A stretch of DNA of 56,476 nt, from positions 3,747-60,222 of the forward strand of contig NZ_LR213775.1 in NCBI RefSeq assembly GCF_900659865.1, given 5' to 3'. Shown here in pieces: positions 1 through 56,476 of the stretch (positions are counted from its first letter, which is position 1; every line of letters starts with the position of its first letter). The translations under genes were made by a program, and so were the position numbers. Source of the DNA: Hyella patelloides LEGE 07179. Lineage in GTDB: Bacteria > Cyanobacteriota > Cyanobacteriia > Cyanobacteriales > Xenococcaceae. Below the pieces are notes generated by a model. It did not search any database, was not told the DNA's origin, and saw only the letters and a list, made by a program, of their open reading frames with translations.

Positions 1-200
1 CAAAAAAACAAACTAGAAAGACTAAAAACTAAGACACTTAAAATAACTTGAGTTTGTCTTTGTTTAATAAAAACAGATAAATAATTAACTTCCTGAAACC
101 ATAGCCAATCGATAATTATCTGGGAACTCAACTCAGAAATAAATCCCAGAACTATTAATAAAGCGATCGCTTTTACTCGATTATTTTTTAAAAGTTTCAT
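1..200 (-). CDS. UPF0182 family membrane protein, N-terminal part (runs off left edge)
   Basis: An ATG at 200-198 opens a frame that stays open for 66 codons to the left edge. The peptide starts MKLLKNNRVKAIALL, has a hydrophobic helix at about residues 9-24, then the phrase WLWFQEVNYLSVF, and a second hydrophobic helix from about residue 50. A short basic head, a first helix, then Trp-Leu-Trp-Phe followed by a Tyr-Leu-Ser-Val segment is how the large cyanobacterial UPF0182 membrane proteins begin. Their biochemical role is unknown. Only the first part is in the window, so length and integrity cannot be judged. The assignment rests on recalled family resemblance of the N-terminus. Confidence 0.7.
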   Translation of the reverse strand, partial: MKLLKNNRVKAIALLIVLGFISELSSQIIIDWLWFQEVNYLSVFIKQRQTQVILSVLVFSLSSLFF

Positions 201-245
201 ACCTTATCTCAGTAATCACTGTACAGACCTCTTACTTGAGGGGCT

Positions 246-280
246 GAATGCGCGAGGTTGCTTCCAAAGTTTACTTGTCC
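246..280 (+). repeat. Short segment resembling part of the structured element at 51.6 kb
   Basis: The 13 bases GAATGCGCGAGGT at 246-258 are identical to 51647-51659. Both copies are followed within a few bases by TCCAA and then AGTTTA. This lies in the otherwise empty 160-base gap upstream of the UPF0182 gene. It may be a decayed or partial copy of the element described at 51600-51842. Confidence 0.35.
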
Positions 281-362
281 TCGAATGGGGATACTAAAAA
301 CAGAAGAGTCCGTTTTTTCAGGCTTTTGCACCTATTTTAATTGGTATTCTATTAACTATTTA

Positions 363-590
363 CTATTCAATGCTTGATACCCATTCATAAAACTCTATTT
401 CCTCTGTCTCGCATTTTTGACAAGTTTTGCATTCTTCGGTGGTGAGAGACTTTTGAACTACGCCCTTTTCCACTAGACTATCGAGCATTGGATTAAGAGT
501 CTGGTTATCAATTTGTAGATAGAGTTTCATCTCGGCGATGGAAACACGCTGAAAATTGAAGACAAATTCTTGTAGTTCTTGTAAGTTCAT
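363..590 (-). CDS. FeoC-like winged-helix protein with cysteine cluster
   Basis: A 75-residue protein. The first about 48 residues form a small winged-helix-like unit (LQELQEFVFNFQRVSIAEM, then MLDSLVEKGVV), and the tail has Cys54, Cys57 and Cys60 in a CxxCxxC pattern. This matches FeoC-like proteins, thought to sense iron or an Fe-S cluster and act with the FeoAB ferrous iron transporter. No feoA or feoB is visible in the window. The ATG at 590-588 is chosen over the upstream in-frame TTG at 596 because a GAGG motif lies 8 bases before the ATG and would overlap the TTG. A small DNA-binding protein of another kind is possible. Confidence 0.65.
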   Translation of the reverse strand: MNLQELQEFVFNFQRVSIAEMKLYLQIDNQTLNPMLDSLVEKGVVQKSLTTEECKTCQKCETEEIEFYEWVSSIE

Positions 591-682
591 TATCAAAACC
601 TCGTACTAAATAGCCTCAGAATTACTTTAGCTGATAAATTTTTAAACGAGAATCTTTGTAATTAAATCAAATATATTAATAA

Positions 683-740
683 GCGAGATCGCCAAAGGCG
701 AGGCGCGTTGCGGACAGCTTAGCTGGCGCGTGCGCGCGAG
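683..740 (+). repeat. Dispersed GC-rich repeat (family B), full-length-like copy
   Basis: Much richer in GC than its surroundings. It contains GATCGCCaaaGGCGAGGC followed by GCGTTGCGGACAGC and a second palindromic half built on GCTGGCGCG. The same order of blocks appears in reverse inside the glycosidase gene at 31148-31209 and, shortened, at 42704-42734. It lies between the FeoC-like gene and the CPBP protease gene. Confidence 0.75.
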
Positions 741-819
741 CCTATACTTAGAAAGTGAATGATTGTTCAAGGCTATTTTTCCCTCCCTCAATTACAACAA
801 ATACAAATACAGTCGCTAC

Positions 820-1620
820 TCAAAATCTATCAATCACGAGCAGCAAACCACCAACTACTAATAAACACAAGATGCCAAATACACCTGCTAAAGGTTGCCG
901 AGCGATTCCTGTGAGCCAATTTTTATCGTCTGTATTGTAACTAATTAATTCTGCACTATCTAAGCAAGTTAAACCCAGAATCCAGCCTGTATGAAGTCCC
1001 CAGGCTAAACCGATATTTCCCCCTGCGACAATTCGCGCTAAGACTAATACCATTCCCATAAGCCACAATCCAGGTAGTTGAGGGATGGTTTTTTCGCGTT
1101 CCCACACTAAATGCAATAAAGCAAATATAATACTAGAGGCGATCGCTGAAAGCCAATAAGGAAAGTCTACAATCAATTCATTAATTAGAAAACCGCGAAA
1201 GATCGATTCTTCTACAAACGAGATTCCTAAGCCTAAACAAAATACTGGCAATACTAAAGAAACTAATCGAGGGCTGTTTTGCCAGTGCCAAGTTATTAAA
1301 CCACCAGCAAATTCTAAAGAAAAAACGACAATTAGACTGGCTAGAGCTAGCAGAACACCCCATATTAAAAAAGCCAAGCCTTCCAGTTCCCATTTCCAGC
1401 CAATAGTTGACCAAGATACACCTTCCCATCTAATCATTAGTCCCATAATAATCAGAGCAAAGGGATAAAGAGAAGCCAGTAATACTATTTTTTGCTTGAC
1501 TGTGGGTACTTGAGAGAATTGATAGTTAATTTTTTTACTTAAAGGAATAGCCAGAGGTAGCCATACCACAATCCAAGCACTAAAAAAAAAGAAAATTTTC
1601 AGTACAGATAAAGTCCACAT
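820..1620 (-). CDS. CPBP family intramembrane metalloprotease (Abi/CAAX type)
   Basis: A 266-residue polytopic membrane protein with about seven hydrophobic segments. It carries the CPBP signature: a glutamate pair with downstream arginine (EESIFRGF, Glu137, Glu138, Arg142), then His170 in LLHLV and His210 in GLHTGW. These are the residues expected to form the catalytic site of CAAX-protease/bacteriocin-processing intramembrane endopeptidases. The substrate is unknown. The ATG at 1620 is preferred: the upstream in-frame TTG at 1659 falls inside the terminator hairpin of the preceding gene. It is read in the same direction as the cyAbrB gene but separated from it by that terminator, so it probably has its own promoter. 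Confidence 0.85.
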   Translation of the reverse strand: MWTLSVLKIFFFFSAWIVVWLPLAIPLSKKINYQFSQVPTVKQKIVLLASLYPFALIIMGLMIRWEGVSWSTIGWKWELEGLAFLIWGVLLALASLIVVFSLEFAGGLITWHWQNSPRLVSLVLPVFCLGLGISFVEESIFRGFLINELIVDFPYWLSAIASSIIFALLHLVWEREKTIPQLPGLWLMGMVLVLARIVAGGNIGLAWGLHTGWILGLTCLDSAELISYNTDDKNWLTGIARQPLAGVFGILCLLVVGGLLLVIDRF

Positions 1621-1640
1621 ATCAACGGTGAAATAATAAC

Positions 1641-1668
1641 AAATCACCTCTGAACTCAAAGGTGATTT
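1641..1668 (-). terminator. Rho-independent terminator after cyAbrB gene
   Basis: Perfect 9-base arms AAATCACCT (1641-1649) and AGGTGATTT (1660-1668) with a 10-base loop. On the minus strand the stem is followed by TGTTATTATTT. It lies 28 bases past the stop of the cyAbrB gene and excludes the upstream TTG as the start of the CPBP gene. Confidence 0.75.
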
Positions 1669-1696
1669 ATCTCTTTTAAATTTAGTTTACAGATAA

Positions 1697-2089
1697 TTAA
1701 CTTTCTACTTCAACATCATCATCAACATCAAGTTGTTTGAGATGAATGTGTTTGTAACCTAATTTAATTTCAAATTTGTCACCTTCTTTTAATCCCATCG
1801 CTTGAGTATAGGTAGAACCGATAACAATTTGACCATTTTTATGAACACTAACACGATAAGTAGGTTCGCGACCACGACCATCTTTTGCTCCTTCTGGATC
1901 GAGAGGAACACCCTTTGCAGCAAGGACTGCATCATAAAAGTCGGTTAAATTTACACGAGTCTGATTATCTTTGGTAGTAGTGTAATATCCGCAGCGTTTT
2001 GCTGTTTCTCTTCTAGGTAAATGGGATAACTCTTTTACTTTTTGAAGTAAAGCTTTTCCTGTTAAGGGAGCGGTTGCTGTTTCACTCAT
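1697..2089 (-). CDS. cyAbrB-family transcriptional regulator
   Basis: A 130-residue DNA-binding protein of the cyanobacterial AbrB family (the Sll0359/Sll0822 type of Synechocystis). The N-terminal part reads LTGKALLQKVKELSHLPRRE and is followed by the conserved block around residues 40-70 (TRVNLTDFYDA, GVPLDPEGAKDGRGREPTY). The AbrB-like swapped-hairpin DNA-binding domain is C-terminal (VSVHKNGQIVIG, MGLKEGDKFEIKLGYKHI). Unlike Bacillus AbrB, cyanobacterial members carry this domain at the C-terminus. Known relatives influence carbon and nitrogen metabolism, hydrogenase and stress genes. Which paralogue this is cannot be settled without an alignment. It stands alone, with a long upstream region and its own terminator. 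Confidence 0.92.
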   Translation of the reverse strand: MSETATAPLTGKALLQKVKELSHLPRRETAKRCGYYTTTKDNQTRVNLTDFYDAVLAAKGVPLDPEGAKDGRGREPTYRVSVHKNGQIVIGSTYTQAMGLKEGDKFEIKLGYKHIHLKQLDVDDDVEVES

Positions 2090-2153
2090 TATTGTTGAAA
2101 TTTCAGTTTTACTTTTTGTTAGTTGCCAATTAATTTATCAGCTTATAGTCGAT

Positions 2154-2159
2154 ATTATA
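2154..2159 (-). promoter_or_regulatory. Candidate -10 box for the cyAbrB gene
   Basis: A perfect TATAAT on the minus strand, about 65 bases before the ATG at 2089. No good -35 hexamer lies 16-18 bases further out, so this is only a candidate. Confidence 0.35.
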
Positions 2160-2825
2160 AAAAATATACCGTTAAATATCTATATTGTCACAATTTTTTT
2201 TGAGAATTTTGATTTTTTTTAGATCGGGGTTAGTTGAAATTTAGTGAAATATTGAAGCTGCAAACTAGGCAACTATTGTTTCTATCTCTTTAGTGGTAAT
2301 TATTTTTGGGCAGCTTAATTACTAGGTATTTTTTTGTAAAGTTGTCCCTCAATACTTTGTAGCTAAATTGGCTGACCAACTAAAATCTTCTTCTAGAACC
2401 ACATTTCCAACTCTTTTTTCTCTTGCTAGAGGTAAGGAATGAAAATTATAGTGGTATAGTTGTAAAATTGTATGCAGAAAAGTTACTAATTGTAAGAATG
2501 AAACTGATATTTTTTTCTCATGAGAGAACTAAGCAATATTTTTTCAGGAAATTTTGACAATTATTTAGATAATCATCATTAAGCAAGTCGATACTAGCTC
2601 CTAAAAATCATTATTTCACTTTCAGGGTAAATTGTAGTTATTCCTACCAAGAAAAAGATAAAATTTTTAACAACTTAAAAAATATGGTGTTTATTAAATG
2701 GATGAACGACAAAGTTAGTCTCTTCAAAAAAGGCTGACAAAGAGAATAAAGAGTAAGGAATCAGGCACAATACAAAGATTGAAGCGTACTTTATCGATCT
2801 GAGAACTGCTGTACGAAAGAAACTT
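2160..2825. other. Gene-poor region between cyAbrB and the RluD-type gene
   Basis: About 670 very AT-rich bases. The right end is the downstream flank of the pseudouridine synthase gene and the left end is the cyAbrB upstream region. A minus-strand frame from about 2530 to 2356 stays open for about 58 codons and ends in a protein-like stretch (REKRVGNVVLEEDFSW), but it has no usable start codon, so it could be a decayed gene tail or chance. No RNA gene, clear hairpin or mobile-element end was seen. Confidence 0.45.
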
Positions 2826-3776
2826 CTACCGATTTCTTAAGACTCTAAGTAATTTAGTAAATTCTTCTGGCAATTGAGCGATCGCCTCAAGGGTGCGATC
2901 CGAGATAGGATGCTGTAAAGTTAATTTATAGGCGTGAAGTGCTTGACCTGAAAGATTGACTTTTAATGAGCCTCCAGAGCCATAGAGCTTGTCTCCTACC
3001 AAGGGATAACCCAGATGTGTGCTATGGACTCTTATCTGATGAGTGCGTCCTGTTTCGAGCAAAAATCGCATCAGAGTGTAGTTACCCAATCTTTCGATAA
3101 CTTCCCAGTGAGTAACTGCTTCTCTACCCCCTTTTTCCACAGGGATAATTGCCATTTTTTTTCGGTCTGTTTTATGACGGCCTATCGGTAGATTAATTGT
3201 CCCATTATCTTCTCTTGGAGAACCACAAACTACCGCCCAATATTCTCTTCTAGCAGTTTTTGCTTTAATTTGTCCTTGGAGATGCTGATGAACGCGATCG
3301 CTTTTGGCAACTACCATCGCCCCTGTGGTATCTTTGTCCAGACGATGGACTATTCCTGGACGCTCTATACCGCCAATTCCAGCTAGATTATCGCAGTGGT
3401 ATAATAAAGCATTAACCAAAGTACCATTGGGATGTCCTGGTGCGGGATGAACAACTATACCCACAGACTTATTAATAATAATCAGATGTTCGTCTTCATA
3501 AAGAATATCTAAGGGAATATTTTCGGGTTTAATATCCAGCTTTTTCGGCGAAGGAATTGTGACTTGAATTAAATCCCCCACTGCTAGTTTAGTTTTTTTG
3601 TTGGTACAGATAAGATCGTTTAATTTGAGGTTGCCTTCTTCAATTAATTTTTGTAAACGCGATCGGGAGATATCCGATAATTGAAGGGATAACCATTTAT
3701 CTAAACGTTCTCCTTTTGTGATTACTTTTAATTCTCTAAGCTGAGAAATGTTATTTTTTGTGAGTTGATTGTTAAT
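2826..3776 (-). CDS. rluD: RluA/RluD-family 23S rRNA pseudouridine synthase, apparent ATT start
   Basis: Converts uridine to pseudouridine in RNA; RluD members act on 23S rRNA helix 69. The catalytic block HRLDKDTTG contains the active-site aspartate (Asp147 in the 316-residue reading), and RTHQIRVH and LVGDKLYG are typical of the family. An S4 RNA-binding domain lies at residues 23-65 (ERLDKW, then SRSRLQKLIEEG). The only standard start codon in this frame is the GTG at 3581, which would remove the whole S4 domain. Between the upstream in-frame TAA and the S4 domain there is no ATG, GTG or TTG, but an ATT at 3776-3774 lies 6 bases after AGGAG. I therefore place the start there. The specific target (RluD versus another paralogue) is inferred. 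Confidence 0.85.
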   Translation of the reverse strand: MNNQLTKNNISQLRELKVITKGERLDKWLSLQLSDISRSRLQKLIEEGNLKLNDLICTNKKTKLAVGDLIQVTIPSPKKLDIKPENIPLDILYEDEHLIIINKSVGIVVHPAPGHPNGTLVNALLYHCDNLAGIGGIERPGIVHRLDKDTTGAMVVAKSDRVHQHLQGQIKAKTARREYWAVVCGSPREDNGTINLPIGRHKTDRKKMAIIPVEKGGREAVTHWEVIERLGNYTLMRFLLETGRTHQIRVHSTHLGYPLVGDKLYGSGGSLKVNLSGQALHAYKLTLQHPISDRTLEAIAQLPEEFTKLLRVLRNR

Positions 3777-3849
3777 GGCAAACTCCTGAGCTTCCTTTAA
3801 TTATGTAGTTTCTATTTAGTCTTGTCTGAGCGTTAACTAACTGTTTCTT

Positions 3850-4050
3850 ATGAATTTATTCTTGACTAATCATTGGTTATTATTCATCAATTCTATAGCA
3901 TTCTGGTTAGCCCCTGTTGCTTTAGCCATTAATTTAGCAATAGGTAAGAATAAGCCTAACAGTTATAAGAAAAAAATTGGATATTTCTATGGTAGCTTAT
4001 GGGCGATCGCTTTTTTAGTTTATTTTGCGATCTTTATTTTTAAGGAATAA
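3850..4050 (+). CDS. Small two-helix membrane protein, unknown
   Basis: A 66-residue frame with two hydrophobic helices (about residues 9-31 and 44-63) joined by the basic linker GKNKPNSYKKK. It is divergent from the pseudouridine synthase gene, whose start is 73 bases away. No clear ribosome binding site precedes the ATG, which lowers confidence, although a HIP1 octamer inside the frame and the clean two-helix layout favour a real gene. No function can be given. Confidence 0.45.
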   Translation: MNLFLTNHWLLFINSIAFWLAPVALAINLAIGKNKPNSYKKKIGYFYGSLWAIAFLVYFAIFIFKE

Positions 4051-4474
4051 GGATGAGTTGTAATGATTAATAAAATACCAGATAGTTCCAAGAGGATTTT
4101 CTAATATCTGGGAAAAAGACCAAGTTTTTCTAACAATCGCCAGAAATTCTTTGACGTAATGGATTTTTCCGTTTGTAGAAATTTGATTACTTTCGCATTT
4201 CGAGTAAATTAGCTAAGTACAGGACAAAAATTGTCAAGAGAGGAGAAATTCATTAATTTTGTCGCTATGACGTATCCTTAGTCGAAACCGAATTTGTGGT
4301 TCAATCAAAAGATACGAGAGCCATTCTTGACCGACAAATTACTTGTCTACAATTTTGTATAAAAACATCAAAATCAACTGCTGCTTAAATTTTGTGTTAA
4401 CAAACTTATAAAGCAAACGTGGACTCTCCTAAGCTAGCAGTTACCTCGTCGATTCATTTGATTAGAGATAATCG

Positions 4475-4592
4475 TACCAAATCTGTTTAGTAAAACCCTC
4501 AATAAATATTCAGTGTAGAGACGTATCATGATACGTCTCTGCAAGGTTTAACGGTTTCATCTATAAACTGGGTATATAATTCGGATTTGGTA
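4475..4592. repeat. MITE-like inverted-repeat element
   Basis: A 118-base unit bounded by perfect 9-base terminal inverted repeats TACCAAATC (4475-4483) and GATTTGGTA (4584-4592). Near its centre is a perfect 24-base palindrome (4517-4540). No coding capacity. This looks like a miniature non-autonomous element or a large nested hairpin. The transposase that would move it is not identified. Confidence 0.5.
4517..4540. repeat. Perfect 24-base palindrome of the AGAGACGT repeat family (family A)
   Basis: AGAGACGTATCA is followed directly by its exact reverse complement. The outer half (TAGAGACGT / GTCTCTA) is shared with the degenerate palindrome inside uvrA at 19721-19747. Confidence 0.8.
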
Positions 4593-5142
4593 TCAATCCT
4601 CTTTTATGATTAAGGGGATTTTTAACGAAGATACCTTGTATTCAGCCCACAAAAAATCAAGGTTTGACCTCAAAGTTATAAAAGAGGTATCAAACGGCAG
4701 GATGTTTACCATCATTAGCAGAAAGTCATAACAGAGATTGACAAACTACCGATCTGAATCATTATTTTTAATAACTATGTGGAGCAACTTGATTTAGAAA
4801 ATCTTGAAATCAAAGCCGATGAGTCAGAGAAAAAATTGCCGACAAACCCCACGGATTATAGCTTATGGCTTACAGCTAATTAACTTGGAATGATAATTCA
4901 GAATAAAAACAGGATTTGATAAAATCAACTAGATATTATCATAGTCGCTAGTCTTTGTTTTGCTTTACAGAAAAGACAAGTTAAGCCAAAAATTCTCCAA
5001 GATCGCTGGGCTATCTATTTTAAAACCGTGCGAGTATGTATTAATAATAGGTTAGTAAGCGAATTTTTAGTAAAGCTTGTAGTGCATAACTTAAGACTAG
5101 TAGCTTAAATAGGCACTACGCTTATTAATTTAATTTTAAATA

Positions 5143-5216
<74 letters not shown>

Positions 5217-5276
5217 TCGCCTTAACTAATATAACAAGATATTCGTTAAATAGCAACTAAACACAGAAATTTTTTT

Positions 5277-6230
5277 TTAGACCATTGCCAGTTCTCCAAT
5301 GACTTCTAAACGCTTATGATCGGTGAGTTTCATGAATTTTTCTGCTAGATTTTCCGCAATGGCGGGAGATATCCAACCCATTTGCCTTAAGAGATGGATT
5401 GCTACTGCGTATTTGGCTCTTTTTGCCCCATCAGCTACTTTAATCGCCAAACCCATACCTTCGCCAACTCGACCAATACATTGGATGCCTTCCGCACCAG
5501 ATTTGCTAACAATCGAGCCTCCTGTTAACAGCATTAACTCTGTATCAAAATTACCTTTTCCTGATACCATCTGAGGATAGTTGGTCATAGCGCGTACTGT
5601 ACGCTCTAAACCTAAACTATTACCTGAAGCTAAATGAGCATAAAGATAAGCCATCTGTTGCAATTGCATCGAATAAGTCGGTGCGCCACAATCGTCACGA
5701 GCTTGAATCAACTCATCCCCAGGCATAGATAAAATATCTGCAACCTTATTTAAAATCAACTGCTGTACTGGATGGGAACGATGCAAATAAGTATTAAGTG
5801 ACCAATTACGCTGCTGACAAACTGCTAACATTCCAGCGTGTTTTCCAGAACAGTTGTGTTGTAGAGGACTTTGTTTCCCTTCAGAAATTGGGCATTGTAA
5901 AGCAGTGGGGGCAATCTCAGCACGCCACAGAATATTAAATACCTGTCTCGCCTGTTCGATAGTGCCACCATGGGAACTACAAATAATTGCTAAGTCTTTT
6001 TCTGTAAGGTCATATCGCTCTAAGATGCCGCTACTAGTAACTGCCAATGCTTGAAAAGGTTTGAGTGCAGAACGGATAAAGGTTGCAGTTTGCGAATTAC
6101 CAGCTAGTAACATCAAACGATTCCGATTGTCACTAACCACTGCTTCAATTTTATGAACTGATTCCCCAATGCCCTCTCTCAAGAGATGAACTTCCAGCTT
6201 GGGTGTATGAGTTCGTTTTCCCCTAGTCAT
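5277..6230 (-). CDS. L-asparaginase II (Rhizobium type)
   Basis: Hydrolyses L-asparagine to aspartate and ammonia in the cytosol. The 317-residue length fits the Asparaginase_II family, unrelated to the type I/II E. coli enzymes. Signature parts are seen: RSALKPFQ with Ser54 and Lys57, SSHGG with Ser86, HNCSGKHAGM with Cys127 and Lys130, and DDCGAPTY with Cys181. By analogy with the Rhizobium etli enzyme, Ser54/Lys57 would be catalytic and Cys127, Lys130 and Cys181 would hold a zinc ion. There is no signal peptide. It is the third gene of the array rsfS, CGLD27, asparaginase, with an 18-base gap to CGLD27, so probably co-transcribed. Confidence 0.9.
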   Translation of the reverse strand: MTRGKRTHTPKLEVHLLREGIGESVHKIEAVVSDNRNRLMLLAGNSQTATFIRSALKPFQALAVTSSGILERYDLTEKDLAIICSSHGGTIEQARQVFNILWRAEIAPTALQCPISEGKQSPLQHNCSGKHAGMLAVCQQRNWSLNTYLHRSHPVQQLILNKVADILSMPGDELIQARDDCGAPTYSMQLQQMAYLYAHLASGNSLGLERTVRAMTNYPQMVSGKGNFDTELMLLTGGSIVSKSGAEGIQCIGRVGEGMGLAIKVADGAKRAKYAVAIHLLRQMGWISPAIAENLAEKFMKLTDHKRLEVIGELAMV

Positions 6231-6248
6231 GAGTTATTTTTGATCTTG

Positions 6249-6746
6249 CTAAACGAACCAGATTATACTGCCAACAATGACTATACATAACAAAAACACA
6301 AAAGTTTTTTTAATGCGGTCGAGAATCGGCTGAACTTCGTAACCAACAATTAAGCGATCGCGTGTTAACATAGACTCTGGTTTGAGCCAAACTTGCCCAT
6401 CGTACCATCCTGACTCTTCATAAGAAATTCGCTCTTGGTACAAGCGATCGCACACATAAGACCAGCCAAAGTATAATTGAAATAGTACTAAAGCGGTTAA
6501 AAAAGTCATTCCACCAATACTGGAAAGGAAAAACTTCACAGGATACTTTGTCGGCAAAAAGCTAGCTGCTGCAATGGGTGCTGCAATAATTGATGTGGCA
6601 AAACCCACCCCAAGCAGTTTTTTAATGTAGTCTGTAGGTTCTAAAGTAGCCCAGCTAAAAAACCAGGAATCTTGTAATTGTTGATATTCATGAGTGGGTT
6701 GTTGTTCTTGGGGAACTGGACAAAATTGAGTAGCAGATTTGTTCAT
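6249..6746 (-). CDS. CGLD27 family membrane protein (DUF1230)
   Basis: A 165-residue protein with the family opening CPVPQEQQPTHEYQQLQDSW, two central hydrophobic helices (about residues 46-95) and a C-terminal one (about 148-165). CGLD27 proteins are conserved in cyanobacteria, green plants and diatoms. In plants they are linked to chloroplast iron status and photoprotection, and the bacterial role is not established. It sits 30 bases after rsfS and 18 bases before asparaginase on the same strand, with no terminator between. Confidence 0.88.
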   Translation of the reverse strand: MNKSATQFCPVPQEQQPTHEYQQLQDSWFFSWATLEPTDYIKKLLGVGFATSIIAAPIAAASFLPTKYPVKFFLSSIGGMTFLTALVLFQLYFGWSYVCDRLYQERISYEESGWYDGQVWLKPESMLTRDRLIVGYEVQPILDRIKKTFVFLLCIVIVGSIIWFV

Positions 6747-6776
6747 GTTCTAGATCTATACTTAATTGCAGAAATA

Positions 6777-7199
6777 CTAAGTTGCACTAAATTCAATACG
6801 TTCTGCATGTCCCCAGAACGCTTCTAAATTATAATATTCTCTTTCTTCCTGCATAAATATATGAACGATAACTTCCCCGTAATCTACGACAACCCATCTC
6901 CCATCAGTTTTTCCTTGAACTCTTAGAGGTATTAATTGATACTTGGCTTCAATTTGTTCTTCGATAGAATCACAAATAGCTTTAACCTGAGTAGCAGAAA
7001 ATCCTGTAGCAACTATAAAATAATCTGCTAGGTAAGAAATCTCAGATACCTTTAAAAGGACAATATCTGATGCTTTTTTATCATCTGCTGCTTCTGCAAT
7101 ACCATGGGCTAGTTGTTCGCTAGAAATTTCAGCAGTAACAGGGATCCTTTTTTCTTGAGTAGCAGTACCATTTAATTCATATTGTGGTGAATTGCTCAT
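6777..7199 (-). CDS. rsfS: Ribosome silencing factor RsfS
   Basis: RsfS binds ribosomal protein uL14 on the large subunit and blocks subunit joining when nutrients are scarce. The 140-residue protein carries the full domain from about residue 28 to 138: KKASDIVLLKV, YLADYFIVATG, WVVVDYGEVIVHIF and YYNLEAFWG. The N-terminal about 25 residues are a variable extension. It heads a three-gene array with CGLD27 and asparaginase. yqeK lies 420 bases upstream on the same strand, as often seen for these two genes. Confidence 0.95.
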   Translation of the reverse strand: MSNSPQYELNGTATQEKRIPVTAEISSEQLAHGIAEAADDKKASDIVLLKVSEISYLADYFIVATGFSATQVKAICDSIEEQIEAKYQLIPLRVQGKTDGRWVVVDYGEVIVHIFMQEEREYYNLEAFWGHAERIEFSAT

Positions 7200-7619
7200 T
7201 AAATTTCTAAAATTCTACTGTTGAATGCGTAAGTTTTAATTGAGTAAATTGAAAACATTCTATTATTGTAGTGAATTTATACCGAAGAGGAATTTTTTTA
7301 TGGTTTTTGTTTTCCTTACTTAATTTTAACGACAATTCAGTGAGAATTAGTCAGGCTTTCGATCCCCTAGCACAAAGAGATCGGGGCATTCTCAGCCTTG
7401 GTTATAATTATTTTTGTCTTTCCCCTACCTATTGCTCCAAACCAGACCATTAATTTTGCCTCAGTACTTATTTCCAGTTATACAAAGTACACCTTATCTG
7501 AATTAAAAACGCCCTTGATACCGTAAAGTTTTTTAGGTTCGCCAAAAGTGATGAATTTCCAATGAGCAAGGAAATTACACGGGTTTTAAAACCCAATTCA
7601 CATTAAACGTCAGAAATAT
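7200..7619. other. Intergenic region between rsfS and yqeK
   Basis: 420 bases. Next to the yqeK stop is a perfect 14-base palindrome GGGTTTTAAAACCC (7581-7594) that could end yqeK transcripts, though without a good T-run. A plus-strand GTG-initiated frame of 60 codons at 7271 lacks a ribosome binding site and looks spurious. The part next to 7199 is the likely rsfS promoter region. Confidence 0.4.
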
Positions 7620-8279
7620 TTATAAAGAGGCTGTTTTCTTCACTTTCCTTAATGCCCAATTGCGCGTCAAAACAGTACGAGGATGGATTAATTTGCGATC
7701 GCTTACCAAATATTGTAAAGTATAGTCACTGGTTTCCCAAACACCCTGATAAAGGTTGTCAGTAGCAATTTCTCGTAAACGATTTAACTCGTTAGTATTT
7801 CCGCGATTAGGTTCGATCTTATCAGCAAGATAAACGATACAGCTTAAAGAACTCATTTCAGGATTGCCTAAAGTATGATTTTTAATTGCGTCGAGAATTT
7901 TTGTGCTTTTTACGCCAAATTCTTGTTGAGCCACTACCGCACTGACATCTGCATGAAGCAAATGAGGATGTTGCTGAGATATCTCATCGATTTCAATGTT
8001 AGCTTTGCGAGCAATACGCAATAGTCGATCTGGCGGAAAGAATTTGGCTAAATCGTGAAGTAGCCCTGCTTTAGCTGCTTTTTTCTCAGGTAGCTGATGA
8101 CACTTTGCTAAGTGAATACAAGTTGCTTCGACGCCCAAAATATGATTTATACGATGGGAAGATACATTATATTCTAACCACGTTATTACTTGTTTTCGCC
8201 AAAGATTTTGTTTTGTACTCACCAGTAGATTTTGCTCAGTCCTATACTTTACCAATAATTGTAGAAGAGCTTTTGACAT
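7620..8279 (-). CDS. yqeK: HD-domain Ap4A hydrolase YqeK
   Basis: YqeK enzymes cleave diadenosine tetraphosphate symmetrically, clearing a stress alarmone. The 219-residue protein has the HD metal-binding pattern: SHRINHILGVE (first His), LLHDLAK (His-Asp), HPHLLHADVSA, then KNHTLG and YLADKIEPNR. I take the ATG at 8279 (MSKALLQLLVKYR) rather than the TTG at 8303. Either way the start lies inside the upstream glycosyltransferase gene (38 bases of overlap with ATG), suggesting translational coupling. In many bacteria yqeK clusters with nadD and rsfS; nadD is absent here. Confidence 0.88.
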   Translation of the reverse strand: MSKALLQLLVKYRTEQNLLVSTKQNLWRKQVITWLEYNVSSHRINHILGVEATCIHLAKCHQLPEKKAAKAGLLHDLAKFFPPDRLLRIARKANIEIDEISQQHPHLLHADVSAVVAQQEFGVKSTKILDAIKNHTLGNPEMSSLSCIVYLADKIEPNRGNTNELNRLREIATDNLYQGVWETSDYTLQYLVSDRKLIHPRTVLTRNWALRKVKKTASL

Positions 8280-9510
8280 CAGAGCTATTAAGAACAGAAA
8301 CAAAAAGTTGTTCGTACTTATCTAAGGCTGATTCAAAAGCATAATTTTGTTCTGCATATACTCTACCTTGACGACCCAATCTAGCTGCTAAGGGACGGTC
8401 TTCATATAATTGAATAATTGCATTGGCTAATGCTTGAGGGTCTTCTGGTGGTACAATAACACCGCCACCACTTTTTCTCAATGCGCTAGCTGCTGTACCT
8501 GTGGAGGGAACAGAACCCAAAATAGCACGTCCACTAGCTAGTAAAACCTGAATTTTTGAGGGCATATTAAAATCAAGAACATTTTTCTTTTGCACCACCA
8601 AACCTACATCCGCAGCCGCCAACATTTCTGGTAGTTTGGCTCTTGGTTCAAAGGGTAGTAGAGTTACATTATCAACGCCATGTTTTTCACAGTATTTTTG
8701 CAGTCTTTTGAGAGCTTTACTCTCCCCTACTATAACTACTGCAATATCAGATAAATGTTTGAGGCGGGATGAAGCATCAATAACTGTCTCTAAACCTTGG
8801 GTAAGGGCGATGTTACCAGAATATAAAACCACAAATTTATCCTGTAGTTTATTTTTTAGTAAAAAGGAACTGTCTTCTTTTGGTAGTGGCTTAATAAAAT
8901 TAATATCTACCCAATTAGGAATTTCACTTATTTTGTCTAATTCTACTCCTTTTGCTAGAATATTTTTGGTAAAACCATCCGCAATTACACTAATTTTAGT
9001 AGCTGTACTATAGGCGAATTTTTCTAACTTTTTGAGAATTGTGATGATTTTAGAATTGTTAATTAATCCTACATGAACTGCTGCGTCAGGTAAGATGTCT
9101 TGTAAATTTAAAACAATAGGGGAACGATAAATTGTACTTAAAATAGCTGCGGAAACTGACACTGGTAATCCTGGAACTGTTAAGAGAATCACATCAGGTC
9201 GCCAACCCCGAAAAGCTTGTAGCAAGCTTAAAAACATGAAGCTAAATTCAAAACCCGCTCTATTAACGACATTTCTTTGGCGACGAGTCCAAATATAGCA
9301 TCTTTGAACCTTCACTCCATTGATATCTTCAGTACAAAATAGTTTTCTTTTGTATTCTGGGTTAATTTCTCCTTCTGGGTACCAAGGCATAGCCGTGATT
9401 ACTCTAACTTCGTGACCTCGCTTGACCATTCCTTCTGCTAATTCAGTCATTAACGGCGCAATGCCGATGGGTTCTGGATAGTAATTATAAGAGTAAATCA
9501 GAATACGCAT
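8242..9510 (-). CDS. Glycosyltransferase family 4 (WcaI-like)
   Basis: A 422-residue GT-B fold enzyme. The N-terminal acceptor half starts MRILIYSYNYYPEPIGIAPL, which resembles WcaI-type colanic-acid and cell-surface glycosyltransferases. The C-terminal donor half has VVLYSGNIALTQGLETVI, a nucleotide-sugar region with GRAILGSVPSTG, and GGGVIVPPEDPQALANAI. It probably adds a sugar to a lipid-linked exopolysaccharide or glycolipid at the membrane; the sugar is unknown. The ATG at 9510 begins exactly at the conserved beta strand; the in-frame TTG at 9585 would add 25 unrelated residues. The 3' end overlaps yqeK. Confidence 0.88.
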   Translation of the reverse strand: MRILIYSYNYYPEPIGIAPLMTELAEGMVKRGHEVRVITAMPWYPEGEINPEYKRKLFCTEDINGVKVQRCYIWTRRQRNVVNRAGFEFSFMFLSLLQAFRGWRPDVILLTVPGLPVSVSAAILSTIYRSPIVLNLQDILPDAAVHVGLINNSKIITILKKLEKFAYSTATKISVIADGFTKNILAKGVELDKISEIPNWVDINFIKPLPKEDSSFLLKNKLQDKFVVLYSGNIALTQGLETVIDASSRLKHLSDIAVVIVGESKALKRLQKYCEKHGVDNVTLLPFEPRAKLPEMLAAADVGLVVQKKNVLDFNMPSKIQVLLASGRAILGSVPSTGTAASALRKSGGGVIVPPEDPQALANAIIQLYEDRPLAARLGRQGRVYAEQNYAFESALDKYEQLFVSVLNSSDVKSSSTIIGKV

Positions 9511-9822
9511 ATTTTTTGTATTGTATGATATAGATAGATATTTGTTACTACTTTTATGGGGGAAGATAGTGACCCGCTCGGTCAATGTTTATCGATAAGT
9601 TATGTTACTTAAAGTTATAACACTGAAGAAGCAAAATGACTTTTCAAATTATACTTTTCCTGGCGTTAGTATTATTATTTTATCCTTACTAAAGTGCAAA
9701 TACAGTAAACATTCTATGTATTGAAGAGCTTTGTATTTAAAACTTTATTAAAGATATCATCAATTCTGTAAATATTCTTGGTATATATTCAGAGATAAAC
9801 GGTATATTCAATAACATAAATC
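9511..9822. other. Divergent promoter region, glycosyltransferase / lipoprotein
   Basis: 312 AT-rich bases between two divergent genes. It should hold promoters for both. I see no distinct operator, hairpin or small gene. Confidence 0.4.
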
Positions 9823-10326
9823 ATGAAAAGTTGGCGTAAAATTCTAGCAATTTGTCTGATCGGCGTTTTATTCCTGACTACTTCTTGTACGGAACAAGTT
9901 CCCTCTCGTTTCGATCAAGCACAACAAGACAGTAGCAGCAAGGGCGCAACTACGGTAGTCCAAGAATCGGAGCCTGGTGGTAATTTTAATCGTTATTTCC
10001 CCAGTGCGAGTGATGGCTATGAGAGAGTCTATACTCAAGAGAAAAAGGGTTTTGCTGAAGCGAAGCTCAAAAAAGACGGTGAAGAAGTAGCTGTCATGGC
10101 AATTTCTGATACCCTCAACAATTCTGCTGCTAAGACTAAATTCCAAAGTAGCCAAGAAACTATTGCTGGTTATCCCGCAGTTAAACAAGGAAGTAAAAGT
10201 AACGCTTTATTGGTAGGGGATAGATTTCAAGTGAAAGTGTCTTCCCGTAATGATTCTTTTACTGAGAATGATCGCAAAGATTGGTTGAGTAAGTTCGATC
10301 TTCAGGGTTTGTCTGGTTTGAATTAA
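9823..10326 (+). CDS. Conserved cyanobacterial lipoprotein, unknown role
   Basis: 167 residues with a lipoprotein signal: basic start MKSWRK, hydrophobic stretch LAICLIGVLFL and the lipobox LTTSC, so Cys22 would be lipidated. The mature part has a low-complexity Gln/Ser segment and then a compact region (GYERVYTQEKKGFAEAKL, MAISDTLNN, GYPAVKQGS, LLVGDRFQVKVSS) that reads like a small beta-rich domain. No known enzyme motif. It is 49 bases upstream of the next gene on the same strand, so the two probably form an operon. Confidence 0.8.
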   Translation: MKSWRKILAICLIGVLFLTTSCTEQVPSRFDQAQQDSSSKGATTVVQESEPGGNFNRYFPSASDGYERVYTQEKKGFAEAKLKKDGEEVAVMAISDTLNNSAAKTKFQSSQETIAGYPAVKQGSKSNALLVGDRFQVKVSSRNDSFTENDRKDWLSKFDLQGLSGLN

Positions 10327-10375
10327 GCACTGATACTGAACATAAACACTTTAAGAGCTAAGAGGAAATAACCAA

Positions 10376-11266
10376 ATGAGCAAACCAATTTTTGAACTGG
10401 TGGATAATTTACCAACCAAAAATATCACCACTATGATGTTAAGCTCTCTTGATTTTGTCGTCCCTGGAGGGTGGCAAAATATAGTGGGTTTTGAAAATAT
10501 GATTCGCCATGTTACAGGAGAGTCAGATGAGGAGATGATCCAGCAAATCGGCGATCGTGCTATCTGGCTGTATAATGATAAATCTCAGGGTTATCAGAAG
10601 GCATTATGGCTCTATCAAACTGTGGATCGTGCTGATAGTGCTTTGGGTGCGGCAGCTTTAGCTAACAAGGTAGGAGATAAGATACCTTTGGTAGGAGGTT
10701 TTTTAAGTCGAGTAACTCCCAATCCCGACAAGGCACAATCGATCGATCTTTGTATCAAGCTAGTGGTAGAGCTAGTGGCTTTTTGTCAGATTAATGGTAT
10801 ACCTGGCGACAGCATTGGGGATTTCGTAGCTGCTTTAGGCGATTATGGTGGTGAATCTCTGATGCGAATGGCAGCTTTAGTTTGTGTCGATGGTTTAATA
10901 CCTTTAGGACCCGATTTTATTTTGAAAGCACAATCTACCTTGGGTAAGATGAGCCATAAAGATTTAGAAGCGAACCCCACATTTAAAGGAGTAAAAGAGT
11001 TAATTCCTGGGCAAGACTCTCGCAACCAACTTGATTTTATTGGTAACAGTTTTGACTCAGTTAAAGGCTGGATGAGCAATTTTGTCGCCCAAAGAAATCT
11101 CACACCAGAAGAAGTTTTTACTAAACTTCAAGGATTTTTAGAATTTTCGGAAAATAAGCTCGATTATGTAGCAGCTTTTCTCGATTTGACAACAAACTAC
11201 TACGAGCATACAGGAACACAAACCTTGGCTGCACGATTAATTGAGAGGGCTTCGGCGGAAATTTAA
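10376..11266 (+). CDS. Conserved cyanobacterial protein of unknown function
   Basis: 296 residues, largely helical, mostly soluble. A glycine-rich amphipathic region (ALGAAALANKVGDKIPLVGGF, about residues 92-112) is followed by cysteine-containing hydrophobic helices (LCIKLVVELVAFCQINGI and MRMAALVCVDGLIPLG). No catalytic motif recognised. GAGG about 11 bases before the ATG supports the start. It follows the lipoprotein gene closely and ends one base before the stop of the convergent RsbW-like gene. Confidence 0.75.
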   Translation: MSKPIFELVDNLPTKNITTMMLSSLDFVVPGGWQNIVGFENMIRHVTGESDEEMIQQIGDRAIWLYNDKSQGYQKALWLYQTVDRADSALGAAALANKVGDKIPLVGGFLSRVTPNPDKAQSIDLCIKLVVELVAFCQINGIPGDSIGDFVAALGDYGGESLMRMAALVCVDGLIPLGPDFILKAQSTLGKMSHKDLEANPTFKGVKELIPGQDSRNQLDFIGNSFDSVKGWMSNFVAQRNLTPEEVFTKLQGFLEFSENKLDYVAAFLDLTTNYYEHTGTQTLAARLIERASAEI

Positions 11267-11267
11267 A

Positions 11268-11717
11268 CTAAATTGAGTTTAGTGAAGCATATTTTTTCCT
11301 AATAACTAAACAATTACGATAATCGGGGGAGGTAAGATATTGCAATTCATCAGTTAATTTTTTGATAAATTGTAGTCCTCTGCCTCCTTCTTTTTCGATG
11401 GAAGTGACATTTTTCTCGTTGGCTAATAGCTGCGCTTTAAGATCGAATGGTTTACCAGAATCCCAAACTCTAATTTCTAAAAAATTAGGAAATAATTCTA
11501 CTTCTAAATCAATAGGAGTTGATGCAGGTAAATCATGATGAGCATGACGAACTGCATTGGTAAAAGCTTCTGCTAGAGCGACTTCGCATTGCCAGCCTGT
11601 TTTTTGGGGTAAGTAAGGACTAATGAGTCTTTCAAACCAAGAGAGGACATCTTTGAGATGACCTAGTTTTGTATCTACTTGTAAATGAAATTTGTGTTTT
11701 GTGTGTTCGGAGATCAT
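11268..11717 (-). CDS. RsbW-like anti-sigma factor / serine kinase (HATPase_c_2)
   Basis: 149 residues with a single GHKL ATPase domain of the anti-sigma regulatory factor type: the N box is EAFTNAVRHAH, the G1 box is VWDSGKPFDL, and the G2 box is GGRGLQFIKKL. Such proteins bind an anti-sigma-factor antagonist and phosphorylate it on serine, or bind a sigma factor directly, in partner-switching pathways. No antagonist, phosphatase or sigma gene is adjacent, so the partner is unknown. The gene stands alone and is convergent with the upstream unknown gene, one base apart. Confidence 0.88.
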   Translation of the reverse strand: MISEHTKHKFHLQVDTKLGHLKDVLSWFERLISPYLPQKTGWQCEVALAEAFTNAVRHAHHDLPASTPIDLEVELFPNFLEIRVWDSGKPFDLKAQLLANEKNVTSIEKEGGRGLQFIKKLTDELQYLTSPDYRNCLVIRKKYASLNSI

Positions 11718-12085
11718 AGCGAAAGTAGTGGAGAGGAGAAATAGACACCTATAAAAATAGTAATTGTTTTTATGAGTTAAGAAGAATATTCTTCTTACTT
11801 AATTAATTATTGATTAACCAAGTTTGAGCGAAAAAATAGTGTTATTTAGCGAAAAATGTACCTGCTAAACTAGGTATTAGCTAAATGCGATCGCAAAGTA
11901 ATAAGCTAATATAGCGTTTTCCTAGTATGGAAAATTTTTTAGTCAAAAATGTTGATTAAAAACTTATAGTAACTATATTAGCAAATACAAAAGTTTACTT
12001 TATTGATTCAACTGTTAATAAGTTTTACAGTAATTTATCATAAAAAACTACTGTAAAAACTCTTAAGTAATTTCCCCATTTCAGA
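11718..12085. other. Intergenic region between RsbW-like gene and malQ
   Basis: 368 AT-rich bases. Apart from the inverted repeat at 12021-12061 and one HIP1-like site near 11888, nothing recognisable. It contains the upstream region of the RsbW-like gene. Confidence 0.4.
12021..12061 (-). terminator. Inverted repeat after malQ, probable terminator
   Basis: Arms AGTTTTACAGTA (12021-12032) and TACTGTAAAAACT (12049-12061) pair over 12 positions with one extra base, 25 bases past the malQ stop. The stem is AT-rich, so termination strength is uncertain. Confidence 0.5.
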
Positions 12086-13606
12086 TTAGCCAATAGTTTT
12101 AGGGACTGGCATTCTACCGTAAAGATAAGTTAAATACTTTAAACGACCGCTAAGTTCTGGGTTAAAGGCTTCTTGGCGACAACGCCATTCCCAATTACCT
12201 TCTACTGTAGAAGGAGTATTCATCTTGGTATCTGTACCCAAACCTAAAACATCTTGGAAAGGAACAATTGCAGTGTTAGCTACCGAACTCATTGCGAGAC
12301 GAATTAATGCCCAGTGAATGCCATCGTCACAGATACATCCCAAGTAGTCTACTACTCTGGCTTGAGCTTCAGGGTCACGAGAGTTAAACCAGCCGATAGT
12401 AGTATTATTATCGTGGGTGCCTGTATAGACAATACAGTTGCAGTTATTGTAATTGTAAGGGAGAAAGGGATTAAGGCGATCGCTGTCAAAAGCAAAATGT
12501 AAAATTTTCATCCCAGGAAAGCCAAATTGATCCCGTAGGGCTTCTACTTCAGGAGTAATTACCCCTAAATCTTCTGCCACAATAGGTAACTCTCCTAAAT
12601 CTTGCTTCAGTAGCTCAAAAAACTTGTCTCCAGGGGCTTTTAACCACTTACCACTCATAGCAGTGGTTTCCCCTTGAGGCACAGCCCAATAAGCCTCAAA
12701 ACCTCGGAAATGATCTACCCGAATAATATCGACGTATTCTAAAATACCTTCGACTCTTCTAATCCACCATTGAAAATCAGTTTTTTCTAACTCATCCCAG
12801 TTGTAAACGGGGTTACCCCACAACTGACCAGTAGCACTAAAATAATCTGGTGGTACTCCCGCCATTAACGCAGCTTCTCCTGTTTTTTTGTCTAAACAGA
12901 AGATATCGGGATGTGACCAAACATCAGCACTATCATGAGCAACATAAATGGGAATATCTCCAAAAATGGAAATTCCTTTTTCGTTGGCATAGGTTTTTAA
13001 CTGCTTCCATTGTGAGAAAAAGAGATATTGCCAGAATTTGTGTAAGAATATTTCATCTTTTAGATCGAGTGCCCATTGAGTAATAGCTTCTGGTTGACGG
13101 CAGGCGATAGATTTATCCCATTGATGCCAACTTTTACCTTCATGGGCTTCTTTAAGTGCCATGAAGAGGGCATAATCATCCAACCAGTTGGCATGGCGAT
13201 CGCAAAAGCGATTAAATTCTTTTAAGTCTGTTTCTGTAGCTTGTTGTTGAAATTTCAGACTTGCCTTTCTCAGTAAAGGAATTTTGGTAGCAATTACCAA
13301 ACTGTAATCTACTCGATCCAAAAAGTAATCGGGTAAATTGTTTAAGTCGTCTTCGGCTAATAAATTGTCTTCTAGTAGTTTTTCAGGACTAATGAGAAGC
13401 GGATTTCCTGCTAAAGCAGAATAGCACAAATAAGGGGAGTTACCGTAGCCAGTGGGACCAAGGGGTAAAATTTGCCATACCTGTTGGTCAGCATCAGCCA
13501 TAAAATCAATAAACTTGTAAGCATTTTCTCCCAAATCTCCAATCCCAAAAGGACTGGGAAAAGAGGTGGGATGAAGCAAAATACCACTAACTCTAGAGTC
13601 AAACAT
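12086..13606 (-). CDS. malQ: 4-alpha-glucanotransferase (GH77 amylomaltase)
   Basis: Transfers alpha-1,4-glucan segments between maltodextrins in the cytosol, used in glycogen turnover. The 506-residue length is that of the short bacterial/plant D-enzyme form. Catalytic residues are in view: the nucleophile Asp in DIIRVDHFRGFEAYW, the acid/base Glu in IVAEDLG and the stabilising Asp in TGTHDNNTTIGW. GYGNSPY near the start is the family's substrate loop. It is monocistronic, with a probable terminator downstream and a 424-base upstream gap. Confidence 0.95.
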   Translation of the reverse strand: MFDSRVSGILLHPTSFPSPFGIGDLGENAYKFIDFMADADQQVWQILPLGPTGYGNSPYLCYSALAGNPLLISPEKLLEDNLLAEDDLNNLPDYFLDRVDYSLVIATKIPLLRKASLKFQQQATETDLKEFNRFCDRHANWLDDYALFMALKEAHEGKSWHQWDKSIACRQPEAITQWALDLKDEIFLHKFWQYLFFSQWKQLKTYANEKGISIFGDIPIYVAHDSADVWSHPDIFCLDKKTGEAALMAGVPPDYFSATGQLWGNPVYNWDELEKTDFQWWIRRVEGILEYVDIIRVDHFRGFEAYWAVPQGETTAMSGKWLKAPGDKFFELLKQDLGELPIVAEDLGVITPEVEALRDQFGFPGMKILHFAFDSDRLNPFLPYNYNNCNCIVYTGTHDNNTTIGWFNSRDPEAQARVVDYLGCICDDGIHWALIRLAMSSVANTAIVPFQDVLGLGTDTKMNTPSTVEGNWEWRCRQEAFNPELSGRLKYLTYLYGRMPVPKTIG

Positions 13607-14030
13607 TAATTTTTTTCCTTGAGAATATTTCTACTGTGGTTTGATGGGAATCGTCTGGCAATCTTAATTAAAGATTAAAAGGGAATCGGCAAGCGGAATG
13701 TAAAAGAAGATATCATCCACTGTGACAAAGTTTTTTCATTGGAGATCATAACAATAACCAATCAGGCAGTTGGGCTAATTAAAGTCAACTGTGCTTATTA
13801 GTTCAAAAGTATTATTCAATTAACTTGATAATTACTACCAAAATCTTGCAACATAGATTTTGGTTCATTTTATCTCAATTACTTTTCTACACAGAACTAT
13901 AGTCACTTCAGCAAAACATTAACAATAATTACAGTTGACGAAAATACCATTTGTAAGAAACACTATTACTCAATTGAGCATCGTAACAGACTAGACCCTA
14001 TTGCCAGCCTTCTTAGGAGACTTGAGTTAT
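13607..14030. other. Divergent promoter region, malQ / SpoIID-like gene
   Basis: 424 AT-rich bases. AGGAG at 14015-14019, 11 bases before the ATG at 14031, supports the start of the plus-strand gene. No hairpin or operator was recognised. Confidence 0.4.
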
Positions 14031-15179
14031 ATGAAATTACAACAAAAAAAGACAATCATTCCTTCTCTAGTAAATCGTTTATTGATTAATCGTAAATATC
14101 CTTGGTTTTTCTCGCTTTTACTCTGGCTTGTTTTAGTATTACCTGCCCAAGCTCTCGAATTACGAGTGGCAATTCAAAAAAATATTAGTAGTGTTAAAGT
14201 AGGTAGTTCTACTACTGCGGTAGTAAAAGACAACACGGGAAATAAAATCGGTGAATTAACGCCAATGGCTGCTTTATCTGCTCAACCAAAGAGTGGCAAA
14301 ATACTATTAGATCGGTTGCAAGCATCAGAAATTATTGTTGAACCAACAAATAATGGTTATGTCTGGATTGGCGATCGCTGGTATCGAGGAAAAACCCGTT
14401 TAATACTCAGTGGCAATAGTATTACTGCTATCAATCACGTCGATTTAGAGCATTATCTCTATAGTGTAGTAGGTGCAGAAGCAGTTTCTACCTGGCCCAT
14501 TGAAGCTTTAAAAGCCCAAGCTGTAGCAGCCCGCTCCTATGCATTATACAAGCGTAAAACAGGACAGAATAGTCTTTATGATGTAGACACTACCATTAGC
14601 ACTCAGGTATACAAAGGCTTAAATACAGAATACGTTACCACCCACGAAGCAGTTAACAGCACAGCTGGGCAAATAATGACCTATAACAACAGTGTTATTT
14701 TAGCTGCGTTTCATTCTTCCTCTGGGGGACATACCGAGAATGTCGAAGATATCTGGACATCTCCTTTACCCTATCTTAGAGGAGTGATAGATTACGATCA
14801 TGAATCGCCTGTTTTTGAGTGGGATAAATATTTTCCTCTGAGTCAATTTAATAATTTGCTTGGTATAGGAGTGGGTAACATTAAAAATATGATTCCTGAA
14901 AAAGTTACTCCTCAAGGAAGAATTGTCAGCCTGAAGATAGTCGGCGATCGTGGTACAACTGAAGTAAGTGGCAAAAAAATCCGTAAAGCTTTGGATTTAC
15001 GCAGTACTCTTTTCCGTATTCAAGCCAATGGTAGCAGTGTTAAAGTCTATGGTAGAGGCTTTGGTCATGGTTTAGGTTTGAGTCAATGGGGTGCTTATCA
15101 TCTGGCAAAACAAGGAGTTGGCTATAACCAAATTTTGGCTCACTATTACCAGAATGCAAGTTTATCTCAATTTAGGTAA
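14031..15179 (+). CDS. SpoIID/LytB domain protein, secreted peptidoglycan-acting enzyme
   Basis: SpoIID-type proteins are lytic transglycosylases or their relatives that act on peptidoglycan glycan strands. The 382-residue protein starts with a basic head and hydrophobic helix ending PAQALE, a signal peptide or anchor. The domain covers about residues 135-375: EHYLYSVVGAEA, ALKAQAVAARSYAL, then FHSSSGGHTENVEDIW and the C-terminal GFGHGLGLSQWGA. The TTG at 14001 would add 10 residues, but the Shine-Dalgarno AGGAG fits the ATG at 14031. In non-sporulating cyanobacteria it presumably serves cell-wall remodelling. A terminator follows. Confidence 0.9.
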   Translation: MKLQQKKTIIPSLVNRLLINRKYPWFFSLLLWLVLVLPAQALELRVAIQKNISSVKVGSSTTAVVKDNTGNKIGELTPMAALSAQPKSGKILLDRLQASEIIVEPTNNGYVWIGDRWYRGKTRLILSGNSITAINHVDLEHYLYSVVGAEAVSTWPIEALKAQAVAARSYALYKRKTGQNSLYDVDTTISTQVYKGLNTEYVTTHEAVNSTAGQIMTYNNSVILAAFHSSSGGHTENVEDIWTSPLPYLRGVIDYDHESPVFEWDKYFPLSQFNNLLGIGVGNIKNMIPEKVTPQGRIVSLKIVGDRGTTEVSGKKIRKALDLRSTLFRIQANGSSVKVYGRGFGHGLGLSQWGAYHLAKQGVGYNQILAHYYQNASLSQFR

Positions 15180-15223
15180 TTATTTTTATTCCATTTCAGT
15201 TTTTTAATTTTTATTGCTACAAA

Positions 15224-15255
15224 AAACCCAGTCACATTATTTTGTGGCTGGGTTT
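15224..15255 (+). terminator. Rho-independent terminator after the SpoIID-like gene
   Basis: Arms AAACCCAG (15224-15231) and CTGGGTTT (15248-15255), extended inward by CACA/TGTG across one T-G pair. It lies 45 bases after the stop codon and is followed by TACCTCTTTAATT. Confidence 0.75.
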
Positions 15256-15265
15256 ACCTCTTTAA

Positions 15266-15466
15266 TTGCTAAATAAGTTTAATTTTGTTTATAAGCGATC
15301 GCTATTTTCCGAAAAATTATTTAATTTAGCTGAATCAGTAAAGGTGCCTGATTTTATCCATCAAGAAGTAGATATTTAGGACTACTTCCCTTTAGATGAT
15401 TGGAAAAATTGTATTCGCCAAGTTGGAGGCAAAATTGTTAAAAGTTCCCCTGGTGAATTATTTTAA
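15266..15466 (+). pseudogene. Short gene remnant interrupted by a TAG
   Basis: One frame reads 37 codons from a TTG at 15266, meets TAG at 15377, then continues 28 codons to TAA at 15464. The two parts read as one protein-like sequence (PDFIHQEVDI, stop, DYFPLDDWKNCIRQVGGK). The TAG could come from TGG (Trp) by one base change. There is no ribosome binding site or ATG. I do not recognise the parent family. Confidence 0.4.
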
Positions 15467-15548
15467 TGTTGGCAAATTAGTTTTAAAGAATAGTGTCATC
15501 GCTTTTTATTTTTTCCCAACATAAATCCTATAATTTTAATTCTTATTA

Positions 15549-15872
15549 TTAATTGTAAGTAATTGTTGTCACTTCTAAATTAACTTTTAGTTTTTGGCGT
15601 AAAACATCGAAAATTGCAGTTAGGTTATTCATAGTTGGATTGCCTTTTGCGGACAACATTCGATGTAAGCTTTTACTTGGTAAAGATGTTTGTTGGGCTA
15701 ATTGTTCAAAGCCGATAGTAGCATTCACTAAATCTCTTAATATTAGTCTTGCTGTTTCTGGTTCGCCATTGAGTAATAAAGAAGCAGCTTCATCTAATAA
15801 TGCTTTGGCAAATTCAGGGTCTTTTTTGAGTCGTTCATTGACTGTTTCCGTAATATCTCTCGTTATAGTCAT
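15549..15872 (-). CDS. HTH antitoxin of a type II toxin-antitoxin pair (HigA-like)
   Basis: 107 residues. The C-terminal half is a helix-turn-helix (ATIGFEQLAQQTSLPSKSLH, then MLSAKGNPTMNNLTAIFDVL), as in the antidote proteins paired with RelE/Gp49-type toxins. The N-terminal half has LLDEAASLLLNGEPETARLI. It should neutralise the toxin encoded just upstream and repress the pair's own promoter. The toxin comes first and the antitoxin second, with only 5 bases between, the HigBA order. Confidence 0.85.
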   Translation of the reverse strand: MTITRDITETVNERLKKDPEFAKALLDEAASLLLNGEPETARLILRDLVNATIGFEQLAQQTSLPSKSLHRMLSAKGNPTMNNLTAIFDVLRQKLKVNLEVTTITYN

Positions 15873-15877
15873 TTTTG

Positions 15878-16216
15878 CTATTTTTTATTTTTCTTATTTA
15901 ATTTTCGTTTGCGAGCTTTGTATTCCTGATATAGAGTTTTAGCTTTCTTGATATCTGCTTGCTGCTTCTTCTTCGTTCCACCACCAAATAAGATTATTAA
16001 TTCTTTCCCTTCTTGCGCTAAATATATTCTATAACCTGCTCCCCAATTAATCTTGTACTCACCAATGCCATCAAACCATTTAACGTTTGAAGTATTACCC
16101 AGCTTTAAGCGGGTTATGGCTACTGTAACTTTGGCAGCAGCTTGAGCATCTAAGCTATTAAACCACTTCTGATAGGGATTTGAGCCATCCTCTCTAATAT
16201 ATTCTCTGACTTCCAT
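15878..16216 (-). CDS. RelE/ParE-superfamily toxin (HigB/Gp49-like)
   Basis: 112 residues: MEVREYIREDGSNPYQKWFNSL, a helical pair, then the beta-sheet core VKWFDGIGEYKINWGAGYRIYL and ELIILFGGGTKKKQQADI with a lysine-rich tail. This is the phage Gp49-like HigB subgroup, ribosome-dependent mRNA interferases or relatives. Intact by length. It pairs with the antitoxin 5 bases downstream. The segment between the SpoIID-like gene and the HAF gene holds this pair and a gene remnant, so it looks like accessory DNA. Confidence 0.87.
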   Translation of the reverse strand: MEVREYIREDGSNPYQKWFNSLDAQAAAKVTVAITRLKLGNTSNVKWFDGIGEYKINWGAGYRIYLAQEGKELIILFGGGTKKKQQADIKKAKTLYQEYKARKRKLNKKNKK

Positions 16217-16418
16217 ACCAATATATAGTAACTTATATGTTACTTTAATACGGTATTAGTTATTGGTGAAGCGATCGCTCTTTTGCTATTTCTGCTAATC
16301 TGTAACTGAATAACACGCTTCATTTTATTTCTGAGTTTTGGATGGATAAATGCTACTAATTAATTGCTTTTAGGCTCTATTTTTCTGTCAAGATAGTTTA
16401 AGTTTTAAATATTTGACT

Positions 16419-17534
16419 ATGCGATTTTCCTTTAAGCTCTTATTTCTATCTTTATCTACAGTCTCGCTCGGATTTGTATCATCTGGTGAAGCGAGGAAAG
16501 CTTTTTTTAAGGGATTAGGCGATATTCCTGGTGGTAATTTTGATAGTTCTGCTTTTGGAGTATCGGCAGACGGTAATGTTGTAGCAGGAAAAGGAAGTTC
16601 TGAGAATGGTGGATGGGAAGCCCTGATCTGGAATAACACTGATGAAATAATAAGATTAGGCGATCTTGGCGAGCTTTCAGGCAGTGTATATCTTAGTTAT
16701 TCCTCTGCCGTATCGGCTGACGGAACTATTGTTGTCGGGAGTTCTGGTACAACCAAGCAAGCATTTATCTGGAATGAAGCTAATGGGATGATCGGTCTAG
16801 GCGATCTCCCTGGCGGTAGTTCTAATAGTAATGCTTATGATATATCAGCAGATGGTGATTTTGTGGTAGGTTCAAGTAATTCTGCTAATGGATGGGAAGC
16901 CTTTGTCTGGAATAAAGCTGCGGGAATGGTTGGTTTGGAAGATCTTCCTGATGGTGATTTTTACAGCAAGGCTCATGGAGTATCGGCAGAGGGTTCAGTC
17001 GTCGTAGGGCAAGGAACTTCTGCTAACGGAAGAGAAGCTTTTATCTGGAGTAAAACTAATGGCATGGTGGGTTTGGGCGATTTTCCTGGTGGCAGATTTT
17101 ACAGCGAGGCTTATGACGTATCAGCAGATGGTTCAGTTGTTGTAGGACGAGGGACTTCTCATAAAAAGGAGAAAGGTATTCCTTGGGAAGGAGAAGAAGC
17201 CTTTATCTGGAGTAAAGCTAATGGCATGGTGGGTTTAGGGGATCTTCCTGGCGGTCATTTTGCTAGTATTGCTTTGGCGGTATCGGCTGATGGAAATATT
17301 GTTGTAGGAAAAAGCCATTCTGCCAGAGGATGGGAAGCCTTTATTTGGGATAAAAAGAATGGAATGCGATCTCTAAAAAATGTTTTAGAAAACGAACATA
17401 ACTTGGACTTGACTGGTTGGACATTAGAAGAGCCATCAGATATTTCTGCTGATGGCTTGACTATAGTTGGCACGGGGTATAATCCCAAGGTAAAATCAGA
17501 AGCTTGGATTGCTAGATTAGATTCCGAATTATGA
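16419..17534 (+). CDS. HAF-repeat secreted protein
   Basis: 371 residues: a signal peptide (MRFSFKLLFLSLSTVSLGFVSSGEA), then about seven repeats of 40-50 residues. The repeat core is LGDLPGG, a variable stretch, VSADGSVVVG, and EAFIW before a Gly-Met-x-x-Leu/Gly turn. These are the HAF extracellular repeats, predicted to form a beta-propeller-like or solenoid exported protein. No PEP-CTERM sorting tail is visible; it ends SEAWIARLDSEL. The second repeat is the most diverged. The ATG at 16419 is preferred to the TTG at 16413. The role is unknown, possibly a surface or binding protein. Confidence 0.82.
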   Translation: MRFSFKLLFLSLSTVSLGFVSSGEARKAFFKGLGDIPGGNFDSSAFGVSADGNVVAGKGSSENGGWEALIWNNTDEIIRLGDLGELSGSVYLSYSSAVSADGTIVVGSSGTTKQAFIWNEANGMIGLGDLPGGSSNSNAYDISADGDFVVGSSNSANGWEAFVWNKAAGMVGLEDLPDGDFYSKAHGVSAEGSVVVGQGTSANGREAFIWSKTNGMVGLGDFPGGRFYSEAYDVSADGSVVVGRGTSHKKEKGIPWEGEEAFIWSKANGMVGLGDLPGGHFASIALAVSADGNIVVGKSHSARGWEAFIWDKKNGMRSLKNVLENEHNLDLTGWTLEEPSDISADGLTIVGTGYNPKVKSEAWIARLDSEL

Positions 17535-17603
17535 ACGACCGTTTCTCGACCGTAGTTAAAAAATGGCAGAGCGTGGGTAATGCCTATTGTACTGATATCG
17601 CAG

Positions 17604-20507
17604 TTAATTATTGTATCTTTGCAAAACTTGTTTTAAATACTTCCCTGTGTAAGAACTCTTATTCTCTGCTACTTCTTCAGGAGTTCCTGTAGCTATAACT
17701 TCTCCTCCTTTATCGCCTCCTTCTGGCCCTAAGTCAATAATCCAATCAGAACAACGAATAACATCCAAGTTGTGTTCGATAACTACTAAAGAATTACCTT
17801 TATCTACCAATCGCTGTAAAACATTCAAGAGGTGATGAACATCGTAGAATGATAAGCCCGTAGTGGGTTCATCAATGAGATAGAGAGTTTTTCCCGTGGC
17901 GCGTCGGGATAATTCAGAGGCGAGTTTGACTCTTTGGGCTTCTCCGCCTGAGAGGGTGGGGGCTGGTTGTCCAAGTTTGATGTAGCCTAAACCGACATCT
18001 ACGAGGGTTTGCAGCTTTTTCTGGGCGCGAGGGATGTTTTGAAAGATTTCTAAGGCTTCTTCTACTGTCATGTTAAGTACATCGGCAATGGAATAACCTT
18101 TATATTTAACTTGGAGGGTTTCGCGGTTATATCTGGCACCTTTACAAACATCGCATTGCACATATACATTAGGGAGAAAATTCATTTCAATGACGTTGAC
18201 ACCCTGTCCGCTACAGGCTTCGCACCTCCCTCCTTTGACGTTAAAAGAGAATCTTCCTGCCTTGTATCCTCTGGCTTTGGCTTCGATAGTTTCGGCAAAA
18301 ATAGCTCGAATAGCATCAAAAACTCCCGTGTAGGTAACAGGGTTAGAACGAGGTGTTCTACCAATAGGAGATTGATCGATGATGATTACTTTATCAATTG
18401 CTTGTAAGCCTTTGATTGTACCTAATTTAGTGGGAAAGGGTTTCTTTTTAGTCAGGTGATGTTGCAGTGCGGGATGGAGTAATTCATTAATTAAAGTGGA
18501 TTTCCCCGAACCTGATACCCCTGTGATGGCAACAAATTTACCCAGAGGAATATCAACATCGATATGTTTGAGATTATTTTGATGACAGTCTTGGAGTGAA
18601 AGACAGACTTGCTTACCTTCTCTTCTTTCGGTGGGAGTAGTGATAACTTTTTTGTGGGATAAATAGGCTCCTGTAAGGGACTTTTTAGCAGCAAGTAATT
18701 TTTTAAAACTACCCTCAACGACTATTTCCCCACCGTGAACTCCTGCATGGGGCCCTATATCCACAATATGATCGGCACATCTGATAGTATCTTCATCATG
18801 TTCTACTACGATTAATGTGTTGCCTAAATCTCGCAGTTTTTGTAAGGTAGTGAGTAAGCGATCGTTATCTCTTTGATGTAAACCGATACTAGGCTCATCA
18901 AGTACATATAGTACCCCTGTCAAACCTGCACCAATTTGGGTAGCAAGGCGGATTCTTTGGGCTTCTCCCCCTGATAATGTCATGGCAGCACGTTCTAAAG
19001 TCAGATAGTCTAAACCGACATCTAAGAGGAATTGCAAACGGGCTTTGATTTCTTTGAGAGCTAATTCCCCAATTAATGCTTGACGCTGGGTAAGCTGAAA
19101 ATGGTTAATTTTATTGAGACAATCGCGGATGGGAACACTTACCAGATCGTTGATTCTATATTGTCCTAAACGCACAGCCAAAGATTCTGGTTTTAAGCGT
19201 TTTCCGTTACAGACTTCACAAGGCTGATTAATTAAATACTGTTCTAATTTCTGTTTAACCCCATCAGAACTAGTTTCGCGATAATTGCGTTCCAGCATTC
19301 TAACAATGCCATAGTAATTACGGTGATAACCTTCTCCGCCACCACGACTATCTGAGTAGAAAAAAATTGGTTCTTCTGTACCATAGAGTAAGATGTCTTT
19401 TTGTGGTTTAGTTAACTTATGCCAAGGAGTTTGAATATCAAAACCATAAGCTTCTCCAACACTGTAAAGCAGAGAGAGATAGTAAGTATTATCTTTATCC
19501 GACCAAGGAGCGATCGCACTGTATAATGGTTGTTTAGGATCGGGTACTACTAATTCTGGAGCAAATGTCCGCATACTACCAATCCCGTGACAATGGGGAC
19601 AAGCACCGTAAGGAGAGTTAAAAGAAAACAAACGAGGTGATAACTCTTCGATGACTGCACCATGTTCGGGACAGGCAAAGTTTTCGGAAAATACGATTTC
19701 GTTGGTTTGTTCATCGTTAGTAGAGACGTTCCGTCGGGATGTCTCTATCGTTGATTTTTTGTTATTAGAATCAGGGATAACATCAATTACAGCAATGCCA
19801 TCAGCAAGACTTAAACAAGTACTCAGGGAATCGGCTAAACGTTCTTCAATCCCAGGTTTTTTGACTAAGCGATCTACTACTACTTCTATATTATGGGCGT
19901 AATTTTTCTCTAAAGTAATCTCTTCTGCTAACTGTTTTACCTCTCCATTTACTCTTACCCGAACAAACCCCTGAGAAGCCAAACTGGATAATAGCTGTTT
20001 ATGAGTTCCCTTTTTACCCCTAATTACTGGTGCGAGAATCAGAAACTTGGTTTGATCGCTTAATGCCATTACCTTGTCGCACATTTCATCGATGGTTTGG
20101 GGTACAATAGAGCGATCGCATTTTGGACAATGAGGTTCACCAGCCCGACCAAATAATAACCTTAAATAATCATAAATTTCTGTGACTGTACCCACAGTAG
20201 AACGAGGATTATGGGAAGTAGACTTTTGATCGATAGAAATGGCGGGACTTAAGCCTTCAATGGCATCGACATCGGGTTTATCTAATTGTCCTAAAAACTG
20301 TCTAGCGTAAGCACTTAAAGACTCTACATAACGCCGTTGTCCTTCTGCAAAGATGGTATCAAACGCTAAAGAGGATTTACCCGAACCCGATACCCCAGTA
20401 AACACAATTAGTTTATTACGAGGCAGATCGAGATTGACATCTTTGAGGTTATGCTGTCGCGCACCACGAATGCGAATGGTATCCAGGGACTCAGAGAGAT
20501 TAGGCAT
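17604..20507 (-). CDS. uvrA: Excinuclease ABC subunit UvrA, with a repeat-derived insertion
   Basis: Damage-recognition ATPase of nucleotide excision repair. 967 residues with two ABC ATPase modules: Walker A GVSGSGKSSLAFDT near residue 40 and GVSGSGKSTLINEL in the second half, two LSGGEAQR signatures, and zinc-binding cysteine pairs (CPKC; CPEHG with CPHCHG; CEACSGQG with CDVC). It is longer than the E. coli protein (940). Part of the excess is a hydrophilic stretch between VIDVIPD and EIVFSENFACP, about residues 244-270, where a palindromic genomic repeat (19721-19747) is read through as IETSRRNVS. The reading frame is intact. The gene stands alone on this strand. Confidence 0.97.
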   Translation of the reverse strand: MPNLSESLDTIRIRGARQHNLKDVNLDLPRNKLIVFTGVSGSGKSSLAFDTIFAEGQRRYVESLSAYARQFLGQLDKPDVDAIEGLSPAISIDQKSTSHNPRSTVGTVTEIYDYLRLLFGRAGEPHCPKCDRSIVPQTIDEMCDKVMALSDQTKFLILAPVIRGKKGTHKQLLSSLASQGFVRVRVNGEVKQLAEEITLEKNYAHNIEVVVDRLVKKPGIEERLADSLSTCLSLADGIAVIDVIPDSNNKKSTIETSRRNVSTNDEQTNEIVFSENFACPEHGAVIEELSPRLFSFNSPYGACPHCHGIGSMRTFAPELVVPDPKQPLYSAIAPWSDKDNTYYLSLLYSVGEAYGFDIQTPWHKLTKPQKDILLYGTEEPIFFYSDSRGGGEGYHRNYYGIVRMLERNYRETSSDGVKQKLEQYLINQPCEVCNGKRLKPESLAVRLGQYRINDLVSVPIRDCLNKINHFQLTQRQALIGELALKEIKARLQFLLDVGLDYLTLERAAMTLSGGEAQRIRLATQIGAGLTGVLYVLDEPSIGLHQRDNDRLLTTLQKLRDLGNTLIVVEHDEDTIRCADHIVDIGPHAGVHGGEIVVEGSFKKLLAAKKSLTGAYLSHKKVITTPTERREGKQVCLSLQDCHQNNLKHIDVDIPLGKFVAITGVSGSGKSTLINELLHPALQHHLTKKKPFPTKLGTIKGLQAIDKVIIIDQSPIGRTPRSNPVTYTGVFDAIRAIFAETIEAKARGYKAGRFSFNVKGGRCEACSGQGVNVIEMNFLPNVYVQCDVCKGARYNRETLQVKYKGYSIADVLNMTVEEALEIFQNIPRAQKKLQTLVDVGLGYIKLGQPAPTLSGGEAQRVKLASELSRRATGKTLYLIDEPTTGLSFYDVHHLLNVLQRLVDKGNSLVVIEHNLDVIRCSDWIIDLGPEGGDKGGEVIATGTPEEVAENKSSYTGKYLKQVLQRYNN
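19721..19747. repeat. Palindromic repeat of family A inside uvrA
   Basis: TAGAGACGTTCC and GGGATGTCTCTA are imperfect inverted arms around GTC. They share the outer TAGAGACGT/GTCTCTA motif with the palindrome at 4517-4540. It encodes about residues 254-263 of UvrA without breaking the frame. Confidence 0.75.
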
Positions 20508-20985
20508 TTACACGGATGATTCAGGACATAAATGATTGTAACGAGTTTTGACCGTGAGAGAGGCTTCTGGCTAGGGAGCATCTCTAATCGCGATGTTGAC
20601 AGGCTTTGCGCTCAAAGGTAGATGGTAAAAGGATTCTATTTTACACAGCTCCTATTATAAAACCATTGGCTTTAATCATATATCAATCTTTTCTACTACA
20701 GAACTTACATAGATACATCTTTTTGGGCTGCTTAATTAATTCATCATTAACTTGGATTAGTTGCAAACTGTGGAAACTAAAAACTATAAAGTAATCTGAT
20801 ATTACTCAAAATTTAGCCAGTTTCTTGAATAATGATAAGTAAGTACAATTTTTTAATTGATTTGGGGGTATGTGGAGCAAATCCTAATATTTAGCAGACC
20901 TTCTATCTTAATTTATGAGGGCTTTAGTATTCCATTAATCTGACTTGTCTATATATAAGTCAGAGAAATATAATTAGTATCAAAG
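20508..20985. other. Divergent region, uvrA / first sensor kinase
   Basis: 478 AT-rich bases. It holds the upstream regions of uvrA and of the first histidine kinase, with an inverted repeat at 20939-20964 close to the kinase start. A 62-codon plus frame at 20606 lacks support. Nothing else was recognised. Confidence 0.4.
20939..20964 (+). promoter_or_regulatory. Inverted repeat before the first sensor kinase, candidate operator
   Basis: TCTGACTT (20939-20946) and AAGTCAGA (20957-20964) are perfect 8-base inverted arms with a 10-base spacer, ending 21 bases before the ATG. It could be a dimer binding site or a 5' leader hairpin. No binding protein can be named. Confidence 0.35.
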
Positions 20986-22395
20986 ATGATTAACAAACAC
21001 AAAAGTAAAGGTATATCTCATAGATTTCAAATTCGCATTTTGGCTGTATATTGTATTTTAATTCTGTTGACTTTTTCTGGGGCTATTATAGCAATTCGGA
21101 GAGTATTATTATTGCGTCTTGATGCGAGAATAGAACAAGCTCTTGAGCAAGAAATACAGGAATTGCAGTTATTATTAGATGGCAAAGATCCAGAGACAGC
21201 ACAGCCTTTTGGCGGTAACATTACTGCGATTTTCAATGTATTCTTGAGGCGTAATATCCCTATTAGTGATGAATATACAATTGCTTTACTTCCTGATGGT
21301 TTTTACGCTTCCGAACCTTCAAGATTACCAAGCTCGATCGGTGCTAATTCTAGAATAGTTAAACATTGGCAAAAACTTACTTTACCAGAGCGAGGAGAAA
21401 TAGGTGATTCTCACGATCTCATTGCCTATTTAGCCGAACCAATTAGAATTGATCAAGAAGTAAAAGGAGTTTTTGTAGTTGCAATCGCTACTCAAAATCA
21501 GCTACAAGAAGTTGATGAAGCAATTTTAATTATGATTCAGGTTACCGCAATTGCCATTGCTATTACTTCGGTTTTGGCTTGGATTTTTACAGGAAAAATT
21601 TTATCTCCCTTACGTTCACTGACAAAAACTGCACGAGCAATTAGTAAAAATAATTTAGACCAGCGAATTCAAGTTTATGGTAATGATGAGGTTACTCAAC
21701 TGAGTATCACGTTTAATGAAATGTTAGAACGACTGCAATCAGCTTTTGTTAACCAACAGCAATTTCTAAGTGATGTCAGTCACGAACTAAAAACTCCCAT
21801 TACGATTGTTCAAGGTCATTTAGATTTGATGGGGGATAGCCTTGAAGAGCAAGAAGAGACTAAAGAGCTTATTTTTGATGAATTAGAAAGAATGAATCGT
21901 TTGATTACCGATCTGAGTTTGTTAGCTAAATCCGAGCAACCTAATTTTTTACAGCTAGAAAAAGTTAGCCTGAGTACTTTAACTGAAGAAATATATATCA
22001 AATCTCAAGCAATTGCTTCACGCCAATGGCAATTGGAAGCTGTGGGAATAGGAGAAATACTAGCAGATCGTCAAAGAATAGTTCAAGCAATTACCAATCT
22101 GGCTCAAAACGCTACTAAACACACGAAACCAGAAGATACTATTGCTATTGGTTCTGCTATTAATAACAATCACTTTTGTTTATGGGTGCGAGATACGGGA
22201 ACTGGTATTGCAGAAGAAGATCGACAACGCATTTTTCAACGTTTCCAAACGGTATCAAAAAATCATGATGAAAAAAGTACTGGTTTGGGTCTTTCTATTG
22301 TTAATGCGATCGCTCAAGCTCATAGAGGAAAAATTGAATTATCAAGCCGTTTAGGTAAAGGTTCAAAGTTCACTATTGTCTTACCATTAAGATAA
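20986..22395 (+). CDS. Membrane sensor histidine kinase, first of a tandem pair
   Basis: 469 residues: transmembrane helix at about 18-38, a periplasmic sensor part to about 180, a second helix at about 182-202, HAMP at about 204-256 (PLRSLTKTARAI), HisKA with phosphoacceptor His266 in SDVSHELKTPITI, and the ATPase domain with the N box AITNLAQNATKH, G1 WVRDTGTGIAEED and G2 STGLGLSIVNAIAQAH. It autophosphorylates on His266 and passes phosphate to an unknown response regulator; none is encoded here. A close paralogue follows 107 bases downstream. A hairpin overlaps the stop codon. The signal sensed is unknown. Confidence 0.95.
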   Translation: MINKHKSKGISHRFQIRILAVYCILILLTFSGAIIAIRRVLLLRLDARIEQALEQEIQELQLLLDGKDPETAQPFGGNITAIFNVFLRRNIPISDEYTIALLPDGFYASEPSRLPSSIGANSRIVKHWQKLTLPERGEIGDSHDLIAYLAEPIRIDQEVKGVFVVAIATQNQLQEVDEAILIMIQVTAIAIAITSVLAWIFTGKILSPLRSLTKTARAISKNNLDQRIQVYGNDEVTQLSITFNEMLERLQSAFVNQQQFLSDVSHELKTPITIVQGHLDLMGDSLEEQEETKELIFDELERMNRLITDLSLLAKSEQPNFLQLEKVSLSTLTEEIYIKSQAIASRQWQLEAVGIGEILADRQRIVQAITNLAQNATKHTKPEDTIAIGSAINNNHFCLWVRDTGTGIAEEDRQRIFQRFQTVSKNHDEKSTGLGLSIVNAIAQAHRGKIELSSRLGKGSKFTIVLPLR

Positions 22396-22414
22396 GCTTT
22401 TTTATAAAAGCTTA
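22393..22414 (+). terminator. Hairpin overlapping the stop of the first kinase
   Basis: Perfect 9-base arms TAAGCTTTT (22393-22401) and AAAAGCTTA (22406-22414) with the loop TTAT. The stop codon TAA is the first triplet of the arm. The stem is AT-rich and followed by CATATATATTTTG, so it may be an attenuator between the tandem kinases rather than a full terminator. Confidence 0.5.
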
Positions 22415-22502
22415 CATATATATTTTGTGACAATATAATATCATATTTAATTTTTTTAGCTTCTTTCTTGACAAGCAAAAGTTACTTATTGCTTTTCATC
22501 AC

Positions 22503-23972
22503 ATGAAACATCCCTCGGACTTTAGCGATCGCCAGACAAACGGTCTTCCATGGTATAAAAAAAAATTTATTGAAGTTCGTACTCAAATTTTACTTTGCTA
22601 TCTTGGTTTATTAGCAATTTTAATGGGAATTTCTATTCCCACAGTTCATAACGTCATTTTTCAACGAATAGATAGTCGTTTACGAGCAGAAATCGCTTCA
22701 GAAATTGCCGAATTTGAATCAGATTTTGATCTTAAAAAAAATCAAAATTTATCTCAAGTAAAACAATCAGCGATCGCCTATTTAAGAAATGATTTAGTTG
22801 AAAAAGAGCAATATTTTATTATTCTTTTAGAAGACAATTTTTTTCAATCAATTCCTGTAATTTATGATTTACCACAATCACTACAGCCTAATTCGCAATT
22901 AATCGAGCGGTTGATTTCACAAAAAGAAACTGTTTCTGGAGAGTTTCAGACTCAAGAGTTGGAAGTTGGCAAAATTATTTACCGCACTTTTCTTTTTGAT
23001 ACACCAGGACAAGATAAAGGAGTTTTTTTGGTTGCTCGTGCTACTTACAGCGAGTATAAAGAAGCAGCTTTAGCAATGCGATTAATTGTCATTGTTACGA
23101 CTACTTTATTCTTATTAACTTCCATTGGAGCTTGGTTTATTTCTGATTGGATTTTAAAACCTTTAAGGCTCATGTCGGCTACAGCAAAACAAATTAGTGA
23201 GAAAGATTTGTCCCAGCGTCTTTCTATTTTAGGACAAGGAGAAATGGCGCAAGTTGCTAGCACTTTTAACGCTATGATGGAACGTTTAGAAAAAGCTTTT
23301 CAAACTCAAAAAAGTTTTGTTCGGAATGCTAGTCACGAACTAAAAACCCCTATTACTATTATTCAAGGTCATTTGGATTTGATGGGTGAAGATCCAGAGG
23401 AACAACACGAAACCCAAGCTATTATTAATGAACAATTAGATCGAATGACTAGATTAGTTGAAGATTTGTTGATTTTAACTAGGGTTGAACAGCCAGAATT
23501 TTTACAACCTGAGTTAATCGAAATCGAAGTTTTTACCCAAAAACTTTTTCAAAAAGCCAAAGTTTTCACTGAAGCTAATTTACAATTAGAAAAAGTAGGA
23601 CAAGGGAAACTATATATCGATCCCAAACGGCTAACCCAAGCAATCATGAATTTAATCGAAAATGCAGTTCAGCATACACCATTGGGGGGTAAAATCTCCA
23701 TTGGTTCTGTTTGTAACGAGTCTGATGTCCGCTTTTGGGTAAGGGATACAGGTATGGGGATTGCTCACTCAGATCGAAAGCAAATTTTTAATCCTTTTGC
23801 TCGTGCTGCTCATAGCTATCGTCGTTCTAATGGCTTTGGTTTAGGATTATCGATCGCCCAGGCAATAGTTAGTGCTTGTGGTGGTAGTATTATTCTGGAC
23901 AGCTTGCCAGGAAAAGGCTCTACTTTTACGTTAATTTTTCCCGTTAAAAATTCTTTAGTTATTTATGATTGA
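22503..23972 (+). CDS. Membrane sensor histidine kinase, second of the tandem pair
   Basis: 489 residues with the same layout as the preceding gene: transmembrane helices at about 29-47 and 193-213, HAMP, HisKA with His278 in RNASHELKTPITI, and ATPase boxes AIMNLIENAVQHT, WVRDTGMGIAHSD and GFGLGLSIAQAIV. Both kinases share HELKTPITI.QGHLDLMG, so they are probably ancient duplicates; the sensor regions have diverged strongly (IFQRID versus LLLRLD after helix 1). No response regulator is adjacent. The last 10 bases overlap the end of the convergent carotenoid oxygenase gene. Confidence 0.95.
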   Translation: MKHPSDFSDRQTNGLPWYKKKFIEVRTQILLCYLGLLAILMGISIPTVHNVIFQRIDSRLRAEIASEIAEFESDFDLKKNQNLSQVKQSAIAYLRNDLVEKEQYFIILLEDNFFQSIPVIYDLPQSLQPNSQLIERLISQKETVSGEFQTQELEVGKIIYRTFLFDTPGQDKGVFLVARATYSEYKEAALAMRLIVIVTTTLFLLTSIGAWFISDWILKPLRLMSATAKQISEKDLSQRLSILGQGEMAQVASTFNAMMERLEKAFQTQKSFVRNASHELKTPITIIQGHLDLMGEDPEEQHETQAIINEQLDRMTRLVEDLLILTRVEQPEFLQPELIEIEVFTQKLFQKAKVFTEANLQLEKVGQGKLYIDPKRLTQAIMNLIENAVQHTPLGGKISIGSVCNESDVRFWVRDTGMGIAHSDRKQIFNPFARAAHSYRRSNGFGLGLSIAQAIVSACGGSIILDSLPGKGSTFTLIFPVKNSLVIYD

Positions 23973-25369
23973 TTTTTCCAAGTACCATGAAAACTTGGAG
24001 GAATAACGCTAGGTAAAGCCAAACTACACACTGGCTCTTCTTCTAAGCGATCGCTATTATAAACCCTTATTTCACTCAAATCTCGCTCGCCGTCATAAAC
24101 TACTGTAAGTAACCATCCTGAGTCGGGGTTATTTGGTTGAGAGACATAAATCGGTTCGGAAGGATACATATTTGCACCCAGATCCGTAAAGGATAAATTA
24201 CCTGTTTGGCGGTCAAATCTAGCGATCGCTGTTAGGAGTTCTTGACTGATATCGACATTATCTCGATGGGTAGATAAATAGGTGTAACGCCAAGACTGTC
24301 CAACGTCTTGTGGTGCTAGCATCGGAAATTCGCAGTGACGATCTAATAATTGCTGTGTTTCGCTTACTTTTGCTGTTTGAGGATTAATTATGGCTTGCCA
24401 CAGTGTTCCTTTTGCTGAAGTCTTGGTATTTCCTGTAGCGACTTCTTTGAGGTATTGATTAGTTTTGAAATCTTCGTAACGGACAAATTCGATTACGATA
24501 TTGCCATCACTATTTACATAACCATTGGTATGATGCCATTGATACCAAGGATCGGTTTCCCCTTGACTTACCAAAGAGAGTTCGTGACGGTCAAATATCC
24601 AGATTTGTGTTCCTAATTGGGGTTTCCATTCCATCGCATCACTGTAAGATTTTCTTCCCAAAAGCACAGGAAGTACATTAACCCTCACAGGAGAGATTAC
24701 AAAGACTAAATAGTCCCCTGCTAGAGCAAAATCATGCATTAAAGGTAACCCTGGCAGGGAAACCTCTTTTTTCTTCGTAATTTTCCCCGTAGCGTCGCTT
24801 TTATAAATATTGAGAGTAGTTTCTTTACCAGGACTAATGCCAAAATTAAAAATTTCTCCTGTAGCAGCATCTACTTTAGGATGAGCAGAAAAAGACAAAT
24901 CATTAAGAGTATTCTGTAAATTGTCCGTGCCGATTGTTTCTAAAGTAGCTAAATCCAAACTGTGGGGTACACCCCCTTCCCAAAGAGCCAATAGGCGATC
25001 GCTTAAAGCCAAGACAGAGATGTTCGCACAATTTTTGACTGGTTTAGTCGCATTGTTCCAAAACGCCCCAGGCGCAGTCATGCCATAGTTAGGGAAGAGA
25101 TATTTCTCAGCTTGACTTTCGGCGATGTAACCTTCTGTCTGCACATACTTGTAGGTTGCATTTGCACCCTCAGCAGTAAAATTAATCCCTAAAATCGCAC
25201 CATCTCCATCAAACAAATGTCCCACTCTTTGCTTACCCCTATTTAAACGAGCAGGGCCATTACGATAGAGTGTCCCTCTGAGGGTATCAGGTATAGCACC
25301 AGAAATCACAGTCAAAGGAGTTTTATTAAATTCTCTTGCTGGATTGGCGATCGCTTTTTGCCAAGACAT
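23963..25369 (-). CDS. Carotenoid cleavage oxygenase
   Basis: 468-residue beta-propeller enzyme that cleaves carotenoid or apocarotenoid double bonds with non-haem iron. The four iron-binding histidine segments are visible: FSAHPK, LMHDFAL, WHHTNGY and the C-terminal PSFHGTW. LYRNGPAR and GDGAILGI near the start are family signatures. The length fits soluble cyanobacterial apocarotenoid oxygenases (Synechocystis Diox1/ACO type), but the exact substrate cannot be read from sequence. Convergent with the second kinase, overlapping by 10 bases at the 3' ends. Confidence 0.93.
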   Translation of the reverse strand: MSWQKAIANPAREFNKTPLTVISGAIPDTLRGTLYRNGPARLNRGKQRVGHLFDGDGAILGINFTAEGANATYKYVQTEGYIAESQAEKYLFPNYGMTAPGAFWNNATKPVKNCANISVLALSDRLLALWEGGVPHSLDLATLETIGTDNLQNTLNDLSFSAHPKVDAATGEIFNFGISPGKETTLNIYKSDATGKITKKKEVSLPGLPLMHDFALAGDYLVFVISPVRVNVLPVLLGRKSYSDAMEWKPQLGTQIWIFDRHELSLVSQGETDPWYQWHHTNGYVNSDGNIVIEFVRYEDFKTNQYLKEVATGNTKTSAKGTLWQAIINPQTAKVSETQQLLDRHCEFPMLAPQDVGQSWRYTYLSTHRDNVDISQELLTAIARFDRQTGNLSFTDLGANMYPSEPIYVSQPNNPDSGWLLTVVYDGERDLSEIRVYNSDRLEEEPVCSLALPSVIPPSFHGTWKNQS

Positions 25370-25491
25370 AGTTTTCAGGAATAAGGAGAAAGGAATAAGG
25401 ATTAAGGAAGGAAAGCAGAGAGAATGGAGTAAAGATCAAAAAGCCAACGAGCAACAAGCAACGAGCAACTAACCACTAACAACCAACAATT

Positions 25492-25953
25492 TTATTTTGT
25501 CTTTGAGGTGGAAGTAAAAGAATAGTCTCGTAACATTTTCTTCAATTCCAAAGTATGCATTTCCTCATTACCTATCATAGTACGAGCATATTCTTCTAGA
25601 TATACGCTGGAATTTTCTACTACTTCTAAGAGTTCTTTATAAAGACTGAGAGCTTTTTTTTCGTGTTCTAGACTTTCTTGTATGATCTCTTCTATCGCAT
25701 GGTGAGAACTTTCTTGAACAGGGGCAATTTTCAGGCTGGGATGACCTTCATCAAGTCCTGTAATAATCTCTCCTGCTTGTTGGGCGTGAGTTAAAGATTC
25801 GGTAGCTTGGGCTTTAAAAAAATCTACCAAAGGAATACGATAAGGCCCTGTTATCATCAGAGAATAGTGAGTATAACGAACAACTCCCGCAAGTTCATAT
25901 TCCATAATCTCATTGAGAGTTTTAATAGTAGACTTCACATCTAATTCTTTCAT
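25492..25953 (-). CDS. Ferritin-like / bacterioferritin-type protein
   Basis: 153 residues forming a four-helix bundle with spaced Glu/His ligands: MEYELAGVVRYTHYSLMI in helix 1, AQATESLTHAQQAGEI in helix 2, EEIIQESLEHEKKALSLY in helix 3 and MIGNEEMHTLELKKML in helix 4. This is the E...ExxH pattern of a diiron site, as in bacterioferritins, for iron storage or ferroxidase activity. The start is set at the ATG at 25953, 6 bases after GAGGAG, not at the upstream TTG at 25980. It is the first of several iron-linked genes on this strand. Confidence 0.85.
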   Translation of the reverse strand: MKELDVKSTIKTLNEIMEYELAGVVRYTHYSLMITGPYRIPLVDFFKAQATESLTHAQQAGEIITGLDEGHPSLKIAPVQESSHHAIEEIIQESLEHEKKALSLYKELLEVVENSSVYLEEYARTMIGNEEMHTLELKKMLRDYSFTSTSKTK

Positions 25954-26120
25954 CGATAGCTCCTCAAATTTATTTAACAAATCATTTGTTTATTGATGAC
26001 AAAAATCAACTTTCAACTCATCCAAGTTATTTACTCATTATTACTTGCTGCTGATTATTTTGTTGCCCCTCAACTTATCTAAGTATATTGAAAAGCTGCT
26101 CACTGATTAGGTGATTACTG

Positions 26121-26792
26121 CTACACTTCAGCCCATTTCCGCAGTAAGTTAGCAATACTTTTGGAAATTAAATCAAACTCGGCTGTTTTACCATCTCTTG
26201 TAAAGATAACTCTTCTTGCAGTTTCAAGATCGAAAAGAATTTCTCTGTCGCTCGCACTTCGCACCAAGCTTTGCACCCAACCCACCGCCACAAAACGAGT
26301 ACCTTGAGTTACTGGATTGACTCGATGTAAAGTTGTCGCAGGATAAATAATTGCCGAACCTGCTTCTAGCTTATAAGATTTTTCCTCATCAGCACCTTCA
26401 ATGACTAATTCTCCTCCTTTATATTCTGAGGGGGAACTGATAAAGATAGTAAAAGATACGTCGGTGCGCCACATCCTACCATTATTCATTAAAGCATTAT
26501 CTACGTGGCGATCATAAGACATTCCCACATCGTAACGACTAAAAAGAATTGAATGAATTGACTTAGGGCGCACTGCGGTTTGAAATAGGTTGTTGCGATT
26601 GAGAGCCGATTGAACTTGTTCGCTTAGTTGTTTTCCTAAAGTAGTTTGTTTACTTAATTGCTGATTATTTTTAACTAATTTAGCGTGCCAACCTGCGGTT
26701 AATTTCCCGTCAGTAAATTCGCCTTCAGCAAGAGAGGAAGTAATTTTTGCTATTTCTTGTTTAGTAATTACGCTAGGAATAGAAAAGATCAT
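26121..26792 (-). CDS. piuC: PKHD-type Fe(II)/2-oxoglutarate hydroxylase (PiuC/YbiX family)
   Basis: 223 residues. Metal ligands are His96 and Asp98 (YDRHVDNAL) and His156 (TTLHRVNPV), and Arg166 (GTRFVAVGWVQS) should bind 2-oxoglutarate. The N-terminal IPSVITKQEI and AGWHAKLVKNNQQL are typical of PiuC. Such genes often sit beside iron/siderophore uptake genes and are iron-regulated; the substrate is unknown. Here they neighbour a ferritin-like gene and an iron-uptake porin. Downstream is 140 bases, then the ferritin-like gene; upstream is a heptanucleotide repeat tract. Confidence 0.9.
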   Translation of the reverse strand: MIFSIPSVITKQEIAKITSSLAEGEFTDGKLTAGWHAKLVKNNQQLSKQTTLGKQLSEQVQSALNRNNLFQTAVRPKSIHSILFSRYDVGMSYDRHVDNALMNNGRMWRTDVSFTIFISSPSEYKGGELVIEGADEEKSYKLEAGSAIIYPATTLHRVNPVTQGTRFVAVGWVQSLVRSASDREILFDLETARRVIFTRDGKTAEFDLISKSIANLLRKWAEV

Positions 26793-26864
26793 ATTTTAGG
26801 GAAGAAGGAAAAGAAGATAGGGGAGGTAACAGGTAATCATAGGTAATATGTGACAATTAATTAA

Positions 26865-26987
26865 TAACAACTAACAACTAACAACTAACAACTAACAACT
26901 AACAACTAACAACTAACAACTAACAACTAACAACTAACAACTAACAACTAACAACTAACAACTAACAACTAACAACTAACAACTAAC
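26865..26987. repeat. Heptanucleotide tandem repeat (TAACAAC)n
   Basis: About 17 almost perfect copies of the 7-base unit TAACAAC in 123 bases, between the histidine-phosphatase-like gene and the PKHD hydroxylase gene. Degenerate relatives of the same motif (CAACAAGCAACGAGCAACTAAC) occur at about 25445-25490 and 39080-39110. Short tandem heptamers of this kind are common in cyanobacteria. Confidence 0.95.
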
Positions 26988-27002
26988 CGATAATAATAAT
27001 AA

Positions 27003-27815
27003 TTAATTTCCTATTAATGCCCAATCTTCTGGCAACATATTAGCGATCATTTCAAAACTGCCGTTCCCGTCAGGCTTTAACACATAAGCCATGCCTTGAG
27101 GTGCAGGATAGATACCTGTTGCCGACTCAAAAATATCATCATGACCGACAATAACTGTATTTGTGCCACTGTCTGGTACAGCAGTTAGTAAAGGCATGAC
27201 ATTATTTTTCATTTCTTCTACTTGTTCATTGGTATAGTCTTCAAAAGGAAGAAAATTAAGTGCAGCATTTTTTTCATACTCACCAAAAGCGATACTCGCA
27301 GTTTGCCAAGCACGACAATATTCACTGGAAATCACCTCGCCCACAGGAATAGAATTTTCTTCAAAGGCTTTTTCAATTACTCTTGCTTGTCGCCATCCAT
27401 ATTCACTAAGAGTGCGCTGAGTAGAACAGTTATTTACATCAGCAGTTACTTGATCGGCGTAATCTTGTTCTGTTTGAGCGTGCCGAAAATAGATTACGTA
27501 ACCACCTTGTTTTAACGTACTTAATAATTCACTACTATTGAGTTGGTCTTGAAAATCGGCATTAGCTTCCTCCCCTGGAGTCATCTCGGTAGCTCCTTCA
27601 CCACCTTCGCCACCTTCACCGCCTTCACCGCCTTCACCACCTTCGCCACCTTGAGCAATCAGATTAGCCGTAGCAATATCTTCTGTTAATTGCAGACTAT
27701 TACTAACTTCAGTTTCTTCAACAACTACTTCTACTGCTTGGGTTGCGGAAGCATTAACAACAGTAGCTAAACCGATAGCCAGAAATAATTCTACAGATTT
27801 TAGTTTTTTGTTCAT
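27003..27815 (-). CDS. Exported histidine-phosphatase-like protein with Gly-Gly-Glu tract
   Basis: 270 residues: a signal peptide (MNKKLKSVELFLAIGLATVV, cleavage near ATQA), a tract of about six Gly-Gly-Glu triplets (about residues 56-74, encoded by 9-base-related DNA repeats), then a histidine phosphatase fold. The phosphatase core has YVIYFRHAQTEQDY (Arg111, His112; usual RHG is RHA here), SSEYCRAWQTA and VIVGHDDIF, so both catalytic histidines are present. The acidic tract could bind metal. It lies between the PKHD hydroxylase and porin genes on the same strand, in an iron-linked neighbourhood. Substrate unknown. Confidence 0.82.
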   Translation of the reverse strand: MNKKLKSVELFLAIGLATVVNASATQAVEVVVEETEVSNSLQLTEDIATANLIAQGGEGGEGGEGGEGGEGGEGATEMTPGEEANADFQDQLNSSELLSTLKQGGYVIYFRHAQTEQDYADQVTADVNNCSTQRTLSEYGWRQARVIEKAFEENSIPVGEVISSEYCRAWQTASIAFGEYEKNAALNFLPFEDYTNEQVEEMKNNVMPLLTAVPDSGTNTVIVGHDDIFESATGIYPAPQGMAYVLKPDGNGSFEMIANMLPEDWALIGN

Positions 27816-27988
27816 CACAATATCAATTTCTATTTGTACTAAGGTTGTATATTACTATTAGTGCTATAGATTATCAATAATTTTTAGAATTAGTTAGAAA
27901 CTTATAACAATTAGCAAGAACTGTCTCAACAATCTACAGAGAAAGTGAAACAGCCCTAGCCCTAGAAATTATTTTTGGTGCTTAAGAG

Positions 27989-29596
27989 TTAAAAAGCAAA
28001 TGTGGTGCGGATTGTTCCAATAATCAGATCGTCGTTATTGCTATTGTTATCAGGCGCACTTACCCAAATTACTCCAGGAGTAACAGCAATATTGTCGTTG
28101 AGTTGATATTGATAAAAAGCCTCAACACGGAAAGAAGTATCTTCATCTTCACCAAGGGCATCAATACTAGAATCTGTAACCCAAGGTTCCATCCCAACAA
28201 TTAATCCCGCTAAGTTGCCTTCTTTCCCTAAGTCTGGTAGGGCTAGAGTAGCAGCCCACTGCCAAATAGTTTGTGTTCCGCGATCTATTTGTCCATCTAA
28301 GCTAGAATTAGCAATTACTTTAGACAGACTACCCCACGCACCAACAATAATGCGATCGCTGACTTCCCAAGAAGCTTGTAAGCCATAAGAATCAGAAACA
28401 GTAGAGACTGCTTCGCCGAATTCTTCTTCAGTAAAGGATTGTAGATTAGCAAGGCTACTACCAGTTTCAGTATCACTTTGATCGCGACTATGGGTATATG
28501 TAGCAGCTAGAGTTAAGCTTTCAATAGGGTTAAAAGAAACTTGCCCAATGGCTGTATAAGGAGCGTTGAAGATACCACCGTTATCACTAGGATCGTTGGC
28601 AGGAGATGCTAAATACCCTGCACTCAGTTCAATTTTTTCTCCGAAGCGATGGGTAACGCCCAAACCAGCATCTCCCGCTGGAAGATAAATCGGGCTACGA
28701 GTTCCAAAGGCAGACACTGCCCCTGAACCACCATCCCCATCTAAAACACTGATCGTACTAGCAATATCATCGGCTGCTGTTCCCGCAGCACCTACTATAA
28801 CTTCTGTATTTTCACCAATGGGGAAGGTATAAAACAAGACTTCCAAACCAAGATCGTTATCGGCTGGTTCAGCAAAAGCTAGATCGCCCTGAAAAGTTCC
28901 TGTTTCATCAGCCAAAGAAGGGGCATTGCCTGTGGAAAGACGAGTAAATAGTAAATCATCTCCACTAAAGCTAGTTTCTAACTCTAATCTTACGCGATCG
29001 CCGAGTGTTACTTGACTATCAATATCTTCCGTATCATCGTTTCTTGAGCCAGTGAAGGCATTACTTAAGCCAAAGATTACCTCTCCCGCAAGTTTAGTAG
29101 TGGTGGAAAACTGATTATCTTCAAGAAATGCCGTACGACTTTCTAGGCTATCGATTCTACCGCCAATAGTGGCGAGTTCAGCTTCAAATTCTTGGGTCAA
29201 GCGATTGATAGTATCGATATCTTCTCTGACTACAGCTTCACTAGATGCAATCAAACGTTCAATCTGATTCAAACAAGAGTTTAAACCCGCAGCAAATTCG
29301 TAACGAGATAAAGCTTGAGAACCCCGATAAGTTTGGTTGGGAAAACCTGCAATACAACCATAGCGATCTACTAGAGAGCGTAATGCCTCATAAGCCCAAT
29401 CCGCAGGAGAAACATCTCTTAGTTGATTAACGTTTGTTACCTGATTGAAATTGTTAGTAATGCCTTGATTTTTTCCTTCTTGGCTATATTGTTGCAGTTG
29501 TTGAAAATTAGATTCTGAGGCTGTTTGAGCAACCACTGCATTAGAAAAACCTAGTAACGATGCAGCTACTAGAGCAAAAGTTTTGAAAGTAGACAT
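27989..29596 (-). CDS. Iron-uptake outer-membrane porin (SLH-OprB / SomA type)
   Basis: 535 residues: a signal peptide ending VVAQ, an SLH domain at about residues 56-110 (DVSPADWAYEALRSLVDRYG, GFPNQTYRGSQALSRYEFA), a coiled segment (about 112-155), then an OprB-type beta barrel ending in the C-terminal strand TIRTTFAF with a terminal Phe for outer-membrane insertion. Members of this family carry inorganic iron across cyanobacterial outer membranes. It sits next to ferritin-like, PiuC-like and EfeO-like sequences, which agrees. The barrel could still be a general SomA porin. Confidence 0.88.
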   Translation of the reverse strand: MSTFKTFALVAASLLGFSNAVVAQTASESNFQQLQQYSQEGKNQGITNNFNQVTNVNQLRDVSPADWAYEALRSLVDRYGCIAGFPNQTYRGSQALSRYEFAAGLNSCLNQIERLIASSEAVVREDIDTINRLTQEFEAELATIGGRIDSLESRTAFLEDNQFSTTTKLAGEVIFGLSNAFTGSRNDDTEDIDSQVTLGDRVRLELETSFSGDDLLFTRLSTGNAPSLADETGTFQGDLAFAEPADNDLGLEVLFYTFPIGENTEVIVGAAGTAADDIASTISVLDGDGGSGAVSAFGTRSPIYLPAGDAGLGVTHRFGEKIELSAGYLASPANDPSDNGGIFNAPYTAIGQVSFNPIESLTLAATYTHSRDQSDTETGSSLANLQSFTEEEFGEAVSTVSDSYGLQASWEVSDRIIVGAWGSLSKVIANSSLDGQIDRGTQTIWQWAATLALPDLGKEGNLAGLIVGMEPWVTDSSIDALGEDEDTSFRVEAFYQYQLNDNIAVTPGVIWVSAPDNNSNNDDLIIGTIRTTFAF

Positions 29597-29686
29597 AATG
29601 TAAAATCCTCACACCAATAATTAAGGATGAATGATAAATGATGAATTATGAAGTAGCAGATAGCAAGGGGTAAGTTTTTTTAGTTA

Positions 29687-29923
29687 TCAGTTACCTGTGA
29701 TCGCTGATTCCCAAGCTTCCACCAGGGGTAACTGTTGGATTGCTTGCTCTTTAAAATAAGCTAAACCTCGATCTACCTCTGCTGCATAAGCGTCTGCTTG
29801 AGCAGTTAATCTAGGAAGTTTCCCAGTGCTAGCACTACTCGAACGTCCAACTTGAGATAATAAAGTAGTACCAATTCCTGTTGCTGCTGCAACTTGTAGT
29901 AATTGACGACGATTCCAATTCAT
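29687..29923 (-). pseudogene. Truncated EfeO/EfeM-like Tat-exported protein (N-terminal fragment)
   Basis: 78 residues with a twin-arginine signal (MNWNRRQLLQVAAATGIGT) and the short mature piece AYAAEVDRGLAYFKEQAIQQ, LPLVEAWESAITGN. The mature part looks like the first helix of imelysin-type EfeO/EfeM iron-uptake proteins, which continue for about 250 more residues; here TGA then TAA stop it, and only 90 bases separate it from the porin gene. I infer that an EfeO-like gene was cut down by deletion or mutation. A genuine small Tat protein is the alternative. Confidence 0.55.
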
Positions 29924-30363
29924 GTTTTTGGACTTATTAGAAATTAATTTTGATAGCTAACTAAGATAGCGATCGCTTATATAATGGCAATGATTAGATT
30001 GATTTGTCAATGATTGAAACCAACCACAATATATTATCGTTTATTGCTTGAAGTTAATAAACTTTATCAATAAGCACCGCTATTCGTTTGTTTATCAATC
30101 TTGATGAAGCCATAAAAAAGTAGAAGCAATTCATAAATCACTTCTACCTTCTAAAAAAAACTAAAGCTTACTGAAATATCCAAAAGCTAACTCTTGTGAT
30201 TAAGATTAACTTTAGTTGGTTATAGAATAAAATCAATGGTTTTTGATTTTATTTTAGTTTCCTATTGTTGAGAGAAATCTTAAATTCATCAAACTGTTCG
30301 ATTGGTTATCATAATTTTTTTAATCTTGGAATGACGTAAATTCAGGAAATTTAACGCCACTAA
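29924..30363. other. Intergenic region upstream of the EfeO-like fragment
   Basis: 440 AT-rich bases with a HIP1 site at about 29970, the terminator-like hairpin at 30114-30147 and no reading frame. The part near 29924 is the probable promoter region of the porin and EfeO-like genes. No iron box (Fur-like palindrome) was clear by eye. Confidence 0.4.
30114..30147 (-). terminator. Terminator-like hairpin downstream of the DUF4327 gene
   Basis: GTAGAAG (30120-30126) and CTTCTAC (30141-30147) form a 7-base stem with a 14-base loop; on the minus strand it is followed by TTTTTT. It is 217 bases past the DUF4327 stop. Confidence 0.55.
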
Positions 30364-30606
30364 TTAGTCATTTTCCCATGTTTCGTCTGCAACCAAATCG
30401 CCAATGGAATCCCTGAGTAAATATTCACATCTTTCTAATTGATATTCAATACACACCCATTCGCGAGCGGGAATATATTCACAGAGAGTATATATGGGTT
30501 GCTGACGGCTAACAGTTCCTTTTTCAATCAGATGACGAGCTTCGTCTTTAATGGCATCTATAGAGTAATTAATATAATGGTTGTGGGAGATAGTAGCAAC
30601 GCTCAT
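30364..30606 (-). CDS. DUF4327 family small cyanobacterial protein
   Basis: 80 residues with the family's core IKDEARHLIEKGTVSRQQPI, YTLCEYIPAREWVCIEYQLE, RCEYLLRDSIGDL and an acidic end ETWEND. This is a cyanobacteria-specific family of unknown function. Three cysteines are present (in TLCEY, WVCIE and ERCEY). The gene is monocistronic with a 340-base upstream gap and a possible terminator downstream. Confidence 0.82.
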   Translation of the reverse strand: MSVATISHNHYINYSIDAIKDEARHLIEKGTVSRQQPIYTLCEYIPAREWVCIEYQLERCEYLLRDSIGDLVADETWEND

Positions 30607-30946
30607 GAATAGTCACCGCAATAATTTTTTGTTATCAAGTTACATAATAATAATATAGAACAAATTCTGTGTAGTATGGATAAAATTTTGTCTGTATCCA
30701 ATTTTACAATAATTATTACAATAATATTAGATGTTTGTTACGCTAACTAGGTAAAATTTTGATAAATAAAAAGTTAAAATTCTACGAACTCAGAACACTT
30801 AAAAGCCTTGAGACTTATATTTTAACAATCTTACGTAGTTTAAAAGTCTCAAGATAATTTTCTCAATATTTTCCGTATTTCTAAAGATTTGAAATATTTT
30901 AGTGTTGCTGAATGCATAAGGATTTAAATTTAACGTGCTACTATAA
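30607..30946. other. Intergenic region between DUF4327 and glycosidase genes
   Basis: 340 very AT-rich bases upstream of the DUF4327 gene. The left part should hold its promoter. No structure was recognised. Confidence 0.4.
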
Positions 30947-32599
30947 CTAAAAACCAAAATTATCCATATTGGTTATATATCTGGCTTCTCGATCTTGAGA
31001 GGATGATAAATTAAATAAAGTTTTAAGGGCGATCGCTTGTGCCAGAGCCATTTGACCATAGGTAAAAACCCAAGGTAGATCGGGCTTTAAGCGAGGGAGA
31101 AACCACTCTAAAACGTAAGGACTACCATAGATAATTAAAGCTATAAGGCGATCGCTTCGCGCCAGCCCTTCAGGCTGTCCGCAACGCGCCTCGCCAACGG
31201 CGAGATCGCTTTTTAACAGTTGACTATATTGAGCGATCGCTTCTGAAGTTAAACCCGCACTTCCCCGAAAGGGATTCCCCCGAATAAATAATTGCAGTAA
31301 AGTGGCTTTGCGATCGCTGGAGACAGATTGTAAACTATTCTGGTCGAGAATTTGTCTTTGATAACCTAATTGTTGGGGAATTGCGATCGCTGGTGTGGAT
31401 AAATCGAGAAAATTACTATTTAAAACATCATCAACTACTATTAAATTACGACAAGGGTTATTTGTGGGAATTTGAAGCGGTAAATTACCCCCAGTTTGCA
31501 AAGAATCTTCGATAATTTCTCTTACGACAACCAAACTATTATTTTCATTTTCTATTCCCTCTTCAAGGGGTTTCACTGAAACTTCTCTAGTTGTTTTTCT
31601 TTTAGCTGCGATAATTCTATTTAAAGAGCGATCGATTCTAGCTTCTGAAATTTTTCCTGAGATAACAGCTTGATAAATAGAGTCGATCGCCACTTGAGGA
31701 TTATCGGGCATTAATAAGATATCAACCCCTGCATCGATCGCCATGACTGCAATTTCTTCAGGAGAAGCATATTTAGTGATTCCTCCCATAATTAGCGCAT
31801 CGGTAATAATTAAGCCATTAAAACCCAATTCTTGTCGCAGTTTCCCTGTCAAAATGGATTGAGATAGAGTTGCAGGATGTTCATTGTCCCAAGCAGGTAT
31901 AGTAAGGTGTGCTGTCATCACACTATCTACTCCTTTAGCGATCGCACTTTTAAAAGGAGGTAATTCTATTTCTTGTAAACGAGACTCATCATGATTAATA
32001 ACAGGTAAGTCTAAATGGGAATCTATAGCGGTGTCTCCATGTCCAGGGAAATGCTTAGCTGTGGTTAAAATAGGGTATGGTTGTGCGCCTTCAATAAAAG
32101 CAGTAGTTAAGGGACTTACAATGTCTTGGCGATCGCTAAAAGCTCGAATATTGATTACGGGATTGTTAGGGTTATTATTAACATCCACCACAGGCGCAAG
32201 TAACCAGTTAATGCCAAGGGAAATAGCTTCTTGGGCGGTAATTGCTCCCATCTGTGTGGCATACTTTTGGGCGGTAACCAAGTCTTTTTTGGCGATCGCT
32301 CCTATTGCCATTGGAGGGGGAAACCAGCTTTTACCAGAGAATCTTTGTCCTACACCTTCTTCGATATCGGCTGCAATCAAGAGAGGAGTTTGCGCCCAGG
32401 ATTGTAATTGCTGCGATCGCTCTCTTAGTTCTACCGCACTACCTCCCAACAGAATGACACCACCAAGATTTAATTCTTGTAGCCATTTCTGGAGAGTCTG
32501 GTTATCAGCTTCCCATTGAGGATAAAGTCTTTGGCGATCGCTTAAATATCCGGAAGCACGCACCACAATCATTTGACCAATTTTTGCTTTTAAATTCAT
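30947..32599 (-). CDS. Family 3 glycoside hydrolase, NagZ-like beta-N-acetylhexosaminidase
   Basis: 550 residues. The (beta/alpha)8 domain covers about residues 1-330 with KHFPGHGDTAIDSHLDLP, the His-Asp loop that acts as general acid/base in NagZ-type enzymes, and the nucleophile Asp in LIITDALIMGG. A C-terminal alpha/beta-like domain follows. NagZ-type enzymes remove GlcNAc from peptidoglycan fragments during recycling; cytosolic here as no signal peptide is seen. At about residues 465-485 the frame runs through a GC-rich dispersed repeat (31148-31209), adding an arginine-rich insertion (GEARCGQPEGLARSDR) in the C-terminal domain. Confidence 0.9.
   Translation of the reverse strand: MNLKAKIGQMIVVRASGYLSDRQRLYPQWEADNQTLQKWLQELNLGGVILLGGSAVELRERSQQLQSWAQTPLLIAADIEEGVGQRFSGKSWFPPPMAIGAIAKKDLVTAQKYATQMGAITAQEAISLGINWLLAPVVDVNNNPNNPVINIRAFSDRQDIVSPLTTAFIEGAQPYPILTTAKHFPGHGDTAIDSHLDLPVINHDESRLQEIELPPFKSAIAKGVDSVMTAHLTIPAWDNEHPATLSQSILTGKLRQELGFNGLIITDALIMGGITKYASPEEIAVMAIDAGVDILLMPDNPQVAIDSIYQAVISGKISEARIDRSLNRIIAAKRKTTREVSVKPLEEGIENENNSLVVVREIIEDSLQTGGNLPLQIPTNNPCRNLIVVDDVLNSNFLDLSTPAIAIPQQLGYQRQILDQNSLQSVSSDRKATLLQLFIRGNPFRGSAGLTSEAIAQYSQLLKSDLAVGEARCGQPEGLARSDRLIALIIYGSPYVLEWFLPRLKPDLPWVFTYGQMALAQAIALKTLFNLSSSQDREARYITNMDNFGF
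31148..31209 (-). repeat. Dispersed GC-rich repeat (family B) inside the glycosidase gene
   Basis: 62 bases opening with GCGATCGCTTCGCGCCAGCC and closing with CTCGCCaacGGCGAGATCGC. It is the inverse of the copy at 683-740, with the shared block GCTGTCCGCAACGCGCC. It is read through in frame as about 20 codons. Confidence 0.8.
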
Positions 32600-33318
32600 A
32601 ACTTTGCTTGTGGCTAATGGTTTTTAATATTACTACAATTGGTATTGTTGTGGATAATTCTGAATAGAGATTTGAGGGTAATATGCTATTATTTGCTGAT
32701 TATTTTCTCGATAAAAATCACTAATTAATTTATTCAAATATTCCATGTATGAATATGTTTTATCTTCATTTTTTAACTCGATAAATTGAGGATAAAACAA
32801 AGTCCCTAATCTCAAGAAATAATTATTTTTAGTATTAAAAACTGATTTAACAATATTTTGATATCTTGTAATTTTAATTTCAGGAATTACTTAATATTTA
32901 TGCCTAAAATAAGCAAATTTATTTTGGCAATTCAAATTAAATTTTTTATATGATGTTTATCAGTGTAAATACTTAAATGACTTTACATAAACAATCCCAA
33001 AAAACTGCATAAATATTATTTTTACCATTGATTATTGACTATGATTAATTTATTCACGAGTAAGCAGAATAATAACTTTTATTCATTCACAAAACCTTAA
33101 ATGAAAAACAATTAAGCTATTTCTCAGGTTAAATTAAGTTAATTTGTCTTAAATAAATCTGTAATGTAGAAAAAAAATTAAATTATTAAGTAAAAATGTT
33201 TATTTGATGTGCATAACACTTTATATTCAGATAAATTCAGTGTAAAATCTAGAATTACCCAGAAAAACCCTAACTATCGTTAAAAATCATCAAAATTGAG
33301 TAAAAGGATCGAATATCT
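32600..33318. other. Intergenic region upstream of arsM
   Basis: 719 extremely AT-rich bases. It includes the possible gene remnant at 32633-32890 and the arsM promoter region. No ArsR-type inverted repeat was clear by eye. Confidence 0.4.
32633..32890 (-). pseudogene. Possible gene remnant without start codon
   Basis: A minus-strand frame open for about 85 codons that reads like protein (NNYFLRLGTLFYPQFIELKN, then YSYMEYLNKLISDFYRENN) but has no ATG or GTG near its 5' end, only TTG at 32815. It could be the C-terminal relic of a lost gene or chance in AT-rich DNA. The family is not recognised. Confidence 0.3.
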
Positions 33319-34518
33319 GTGACAGAAACTACCACATCAGCCCAAAATTCTCCTGTAATGTCTTATGACATAGAGTCAGAAGTTTTAGAAAGATATCAAG
33401 AGGGCGCGAAACAACAACAACCGAGTTTATGTTGTCCTACAGAATATGAAGGTAATTATTTGCAAATCTTACCAGAAGAAATTATTGCCAAAGATTATGG
33501 TTGTGGCGATCCTACTCGCTATGTCAATGAAGGTGAAACCGTAGTTGATTTGGGATCGGGTGCTGGTAAAAACTGTTACATATTAGCGCAAAAAGTTGGT
33601 GCAACAGGGAAAATCATTGGTGTTGACTTTAATGATGAAATGTTATCTTTAGCGCGAAAATATCAAGATGAAATTGCTAAAATAATAGGCTATCATAATA
33701 CACAGTTTGTTAAAGGTAAAATTCAAAACTTAAGACTACCTTTAGATAAATTACAAAGCTGGTTAGATAAAAATCCGATCAAGAATATTAATGATCTTAG
33801 TAATTACGAGCAAGAATGCGATCGCTTACGTCAAACAGAAACCTTAATTCCTGATAATAGTGTTGATGTCGTTATTTCCAATTGTGTTTTGAATTTAGTC
33901 AAACCTGAAGACAAGAAACAACTTTTTCAAGAGATTTTTCGGGTTCTTAAACGAGGTGGCAGAGCAGTAATTTCTGATATTGTATGTGATGAAGACCCTA
34001 CTCCTAACATTATAAACGATCCTGAATTATGGAGTGGCTGTATTGCAGGAGCATTTCGTGAAGATAGCTTTTTGAAAATGTTTGAGGATGCAGGATTTTA
34101 TGGAGTAGAAATATTAAAAAGAGAAGAGACACCTTGGCAAGTTATTGATGGTGTTGAATTTCGTTCTATGACTTTAAGGGCTTACAAAGGTAAACAAGGA
34201 GACTGTTGGGAACGCAAACAGGCTATAGTATATAAAGGTCCTTGGAAACAAGTTCAAGATGATGATGGTCATACCTATTGTCGTGGTGAAAAAATGGCAG
34301 TTTGCGATAAGACTTATCAGATTTTAACTAATGCTAATAGTCCTTATGCTAAAGATATTATTGGCATTGAACCTTATGAAAATATTCCTTTAGAAGCAGC
34401 AACAGAATTTAACTGTAAGAATAAAGCAATTCGTCATCCCAAAGAAACTAAAGGGGTTGAATACAAACTTACAAACATGAATGACAGTGATTGTTGCGCT
34501 GCTGGAGAATGCTGTTAA
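33319..34518 (+). CDS. arsM: Arsenite methyltransferase ArsM (arsenosugar pathway type)
   Basis: Methylates As(III) using S-adenosylmethionine. 399 residues. The SAM-binding motif is VVDLGSGAGKNCYILAQ (about 75-91) with IGVDFNDEML. The three arsenic-binding cysteines are in place: Cys62 (YGCGDP), Cys189 (SNCVLNLV) and Cys241 (SGCIAGAF). The C-terminus ends with the thiol-rich DSDCCAAGECC. A GTG start at 33319 is chosen, with AAAGGA about 10 bases upstream; the first internal ATG is codon 14. The gene pairs with arsS downstream, 181 bases away, on the same strand. No arsR, arsB or acr3 gene is nearby. Confidence 0.95.
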   Translation: MTETTTSAQNSPVMSYDIESEVLERYQEGAKQQQPSLCCPTEYEGNYLQILPEEIIAKDYGCGDPTRYVNEGETVVDLGSGAGKNCYILAQKVGATGKIIGVDFNDEMLSLARKYQDEIAKIIGYHNTQFVKGKIQNLRLPLDKLQSWLDKNPIKNINDLSNYEQECDRLRQTETLIPDNSVDVVISNCVLNLVKPEDKKQLFQEIFRVLKRGGRAVISDIVCDEDPTPNIINDPELWSGCIAGAFREDSFLKMFEDAGFYGVEILKREETPWQVIDGVEFRSMTLRAYKGKQGDCWERKQAIVYKGPWKQVQDDDGHTYCRGEKMAVCDKTYQILTNANSPYAKDIIGIEPYENIPLEAATEFNCKNKAIRHPKETKGVEYKLTNMNDSDCCAAGECC

Positions 34519-34568
34519 TTCATCAATCATTGAATATTTATCATTTATTGATTTAGAGCAATCAAGTA

Positions 34569-34628
34569 GGTTGGGCAAAATATTAATTTTTTAATGCTTA
34601 ATTACTCAATTTTAGTAATTTGCCCACC
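34569..34628 (+). repeat. Long hairpin between arsM and arsS
   Basis: GGTTGGGCAAA (34569-34579) and TTTGCCCACC (34619-34628) pair almost completely around a 39-base AT-rich loop. It could be an attenuator, a terminator or a small mobile palindrome. No T-run follows directly. Confidence 0.5.
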
Positions 34629-34699
34629 TTGGACAAAATATTAAGCTCAAAAATATTGTTTGATTTGATATGACTATTACTTGCTAGATATTATAAATA

Positions 34700-35710
34700 A
34701 TGAATACACAAACTTCTCCGATTCCCAACACTTCCTCAATAACTCCCTTTAGAAAAAAGATAAATTATGGCTTAACTAAAAATAAAATCACTGTTCTCCA
34801 AGTAAATTTAGGGCGCAAATGTAATCTTGCTTGTACTCATTGTCATGTAGAAGCTAGCCCCAAAAGAACCGAAGAATTATCTTCCGAAGTTTGTCAACAA
34901 ATTATCGAAATAATTAATCGTTTTCCACAAATTAAAATAGTAGACTTAACTGGTGGTGCGCCAGAAATGAACTATGGTTTTGAAAAAATTGTCGAAGCTG
35001 CAAGAGCAAAAGAAAAAGAAGTAATTGTTCGCTCTAATCTTACTATTTTTTTTGAGTCAGGATATGAATATTTACCAGAATATTTTGCCAAAAACAAACT
35101 ACGAGTTACGGCATCTTTACCTTGTTATTTGGAATCTAATGTAGACAAGCAAAGAGGAACAGGAGTTTATAATCAATCGGTTTTAGCCATCCAAAAATTA
35201 AATCAATTAGGATATGGAACACAAGCTAATTTGATACTTGATTTAGTTTATAATCCAGCATTGCCAAAAGATACCAATTTCTCATTAACACCTAATCAAC
35301 AGCAGCTAGAGCAAGATTATAAAGCTTATCTACTAGAACACTTCAATATTAAATTCAATAATCTTTTTACCATTACTAATATTCCAATTGGTCGCAGTAA
35401 ACAATATTTACAAAGAAAAAATATACATAATGACTATATCAAATTTTTAGAAAGTCATTTTAATTCAGGAACTTTATCTCATGTTATGTGCCGTAATGAG
35501 CTATCAATAGATTATCTGGGTAATATTTACGACTGTGATTTTAATCAGATGGAAAATATCGCAGCTACGGATTCTAGTGGTAAAAAAATAACTATTACTG
35601 ATTTATTAGAAGCTAATAATCTTGACTTAATTACAGAAATTAAAACTGCTAATTACTGTTACGGTTGTACCGCAGGAAGTGGGTCTAGTTGTGGTGGCTC
35701 TTTGACATAA
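34700..35710 (+). CDS. arsS: Radical SAM protein ArsS, arsenosugar biosynthesis
   Basis: 336 residues. The radical-SAM cluster motif is GRKCNLACTHCHVEASP (Cys41, Cys45, Cys48), followed by the glycine-rich LTGGAPEM. The C-terminal part (DUF3641-like) has further cysteines in NIYDCDFNQ and YCYGCTAGSGSSCGGSL. ArsS attaches a 5'-deoxyadenosyl group to dimethylarsenite in arsenosugar formation, acting after ArsM, as shown in Synechocystis. It is co-oriented with arsM, with a hairpin in between, and followed by a terminator. Confidence 0.95.
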   Translation: MNTQTSPIPNTSSITPFRKKINYGLTKNKITVLQVNLGRKCNLACTHCHVEASPKRTEELSSEVCQQIIEIINRFPQIKIVDLTGGAPEMNYGFEKIVEAARAKEKEVIVRSNLTIFFESGYEYLPEYFAKNKLRVTASLPCYLESNVDKQRGTGVYNQSVLAIQKLNQLGYGTQANLILDLVYNPALPKDTNFSLTPNQQQLEQDYKAYLLEHFNIKFNNLFTITNIPIGRSKQYLQRKNIHNDYIKFLESHFNSGTLSHVMCRNELSIDYLGNIYDCDFNQMENIAATDSSGKKITITDLLEANNLDLITEIKTANYCYGCTAGSGSSCGGSLT

Positions 35711-35737
35711 TTTTTAGTAATTACATTGCCAAAAAAT

Positions 35738-35763
35738 AAAGTAGCCTTTTGAGAGACTACTTT
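35738..35763. terminator. Terminator between convergent arsS and rpe
   Basis: AAAGTAG (35738-35744) and CTACTTT (35757-35763) with a 12-base loop. An A-run on the left gives a T-run for minus-strand transcripts, so it may serve both genes. Confidence 0.6.
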
Positions 35764-35858
35764 GATTAAATTGAATTGAACTTCGCTAAATTAAAAAAAT
35801 TATCGATTGCATTGTGCCTAGTCCTCAGCAAGATTGCTTTTTTAATATTTACAAATAC

Positions 35859-36548
35859 CTATGCTGTAACTAATTCAGGACGTTTACTGTTGCGAATTCC
35901 TTCAATAGCTTCTGCATAATCTGATGCTTTAAATACCGCAGAACCAGCAACAATCGCATTAGCACCAGCTTCTAAAACTTGCCAAGTATTATGGACTTTT
36001 AATCCGCCATCTACTTCAATCCAGGGATCTAAACCTCTTTCATCACACATTTGACGTAATTTGCGAATTTTAGACACCATTTCAGGAATGAAGCTTTGAC
36101 CACCAAAACCAGGGTTGACACTCATAATCAAAATGAGATCGCATAGAGGCAATACATACTCAATAAGTTCTAAGGGTGTAGAAGGATTTAAAACTACACC
36201 AGACTGTTTGCCTAATTCACGAATTTGACCGAGAGTACGATGTAAATGGGGGGATGCATTATGTTCTGCATGAACAGAAATAATATCGGCACCAGCTTTG
36301 GCAAAACCTTCTACATATTTCTCAGGCTCAACGATCATTAAATGAACGTCTAAAGGCTTTTTAGTAAGGGGACGAATCGCATCTACGATTAAAGGACCAA
36401 TAGTGATATTAGGAACGAATCTCCCATCCATAACATCAACATGAATCCAATCTGCACCAGCCTCATCAACTGCTTTAATCTCTTCTCCGAGACGACTAAA
36501 ATCGGCTGATAATATTGATGGTGATATAACTACTTTTTTATCGCTCAT
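35859..36548 (-). CDS. rpe: Ribulose-phosphate 3-epimerase
   Basis: Interconverts ribulose 5-phosphate and xylulose 5-phosphate in the Calvin cycle and pentose phosphate pathway. 229 residues, a TIM barrel with all signatures: [44 protein letters not shown] and EVDGGL. The two aspartates (VDVMDG, VDGG) and histidines bind the metal. Monocistronic. Confidence 0.97.
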
Positions 36549-36777
36549 TGCTGTTCCTCTCTATAGCGTCTTGATTTTTTGTATCAATCTTAACAAAAAT
36601 TTAATCTTTCTTAGGATAATATACCACACTCTTGATATGGGCTTATGGTTGAGCAACTATTAAATATAATGATTTCATCACTAATTTATAATTTCTATCA
36701 TAGTAATACTGAATTAGTGTAAGGGATTATAAGAAAACTACTTGCTAATTACTTATCATTCATCATTCATGCCTCAT

Positions 36778-38154
36778 TTATTTTCCAATACAGAAACGGC
36801 TAAAAATGCGGTCTAAAACTGATTCGGTTACTCCTTCTCCTGTGATTTCGCCTAAAGCCTGAATTGCTGCTCTAAGATCGATTGTCCAAAAATCTAGAGG
36901 AAGGTTATTTTGAATAGTTTCTTGAACTTGGTTTAAAGCATTTTGTACTCTATATAATGTGGTTGCTTGGCGTTGATTAATCGCAATATCGGAGTTGGTT
37001 ATTTCCAGATTTCCTGTTTTAACAGCGTCTAAAATAGCAGTTTCTAAAGCATTAATTCCTTCATTTTGGGCAGCAGCAGTCATGACAACGCTTTTGATTT
37101 CTGGGGGATATTGGATATTATCAGGAGTCGCTAAATCAATTTTATTAATTATAAGAATCAAAGGACGATTTTTAACTTGTTGATAAATTAGATTATCTTC
37201 TGCTGTCCAACCTTTTTCCGCATCAATAGTCAGTAACACCAAATCCGCAGATTCGGCTGCTTTGCGCGATCGCTCTACCCCGATTTTTTCCACAGTGTCG
37301 CAAGTATCTCTAATACCCGCCGTATCTAATACTTGCACGGGAATTCCTCCTACTACTAAAGTAGATTCAATTACATCACGGGTAGTACCTGGTAATTCTG
37401 TCACAATAGCGCGATCGCTACGACTCCAAGTATTGAGTAAGCTAGATTTTCCCACATTAGGACGACCCACAATAGCAACTTTTAAACCACTTCTGAGTAA
37501 TTCTCCTCGATCCGCAGTAGCTAAAATACTTTCAACTTTGGATAACAATTCTTGGATTTGCTGACGGATGCTATTTTCGTCTAAAGGGGGTAAGTCATCT
37601 TCAAAATCAATTCTGGCTTCTACTTCCGCTAGAATATCGAGACAAGTTTTCCTTAACTCTTGAATCGGATGAGCGAGTTTTCCCTTTAATCCTGCCAATG
37701 CCACTTGAGAGGCTTGAGAAGATTGAGCCGATACTAATTCAGCAACGCTTTCGGCTTGAGTAAGATCGATTCTACCATTGAGAAAAGCTCTGAGGGTAAA
37801 TTCTCCTGGTTGAGCGAGTTTCGCTCCTTGTTGTACACACAGTTGCAACACTTCCTGTACCGCAATAATACCCCCATGACAATGAAACTCCACGACATCT
37901 TCTTTGGTGTAAGAACGAGGAGCGAGCATTAGTAATAACAATGCTTCATCAATTGTCTGCTTGGTTTCAGGGTGTTGAATATAGCCATAAAGTATCTGAT
38001 GGCTTGACCAAGTTTGCTTACCTACCGCGTGAAAAATTTTTTTGGCAATCGCAACGGCTCGCTCTCCTGATAAGCGTACAATACCAATACTGCCTTGTTG
38101 CGCTACTATAGCAGTGGCAATCGCAACAATGGTTGCTCCCTGAATTGTTAACAT
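36778..38154 (-). CDS. mnmE: tRNA modification GTPase MnmE
   Basis: 458 residues. With MnmG it builds the 5-carboxymethylaminomethyl group on wobble uridine. The N-terminal folate-binding domain has [10 protein letters not shown] and [16 protein letters not shown]. The inserted GTPase domain (about 225-375) has [24 protein letters not shown] and INKIDLA. The helical domain ends in the invariant C-terminal CIGK with its catalytic cysteine. mnmG is not in the window. Divergent from the DUF2062 gene. Confidence 0.97.
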
Positions 38155-38267
38155 TACAATAAATCTCTGGATTTTTTTTACACTATACGGTTTTCTTTAT
38201 GCCTAATTGTTGTGTAGCATTAAATCAGTAATTACACAGAGTTACTATTAGTTCGCGAGTATCCTGA

Positions 38268-38855
38268 ATGCATAAATTGTACCAAGAAGATAATTCGCGC
38301 CCGTTTACCGTTTTGCCAAGATCCAAGAAAAATCGTCGAAAACCACTTAAATACTGGTTGAAAATCTACCAACGTCGGCTCTATCTCCGTATCAGGAAAC
38401 TCAAAGGGAAACCTGTTACTCTCGCTAGAGGTTTAGCAATTGGGGTTTTTGCTGGTTGTTTTCCTTTTTTTGGCTTGCAAAGTTTGATTGGCGTATTATT
38501 AGCAACTATTTTTAGATGTAGTAAAGTAGCTGCGGTTGCGGGAACCTGGATTAGTAACCCTCTTACCTATATTCCTATCTTTGTTTTCAATTTCAAAATT
38601 GGCAAACTACTTTTAGGTGTCGAAAGTATTTCTAGTCAAGAAATTGATTTTGAGTCTCTTTCTGATTTTATGGAACTTGGTTCTACCTTCGCGATTGTTT
38701 TATTGACTGGTTGTTTTGTGGTAGGTGCGATCGCTGCTTGCATCAGCTATTTTGTTAGTCTGTCGATGTTTAGGCGTTTACAGCCAAGCAATTTCCAGAA
38801 CTCTCCGCGAAAATTAAAAGCAATCAAACGACCTCCAATTGACCTGAAAAAATAA
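38268..38855 (+). CDS. DUF2062 membrane protein
   Basis: 195 residues. A basic N-terminal region (RSKKNRRKPLKYWLKIYQRR) leads to the domain signature LARGLAIGVFAGCFPFFGLQ and WISNPLTYIPIFVFNFKIG, with a final transmembrane helix at about 145-168 and a basic tail. The family is widespread in bacteria; its function is unknown, with links to cell envelope or transport suggested. Divergent from mnmE, start to start 113 bases. Confidence 0.85.
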   Translation: MHKLYQEDNSRPFTVLPRSKKNRRKPLKYWLKIYQRRLYLRIRKLKGKPVTLARGLAIGVFAGCFPFFGLQSLIGVLLATIFRCSKVAAVAGTWISNPLTYIPIFVFNFKIGKLLLGVESISSQEIDFESLSDFMELGSTFAIVLLTGCFVVGAIAACISYFVSLSMFRRLQPSNFQNSPRKLKAIKRPPIDLKK

Positions 38856-39210
38856 TCTAGTTAGTGGTTAGTTGCCAGCAGTTCGTTGTTTGTTATTTCT
38901 GGAATAATTGAATATTGGGCGTTAATGAATCAGAATATTAGTGCTAAAGGATAAATATATAGTTTTTTCTTTGAGATTCAACAAGTCGATTAACAAAAGA
39001 AACCTCTGTTTATTATACTTTGTAGCATCTATGCTGTACAGGAGATGCATACTTCGACTCTAAAAACCTTAAAACAAATAGCGACAAGCAAAGAGCAACT
39101 AGCAACAAACCTTATTATTACCTATTTTATATCTAAAATTACCAACGCTAAATGTTACTATATAATAAATATCAAGTCATAGTCGTTATGAGTTTAGTAT
39201 AGAAAATATT
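38856..39210. other. Intergenic region upstream of the thioredoxin reductase gene
   Basis: 355 AT-rich bases with a degenerate form of the AACTAAC/GCAAC repeat at 39080-39110. It should hold the promoter of the next gene. Nothing else was recognised. Confidence 0.4.
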
Positions 39211-40605
39211 ATGGCAAACTCTCAGATAGAAAACGTAGTTATTATCGGTTCGGGTCCTGCTGGATTTACCGCAGCTATTTACGCAGCCAGAGCCAACCTC
39301 AAACCAGTAATGTTTGAAGGGTTACAAGCTGGAGGAGTCCCTGGAGGGCAGTTAATGACTACGACAGAAGTAGAAAACTTTCCTGGCTTTCCTGAAGGAA
39401 TTACGGGTCCTGAATTGATGCAGCAGATGAAAGCTCAAGCAGAAAGATGGGGTACAGAATGCTTTACCGAAGATGTAATTGAGGTTGATTTTAGCCAAAA
39501 ACCCTATATAGTACGTTCTACTGAAAGAGAAATTAAGACCCACAGCATCATTATCTCTACTGGTGCAACTGCTAAACGTCTGGGACTTCCTGGGGAAAAA
39601 GTATATTGGAATAACGGGATTTCTGCCTGTGCAATTTGTGATGGTGCAAGTCCTCTCTTTACTGATGAAGACTTAATCGTAATTGGTGGTGGTGATTCGG
39701 CTGCTGAAGAAGCAGTGTATCTGACTAAATACGGCTCTCGCGTTCATTTGCTCGTTCGTAGTGACAAAATGCGTGCTTCTAAAGCGATGCAAGATCGAGT
39801 ATTAAATAACGATAAAGTAACGGTTCATTGGCACACAGAAGCCATCAATGTCTTTGGTGAAAACAACCGCATGAGCGGGATTAAAGTTCGCAATAAAGAA
39901 ACAGGCGCGGAAACCGACATTGCAGCTAAAGGTTTATTTTATGCGATCGGACACAACCCTAATACTTCTTTATTCCAAGATAAATTAGAGCTAGATCGAA
40001 CTGGTTACATCGTAGTCAAACCAGGTACGGTAGAAACTTCAATCCCTGGAGTATATGCTGCGGGGGACGTGCAAGATCGTGAATATCGTCAAGCAGTAAC
40101 GGCTGCGGGTACAGGCTGTATGGCTGCATTATCAGCAGAAAGATGGCTCTCAGAACACAATTTAATTACAGAGTATTCTCAGAACTCCCCTGAAATTGTC
40201 GAAGCAATTTCTGAAGAGGTAGTCAGAAGTTCTAATAAAGCAGATACAGAAGCAACTTTTGATATTAATGCTACTCGTCATTATGGAGGTTATGCATTAA
40301 GAAAACTTTTCCATGAAGGCGATCGCTTATTAATGGTCAAATATGTCTCTCCTACCTGTGGTCCTTGTAATACCTTAAAACCAATGTTAGACAAAGTAGT
40401 AGATGAATATGAAGGTAAAATTCATTTTATCGAAATAGACATTGTAGAAGACCCCGAAATCGCTAAAATGGGTCAAGTTATTGGTACTCCCACAGTGCAA
40501 TTTTTCCACAATCAAGATTTGGTTCAGGAAATGAAAGGTATCAAACAAAAGAGTGAATATCGTCAGATAATTGATAGCTATCTACCCACTAAAGTATCCA
40601 GTTAA
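39211..40605 (+). CDS. ntrC: NADPH thioredoxin reductase C (reductase-thioredoxin fusion)
   Basis: 464 residues joining two enzymes. Residues 1-320 are thioredoxin reductase: FAD motif [16 protein letters not shown], redox pair Cys140/Cys143 (SACAICDG), NADPH motif [12 protein letters not shown] and YAAGDVQD. A linker (about 321-365) leads to a thioredoxin domain with Cys383/Cys386 ([11 protein letters not shown]) and the cis-proline segment [12 protein letters not shown] uses NADPH to reduce 2-Cys peroxiredoxin and other targets in photosynthetic organisms. The symbol here means NTRC and is not the nitrogen regulator NtrC. Monocistronic. Confidence 0.96.
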
Positions 40606-40887
40606 TTAATTATTCGCCCCAATGTCTAAAATTAATTATCATTAAGTAGGTAAACATAAATTTTTTTTTACCTTTTACTTCTTGTCTGTTTTTTGAATAT
40701 CAATTTCATTTTGTCCTAATACTCAACAAACTTGTTTGCCAAAAACTTTTTTGATTTTGCTATTACAAACGCAACCTATTCATGGGAAAATTGCCATAAT
40801 CCATTTTTCTGAATTACTTATGCTATCATGCTGTATGGCATTTTAATAATTGGCTTAAGAATTCTTTTATCTGACTACTTTATCTAG

Positions 40888-42639
40888 ATGCTTTTTAGCC
40901 TGAAAATTCATAACTTTGCTTTGGTCGATCGCTTGGAATTAGATTTTGATAAAGGTTTAAATGTTTTAACAGGCGAAACAGGAGCAGGTAAATCTATTAT
41001 TCTCGACGCGATTGATATTGCTTTGGGAGGTAAAGTAAGCTCACGTATGATTCGTAGTGGTAGCGATCGCGCAACAATAGAAGCTACTTTTAAAGTTAAT
41101 GACCAATTTCAGCAATGGTTACAAAAGCAAGCAGTCACCGTTTCAGAAAATAGTTTGATCTGCACCAGAGAATTAACAGCAGGAAAAGGTAATAGAGTGC
41201 GATCGCGCTGTCGCTTAAACGGAAATGCAGTAAATCGTCAGTTAATGGAGCAATTGCGCTCTCGTTTGATTGAAATTACCGTCCAAGGACAAACTAGCGA
41301 TCTTTTAGTACCTGAAAAGCAACGAACTTTACTCGATCTCTATGGTGGGAAACCCATTTTAAAACAAAAATCCTTAGTGGCAAAAATTTATGCAAAATGG
41401 CAACAGGCAAAGCAGAAATTAGCCAAACGCCAAAAAGCGCAACAAGAAACACTACAAAAACAAAATTTATTAGAATTTCAACTCAAAGAACTCACTGAAG
41501 CCGAACTTACGACGGAAGATGAATTAGAGCAACTCCAGCAAGAGCGCGATCGCTTGTCTCATGTAGTAGAGTTACAGCAACTGAGTTATCAAGCTTACCA
41601 ATTACTCTATCAAAGCGATGCCGATGCACCTACCGCTAACGATTTGCTTGGTGATGCAGAAAGTAATCTCGAAGAAATGACCTCCTACGATGGAAAATTA
41701 CAACCCATTTTAGAAATGGTACAGTCAGCCATTGCCCAAGTAGTAGAAGCAGGACAACAGATTAACAGCTATGGCGATTCTTTAGAAGCCGATCCCGAAC
41801 GCCTCGGCGAGATAGAAGCCAGAATCAGAGTTTTAAAAGATATTTGTCGCAAATACAGCTCAGATTTAGGAGAGGTTATTGCTTTTTACCACAAAGTAAA
41901 GCAAGAATTAGCCGAACTGACAGATAGTGAACAATCTCTTTCTAAACTAGAAGCTATCTGTCAGCAAGCTCAACAAGAACTATTTGAAGTTTGTGCAACC
42001 TTATCACAACTGAGACAAAAAGCCATTACCAAGCTAGAAAGACAATTAGTCAAAGAACTAAAACCTCTAGCAATGGATAAAGTAGTGTTTGAATGTCGCC
42101 TCAATAGCTGTCAACCTACTATTAATGGTGCAGACGAAGTAGTATTTTATTTTAGTCCCAACCCAGGGGAAGTAGTACAACCTTTAGCAGATACAGCTTC
42201 TGGTGGGGAAATGAGTCGTTTCTTATTAGCATTAAAAGCCTGTTTCTCCGATGCGGCGATCGTGTCCAATACCTTAGTCTTTGATGAAATAGATGCAGGT
42301 GTCTCAGGAAAAGTAGCTCAAGCGATCGCTGAAAAGCTCCATCAACTCAGTCAAGAAAACCAAATACTTTGTGTCACACACCAACCTTTAATAGCAGCGA
42401 TGGCAGATTCCCACTATAAAGTAGAAAAAACCATTATTGAAGAAGTGAAAAAAAATAGTAACGGGAATTCTTCTCTGTCCGATATTCGTACTGTAGTTAG
42501 GGTTTACAATATCAGCGATCTCAATCTCAGGATTCAAGAATTAGCTCAAATTACAGGGGGACATTCTGCAGATCAAGCTATGGAGTTTGCTCAATCTTTA
42601 CTAATCAAAGCAGCCGATTATCGCAAAAAACAGCAATAA
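40888..42639 (+). CDS. recN: DNA repair protein RecN
   Basis: 583-residue SMC-like ATPase acting early in double-strand break repair. Walker A is TGETGAGKSIILDAID (about residues 28-43); a coiled coil covers about 160-360 (KRQKAQQETLQKQNLLEFQL, QQERDRLSHVVELQQ); the ABC signature is DTASGGEMSRFLLALK; and Walker B is LVFDEIDAGVSG. Length and layout are normal for RecN. HIP1 sites occur in the gene. A DNA hairpin of two HIP1 octamers lies about 175 bases downstream. Confidence 0.97.
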   Translation: MLFSLKIHNFALVDRLELDFDKGLNVLTGETGAGKSIILDAIDIALGGKVSSRMIRSGSDRATIEATFKVNDQFQQWLQKQAVTVSENSLICTRELTAGKGNRVRSRCRLNGNAVNRQLMEQLRSRLIEITVQGQTSDLLVPEKQRTLLDLYGGKPILKQKSLVAKIYAKWQQAKQKLAKRQKAQQETLQKQNLLEFQLKELTEAELTTEDELEQLQQERDRLSHVVELQQLSYQAYQLLYQSDADAPTANDLLGDAESNLEEMTSYDGKLQPILEMVQSAIAQVVEAGQQINSYGDSLEADPERLGEIEARIRVLKDICRKYSSDLGEVIAFYHKVKQELAELTDSEQSLSKLEAICQQAQQELFEVCATLSQLRQKAITKLERQLVKELKPLAMDKVVFECRLNSCQPTINGADEVVFYFSPNPGEVVQPLADTASGGEMSRFLLALKACFSDAAIVSNTLVFDEIDAGVSGKVAQAIAEKLHQLSQENQILCVTHQPLIAAMADSHYKVEKTIIEEVKKNSNGNSSLSDIRTVVRVYNISDLNLRIQELAQITGGHSADQAMEFAQSLLIKAADYRKKQQ

Positions 42640-42703
42640 GTACCTAACAGGCTCTCTTGATTATTTTAGGGAATTAAGAACTAACAATATTTTAGCCAAA
42701 AAG

Positions 42704-42734
42704 CGATCTCGCCGTTGGCGAGGCGCGTTGCAAT
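42704..42734 (+). repeat. Partial copy of the GC-rich repeat (family B)
   Basis: 31 bases carrying only the CTCGCCgttGGCGAG hairpin and the start of GGCGCGTTGC; the outer half seen at 683-740 and 31148-31209 is missing. Confidence 0.75.
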
Positions 42735-42813
42735 CGCCATCTCGGAATTCAAGAATTGATTGAGTTTTGGATTAACTAAAACAGCAAATTCTGACAATAA
42801 ATAGCCAGCAAAA

Positions 42814-42838
42814 AGCGATCGCTTTTAAAGCGATCGCT
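42814..42838. repeat. Paired HIP1 palindrome
   Basis: Two GCGATCGC octamers form arms AGCGATCGCTTT and AAAGCGATCGCT separated by one T. It is a strong potential hairpin or cruciform between convergent recN and the DUF1194 gene, possibly a bidirectional terminator. Confidence 0.75.
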
Positions 42839-42976
42839 GAAAACAACTAAATTGAGATTTAGATTACATTGAGATAGTTAGATTATGTGATTTCCCAGAA
42901 AGACCATGCCAGCCTACAGCAGTAAAATCAGCACATAGTTGATTACTTGAGGGTATAATCATTGCTGGAAATAACC

Positions 42977-44602
42977 TTAGTCAGCATAATCAAAAATATA
43001 AGGACGAGGGTCTTCGTTGTCAGGAAATCCATCATCATCGTTGTCAGGATCTTGCCAGTTAGGAACACCATCCTCATCAATGTCTTGCGTAATAACCTCT
43101 TCCCCACCAATAGGGGTCACAATAGGAACAAAACCATCTCCATCAGGATCGCCAAAAGGCGCACTTTCTACAAGGTCAGAGATACCATTGCCATCACTAT
43201 CACACAATAAGTTCATAGATGTTTCTAAAACAAAATTGGATTGAGTAGTATGTCTTTCGGCGAAGAAAAAGTCGAAATCGTAAGTTTGACCGATTTCCAG
43301 ACCTAGCTGTGCTGCAACAGCATCAACGTTAACACTAGCATTTTGTCTTCCATGAACTCCACCGAGGTCAATGACTCTTTGACCATTGATGTAAACCCAA
43401 ACATCATCGTCACCGCTAAAGTTGAGAACCTCGCCACCTTCATAAGTGAATTGGCTATGAATTTCGTAAGTAAAGTGGAAGTTATGATTACGTCCTTCAT
43501 TACCCATCATTTGGTTATCAATGGGGAAGAAAGAAGTATTTTCATAACGGAAATTGTCATTGGCTTGCTTGGTCAAAGTTATGGGATAGTCCATACTTTC
43601 ATTGACTCCATTTATATCTCGATACCATTGATCGAAGTACTCTTTACCATTAGTAGTCCGAGTACTACCGTCAGGATGAGCGTAAATTGGTTTGCGATCT
43701 ACACCGAGATTAGTGGTTACCATATTGCGATCATCGCCAATTCTATACTGAAAGTCAGGGTGAGAATCAGAAAAGTCTCTTACAGTACCTGCCACAGTAA
43801 CACTATCAGTTACCTGACAACTCATGATGGGTACTGTAAACTCATCGTAGGTATCAAAAATTTCTCTTTGTAACTTGGTTTTAACGGCTTCAGTAAAGTT
43901 GTCAAAACCATAAGCAACTTCTGCGAAAGAATCTGTTCCACCAATTACATAATCACGATAGTGATTAGCTACATACTGATTGTTAGAAGGGTCGATAGGT
44001 AGACCATTAACAGTGATATTATTGGCTACAGCATTATCTCTCGCATCACGAATCAGAGACCAGTTTCTAACATTTTCTCGACCATCACCAGAAACATCGA
44101 TGACTAAAACTTCCCCTGCATAAGCATTTTCTAAAATAGAAGTTGTGGCAGCTTCTAAACCATTAGCAATACCTGTCCATCCTTGGATTCTGCCAGACCA
44201 AGGGGATACGGCTGAAGTTGAACTTGAAGGCCTAGGTAAAGCGTCTAGTTCATCAGCAAAAGCTAAAATATCTGCCCTAGTGTTCAAAACTCGCCAACCA
44301 ATATCTGGAGCAGGTTTTTTCGCCCAAAACTGGAGACTTATCGCCATACCATCAGGCAATCTTTCAATTGCAGCAATTACTTCGTCATCTCTAAAGGCTG
44401 CTGCATAACCATCCATTTGTAGATTATATTCGCTGCTGTCAACACTTCCAGAAATGTCAACAGACAACATTAGTTCAACAGATACAGGTGTTTCTCCGCT
44501 AGCTGCTGCTGGTCTGGGTGTAGGAACGGTTAAAAGTCCTAATCCCATCAGAGGTAATAATCCCCTGGAGATAACTTTTTTAAAATTGAAACGATTTAAC
44601 AT
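42977..44602 (-). CDS. Secreted DUF1194 / fibro-slime / calcium-repeat protein
   Basis: 541 residues in three parts. After a signal peptide (ending PAAAS), residues about 38-245 are a von Willebrand A-like DUF1194 domain: ELMLSVDISGSVDSSEYNLQ holds the DxSxS metal site and VLVIDVSGDG the second core strand. Residues about 265-470 match the fibro-slime/PA14-like beta domain: VTVAGTVRDFSDSHPDF, FSGDDDVWVYINGQRVIDLG, GVHG and FDFFFAERHTTQSNF. The tail has thrombospondin type 3-like calcium repeats (DSDGNGISD, DPDGDGF, DIDEDGVPNWQDPDNDDDG). It is predicted to be an exported adhesive or matrix protein. The function of the combination is inference. Confidence 0.85.
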   Translation of the reverse strand: MLNRFNFKKVISRGLLPLMGLGLLTVPTPRPAAASGETPVSVELMLSVDISGSVDSSEYNLQMDGYAAAFRDDEVIAAIERLPDGMAISLQFWAKKPAPDIGWRVLNTRADILAFADELDALPRPSSSTSAVSPWSGRIQGWTGIANGLEAATTSILENAYAGEVLVIDVSGDGRENVRNWSLIRDARDNAVANNITVNGLPIDPSNNQYVANHYRDYVIGGTDSFAEVAYGFDNFTEAVKTKLQREIFDTYDEFTVPIMSCQVTDSVTVAGTVRDFSDSHPDFQYRIGDDRNMVTTNLGVDRKPIYAHPDGSTRTTNGKEYFDQWYRDINGVNESMDYPITLTKQANDNFRYENTSFFPIDNQMMGNEGRNHNFHFTYEIHSQFTYEGGEVLNFSGDDDVWVYINGQRVIDLGGVHGRQNASVNVDAVAAQLGLEIGQTYDFDFFFAERHTTQSNFVLETSMNLLCDSDGNGISDLVESAPFGDPDGDGFVPIVTPIGGEEVITQDIDEDGVPNWQDPDNDDDGFPDNEDPRPYIFDYAD

Positions 44603-44735
44603 GAGATTACATTTCTTACAAATTTATGACTGTTTAAAAAGACTATATTGGAGTTACTAAAAGATAAAATCTTGAATTTTTATCTGAACTAACTTCAAAC
44701 AATATTAATTATCTATTAGTGATTAAAAATATTGT

Positions 44736-45011
44736 TTAACTATAATCAGCACAAATAGAGCTTAAGTCTTCACCATCTTCAACCTCTGTTCCTATTTCAG
44801 TTAAAGATATTAAGTCATCTATTGTCATATCTTCTATTTCACCAATAAAGTTTTGTAGCATTAGGGAAATGTCTTCTGAATCAGTTAAATCTCCATATTC
44901 TGCACAGAACCTTGCAACTTCACTACTATATTCATTATCGGCTTGTGCAGGTAAAGTTAACATACTTCCCATAGCTAAGGCAGCAAAAGAGATAGAAATT
45001 AGTTTTTTCAT
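44736..45011 (-). CDS. Small secreted acidic protein, unknown
   Basis: 91 residues with a clear signal peptide (MKKLISISFAALAMGSMLTL, cleavage after PAQA). The mature part of about 67 residues is very acidic (SEVARFCAEYGDLTDSED, IEDMTIDDLISL, TEVEDGEDLSSIC) with two cysteines that could form a disulfide bridge. No family recognised. It lies 133 bases upstream of the DUF1194 gene on the same strand, so it may be co-expressed with it. Confidence 0.7.
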   Translation of the reverse strand: MKKLISISFAALAMGSMLTLPAQADNEYSSEVARFCAEYGDLTDSEDISLMLQNFIGEIEDMTIDDLISLTEIGTEVEDGEDLSSICADYS

Positions 45012-45639
45012 GATTATTTCTTGGTTTTTCTAGTTATGTGTGTGAATCAAACTGTGTGTTTTTTGATTTGTTTTCAAATCTTTCATCTAAGTTAGCAACT
45101 ATAACGCCAAGAAGTAAATCCTCAAAAATACTGTTTTTTAAAAATATTTTTTCGATAAAATATGGTATTCTACATTGAGCTATATCAGCATTTATTCAAT
45201 CAATATATTTAGTTCATAAAAGAACAATAAATAAAAATACTGAATCAAAATAAAGTTATTGTGCGGTGAAATAAAAAAATAATAAATCTTTGGTTAATTC
45301 AGACTGATATGGCAATAATTTATAGTTAAAAATAAGGATAATTCACGACAAAATAAATTTTAAGGAGAAAAATATAGATCCTGTTTATCCGTAATAGCTC
45401 TGATTCTCTAATGACTAATACTTTATGATTACTCTATATCGTGTTTATGTAGTATTACAGGATAAAAAAGCAATCTTTAAAATTAGCGATCGCCTTTCTG
45501 AAAAACATTTAGCAAACAAAATAATTTATGGCTTTACTTGTGCCATTAGTTAGCCCTACAATAGGCTTTTTCTCAGATTCACCTCAAATCAAAGACTTAA
45601 ACCAACAGTTATTTAGCCAAGACAAAGTTAGAGTTAACT
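45012..45639. other. Gene-poor region upstream of argF
   Basis: 628 AT-rich bases between divergent genes. A 53-codon ATG frame at 45528-45689 overlaps the start of argF in another frame and has no support. No hairpin, ArgR-like palindrome or RNA gene was recognised. Confidence 0.4.
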
Positions 45640-46560
45640 ATGGAACACCTGCAAGGAAGAGATTTATTAAGTATTGCCGATCTTGATGCTCAAGAACTTC
45701 AAGAGCTACTACAATTGGCGCAACAATTAAAAAGTGGAGAAATTAACCTAAAATGCGATCGCACATTAGGGCTATTATTTTCTAAAGCTTCTACCCGCAC
45801 CAGAGTATCTTTTACTGTAGCGATGTATCAATTAGGAGGACAGGTAATAGATCTCAATCCCAATGTTACTCAAGTAGGAAGAGGAGAGCCTTTAGAGGAT
45901 ACCGCCAGAGTGTTGGATCGCTATCTTGATGTGTTGGCAATTCGTACTTTTGCTCAAGCAGATTTAAAAACTTTTGCCGACTATGCTCAAATTCCTGTAA
46001 TTAATGCCTTAACCGATCTGGAACATCCTTGCCAAATTTTAGCGGATCTTCTAACAATTAAGGAGTGCTTTGGCTCTTTAGAAGGAACAACTTTAACTTA
46101 TGTAGGTGATGGTAATAACGTTGCTCATTCTTTACTCTTGGGAGGTGCTTTAGCAGGGGTGAATGTCCGTGTCGCTACCCCCACTGATTATCAACCAAAC
46201 CCAGAAATAGTTAAGCAAGCTCAAGAATTAGCAAGAAACAGTACTGAAATAGTTATTACTGATGATGCGATCGCTGCTGTTGAAGGGGTACAAGTAATCT
46301 ATACTGATGTTTGGGCGAGTATGGGACAAGAAGATTTAGCCGATAGTCGAATTCCTATTTTTCAGTCTTATCAAGTTAATGACAAATTATTAGCTAATGC
46401 TGCTCAAGATGCGATCGTGCTACATTGCTTACCCGCTCATCGAGGAGAAGAAATTACCGACGCTGTCATGGAAGGAAAGCGATCGCGTATTTGGGATCAA
46501 GCAGAAAATAGAATGCACGCTCAGAAAGCTCTACTGGCTAGCGTACTCGGTCTTGTATAA
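45640..46560 (+). CDS. argF: Ornithine carbamoyltransferase
   Basis: Makes citrulline from ornithine and carbamoyl phosphate in arginine synthesis. 306 residues. The carbamoyl-phosphate site is SKASTRTRVSF (STRTR 51-55), with HPCQ (129-132), and the ornithine/closing motif HCLPAHRGEE near residue 265. The start region (RDLLSIADLDAQEL) matches the family, though no strong Shine-Dalgarno precedes the ATG. A terminator follows, shared with the convergent aroQ. Confidence 0.97.
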   Translation: MEHLQGRDLLSIADLDAQELQELLQLAQQLKSGEINLKCDRTLGLLFSKASTRTRVSFTVAMYQLGGQVIDLNPNVTQVGRGEPLEDTARVLDRYLDVLAIRTFAQADLKTFADYAQIPVINALTDLEHPCQILADLLTIKECFGSLEGTTLTYVGDGNNVAHSLLLGGALAGVNVRVATPTDYQPNPEIVKQAQELARNSTEIVITDDAIAAVEGVQVIYTDVWASMGQEDLADSRIPIFQSYQVNDKLLANAAQDAIVLHCLPAHRGEEITDAVMEGKRSRIWDQAENRMHAQKALLASVLGLV

Positions 46561-46606
46561 AAAAATTGTTTGCTTCATAACAACAAACAATATTCACTCA
46601 AAAAAT

Positions 46607-46631
46607 TAGGGATGGCTTTAATCCTTCCCTA
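46607..46631. terminator. Bidirectional terminator between argF and aroQ
   Basis: TAGGGATGG (46607-46615) pairs with CCTTCCCTA (46623-46631) with one mismatch and a 7-base loop. It is flanked by AAAAA on the left and TTTTT on the right, so it works in both directions. Confidence 0.8.
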
Positions 46632-46646
46632 GATTTTTGCTTATGT

Positions 46647-47090
46647 TTATTTTTTTAAATAACTTACTAAAGCCTGTAAACCTAAAATATAGCTATTAGC
46701 ACCGAATCCGCTAATTTGACCAATGGCTATGGGTGCGATATAAGAATGGTGTCTAAACTCTTCTCTCTGGTAAATATTGCTCAGATGAACTTCCACTGTA
46801 GGAATTTCTACAGCAGACAAAGCATCTCTAATAGCTACACTTGTATGGGTATAAGCCCCTGCATTGATAATAATTCCTTGATATGAATTTCTTGCAGAGT
46901 GAATCGCTTCTAACAATTCCCCTTCCAAATTGGATTGTAAACAAGATACATTCACCTGAAGCTTTTGCGCCTCTAACTCCAAAGAATTGTGAATATCTGC
47001 TAAAGTCACCGAACCATATATTTCTGGTTCTCGCGTCCCCAATAAGTTCAAATTAGCTCCGCTTAATACTAGCAAGTGCAGTTGAGACAA
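46647..47090 (-). CDS. aroQ: 3-dehydroquinate dehydratase, type II
   Basis: 147 residues, cytosolic, third step of the shikimate pathway. The family signatures are [20 protein letters not shown] (with the catalytic Tyr and Arg loop), [18 protein letters not shown] and [19 protein letters not shown]. Length and motifs are normal. The small gene just upstream ends 23 bases before the start, and the two are probably co-transcribed. Confidence 0.97.
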
Positions 47091-47113
47091 AACTTATAAA
47101 CCTACGTATGCGA

Positions 47114-47257
47114 TTAACGATTACGGCGATTCTTTGGCTCGTTTACAGGGATGGGAATTAATTCTGCTTCTGGCTCTGTTTCTGGCCCTAAAAGCAACTC
47201 AATTAATTTTTGCGCCCAGTCTTTTATTTTTTCTATTACCTTATCTAAATAGTCCAT
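47114..47257 (-). CDS. Small conserved cyanobacterial protein (47 residues)
   Basis: A short frame: MDYLDKVIEKIKDWAQKLIE, then LLLGPETEPEAELIPIPVNE and a basic end PKNRRNR. The N-terminal half is an amphipathic helix, the middle is acidic and proline-rich, the tail is basic. AAAGGAG lies 11 bases before the ATG. Small proteins of this plan recur beside aroQ in cyanobacterial genomes as far as I recall; the function is unknown. It is 23 bases upstream of aroQ on the same strand. Confidence 0.75.
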   Translation of the reverse strand: MDYLDKVIEKIKDWAQKLIELLLGPETEPEAELIPIPVNEPKNRRNR

Positions 47258-47551
47258 TTAAAAGAAAACTCCTTTAGAATACAATGCAGCAACCACTTAA
47301 ATGGTTTTGCAACAACTAGCTGTTAAGTCATAGACTTAATGAGTCAGTAACCAAAACTTTGCTAATCTCAATTTGCTACTGCTTTTCAAATCGTCTTGAT
47401 ACGACGATTGCATAATTTTATATTATTGCCTAATAATTAGACTAACACAGGTTAGGGACATAGGTATGCAAGGATGATCGAGAAAATCCATTCAGCAAAA
47501 TTAAACAACTCCTTCCTTTGGTGTATTTTATAGTGCGTGGTACATAAACCA

Positions 47552-48883
47552 ATGAGACTAAATAATTTAGTTAGTAAAGGAAGAAAATGGCTCTCTAGCA
47601 CTCCAGAAAGGGCTTTAGACGCTGCTTATCGCGCTGCGGTAAAAATCAAAGCGATTGAAGACGATCACTTCCAAGGTCAGAAAATATCTGCGGGAACAGT
47701 AGCCTATTCTCCCAGTGTGGTGAAAGTGTTTCGTGATGATGTTAATAACTATCTCAACACAATTAAAGTCAGACTTGCTGAATTTAAAATCAGTCGAGGA
47801 TTAATAATTTTTTCTAACAATCGATCTACCACAGAAATTACAGTTGTCACTTATCAGGAAGACATCATAAAACAAAAACAACTATCGGCGATCGATAAAC
47901 TGAACTATATAGATTCAGTAATATTGAAGTACGAAAAAGAATTGCCTCAAGAGGAAATACCCTTAACTAATACTGGTCAAATAAATCCAGTAACCAAAGT
48001 AGCTCCCAAAAAGCAGAAAAAAAATTTACTAATCAAACCGCAGCCAACAAATAATACGCCAACAACTGCAACTATTTCTAATAAAACTGGTGTTTTACCG
48101 CGTTCTTTTATGAGAACTCTTAATCGGATTCGCCAAGAAATAGACCCTCAAGCAGAAAATACAGAAGAGGAAGTAATTAAAAAATTCCGTCGTTCCCGCA
48201 ATAAAACAGTTATATCTATCTATTTTCTATTGATTTTAATTATTGTTCCTTTATTTACTCATCAAGTTACAAAAACCTTCATTATAAATCCTTTGGTCGA
48301 AAAATATTTTAATAATCACGAACAAGTTATTTTTATTAATCAGGATTTAGAAGAAGAAGCTTTGATGGAGTTACATCGTTATGAAGAAAATCTCCATTTC
48401 AAGAGTTTAGTTGGTTTTGCTCCGCCAATTTCTAATGAAGAAGTAGAAGAAAAATTACATCATAAAGCAGAAGAAATAGCCGAAAATTATCGTCATCAAG
48501 GAGTCAACGGAGTAAGTAACGTTTTTGCTGATTTTTGTTCTTTGTTCGCTTTTGCTGCTATTATTTTCCTTTGTAAGCGAGAAATTGCCATCATTAAATC
48601 TTTTCTCGATGAAATTGTCTACGGATTGAGCGATTCAGCCAAAGCTTTTTTAATTATTTTGCTGACAGATATGTTTGTGGGCTATCACTCTCCCCACGGT
48701 TGGGAAGTAATTTTAGAAGGGATTTCGCGACATCTTGGTTTACCAGAAAATCATGATTTTAATTTTCTATTTATTGCTACTTTCCCTGTCATTTTAGATA
48801 CGGTACTAAAATATTGGATTTTCCGCTATCTAAATCGGATTTCTCCTTCTTCTGTTGCTACATATAAAAATATGAATGAGTGA
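47552..48883 (+). CDS. pcxA: Proton extrusion protein PcxA (CemA/CotA family)
   Basis: 443 residues. PcxA is an inner-membrane protein needed for light-induced proton release in cyanobacteria and is related to chloroplast CemA. A soluble N-terminal region (about 1-220, with AIEDDHFQGQKIS and an internal Lys-rich linker) precedes transmembrane helices at about 225-250, 335-355, 374-393 and 416-433. The CemA signature is in the C-terminal part: LIILLTDMFVGYHSPHGWEV and FPVILDTVLKYWIFRYLNR. The ATG at 47552 is chosen; a GTG five codons upstream is possible. Confidence 0.93.
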   Translation: MRLNNLVSKGRKWLSSTPERALDAAYRAAVKIKAIEDDHFQGQKISAGTVAYSPSVVKVFRDDVNNYLNTIKVRLAEFKISRGLIIFSNNRSTTEITVVTYQEDIIKQKQLSAIDKLNYIDSVILKYEKELPQEEIPLTNTGQINPVTKVAPKKQKKNLLIKPQPTNNTPTTATISNKTGVLPRSFMRTLNRIRQEIDPQAENTEEEVIKKFRRSRNKTVISIYFLLILIIVPLFTHQVTKTFIINPLVEKYFNNHEQVIFINQDLEEEALMELHRYEENLHFKSLVGFAPPISNEEVEEKLHHKAEEIAENYRHQGVNGVSNVFADFCSLFAFAAIIFLCKREIAIIKSFLDEIVYGLSDSAKAFLIILLTDMFVGYHSPHGWEVILEGISRHLGLPENHDFNFLFIATFPVILDTVLKYWIFRYLNRISPSSVATYKNMNE

Positions 48884-49108
48884 ATTACGAAGGGGAGAAA
48901 CCAACTTCAAGGGTACGGGGTTTTCTCACTGGCGGTTAATAAAGAGGTTTCTTAAATTAGTATTAAATTTGCTATACGAGGCTAATACTAAACCAATTAA
49001 GTTTTGACCTCTAAACATTTTCCCTAAACCCCCAAACCCAATCTCAACCTATCAAAACTAATAAAATAGACCACTGGGATGTAATATCTGGATACTCACA
49101 AAAGTATT

Positions 49109-49522
49109 TTATGAACAAGAAAACTCCAAGCCATGATCTTTGGGAATTAAATCTTGGTAAATAAATTCATCACAACGATTATTTTTATCTGCTACTAAAA
49201 CTTTTGCTTGATGTCCTTGCTTTAGTACAAATGAGCGATCGCATTCTTGATATGCAATAATAATCAGTAAATCTCCTGGTTTACACAATAAAGCAGCACC
49301 CCCATTAGGGCAAATGTGACCACTCCCTGCTTTTCCTGGTAGGGTGTATGTAGACCAACGCTTACCATTATCGAGGTTAATCACATCTACTTCTTCTAAA
49401 GGTAATAGCCCTACTTTGTCCATTAAGTCACTATCGATAGTAATGCTACCGACATAATTAACATTGGCTTCAGTCACAGTAACACGATGTAATTTAGCGT
49501 GCATCAATCTGATGGTTGCCAT
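49109..49522 (-). CDS. panD: Aspartate 1-decarboxylase
   Basis: Makes beta-alanine from aspartate for pantothenate and CoA. A 137-residue proenzyme that cleaves itself between Gly25 and Ser26 (NYVGSITID), making a pyruvoyl group on the serine. [17 protein letters not shown], the Tyr in WSTYTLPG, and [12 protein letters not shown] are family signatures. The ATG at 49522 is preferred, with AGGAG 11 bases before it; an in-frame TTG upstream would overlap that site. The C-terminal extension of about 20 residues is variable in cyanobacteria. Monocistronic. Confidence 0.95.
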
Positions 49523-49588
49523 TAATTCAGGGACTCCTATCAAGAAAAATTAAATACGACTCATAAGTATTTTATTGTACCTTGCCTT

Positions 49589-50614
49589 TTAAGGATGTAA
49601 TAGTTGCAAGATGCGACGACGATTGTTTAATGCTTTTTGATAGCGAGGATTGACTTGTAGGGCTTCAGTGTAAGCTTCCAAAGCTTTTTTCTTGTGTTCT
49701 AAAGCTTCTAAAGTTGCTCCTTGATTGTTCCATGCTTGATAGTATTCTGGTTGTAAAGAAATTGCTTGTTGATAGGATGCCAGAGCTTGATGATATTGTT
49801 TTAGTCGGAAAAATATATTGCCCTGATTGTACCAAGCTCGATACTGTTGATCATCTATTTGTAAAAGTCTTTGATACACTGCTAAAGCTTCTTCAGTTTT
49901 ACCTTGTTTTTCTAATAAATGGGCTTTACTGTACCAAGCTAGTTCATAATCAGGTTTAATAGCGATCGCTTTTTCGTAAGCTACGGAAGCTTTTTCGTAT
50001 CTACCCAACCTGGTCAAAATTTTACCGCGATTGTACCAAGCTAGATAAAGTTCTGGATTCAAATTAATCGCTTGTTCGTAAGCAGAAATCGCTTCACCAT
50101 AAACGCCTAATTTTTCGAGAGTTATTGCCTGATTGTACCAAGCTGTGTAATCATCAGGGTTTATTTGTAATGCTTGATTGTAAGAGAAAAATGCCTGACT
50201 ATAATCTTGGAGATGGCTGAGAGCTACTCCGCGACGATACCAAGCTTGTTCTGATTGGGGTTGCAGAGATAAAGCTCGATCCAAACAAACAATAGATTCT
50301 TGATACTTTTTTAGCTTTTGTAAGGCGATTCCTTTATGAACTAATATCTGATGGCGGTTTGCCTTCGGCAATACTGCGCGCTCGCTAAAAGAACTAAATT
50401 CTAGATTAGAAGTGATACAAGAAATATTTCGCTCGTAATTATCTAATACATCTAATAAGTTAGAGTTACTTTTGTAAGCGTAATGATTACTATTTTGGAA
50501 AGTATTTGAGATTGTTTGTTGAGTATAAATCCCTATTGCAATAGCTGGAGATAAATCCATTCCTATACAGCTAACGACTATTGCTGTAGTGATAGAATTA
50601 AGCAAATACTTCAT
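49589..50614 (-). CDS. Secreted TPR-repeat protein
   Basis: 341 residues. A signal peptide (MKYLLNSITTAIVVSCIG...SPAIA) is followed by a low-complexity stretch and about seven tetratricopeptide repeats of 34 residues from about residue 93 to 335 (core AWYNQGNIFFRLKQYHQALA, and the same plan in the others). It is a scaffold for protein-protein contacts, probably periplasmic; partners unknown. At residues 77-88 the frame runs through a small palindromic DNA repeat (50354-50386) just before the first TPR. Confidence 0.85.
   Translation of the reverse strand: MKYLLNSITTAIVVSCIGMDLSPAIAIGIYTQQTISNTFQNSNHYAYKSNSNLLDVLDNYERNISCITSNLEFSSFSERAVLPKANRHQILVHKGIALQKLKKYQESIVCLDRALSLQPQSEQAWYRRGVALSHLQDYSQAFFSYNQALQINPDDYTAWYNQAITLEKLGVYGEAISAYEQAINLNPELYLAWYNRGKILTRLGRYEKASVAYEKAIAIKPDYELAWYSKAHLLEKQGKTEEALAVYQRLLQIDDQQYRAWYNQGNIFFRLKQYHQALASYQQAISLQPEYYQAWNNQGATLEALEHKKKALEAYTEALQVNPRYQKALNNRRRILQLLHP
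50354..50386. repeat. Small palindromic repeat inside the TPR gene
   Basis: GCGGTTTGCCttcGGCAA followed by ACTGCGCGCTCGCT, a GC-rich block in AT-rich DNA, read in frame as SERAVLPKANRH. It resembles GC-rich cyanobacterial repeats, but no second copy was found in this window. Confidence 0.45.
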
Positions 50615-50885
50615 GCTGACAACTAGGTTCTTATTAATTAAGCTAGTTCTCTTATAACTTTTAAAAAGCTTTTTGATTGTGATTTACGTTCTTGACAAAC
50701 ATTACACAAAAAGTTTATGCAAATTTCATTAAAAGTTCCAATAAAAAATTCTTTTTGTATACGAAATTTATAGTATTTTGCCTAGCAGTCATTGTTTGTT
50801 TCCAAAAACTCTTTGCTATCAACTGTTATTTATCAAGTCTCCTAACACCAGTAACTATAGTAACAATTTTATTTTTTATAAAAAC

Positions 50886-51398
50886 TTAATCCTGATTTTG
50901 GGATAACTGCTCTTTCAATGATGCTAAAGAAGCCCAGCGACTATCAATTTGATGTTCATTTTCTGATGTAGTTTTAGCTGCACCCTGGCAATTTTCACCA
51001 CACAATCTACGTAAAGGCATAGCCAGCGAAAATTGCTCATATAGCCATTGTTCTGATTCAAAATGACCATTAGGAGGTAAAGTTTCTGATAAGTCCTCTA
51101 AGGACACTTCTCGCTCTAATGGAAGGCGATCTAAATCGGGAGCGACTGCTTCCAACCAGATTAATTCTGAGGTGTCAATTGCGATACGATAATTGTAGTT
51201 TTGTAAACAGCGATCGCAAATAAGAGTTACAATAGTTTCTGCTTTTACTGAGATTTCTAAAAAATTCCCCCCATGTCTGACGACCAAAATTCCTCTAATA
51301 GGGGTTAAAGTCTCTAAACCAGAAATCGGATCGTCTAAAGTAATTTCTCTGGTACTACGGGGTGCTTTTAGCAGTTGTGGAATATATAGGGCTTCCAT
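50886..51398 (-). CDS. DUF177 (YceD-type) protein
   Basis: 170 residues with the family core: ILVVRHGGNFLEISVKAETI, the cysteine pair LICDRCLQNY, and the C-terminal CGENCQG with the end-domain RWASLASLKEQL. YceD/DUF177 proteins are linked to 23S rRNA and 50S ribosome accumulation and often lie next to rpmF. Here the gene ends the array rpmH, rnpA, PH, yidC, jag, DUF177, but with a 550-base insertion between jag and this gene. Confidence 0.88.
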   Translation of the reverse strand: MEALYIPQLLKAPRSTREITLDDPISGLETLTPIRGILVVRHGGNFLEISVKAETIVTLICDRCLQNYNYRIAIDTSELIWLEAVAPDLDRLPLEREVSLEDLSETLPPNGHFESEQWLYEQFSLAMPLRRLCGENCQGAAKTTSENEHQIDSRWASLASLKEQLSQNQD

Positions 51399-51599
51399 CG
51401 TTAAATAAACTTCTTTCAGAAGTTAGGTCAAAGGAAAGAATAATTAATTTGAATTTCTAATTTATGTTTGCAAGACAGATTCGATTTTGAAAATAGCGTC
51501 CAGTATTAAAGTACTTACAATAATCATGCTTAAATCGTTGCTCAACAAGTAAGGTGAACAGCGATGCGACTCCGAAGCGTTCAGAACTCTTCACAAGGT

Positions 51600-51842
51600 T
51601 GTCTTGGAGGACGTTTCCTTGCTAGGTCAGCATTCGGTAATTCCGCGAATGCGCGAGGTCTCCAAGGGAAGTTTAAGTCGGACGCTTATACCTTCAGAAG
51701 GTATTATCCTACTTGATGGCAAGCTTTTTAGATGGGGGACGCGAGGTCTGACTTCTTACAAAGTGTCTGTATGCGAGAGCTTGAGGGATTATGGTGAACC
51801 CTTTGCTTACCCAATCACACTGTTGAGATTTCCTCAACAGCT
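51600..51842 (+). ncRNA. Candidate structured RNA or mobile-element remnant, unidentified
   Basis: GC-richer than its flanks. Six helices can be drawn: 51602-51609/51660-51667, 51630-51636/51646-51652, 51675-51683/51746-51754, 51688-51694/51698-51704, 51783-51787/51799-51803 and 51820-51827/51833-51840. Three contain a G-U pair when read on the plus strand and would be A-C mismatches on the minus strand, favouring plus-strand RNA. The motif CGCGAGGTC(T) occurs twice (51652-51660 and 51741-51748). An 84-codon ATG frame (51604-51858) fits inside it, but the peptide resembles nothing I know. The length and multi-helix plan recall HEARO/omega RNAs of IscB-type elements; this is a hypothesis only. 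Confidence 0.5.
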
Positions 51843-51917
51843 TGTACGCCACATCTGACGCAGGCTTATTAAACTTCTTCAGCCAAGAATGAATGAGTTT
51901 TGCTCTCTAGCACGAAC

Positions 51918-51935
51918 GAGCATCTTTTGATGCTC
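51918..51935. repeat. Short hairpin next to jag
   Basis: GAGCATC and GATGCTC (7-base arms) around TTTT, 15 bases beyond the jag stop. It may be the right boundary of the inserted element or a weak jag terminator. Confidence 0.5.
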
Positions 51936-51949
51936 CTCCCAATCATCTA

Positions 51950-52438
51950 CTAACGTAATTTAACTACCAGTTTGCGATCTGGCTCTTGACCACGACTTTC
52001 TGTAACCAAATCTGTCGAATTTTGCAAAAAAGAATGGATTTGTTTTCTTTCTGCGGAAGATAAATCGGGAACTTCAATTTCTTGTCCTGTATCTCTTACC
52101 TGGGCTGCGGCGGTATCAGCAATTTCTAATAGCTCTTGATACCGTGTTACGCGATAACCATCTAATTCAATAGTGTAAGAGCCTTGACTTTCAGAACTTT
52201 GAAGCAAATTTAATAATGTGTTGGCTAAATACTGAATTGCATCTATATTTTTACCTCTTTCTCCAATCAAAAGCTGGATTTGTTCGGAAGTTAGATGATC
52301 GATACCAATATTTAACCAACAAGATTCTCGATCTTCAGTAATGGTGGCAAATCCTTCTGAAGTCGCAGTAGTTGGCATTCCCATTAACGTTAACAAGTTT
52401 TCCAACCACTGCTTTCCGCGCTCTATTCGATCTTCCAT
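51950..52438 (-). CDS. khpB: RNA-binding protein KhpB (Jag)
   Basis: 162 residues with a KH-like domain (LIGERGKNIDAIQYLANTLL, the GxxG loop in ERGKN) and an R3H domain near the C-terminus (ELDGYRVTRYQELLEIAD, then LSSAERKQIHSFLQ, ESRGQEPDRKLVV). The N-terminal Jag domain typical of Firmicutes is short here. Jag/KhpB proteins bind RNA and influence cell envelope and division. It lies 9 bases after yidC, a position conserved widely. Confidence 0.9.
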   Translation of the reverse strand: MEDRIERGKQWLENLLTLMGMPTTATSEGFATITEDRESCWLNIGIDHLTSEQIQLLIGERGKNIDAIQYLANTLLNLLQSSESQGSYTIELDGYRVTRYQELLEIADTAAAQVRDTGQEIEVPDLSSAERKQIHSFLQNSTDLVTESRGQEPDRKLVVKLR

Positions 52439-52447
52439 AATGGTTGC

Positions 52448-53605
52448 TTAACCAGAAGTTTTTTCTTTCTTTTTAGAACGTTTGCGTTCAAAGGGAAGCG
52501 ATTCTCGATTTTTATCGGCTTTTTCTTGTTCTGCAATAATTTTCTGCAAGTTTTCTGGTAGTTCTTCCTGCATTAAGAACCAAGTCTGACCCATTTGGAA
52601 TAAACTAGCAACTACGATATACATTAAAACTCCCGCAGGAAGAGGAAAGAATAAAAACATTCCACTAAAAAGAACGGGAGTTATTTTGCTAATAGCTTGC
52701 TGTTGTTGAGCACCAGGATCGTCGCTCTTGGAGTTTCCACTACCGCTCATTTGCTGATTAACGTAGATACTAATGCCAAATAACAGAACCAGAAACAGAA
52801 TATCAAAGTTTATGTTACCATCCTCATCCGTAACACCGACTTGACCTAGAGCTTTAATAAATAAAAATCCTTTATCGGCTGCAATCCCATGGATTGCCAC
52901 TTGCACAGTGGCATCTCCAGGTTCTAAGGCTTCGATAGTACCATCTTCTTTGATATTAAGTCTTTCTGAACCTTTGGTTACTTCCCATTGAGGAACAAGA
53001 TCTTTTTCTGAGTACTCTTTTAACAAATTGTCAAAAGGTTTTCCTTCAGGAGTCTGTAATTCAATGCGAGTTGTTTCTCCAACAGCTAGCTTATTGCCTC
53101 CTGGAAGCAGAGCTTCAATTTTATCGTGAAAGCCATCATCAAGATAAATATTTTGAGCTTTGGTGGCGAAAGGCTGGGGTTGAATTCGTTCAATTTGCTC
53201 TCTAGGAAAAATTTGCAAATCTACAGTGTAAGGGGTGTCAGTAAATGGTGACCCACGTAAAGTAGCAAACAAAGCAAATAAAATAGGCATTTGCAAGAGC
53301 AGTGGTAAACAACCCGCAAGAGGATTACCAAATTCTTGCATCAGCTTCGCCATCTCTTCTTGTTGCTTTTTCGGTTCATTCTGATAGCGTTGCTTAATTG
53401 CTTCTTGTCGCTCCTTCATTAGAGGCTGCACAATCCGCATCTTACGCATATTGCGAATCTGTCCCGCACTTAGGGGAAATACTGCAAAGCGAATTACCAG
53501 CGTCAGAGCGATAATTGCCAAGCCATAACTAGGTACAATCCCGTAAAAAAAGTCCAGGATTGGCAACATTATGTTGTTTGAAATAAAGCCAATACCAAAA
53601 TCCAT
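52448..53605 (-). CDS. yidC: Membrane protein insertase YidC
   Basis: 385 residues. YidC/Oxa1/Alb3 insertase for inner-membrane and thylakoid proteins. Transmembrane helices at about 15-45, 98-118, 265-285 and 318-340. The conserved arginine of the hydrophilic groove is in [13 protein letters not shown], followed by the cytoplasmic helical hairpin ([18 protein letters not shown]). A non-conserved extracytoplasmic loop of about 150 residues with a beta-rich part (residues 135-260) is typical of cyanobacteria. The basic tail (KRSKKKEK) should face ribosomes. It follows the PH-domain gene by 121 bases. Confidence 0.96.
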
Positions 53606-53726
53606 TCTTTAATCCATCCAGCCTTTGCGCGGTAAATTTTCTCAGTCTAGTGTAGCCGATCGCTGTTCTTGATAGTAGAAGGGTTTTCCCTACCAAAAAA
53701 ATTAATTTCTACTACAGTCGAATAAC

Positions 53727-54119
53727 TTATTGAGCGATCTTATCTTTAGGTTTACCTGTTTTAGCTGCCGATCTTTCAGCTATGTAATCAGCAATTTCTC
53801 TAAATCTAGGTACAGCCCTTAATTCAAGACGACTTCTATCTTTTAAGGTTACTACCAAGTCACCCCATAAGCCAATACCTCTAGGAACATTTACTACTTT
53901 AACGATTTCATTATAAATAATGTCTGTACGTTCTCTACCCATCCAACCACCAGTGATCGAAATTCGGCGATCTGTAATGCGATAGCGTAGCCATAAAGCA
54001 CGTACAATTGCTCCCACTGTGAGAGGAATTGTAATCACAAAGAAACCCAACAATATATTTAATATTAAGTCTCCGACGTGAGGCCCACCTTCGTAATAAA
54101 CTTCTTCTTTAATACCCAT
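53727..54119 (-). CDS. PH-domain membrane protein
   Basis: 130 residues: two adjacent hydrophobic helices (about 17-40), then a bacterial PH (bPH2) domain (LRYRITDRRISITGGWMGRE, DIIYNEIVKVVNVPRGIG, WGDLVVTLKDRSRLELRAV). This gene between rnpA and yidC is a cyanobacterial feature of the rpmH array. Its start lies inside rnpA, overlapping by 11 bases, suggesting translational coupling. Role unknown, perhaps membrane-associated. Confidence 0.88.
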   Translation of the reverse strand: MGIKEEVYYEGGPHVGDLILNILLGFFVITIPLTVGAIVRALWLRYRITDRRISITGGWMGRERTDIIYNEIVKVVNVPRGIGLWGDLVVTLKDRSRLELRAVPRFREIADYIAERSAAKTGKPKDKIAQ

Positions 54120-54480
54120 TGATAATGTTTGATTCTATTAATAGTTGCTCTAATTCTCGCAAAAAATCTCCATATTTGCATTCAATTGCTTGATTTTTTA
54201 CTACGATGACAATGTACCAGCCACTATCGATCCTTGGCAGTAACTCTTGAAAAGCCGACCTAATTCGGCGTTTAATAAGGTTTCGTTGAACAGCTTTTTT
54301 GCTTACCTTAGTGCTAATAGAAATACCAATACGAGTTGGAGAATTATGGGATTGCGCGACTGTTTTGGAAATCAACAAAGCTCTTAGTATCAAACAAGAA
54401 CCGTAACGACGCATTCCTTTTTGATAAACAGCACGAAATTCTCGCCAATGTTTTAGACGATGGATACTGGGCAATCCCAC
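54109..54480 (-). CDS. rnpA: Ribonuclease P protein component
   Basis: 123 residues. Protein subunit that helps the RNase P RNA cut tRNA precursors. The signature is RIGISISTKVSKKAVQRNLIKRRIRSAFQ (the RNR motif lies within RNLIKRRIR), preceded by LPSIHRLKHWREFRAVYQKG. The N-terminal start fits the family. It follows rpmH by 24 bases and overlaps the PH gene. Confidence 0.96.
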   Translation of the reverse strand: MGLPSIHRLKHWREFRAVYQKGMRRYGSCLILRALLISKTVAQSHNSPTRIGISISTKVSKKAVQRNLIKRRIRSAFQELLPRIDSGWYIVIVVKNQAIECKYGDFLRELEQLLIESNIINGY

Positions 54481-54504
54481 ACTAATTAGTTAGCAAGACT
54501 GCTT

Positions 54505-54642
54505 TTAAACAGCCAAACGATGACGACCTTTTTTACGACGAGAGCGAATTACTCTCCTACCCGTGTGGCTACGCATCCGAGCGCGAAAACCTGATGTTCT
54601 TTTTTGTTTGCGGTTTGTTCCGCCCAAAGTACGTTTTGTCAC
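54505..54642 (-). CDS. rpmH: Ribosomal protein bL34
   Basis: A 45-residue, very basic protein: [19 protein letters not shown], then [20 protein letters not shown] and RHRLAV. All bL34 signatures are present. The start is GTG, with AGGAGG 9 bases upstream. This gene heads the conserved array rpmH, rnpA, PH, yidC, jag. rpmH often lies near the replication origin, but no dnaA or DnaA-box cluster was seen in the window. Confidence 0.97.
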
Positions 54643-54711
54643 TTATTTTGCCCTCCTAAAAATTTTTGATTTTAGCTCTAAAAAGTCACAATCTCTAATC
54701 TTACTATAACC

Positions 54712-55245
54712 TTATGGATTGATGCTAATTATCCAAGTGCCAATGTATTGACGAATGGGTACATCAAGGGCGGGAAGTACTTCACCACGGAAGTAATAAG
54801 TACCAACATCAGGATTTTTGACTCCTGAAAATACCAATTCTACTTTTTTGCTTTCTTTTAAGGGTTCTTCAAGCTCGATTTCAATTAAATAATTTTCTCG
54901 ATCCCAAATCACTTCTCTAAGGGCTAAGGGTTCACCATTAATTCTGACTTCGATTCTGTCTTCTTTAAATGTACCGTCGTAGTAATCTGGATAAAAAATG
55001 TAAAATTTTGATGCTCCCTGCATCAGTTTTTTACCAGGAATTCTCAAGCGATAGCGATCGCGACTATTTCTTTGTCCATGAAAATCAAGGTAATAGTTAA
55101 GAATATTTTCTCGGTCAACACCGCTAAAAATCGTTAAACCAGAACCTCCTTGAGCAGCAGTTATGATAGGAACACTAGCGACTAAGCAACTAGTAACGCC
55201 TAAAGTTGTAAAAATCTTTTTAAGAGATGGACGTAATTTAAACAT
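54712..55245 (-). CDS. DUF2808 secreted protein
   Basis: 177 residues. A signal peptide (KKIFTTLGVTSCLVASVPII, cleavage near TAA) is followed by the domain LTIFSGVDRENILNYYLDFH, RLRIPGKKL, FYIFYPDYYDGTFKED and VGTYYFRGEVLP. This is DUF2808, a cyanobacterial exported beta-sandwich-like family of unknown function. It is on the same strand as rpmH and lies downstream of the 55459-55719 gene. A small direct repeat of ACCGATTCAC/ACCGAGTT occurs upstream at 55389-55424. Confidence 0.82.
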   Translation of the reverse strand: MFKLRPSLKKIFTTLGVTSCLVASVPIITAAQGGSGLTIFSGVDRENILNYYLDFHGQRNSRDRYRLRIPGKKLMQGASKFYIFYPDYYDGTFKEDRIEVRINGEPLALREVIWDRENYLIEIELEEPLKESKKVELVFSGVKNPDVGTYYFRGEVLPALDVPIRQYIGTWIISINP

Positions 55246-55458
55246 AGACTTAAATAGCTTAAGTAAGCGTAAGACTGGAACGTTTCTTAGCAGATTTTTA
55301 ATCTGTAGAATCGCTCGTAAATATAATTTACTTTTGTTTGACTGTAACAGATTGAGACGCTAAACAACTGGAAAAGTGCCACACTTTGGATTCACCGATT
55401 CACCGAGTTACCGATTCACTGAGTTAGAAGGAAAAGAGAAGAAGTATTGGTTGATTTT

Positions 55459-55719
55459 TTAGTTGGTTATGGTCAGGAGTTTTGCTGAGGTTTTTTGAAC
55501 TGGTTTAATTGTGGTGGGGGGATTGTGAGGAATGGTTTGTTCTAAAATTTCGACATTAATACTTACTTTGATGAGGTAAGAGCCTGGTTGATTTTGAACT
55601 GCTTTGGCGATCGCATTTTTCAGATCGGGATGTTCTCCTGTAATGGGGTTTCTTAAAACGCAACGATCCCATTCGTGGTTGGCTTGAGGGTTAATCTTTA
55701 ATACGTAGTGTCGATCCAT
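55459..55719 (-). CDS. Small conserved protein of unknown function
   Basis: 86 residues: MDRHYVLKINPQANHEWDRC, VLRNPITGEHPDLKNAIAKA and VQNQPGSYLIKVSINVEILE, then a threonine/proline-rich tail. No domain recognised. I take the ATG at 55719; a TTG four codons upstream (55731) is possible. Only weak Shine-Dalgarno sequence is seen. The sequence looks like a compact globular domain plus a disordered tail. Confidence 0.65.
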   Translation of the reverse strand: MDRHYVLKINPQANHEWDRCVLRNPITGEHPDLKNAIAKAVQNQPGSYLIKVSINVEILEQTIPHNPPTTIKPVQKTSAKLLTITN

Positions 55720-55898
55720 AATGCTGCTCAACTTATTTTAATGATTTTTTATTCAACATTTACAGTATACATATATTAATTGAAAAATTCAAACCTGATT
55801 CAGTCATCACCTTATCAGTCACCAAATGAGTCGCATTTTTTCGTAATCAGCATCGTAAATAAACTCAGAACGTCTAAATTTAGTAGGAAGATTGAGCA

Positions 55899-56476
55899 AT
55901 GTGGGGTTTGAGGTTTAAGCAATATTTGTTAGGAGTTAGCTCTTTTGCGATCGCAATGACCATCGCTATTGCTCCCATTGAATCCGTAAACGCAGCCGAG
56001 AAAATTAAATTTAACCATGGAATTGTAGGTCAATCAATCTCTTTGGAGGAGTTAGAAGTTTTTGCTCAGACTGGAGAAATATCTCCTTCTTTAGACTTTC
56101 TGTTCAAGTTTACAGGTCATAAGCCAGAAGTTATTCGCCTATTGCTAATACAAGAAATTCCTATGGATGCGGTAACCGCTTCTAGTTTACTCAATAGTTC
56201 TATAGGGGGATACATTTTAGATCGAGCGAGTAATATTGTTAATTCAGGAGCTTCTCAAGGAAATAGAGAAGCTTTGAGGGGTGCTTTGATTGGATCGGCA
56301 AGTGGCGATAACAAAATCTCGTTACTAGAAGTGTGGCGTAATTATCCCACTAAAGAAGTTGTTGTTGATGGACAATCTTGGAGAGCAATGAATCAAGGAT
56401 TTAGCAGTACTTTGCAGCAAGTAGGAAAAACTGCTGGACTATCAGTCGCATTACTCCGTAATTTTTTGAGTCGTTA
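55899..56476 (+). CDS. DUF1400 exported protein, N-terminal part (reaches right edge)
   Basis: An ATG at 55899, with AGGAAG 9 bases upstream, opens a frame of 192 codons to the end of the window. A signal peptide (FKQYLLGVSSFAIAMTIAIA, cleavage near VNAA) is followed by EKIKFNHGIVGQSISLEELE, VFAQTGEISPSLDFLFKF, MDAVTASSLLNSS and LEVWRNYPTKEVVVDG, which fit the DUF1400 domain. In cyanobacteria this domain often precedes an alpha/beta hydrolase; here the frame reaches FLSR at the edge and the next codon begins TA, so it may stop there or continue. Confidence 0.75.
   Translation, partial: MWGLRFKQYLLGVSSFAIAMTIAIAPIESVNAAEKIKFNHGIVGQSISLEELEVFAQTGEISPSLDFLFKFTGHKPEVIRLLLIQEIPMDAVTASSLLNSSIGGYILDRASNIVNSGASQGNREALRGALIGSASGDNKISLLEVWRNYPTKEVVVDGQSWRAMNQGFSSTLQQVGKTAGLSVALLRNFLSR

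Follow-up and report, generated by a model that had tools for sequence, protein, structure and literature searches.

The GC-rich block between jag and the DUF177/YceD gene of Hyella patelloides LEGE 07179 is very probably a relic of repeated insertion, in which small palindromic repeats of a dispersed kind landed inside one another and fossilised as a stack. The block lies near one end of the window, that is, the whole stretch of 56,476 nucleotides that was analysed. The block itself is ordinary genome debris; it is the family behind one of its modules, M4, that deserves attention. For M4 we tentatively propose a 45-nt mobile hairpin that has so far gone undescribed. An enzyme acting in trans would move it as a folded single strand, and in cyanobacteria it would add 15 residues in frame to conserved proteins and an additional arm to a riboswitch. 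Protein-coding palindromes would then exist outside Rickettsia too, in a form about one third as long as the Rickettsia palindromic elements (RPE).

Nested repeats in the jag-DUF177 spacer

A domain scan places the DUF177/YceD gene at 50886-51398 and jag, with its R3H/KH domains, at 51950-52438, both on the minus strand. Open reading frames and Pfam matches uphold the gene array that an earlier, sequence-only reading had proposed, rnpA-PH-yidC-jag-DUF177/YceD. Its statement that this spacer is normally tight also holds: a jag search across 40 genomes matched in 39, H. patelloides included, and the spacer, which measures 551 bp in the window, is 14-179 bp long in all 29 relatives with fetched loci. 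The reported GC excess over the flanks is likewise real, with a GC content of 0.483 at 51556-51870 versus 0.282 at 51400-51555, 0.418 at 51871-51949 and 0.37 for the window. The motif CGCGAGGTC occurs exactly two times in the window, at 51652 and 51740, in keeping with the two occurrences noted before.

Searched against the H. patelloides genome, the block gives partial matches at 41 further places (E <= 1; E < 0.01 for 32), none longer than 72 bases. This recurrence bears out the proposal of a mobile-element remnant. Five modules, M1 to M5, can be recognised, and each is met again in the genome, either by itself or nested differently. Because the window modules have partly decayed and share about 76-96% identity with other copies, the borders listed here are approximate.

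51556..51870, no strand: GC-rich block of small dispersed repeats (GC 0.483, spacer length, modules elsewhere, absence from the spacers of 29 relatives)
51588..51635, plus strand: M1, which forms the left arm of a palindromic outer repeat (AGGTTGTCTTGGAGGACGTTTCCTTGC...), with copies in the H. patelloides genome and in relatives
51622..51692, plus strand: M2, a repeat of about 60-70 nt with 22 matches in the H. patelloides genome, window copy included
51702..51751, plus strand: M3, with copies L003, L010 and L014
51762..51777, plus strand: probable decayed 5' half of M4 (A, P1 GTGTC, TGT and the start of P2), cut by M5; by eye against L020 and L033
51778..51827, plus strand: M5, a second hairpin repeat, which interrupts M4 in its P2 arm; the left limit is approximate, and copies exist elsewhere
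51820..51854, plus strand: 3' part of M4, with the P2 hairpin, the CTTGTAC internal loop and P1' (GCCAC); covariance model R1 and blastn copies
51841..51867, plus strand: right end of the M4-carrying outer repeat (CTTGTACGCCACATCTGACGCAGGCTT), matched in L020, L025, L015, L017 and L019
51918..51935, minus strand: putative hairpin 3' of jag, GAGCATC-AAAA-GATGCTC, by eye

The coordinates first assigned to the feature, 51600-51842, are not module borders; they cut across the unit, because the modules extend from about 51588 to 51867.

Comparison by eye with other loci reveals the same modules in various arrangements. At L020, the order is M1, a tandem block, and an outer hairpin with M4 enclosing M5. 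L025 and L017 have M4 in the outer hairpin and no M5, L033 has M4 and M5 in a different outer palindrome, and nested combinations are also present in L003, L023 and L027. In L119 and L108 the nesting seems to be reversed, with M4 within M5. L003 contains M2, then a tandem-repeat block, then M3; the repeat nests at L003, L010, L020 and L027 all include, by eye, tandem blocks whose unit (ACGAAGATGCGACGGGTATAAAC-like) measures about 22 bp.

The modules differ in how widely they are found. The M1 consensus pattern yields 6 loci in a named genome collection, all from Xenococcus or Xenococcaceae MAGs, and M2 is matched just once in the other 25 genomes searched, over only 19 nt (E 0.008). M5 is about 50-55 nt long. 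Its right arm in the window, 51809-51827, is one of 16 M5-arm matches in the H. patelloides genome, and the arm is present in 21 of 27 genomes; a reversed-pattern control gave 0 matches in H. patelloides and 4 across all 27. Compensatory changes in M5 concern P1 only, in a tally of 22 rows of which one is an overlapping chance row. The R1 search of the window finds M4 at 51820-51847 with 30.3 bits (E 2.1e-5). Two further window matches have E values of 0.41 and 0.48; the former (28358-28383, 13.3 bits) lies inside a 535-codon frame and was taken as chance.

An exact empty site is not demonstrable at this spacer because the relatives' spacers are too diverged. In the close relatives L060, L061 and L063, the spacer consists of little beyond a terminator-like hairpin after jag (by eye), and the hairpin at 51918-51935 is perhaps a remnant of the jag terminator found at that place in these loci. 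Directly upstream of DUF177 is an AT-rich stretch, 51404-51475, with similar stretches in genomes G006, G009, G011, G013, G014, G017 and G026 and a weak match near Yfr1 in L018. It looks like another dispersed repeat, possibly one that bears a promoter.

The M4 hairpin and its distribution

M4 spans 44-45 nt. It opens with A and the 5-bp stem P1, continues with TGT and the 9-bp stem P2, which closes a loop of 3 nt, and ends with YTTRTAM (opposite TGT in an internal loop), P1' and GT. After the removal of 3 spurious regular-expression matches, 30 copies (24 distinct) align without a gap over 44 nt. Within this alignment 98.4% of the cells are paired, 11 of the 16 pairs have changes on both sides, and 0 of 500 shuffles score as high. 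Since the copies were chosen by 5/5 P1 pairs, pairing in P1 is partly built in; P2 was not a criterion. What remains of the structured-RNA idea first put forward for the block is the covarying fold of M4, a dispersed hairpin of 44-45 nt; it does not extend to an RNA of 243 nt.

A set of 72 distinct copies, which drew on 96 of 190 loci and on a set of 27, allows the pairs to be counted. Over the 936 cells of the P1/P2 core there are 913 Watson-Crick pairs, 13 G-T, 1 A-C and 9 others. An earlier count of 55 copies, which included end and loop-closing pairs, had found 7 G-T versus 7 A-C; the conclusion of no strand preference is withdrawn, given 13 versus 1 with more copies and without these pairs. 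(Copies not exactly 44 nt long were left out of both counts.) The G-T evidence for a folded plus strand of M4 is mixed, and the excess must be read with the caveat that the model search leans towards G-U. Further pairings link position 31 with 34 (C-G or T-A in 69 of the 72 distinct copies), 7 with 36 (T-A or C-G in 70) and 8 with 35 (G-T in 67). When 21 copies are folded together with their flanks, TGT pairs with RTA in about 12 of them (by eye).

The base that precedes the A of M4 is G in 56 copies, A in 16 and C in 1 (73 copies), which makes an inserted unit of 45 nt probable. Around the loop, five bases are seen in both orientations, as GTTTC (23), GAAAC (8), GTCTC (13) and GAGAC (1) among 72 copies, and the orientation differs even between orthologous P-ATPase inserts (L194, L219).

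With R1 at E <= 0.01 and the best 150 candidates per genome, 25 of the 27 family genomes contain M4, each with between one and about a hundred matches; G001 (same genus) and G025 gave none. There are 65 matches in the H. patelloides genome and 105 in G014, the highest number; the counts are approximate, since in a later search 5 of 39 matches covered nothing but the P2 palindrome, read on the other strand of a copy already counted. Among 386 genomes of the phylum, searched with stricter filters at E <= 1e-4 and with the best 16 candidates each, at least 11 contain M4: H. patelloides, one more of the family, and 9 in other families of the same order. G029 and G035, outside the family, have one weak match each. 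An exact pattern restricted to P1 GGGGC found no M4 in viral contigs. The TTTA form was absent from phages and the CTTG form from plasmids; the TTTA form is present in one plasmid record, AP018284.1 (Chondrocystis sp. NIES-4102 plasmid3). Rfam at gathering score gave no match for 20 more H. patelloides loci, 18 with M4 and 2 with M2. Heptamer CTTAGAG repeats flank the M4 copies L257, L259, L261, L263 and L264 of this genome (by eye).

M4 within genes and its possible movement

The M4 of AP018284.1 lies within the annotated CDS of a copper P-ATPase, BAZ47216.1 (L275 1117-3420). A search for this ATPase returned 30 loci, of which a text pattern caught 27 and left out 3. In 7 of the 27 (L191-L195, L218 and L219), M4 is in frame before KIVAMVGDGINDAP, as six inserts of 45 nt and one of 51 nt, and thus supplies 15 or 17 residues before the conserved GDGIND motif. 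M4 is missing from 19 of the 27 loci, and L196 carries an unrelated insert. L197 (G009, 92% identical) provides a clean empty site; the length of this loop varies in some homologues without M4 too. A helicase, L104 (SNF2/Helicase_C), also has M4 in frame, again 45 nt, and L222 and L224 are empty there (1 filled versus 2 empty among 4 loci, one of them missed by the pattern). The best NCBIfam match of the L104 helicase is DrmD, below cut-off. As to MITE features, the ends of M4 pair (P1), and the P-ATPase and helicase empty sites permit a target duplication of at most 1 nt (by eye).

Within H. patelloides, the flavodiiron protein (L190/L276) contains a 31-residue insert, which is M4 nested in another palindrome. 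Of the 18 loci from relatives that were set beside it, 17 do not have this insert, though some differ slightly in length for other reasons; at L277 there is an insert of another kind. A radical-SAM frame, L256 (TIGR04043, above cut-off), also spans a nested M4 copy. These are the 2 copies in recognisable genes among 24 inspected in this genome; another, L121, falls where a DUF218 frame ends, and 21 are in no open frame of at least 130 codons. The cobalamin riboswitch at L017 1400-1649 (H. patelloides, minus strand; 51.3 bits against a cut-off of 31.5) carries 57 nt in place of the 16 nt of the model. M4 is located there, at about 1492-1535 on the opposite strand, as a hairpin in a peripheral arm.

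M4 is also found in TnpB frames, directly after the Cas12f1-like TNB domain, at L172, L173 and L189 (outside the family) and at L178 (family). The count is of these four only; L165, L166 and L175, which had looked like TnpB ends from their flanks, were left out, and the L166 frame has no Pfam family. The four copies are near the expected guide RNA-coding site. At L099 1584-3044, M4 stands at the start of an open stretch with a frame for a group II intron-type reverse transcriptase/maturase (RVT_1, GIIM).

The clean 45-nt inserts, the core G-T excess with the conserved 8-35 G-T, and insertion inside hairpins together fit a folded single-stranded intermediate, which is our best guess for the movement of M4. 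M4 would move as a single strand, either RNA or ssDNA, folded into its hairpin, with machinery supplied in trans, and would survive where an insert is tolerated, such as spacers, the loops of other hairpins and the loops of proteins. In the jag-DUF177 spacer, repeat modules would have been inserted one inside another. There, M4 would have been split by M5, after which its P2 palindrome would have re-formed with new letters, as by template-switch repair. Split in this way, the window copy would be dead. Its 3' arm CAACAG pairs with CTGTTG of M5, and L020 retains CAAAAG; from the sequence, the change from a CAAAAG-type arm to CAACAG looks like template-switch repair.

The covariation of M4 can come partly from the same process, as arm homogenisation and spacer inversion are given as effects of template switching in PMC8604942 and PMC8794818. 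It is possible, though unlikely, that homogenisation of the arms explains all of the stem covariation with no need of a fold, and that M4 spread within larger minitransposons. Loops in both orientations are a signature named in PMC8604942, multibase compensatory changes are tied to the process in PMC8794818, and M4 is often within other palindromes. However, covariation is also present outside perfect palindromes, in pairs 31-34 (69/72) and 7-36 (70/72), and solo 45-nt inserts in two genes come without a larger carrier.

In its behaviour M4 resembles both cyanobacterial small dispersed repeats and RPE, and it differs in length from both as described. The small dispersed repeats (SDR) of Nostoc, reportedly described by Elhai et al. 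in 2008, are 21-27 nt, dispersed, nested, and near heptamer repeats, with folds that have compensatory changes. By these features, the likeness lies in many dispersed cyanobacterial copies (M4 in 25/27 genomes, the M5 arm in 21/27, M2 with 22 own-genome matches), in a fold backed by compensatory changes (in M4, and in M5 for P1 only), and in nested insertions with neighbouring heptamer repeats (CTTAGAG), and the difference in length, 21-27 nt versus 44-45 nt for M4 and about 50-55 nt for M5. SDR5 is mentioned in PMC4390886.

RPE, as described in PMC10969869 and PMC3733652, are about 150 bp and are found in frame inside genes and also elsewhere. M4 copies elsewhere share the in-frame gene insertion, and the window copy is intergenic; RPE are rickettsial and about 150 bp, M4 is cyanobacterial and 45 bp. 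REP sequences, with a GTAG or CGTC tag and RAYT transposases, appear in PMC3733652 as high-copy short palindromes, some cyanobacterial and some inside other palindromes. The TGTC before P2 of M4 recalls a CGTC/TGTC tag. Unlike a tag, though, its C is base-paired and changes together with the opposite base (C-G in 57 copies, G-C in 12, T-A in 2 and A-T in 1, of 72), and the site is enclosed by a second stem, P1. GTAG or CGTC directly precedes M4 in 0 of 73 copies. In the open-licence literature searched, no cyanobacterial in-frame palindrome was recognisable.

With its 45 nt, defined fold, precise in-frame inserts and hundreds of family matches, M4 lends itself well to studying by what route (RNA, ssDNA or replication slippage) the smallest mobile elements move, which work on SDRs and RPEs did not settle. 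For annotation, short hairpin-encoded protein inserts are to be expected in these cyanobacteria, and such clusters should not be taken for new RNAs.

Other readings of the spacer block

For jag or DUF177, no function of the block was recognised beyond a longer spacer. That the repeats serve as regulatory insulation, separating jag from DUF177 by an added terminator or processing site, is improbable: the spacers of L060, L061 and L063 do contain a terminator-like hairpin (by eye) and hairpins persist in the insert, but M4 copies occur in many unrelated contexts and the window modules have decayed.

Very little likelihood attaches to the view that the plus strand between jag and DUF177 encodes one functional structured RNA, whether HEARO/omega-like or an unnamed cyanobacterial RNA. 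Its appeal lies in the high GC and the several hairpins of the block. Hairpins are indeed present, for example at 51820-51840, but the block as a whole has no unusually stable fold: for 51560-51870, z is -0.81 on the plus strand, where 22 of 100 shuffles are as good, and -1.60 on the minus strand, where 7 of 100 are. An unusual whole-block RNA fold was thus rejected, and because folding is ordinary on both strands, the plus strand is not favoured by folding. Matches never exceed 72 bases in the H. patelloides genome or in 59 relatives (best 9 or fewer candidates per relative genome), and the block is missing from the spacers of 29 of 29 relatives.

Rfam argues in the same direction. Up to an E of 10, the search of 51300-52100, HEARO (RF02033) included, gave one match only, NPPA-AS1_2 (E 8.7), which lies inside jag and was taken as chance; at gathering score, the sole match in the whole window is a tRNA elsewhere. 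The same library recovers HEARO at two other loci, L176 and L170, which leaves the suggested HEARO/omega-like guide RNA unsupported. HEARO, omegaRNA and the remaining Rfam families were rejected at the locus, none of them matching in the block. HEARO and IscB omegaRNA are similar in being hairpin-rich and tied to mobile DNA; they differ in that RF02033 has no match in 51300-52100 and M4 is a 45-nt hairpin. A search for the IscB domain RRXRR (PF14239) gave no match in the H. patelloides genome; its control genomes gave none either, so the negative carries no weight.

Hardly any credence can be given to the frame 51604-51858 as a small protein gene: it is open over 84 codons, but it starts with TTG, has no Pfam match up to E 1, and crosses separate modules that occur elsewhere in other combinations, with indels. 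The HEARO RNAs mentioned above, at L176 1175-1399 and L170 8-179, belong to genomes outside the family, and M4 is present in the same two loci with no overlap.
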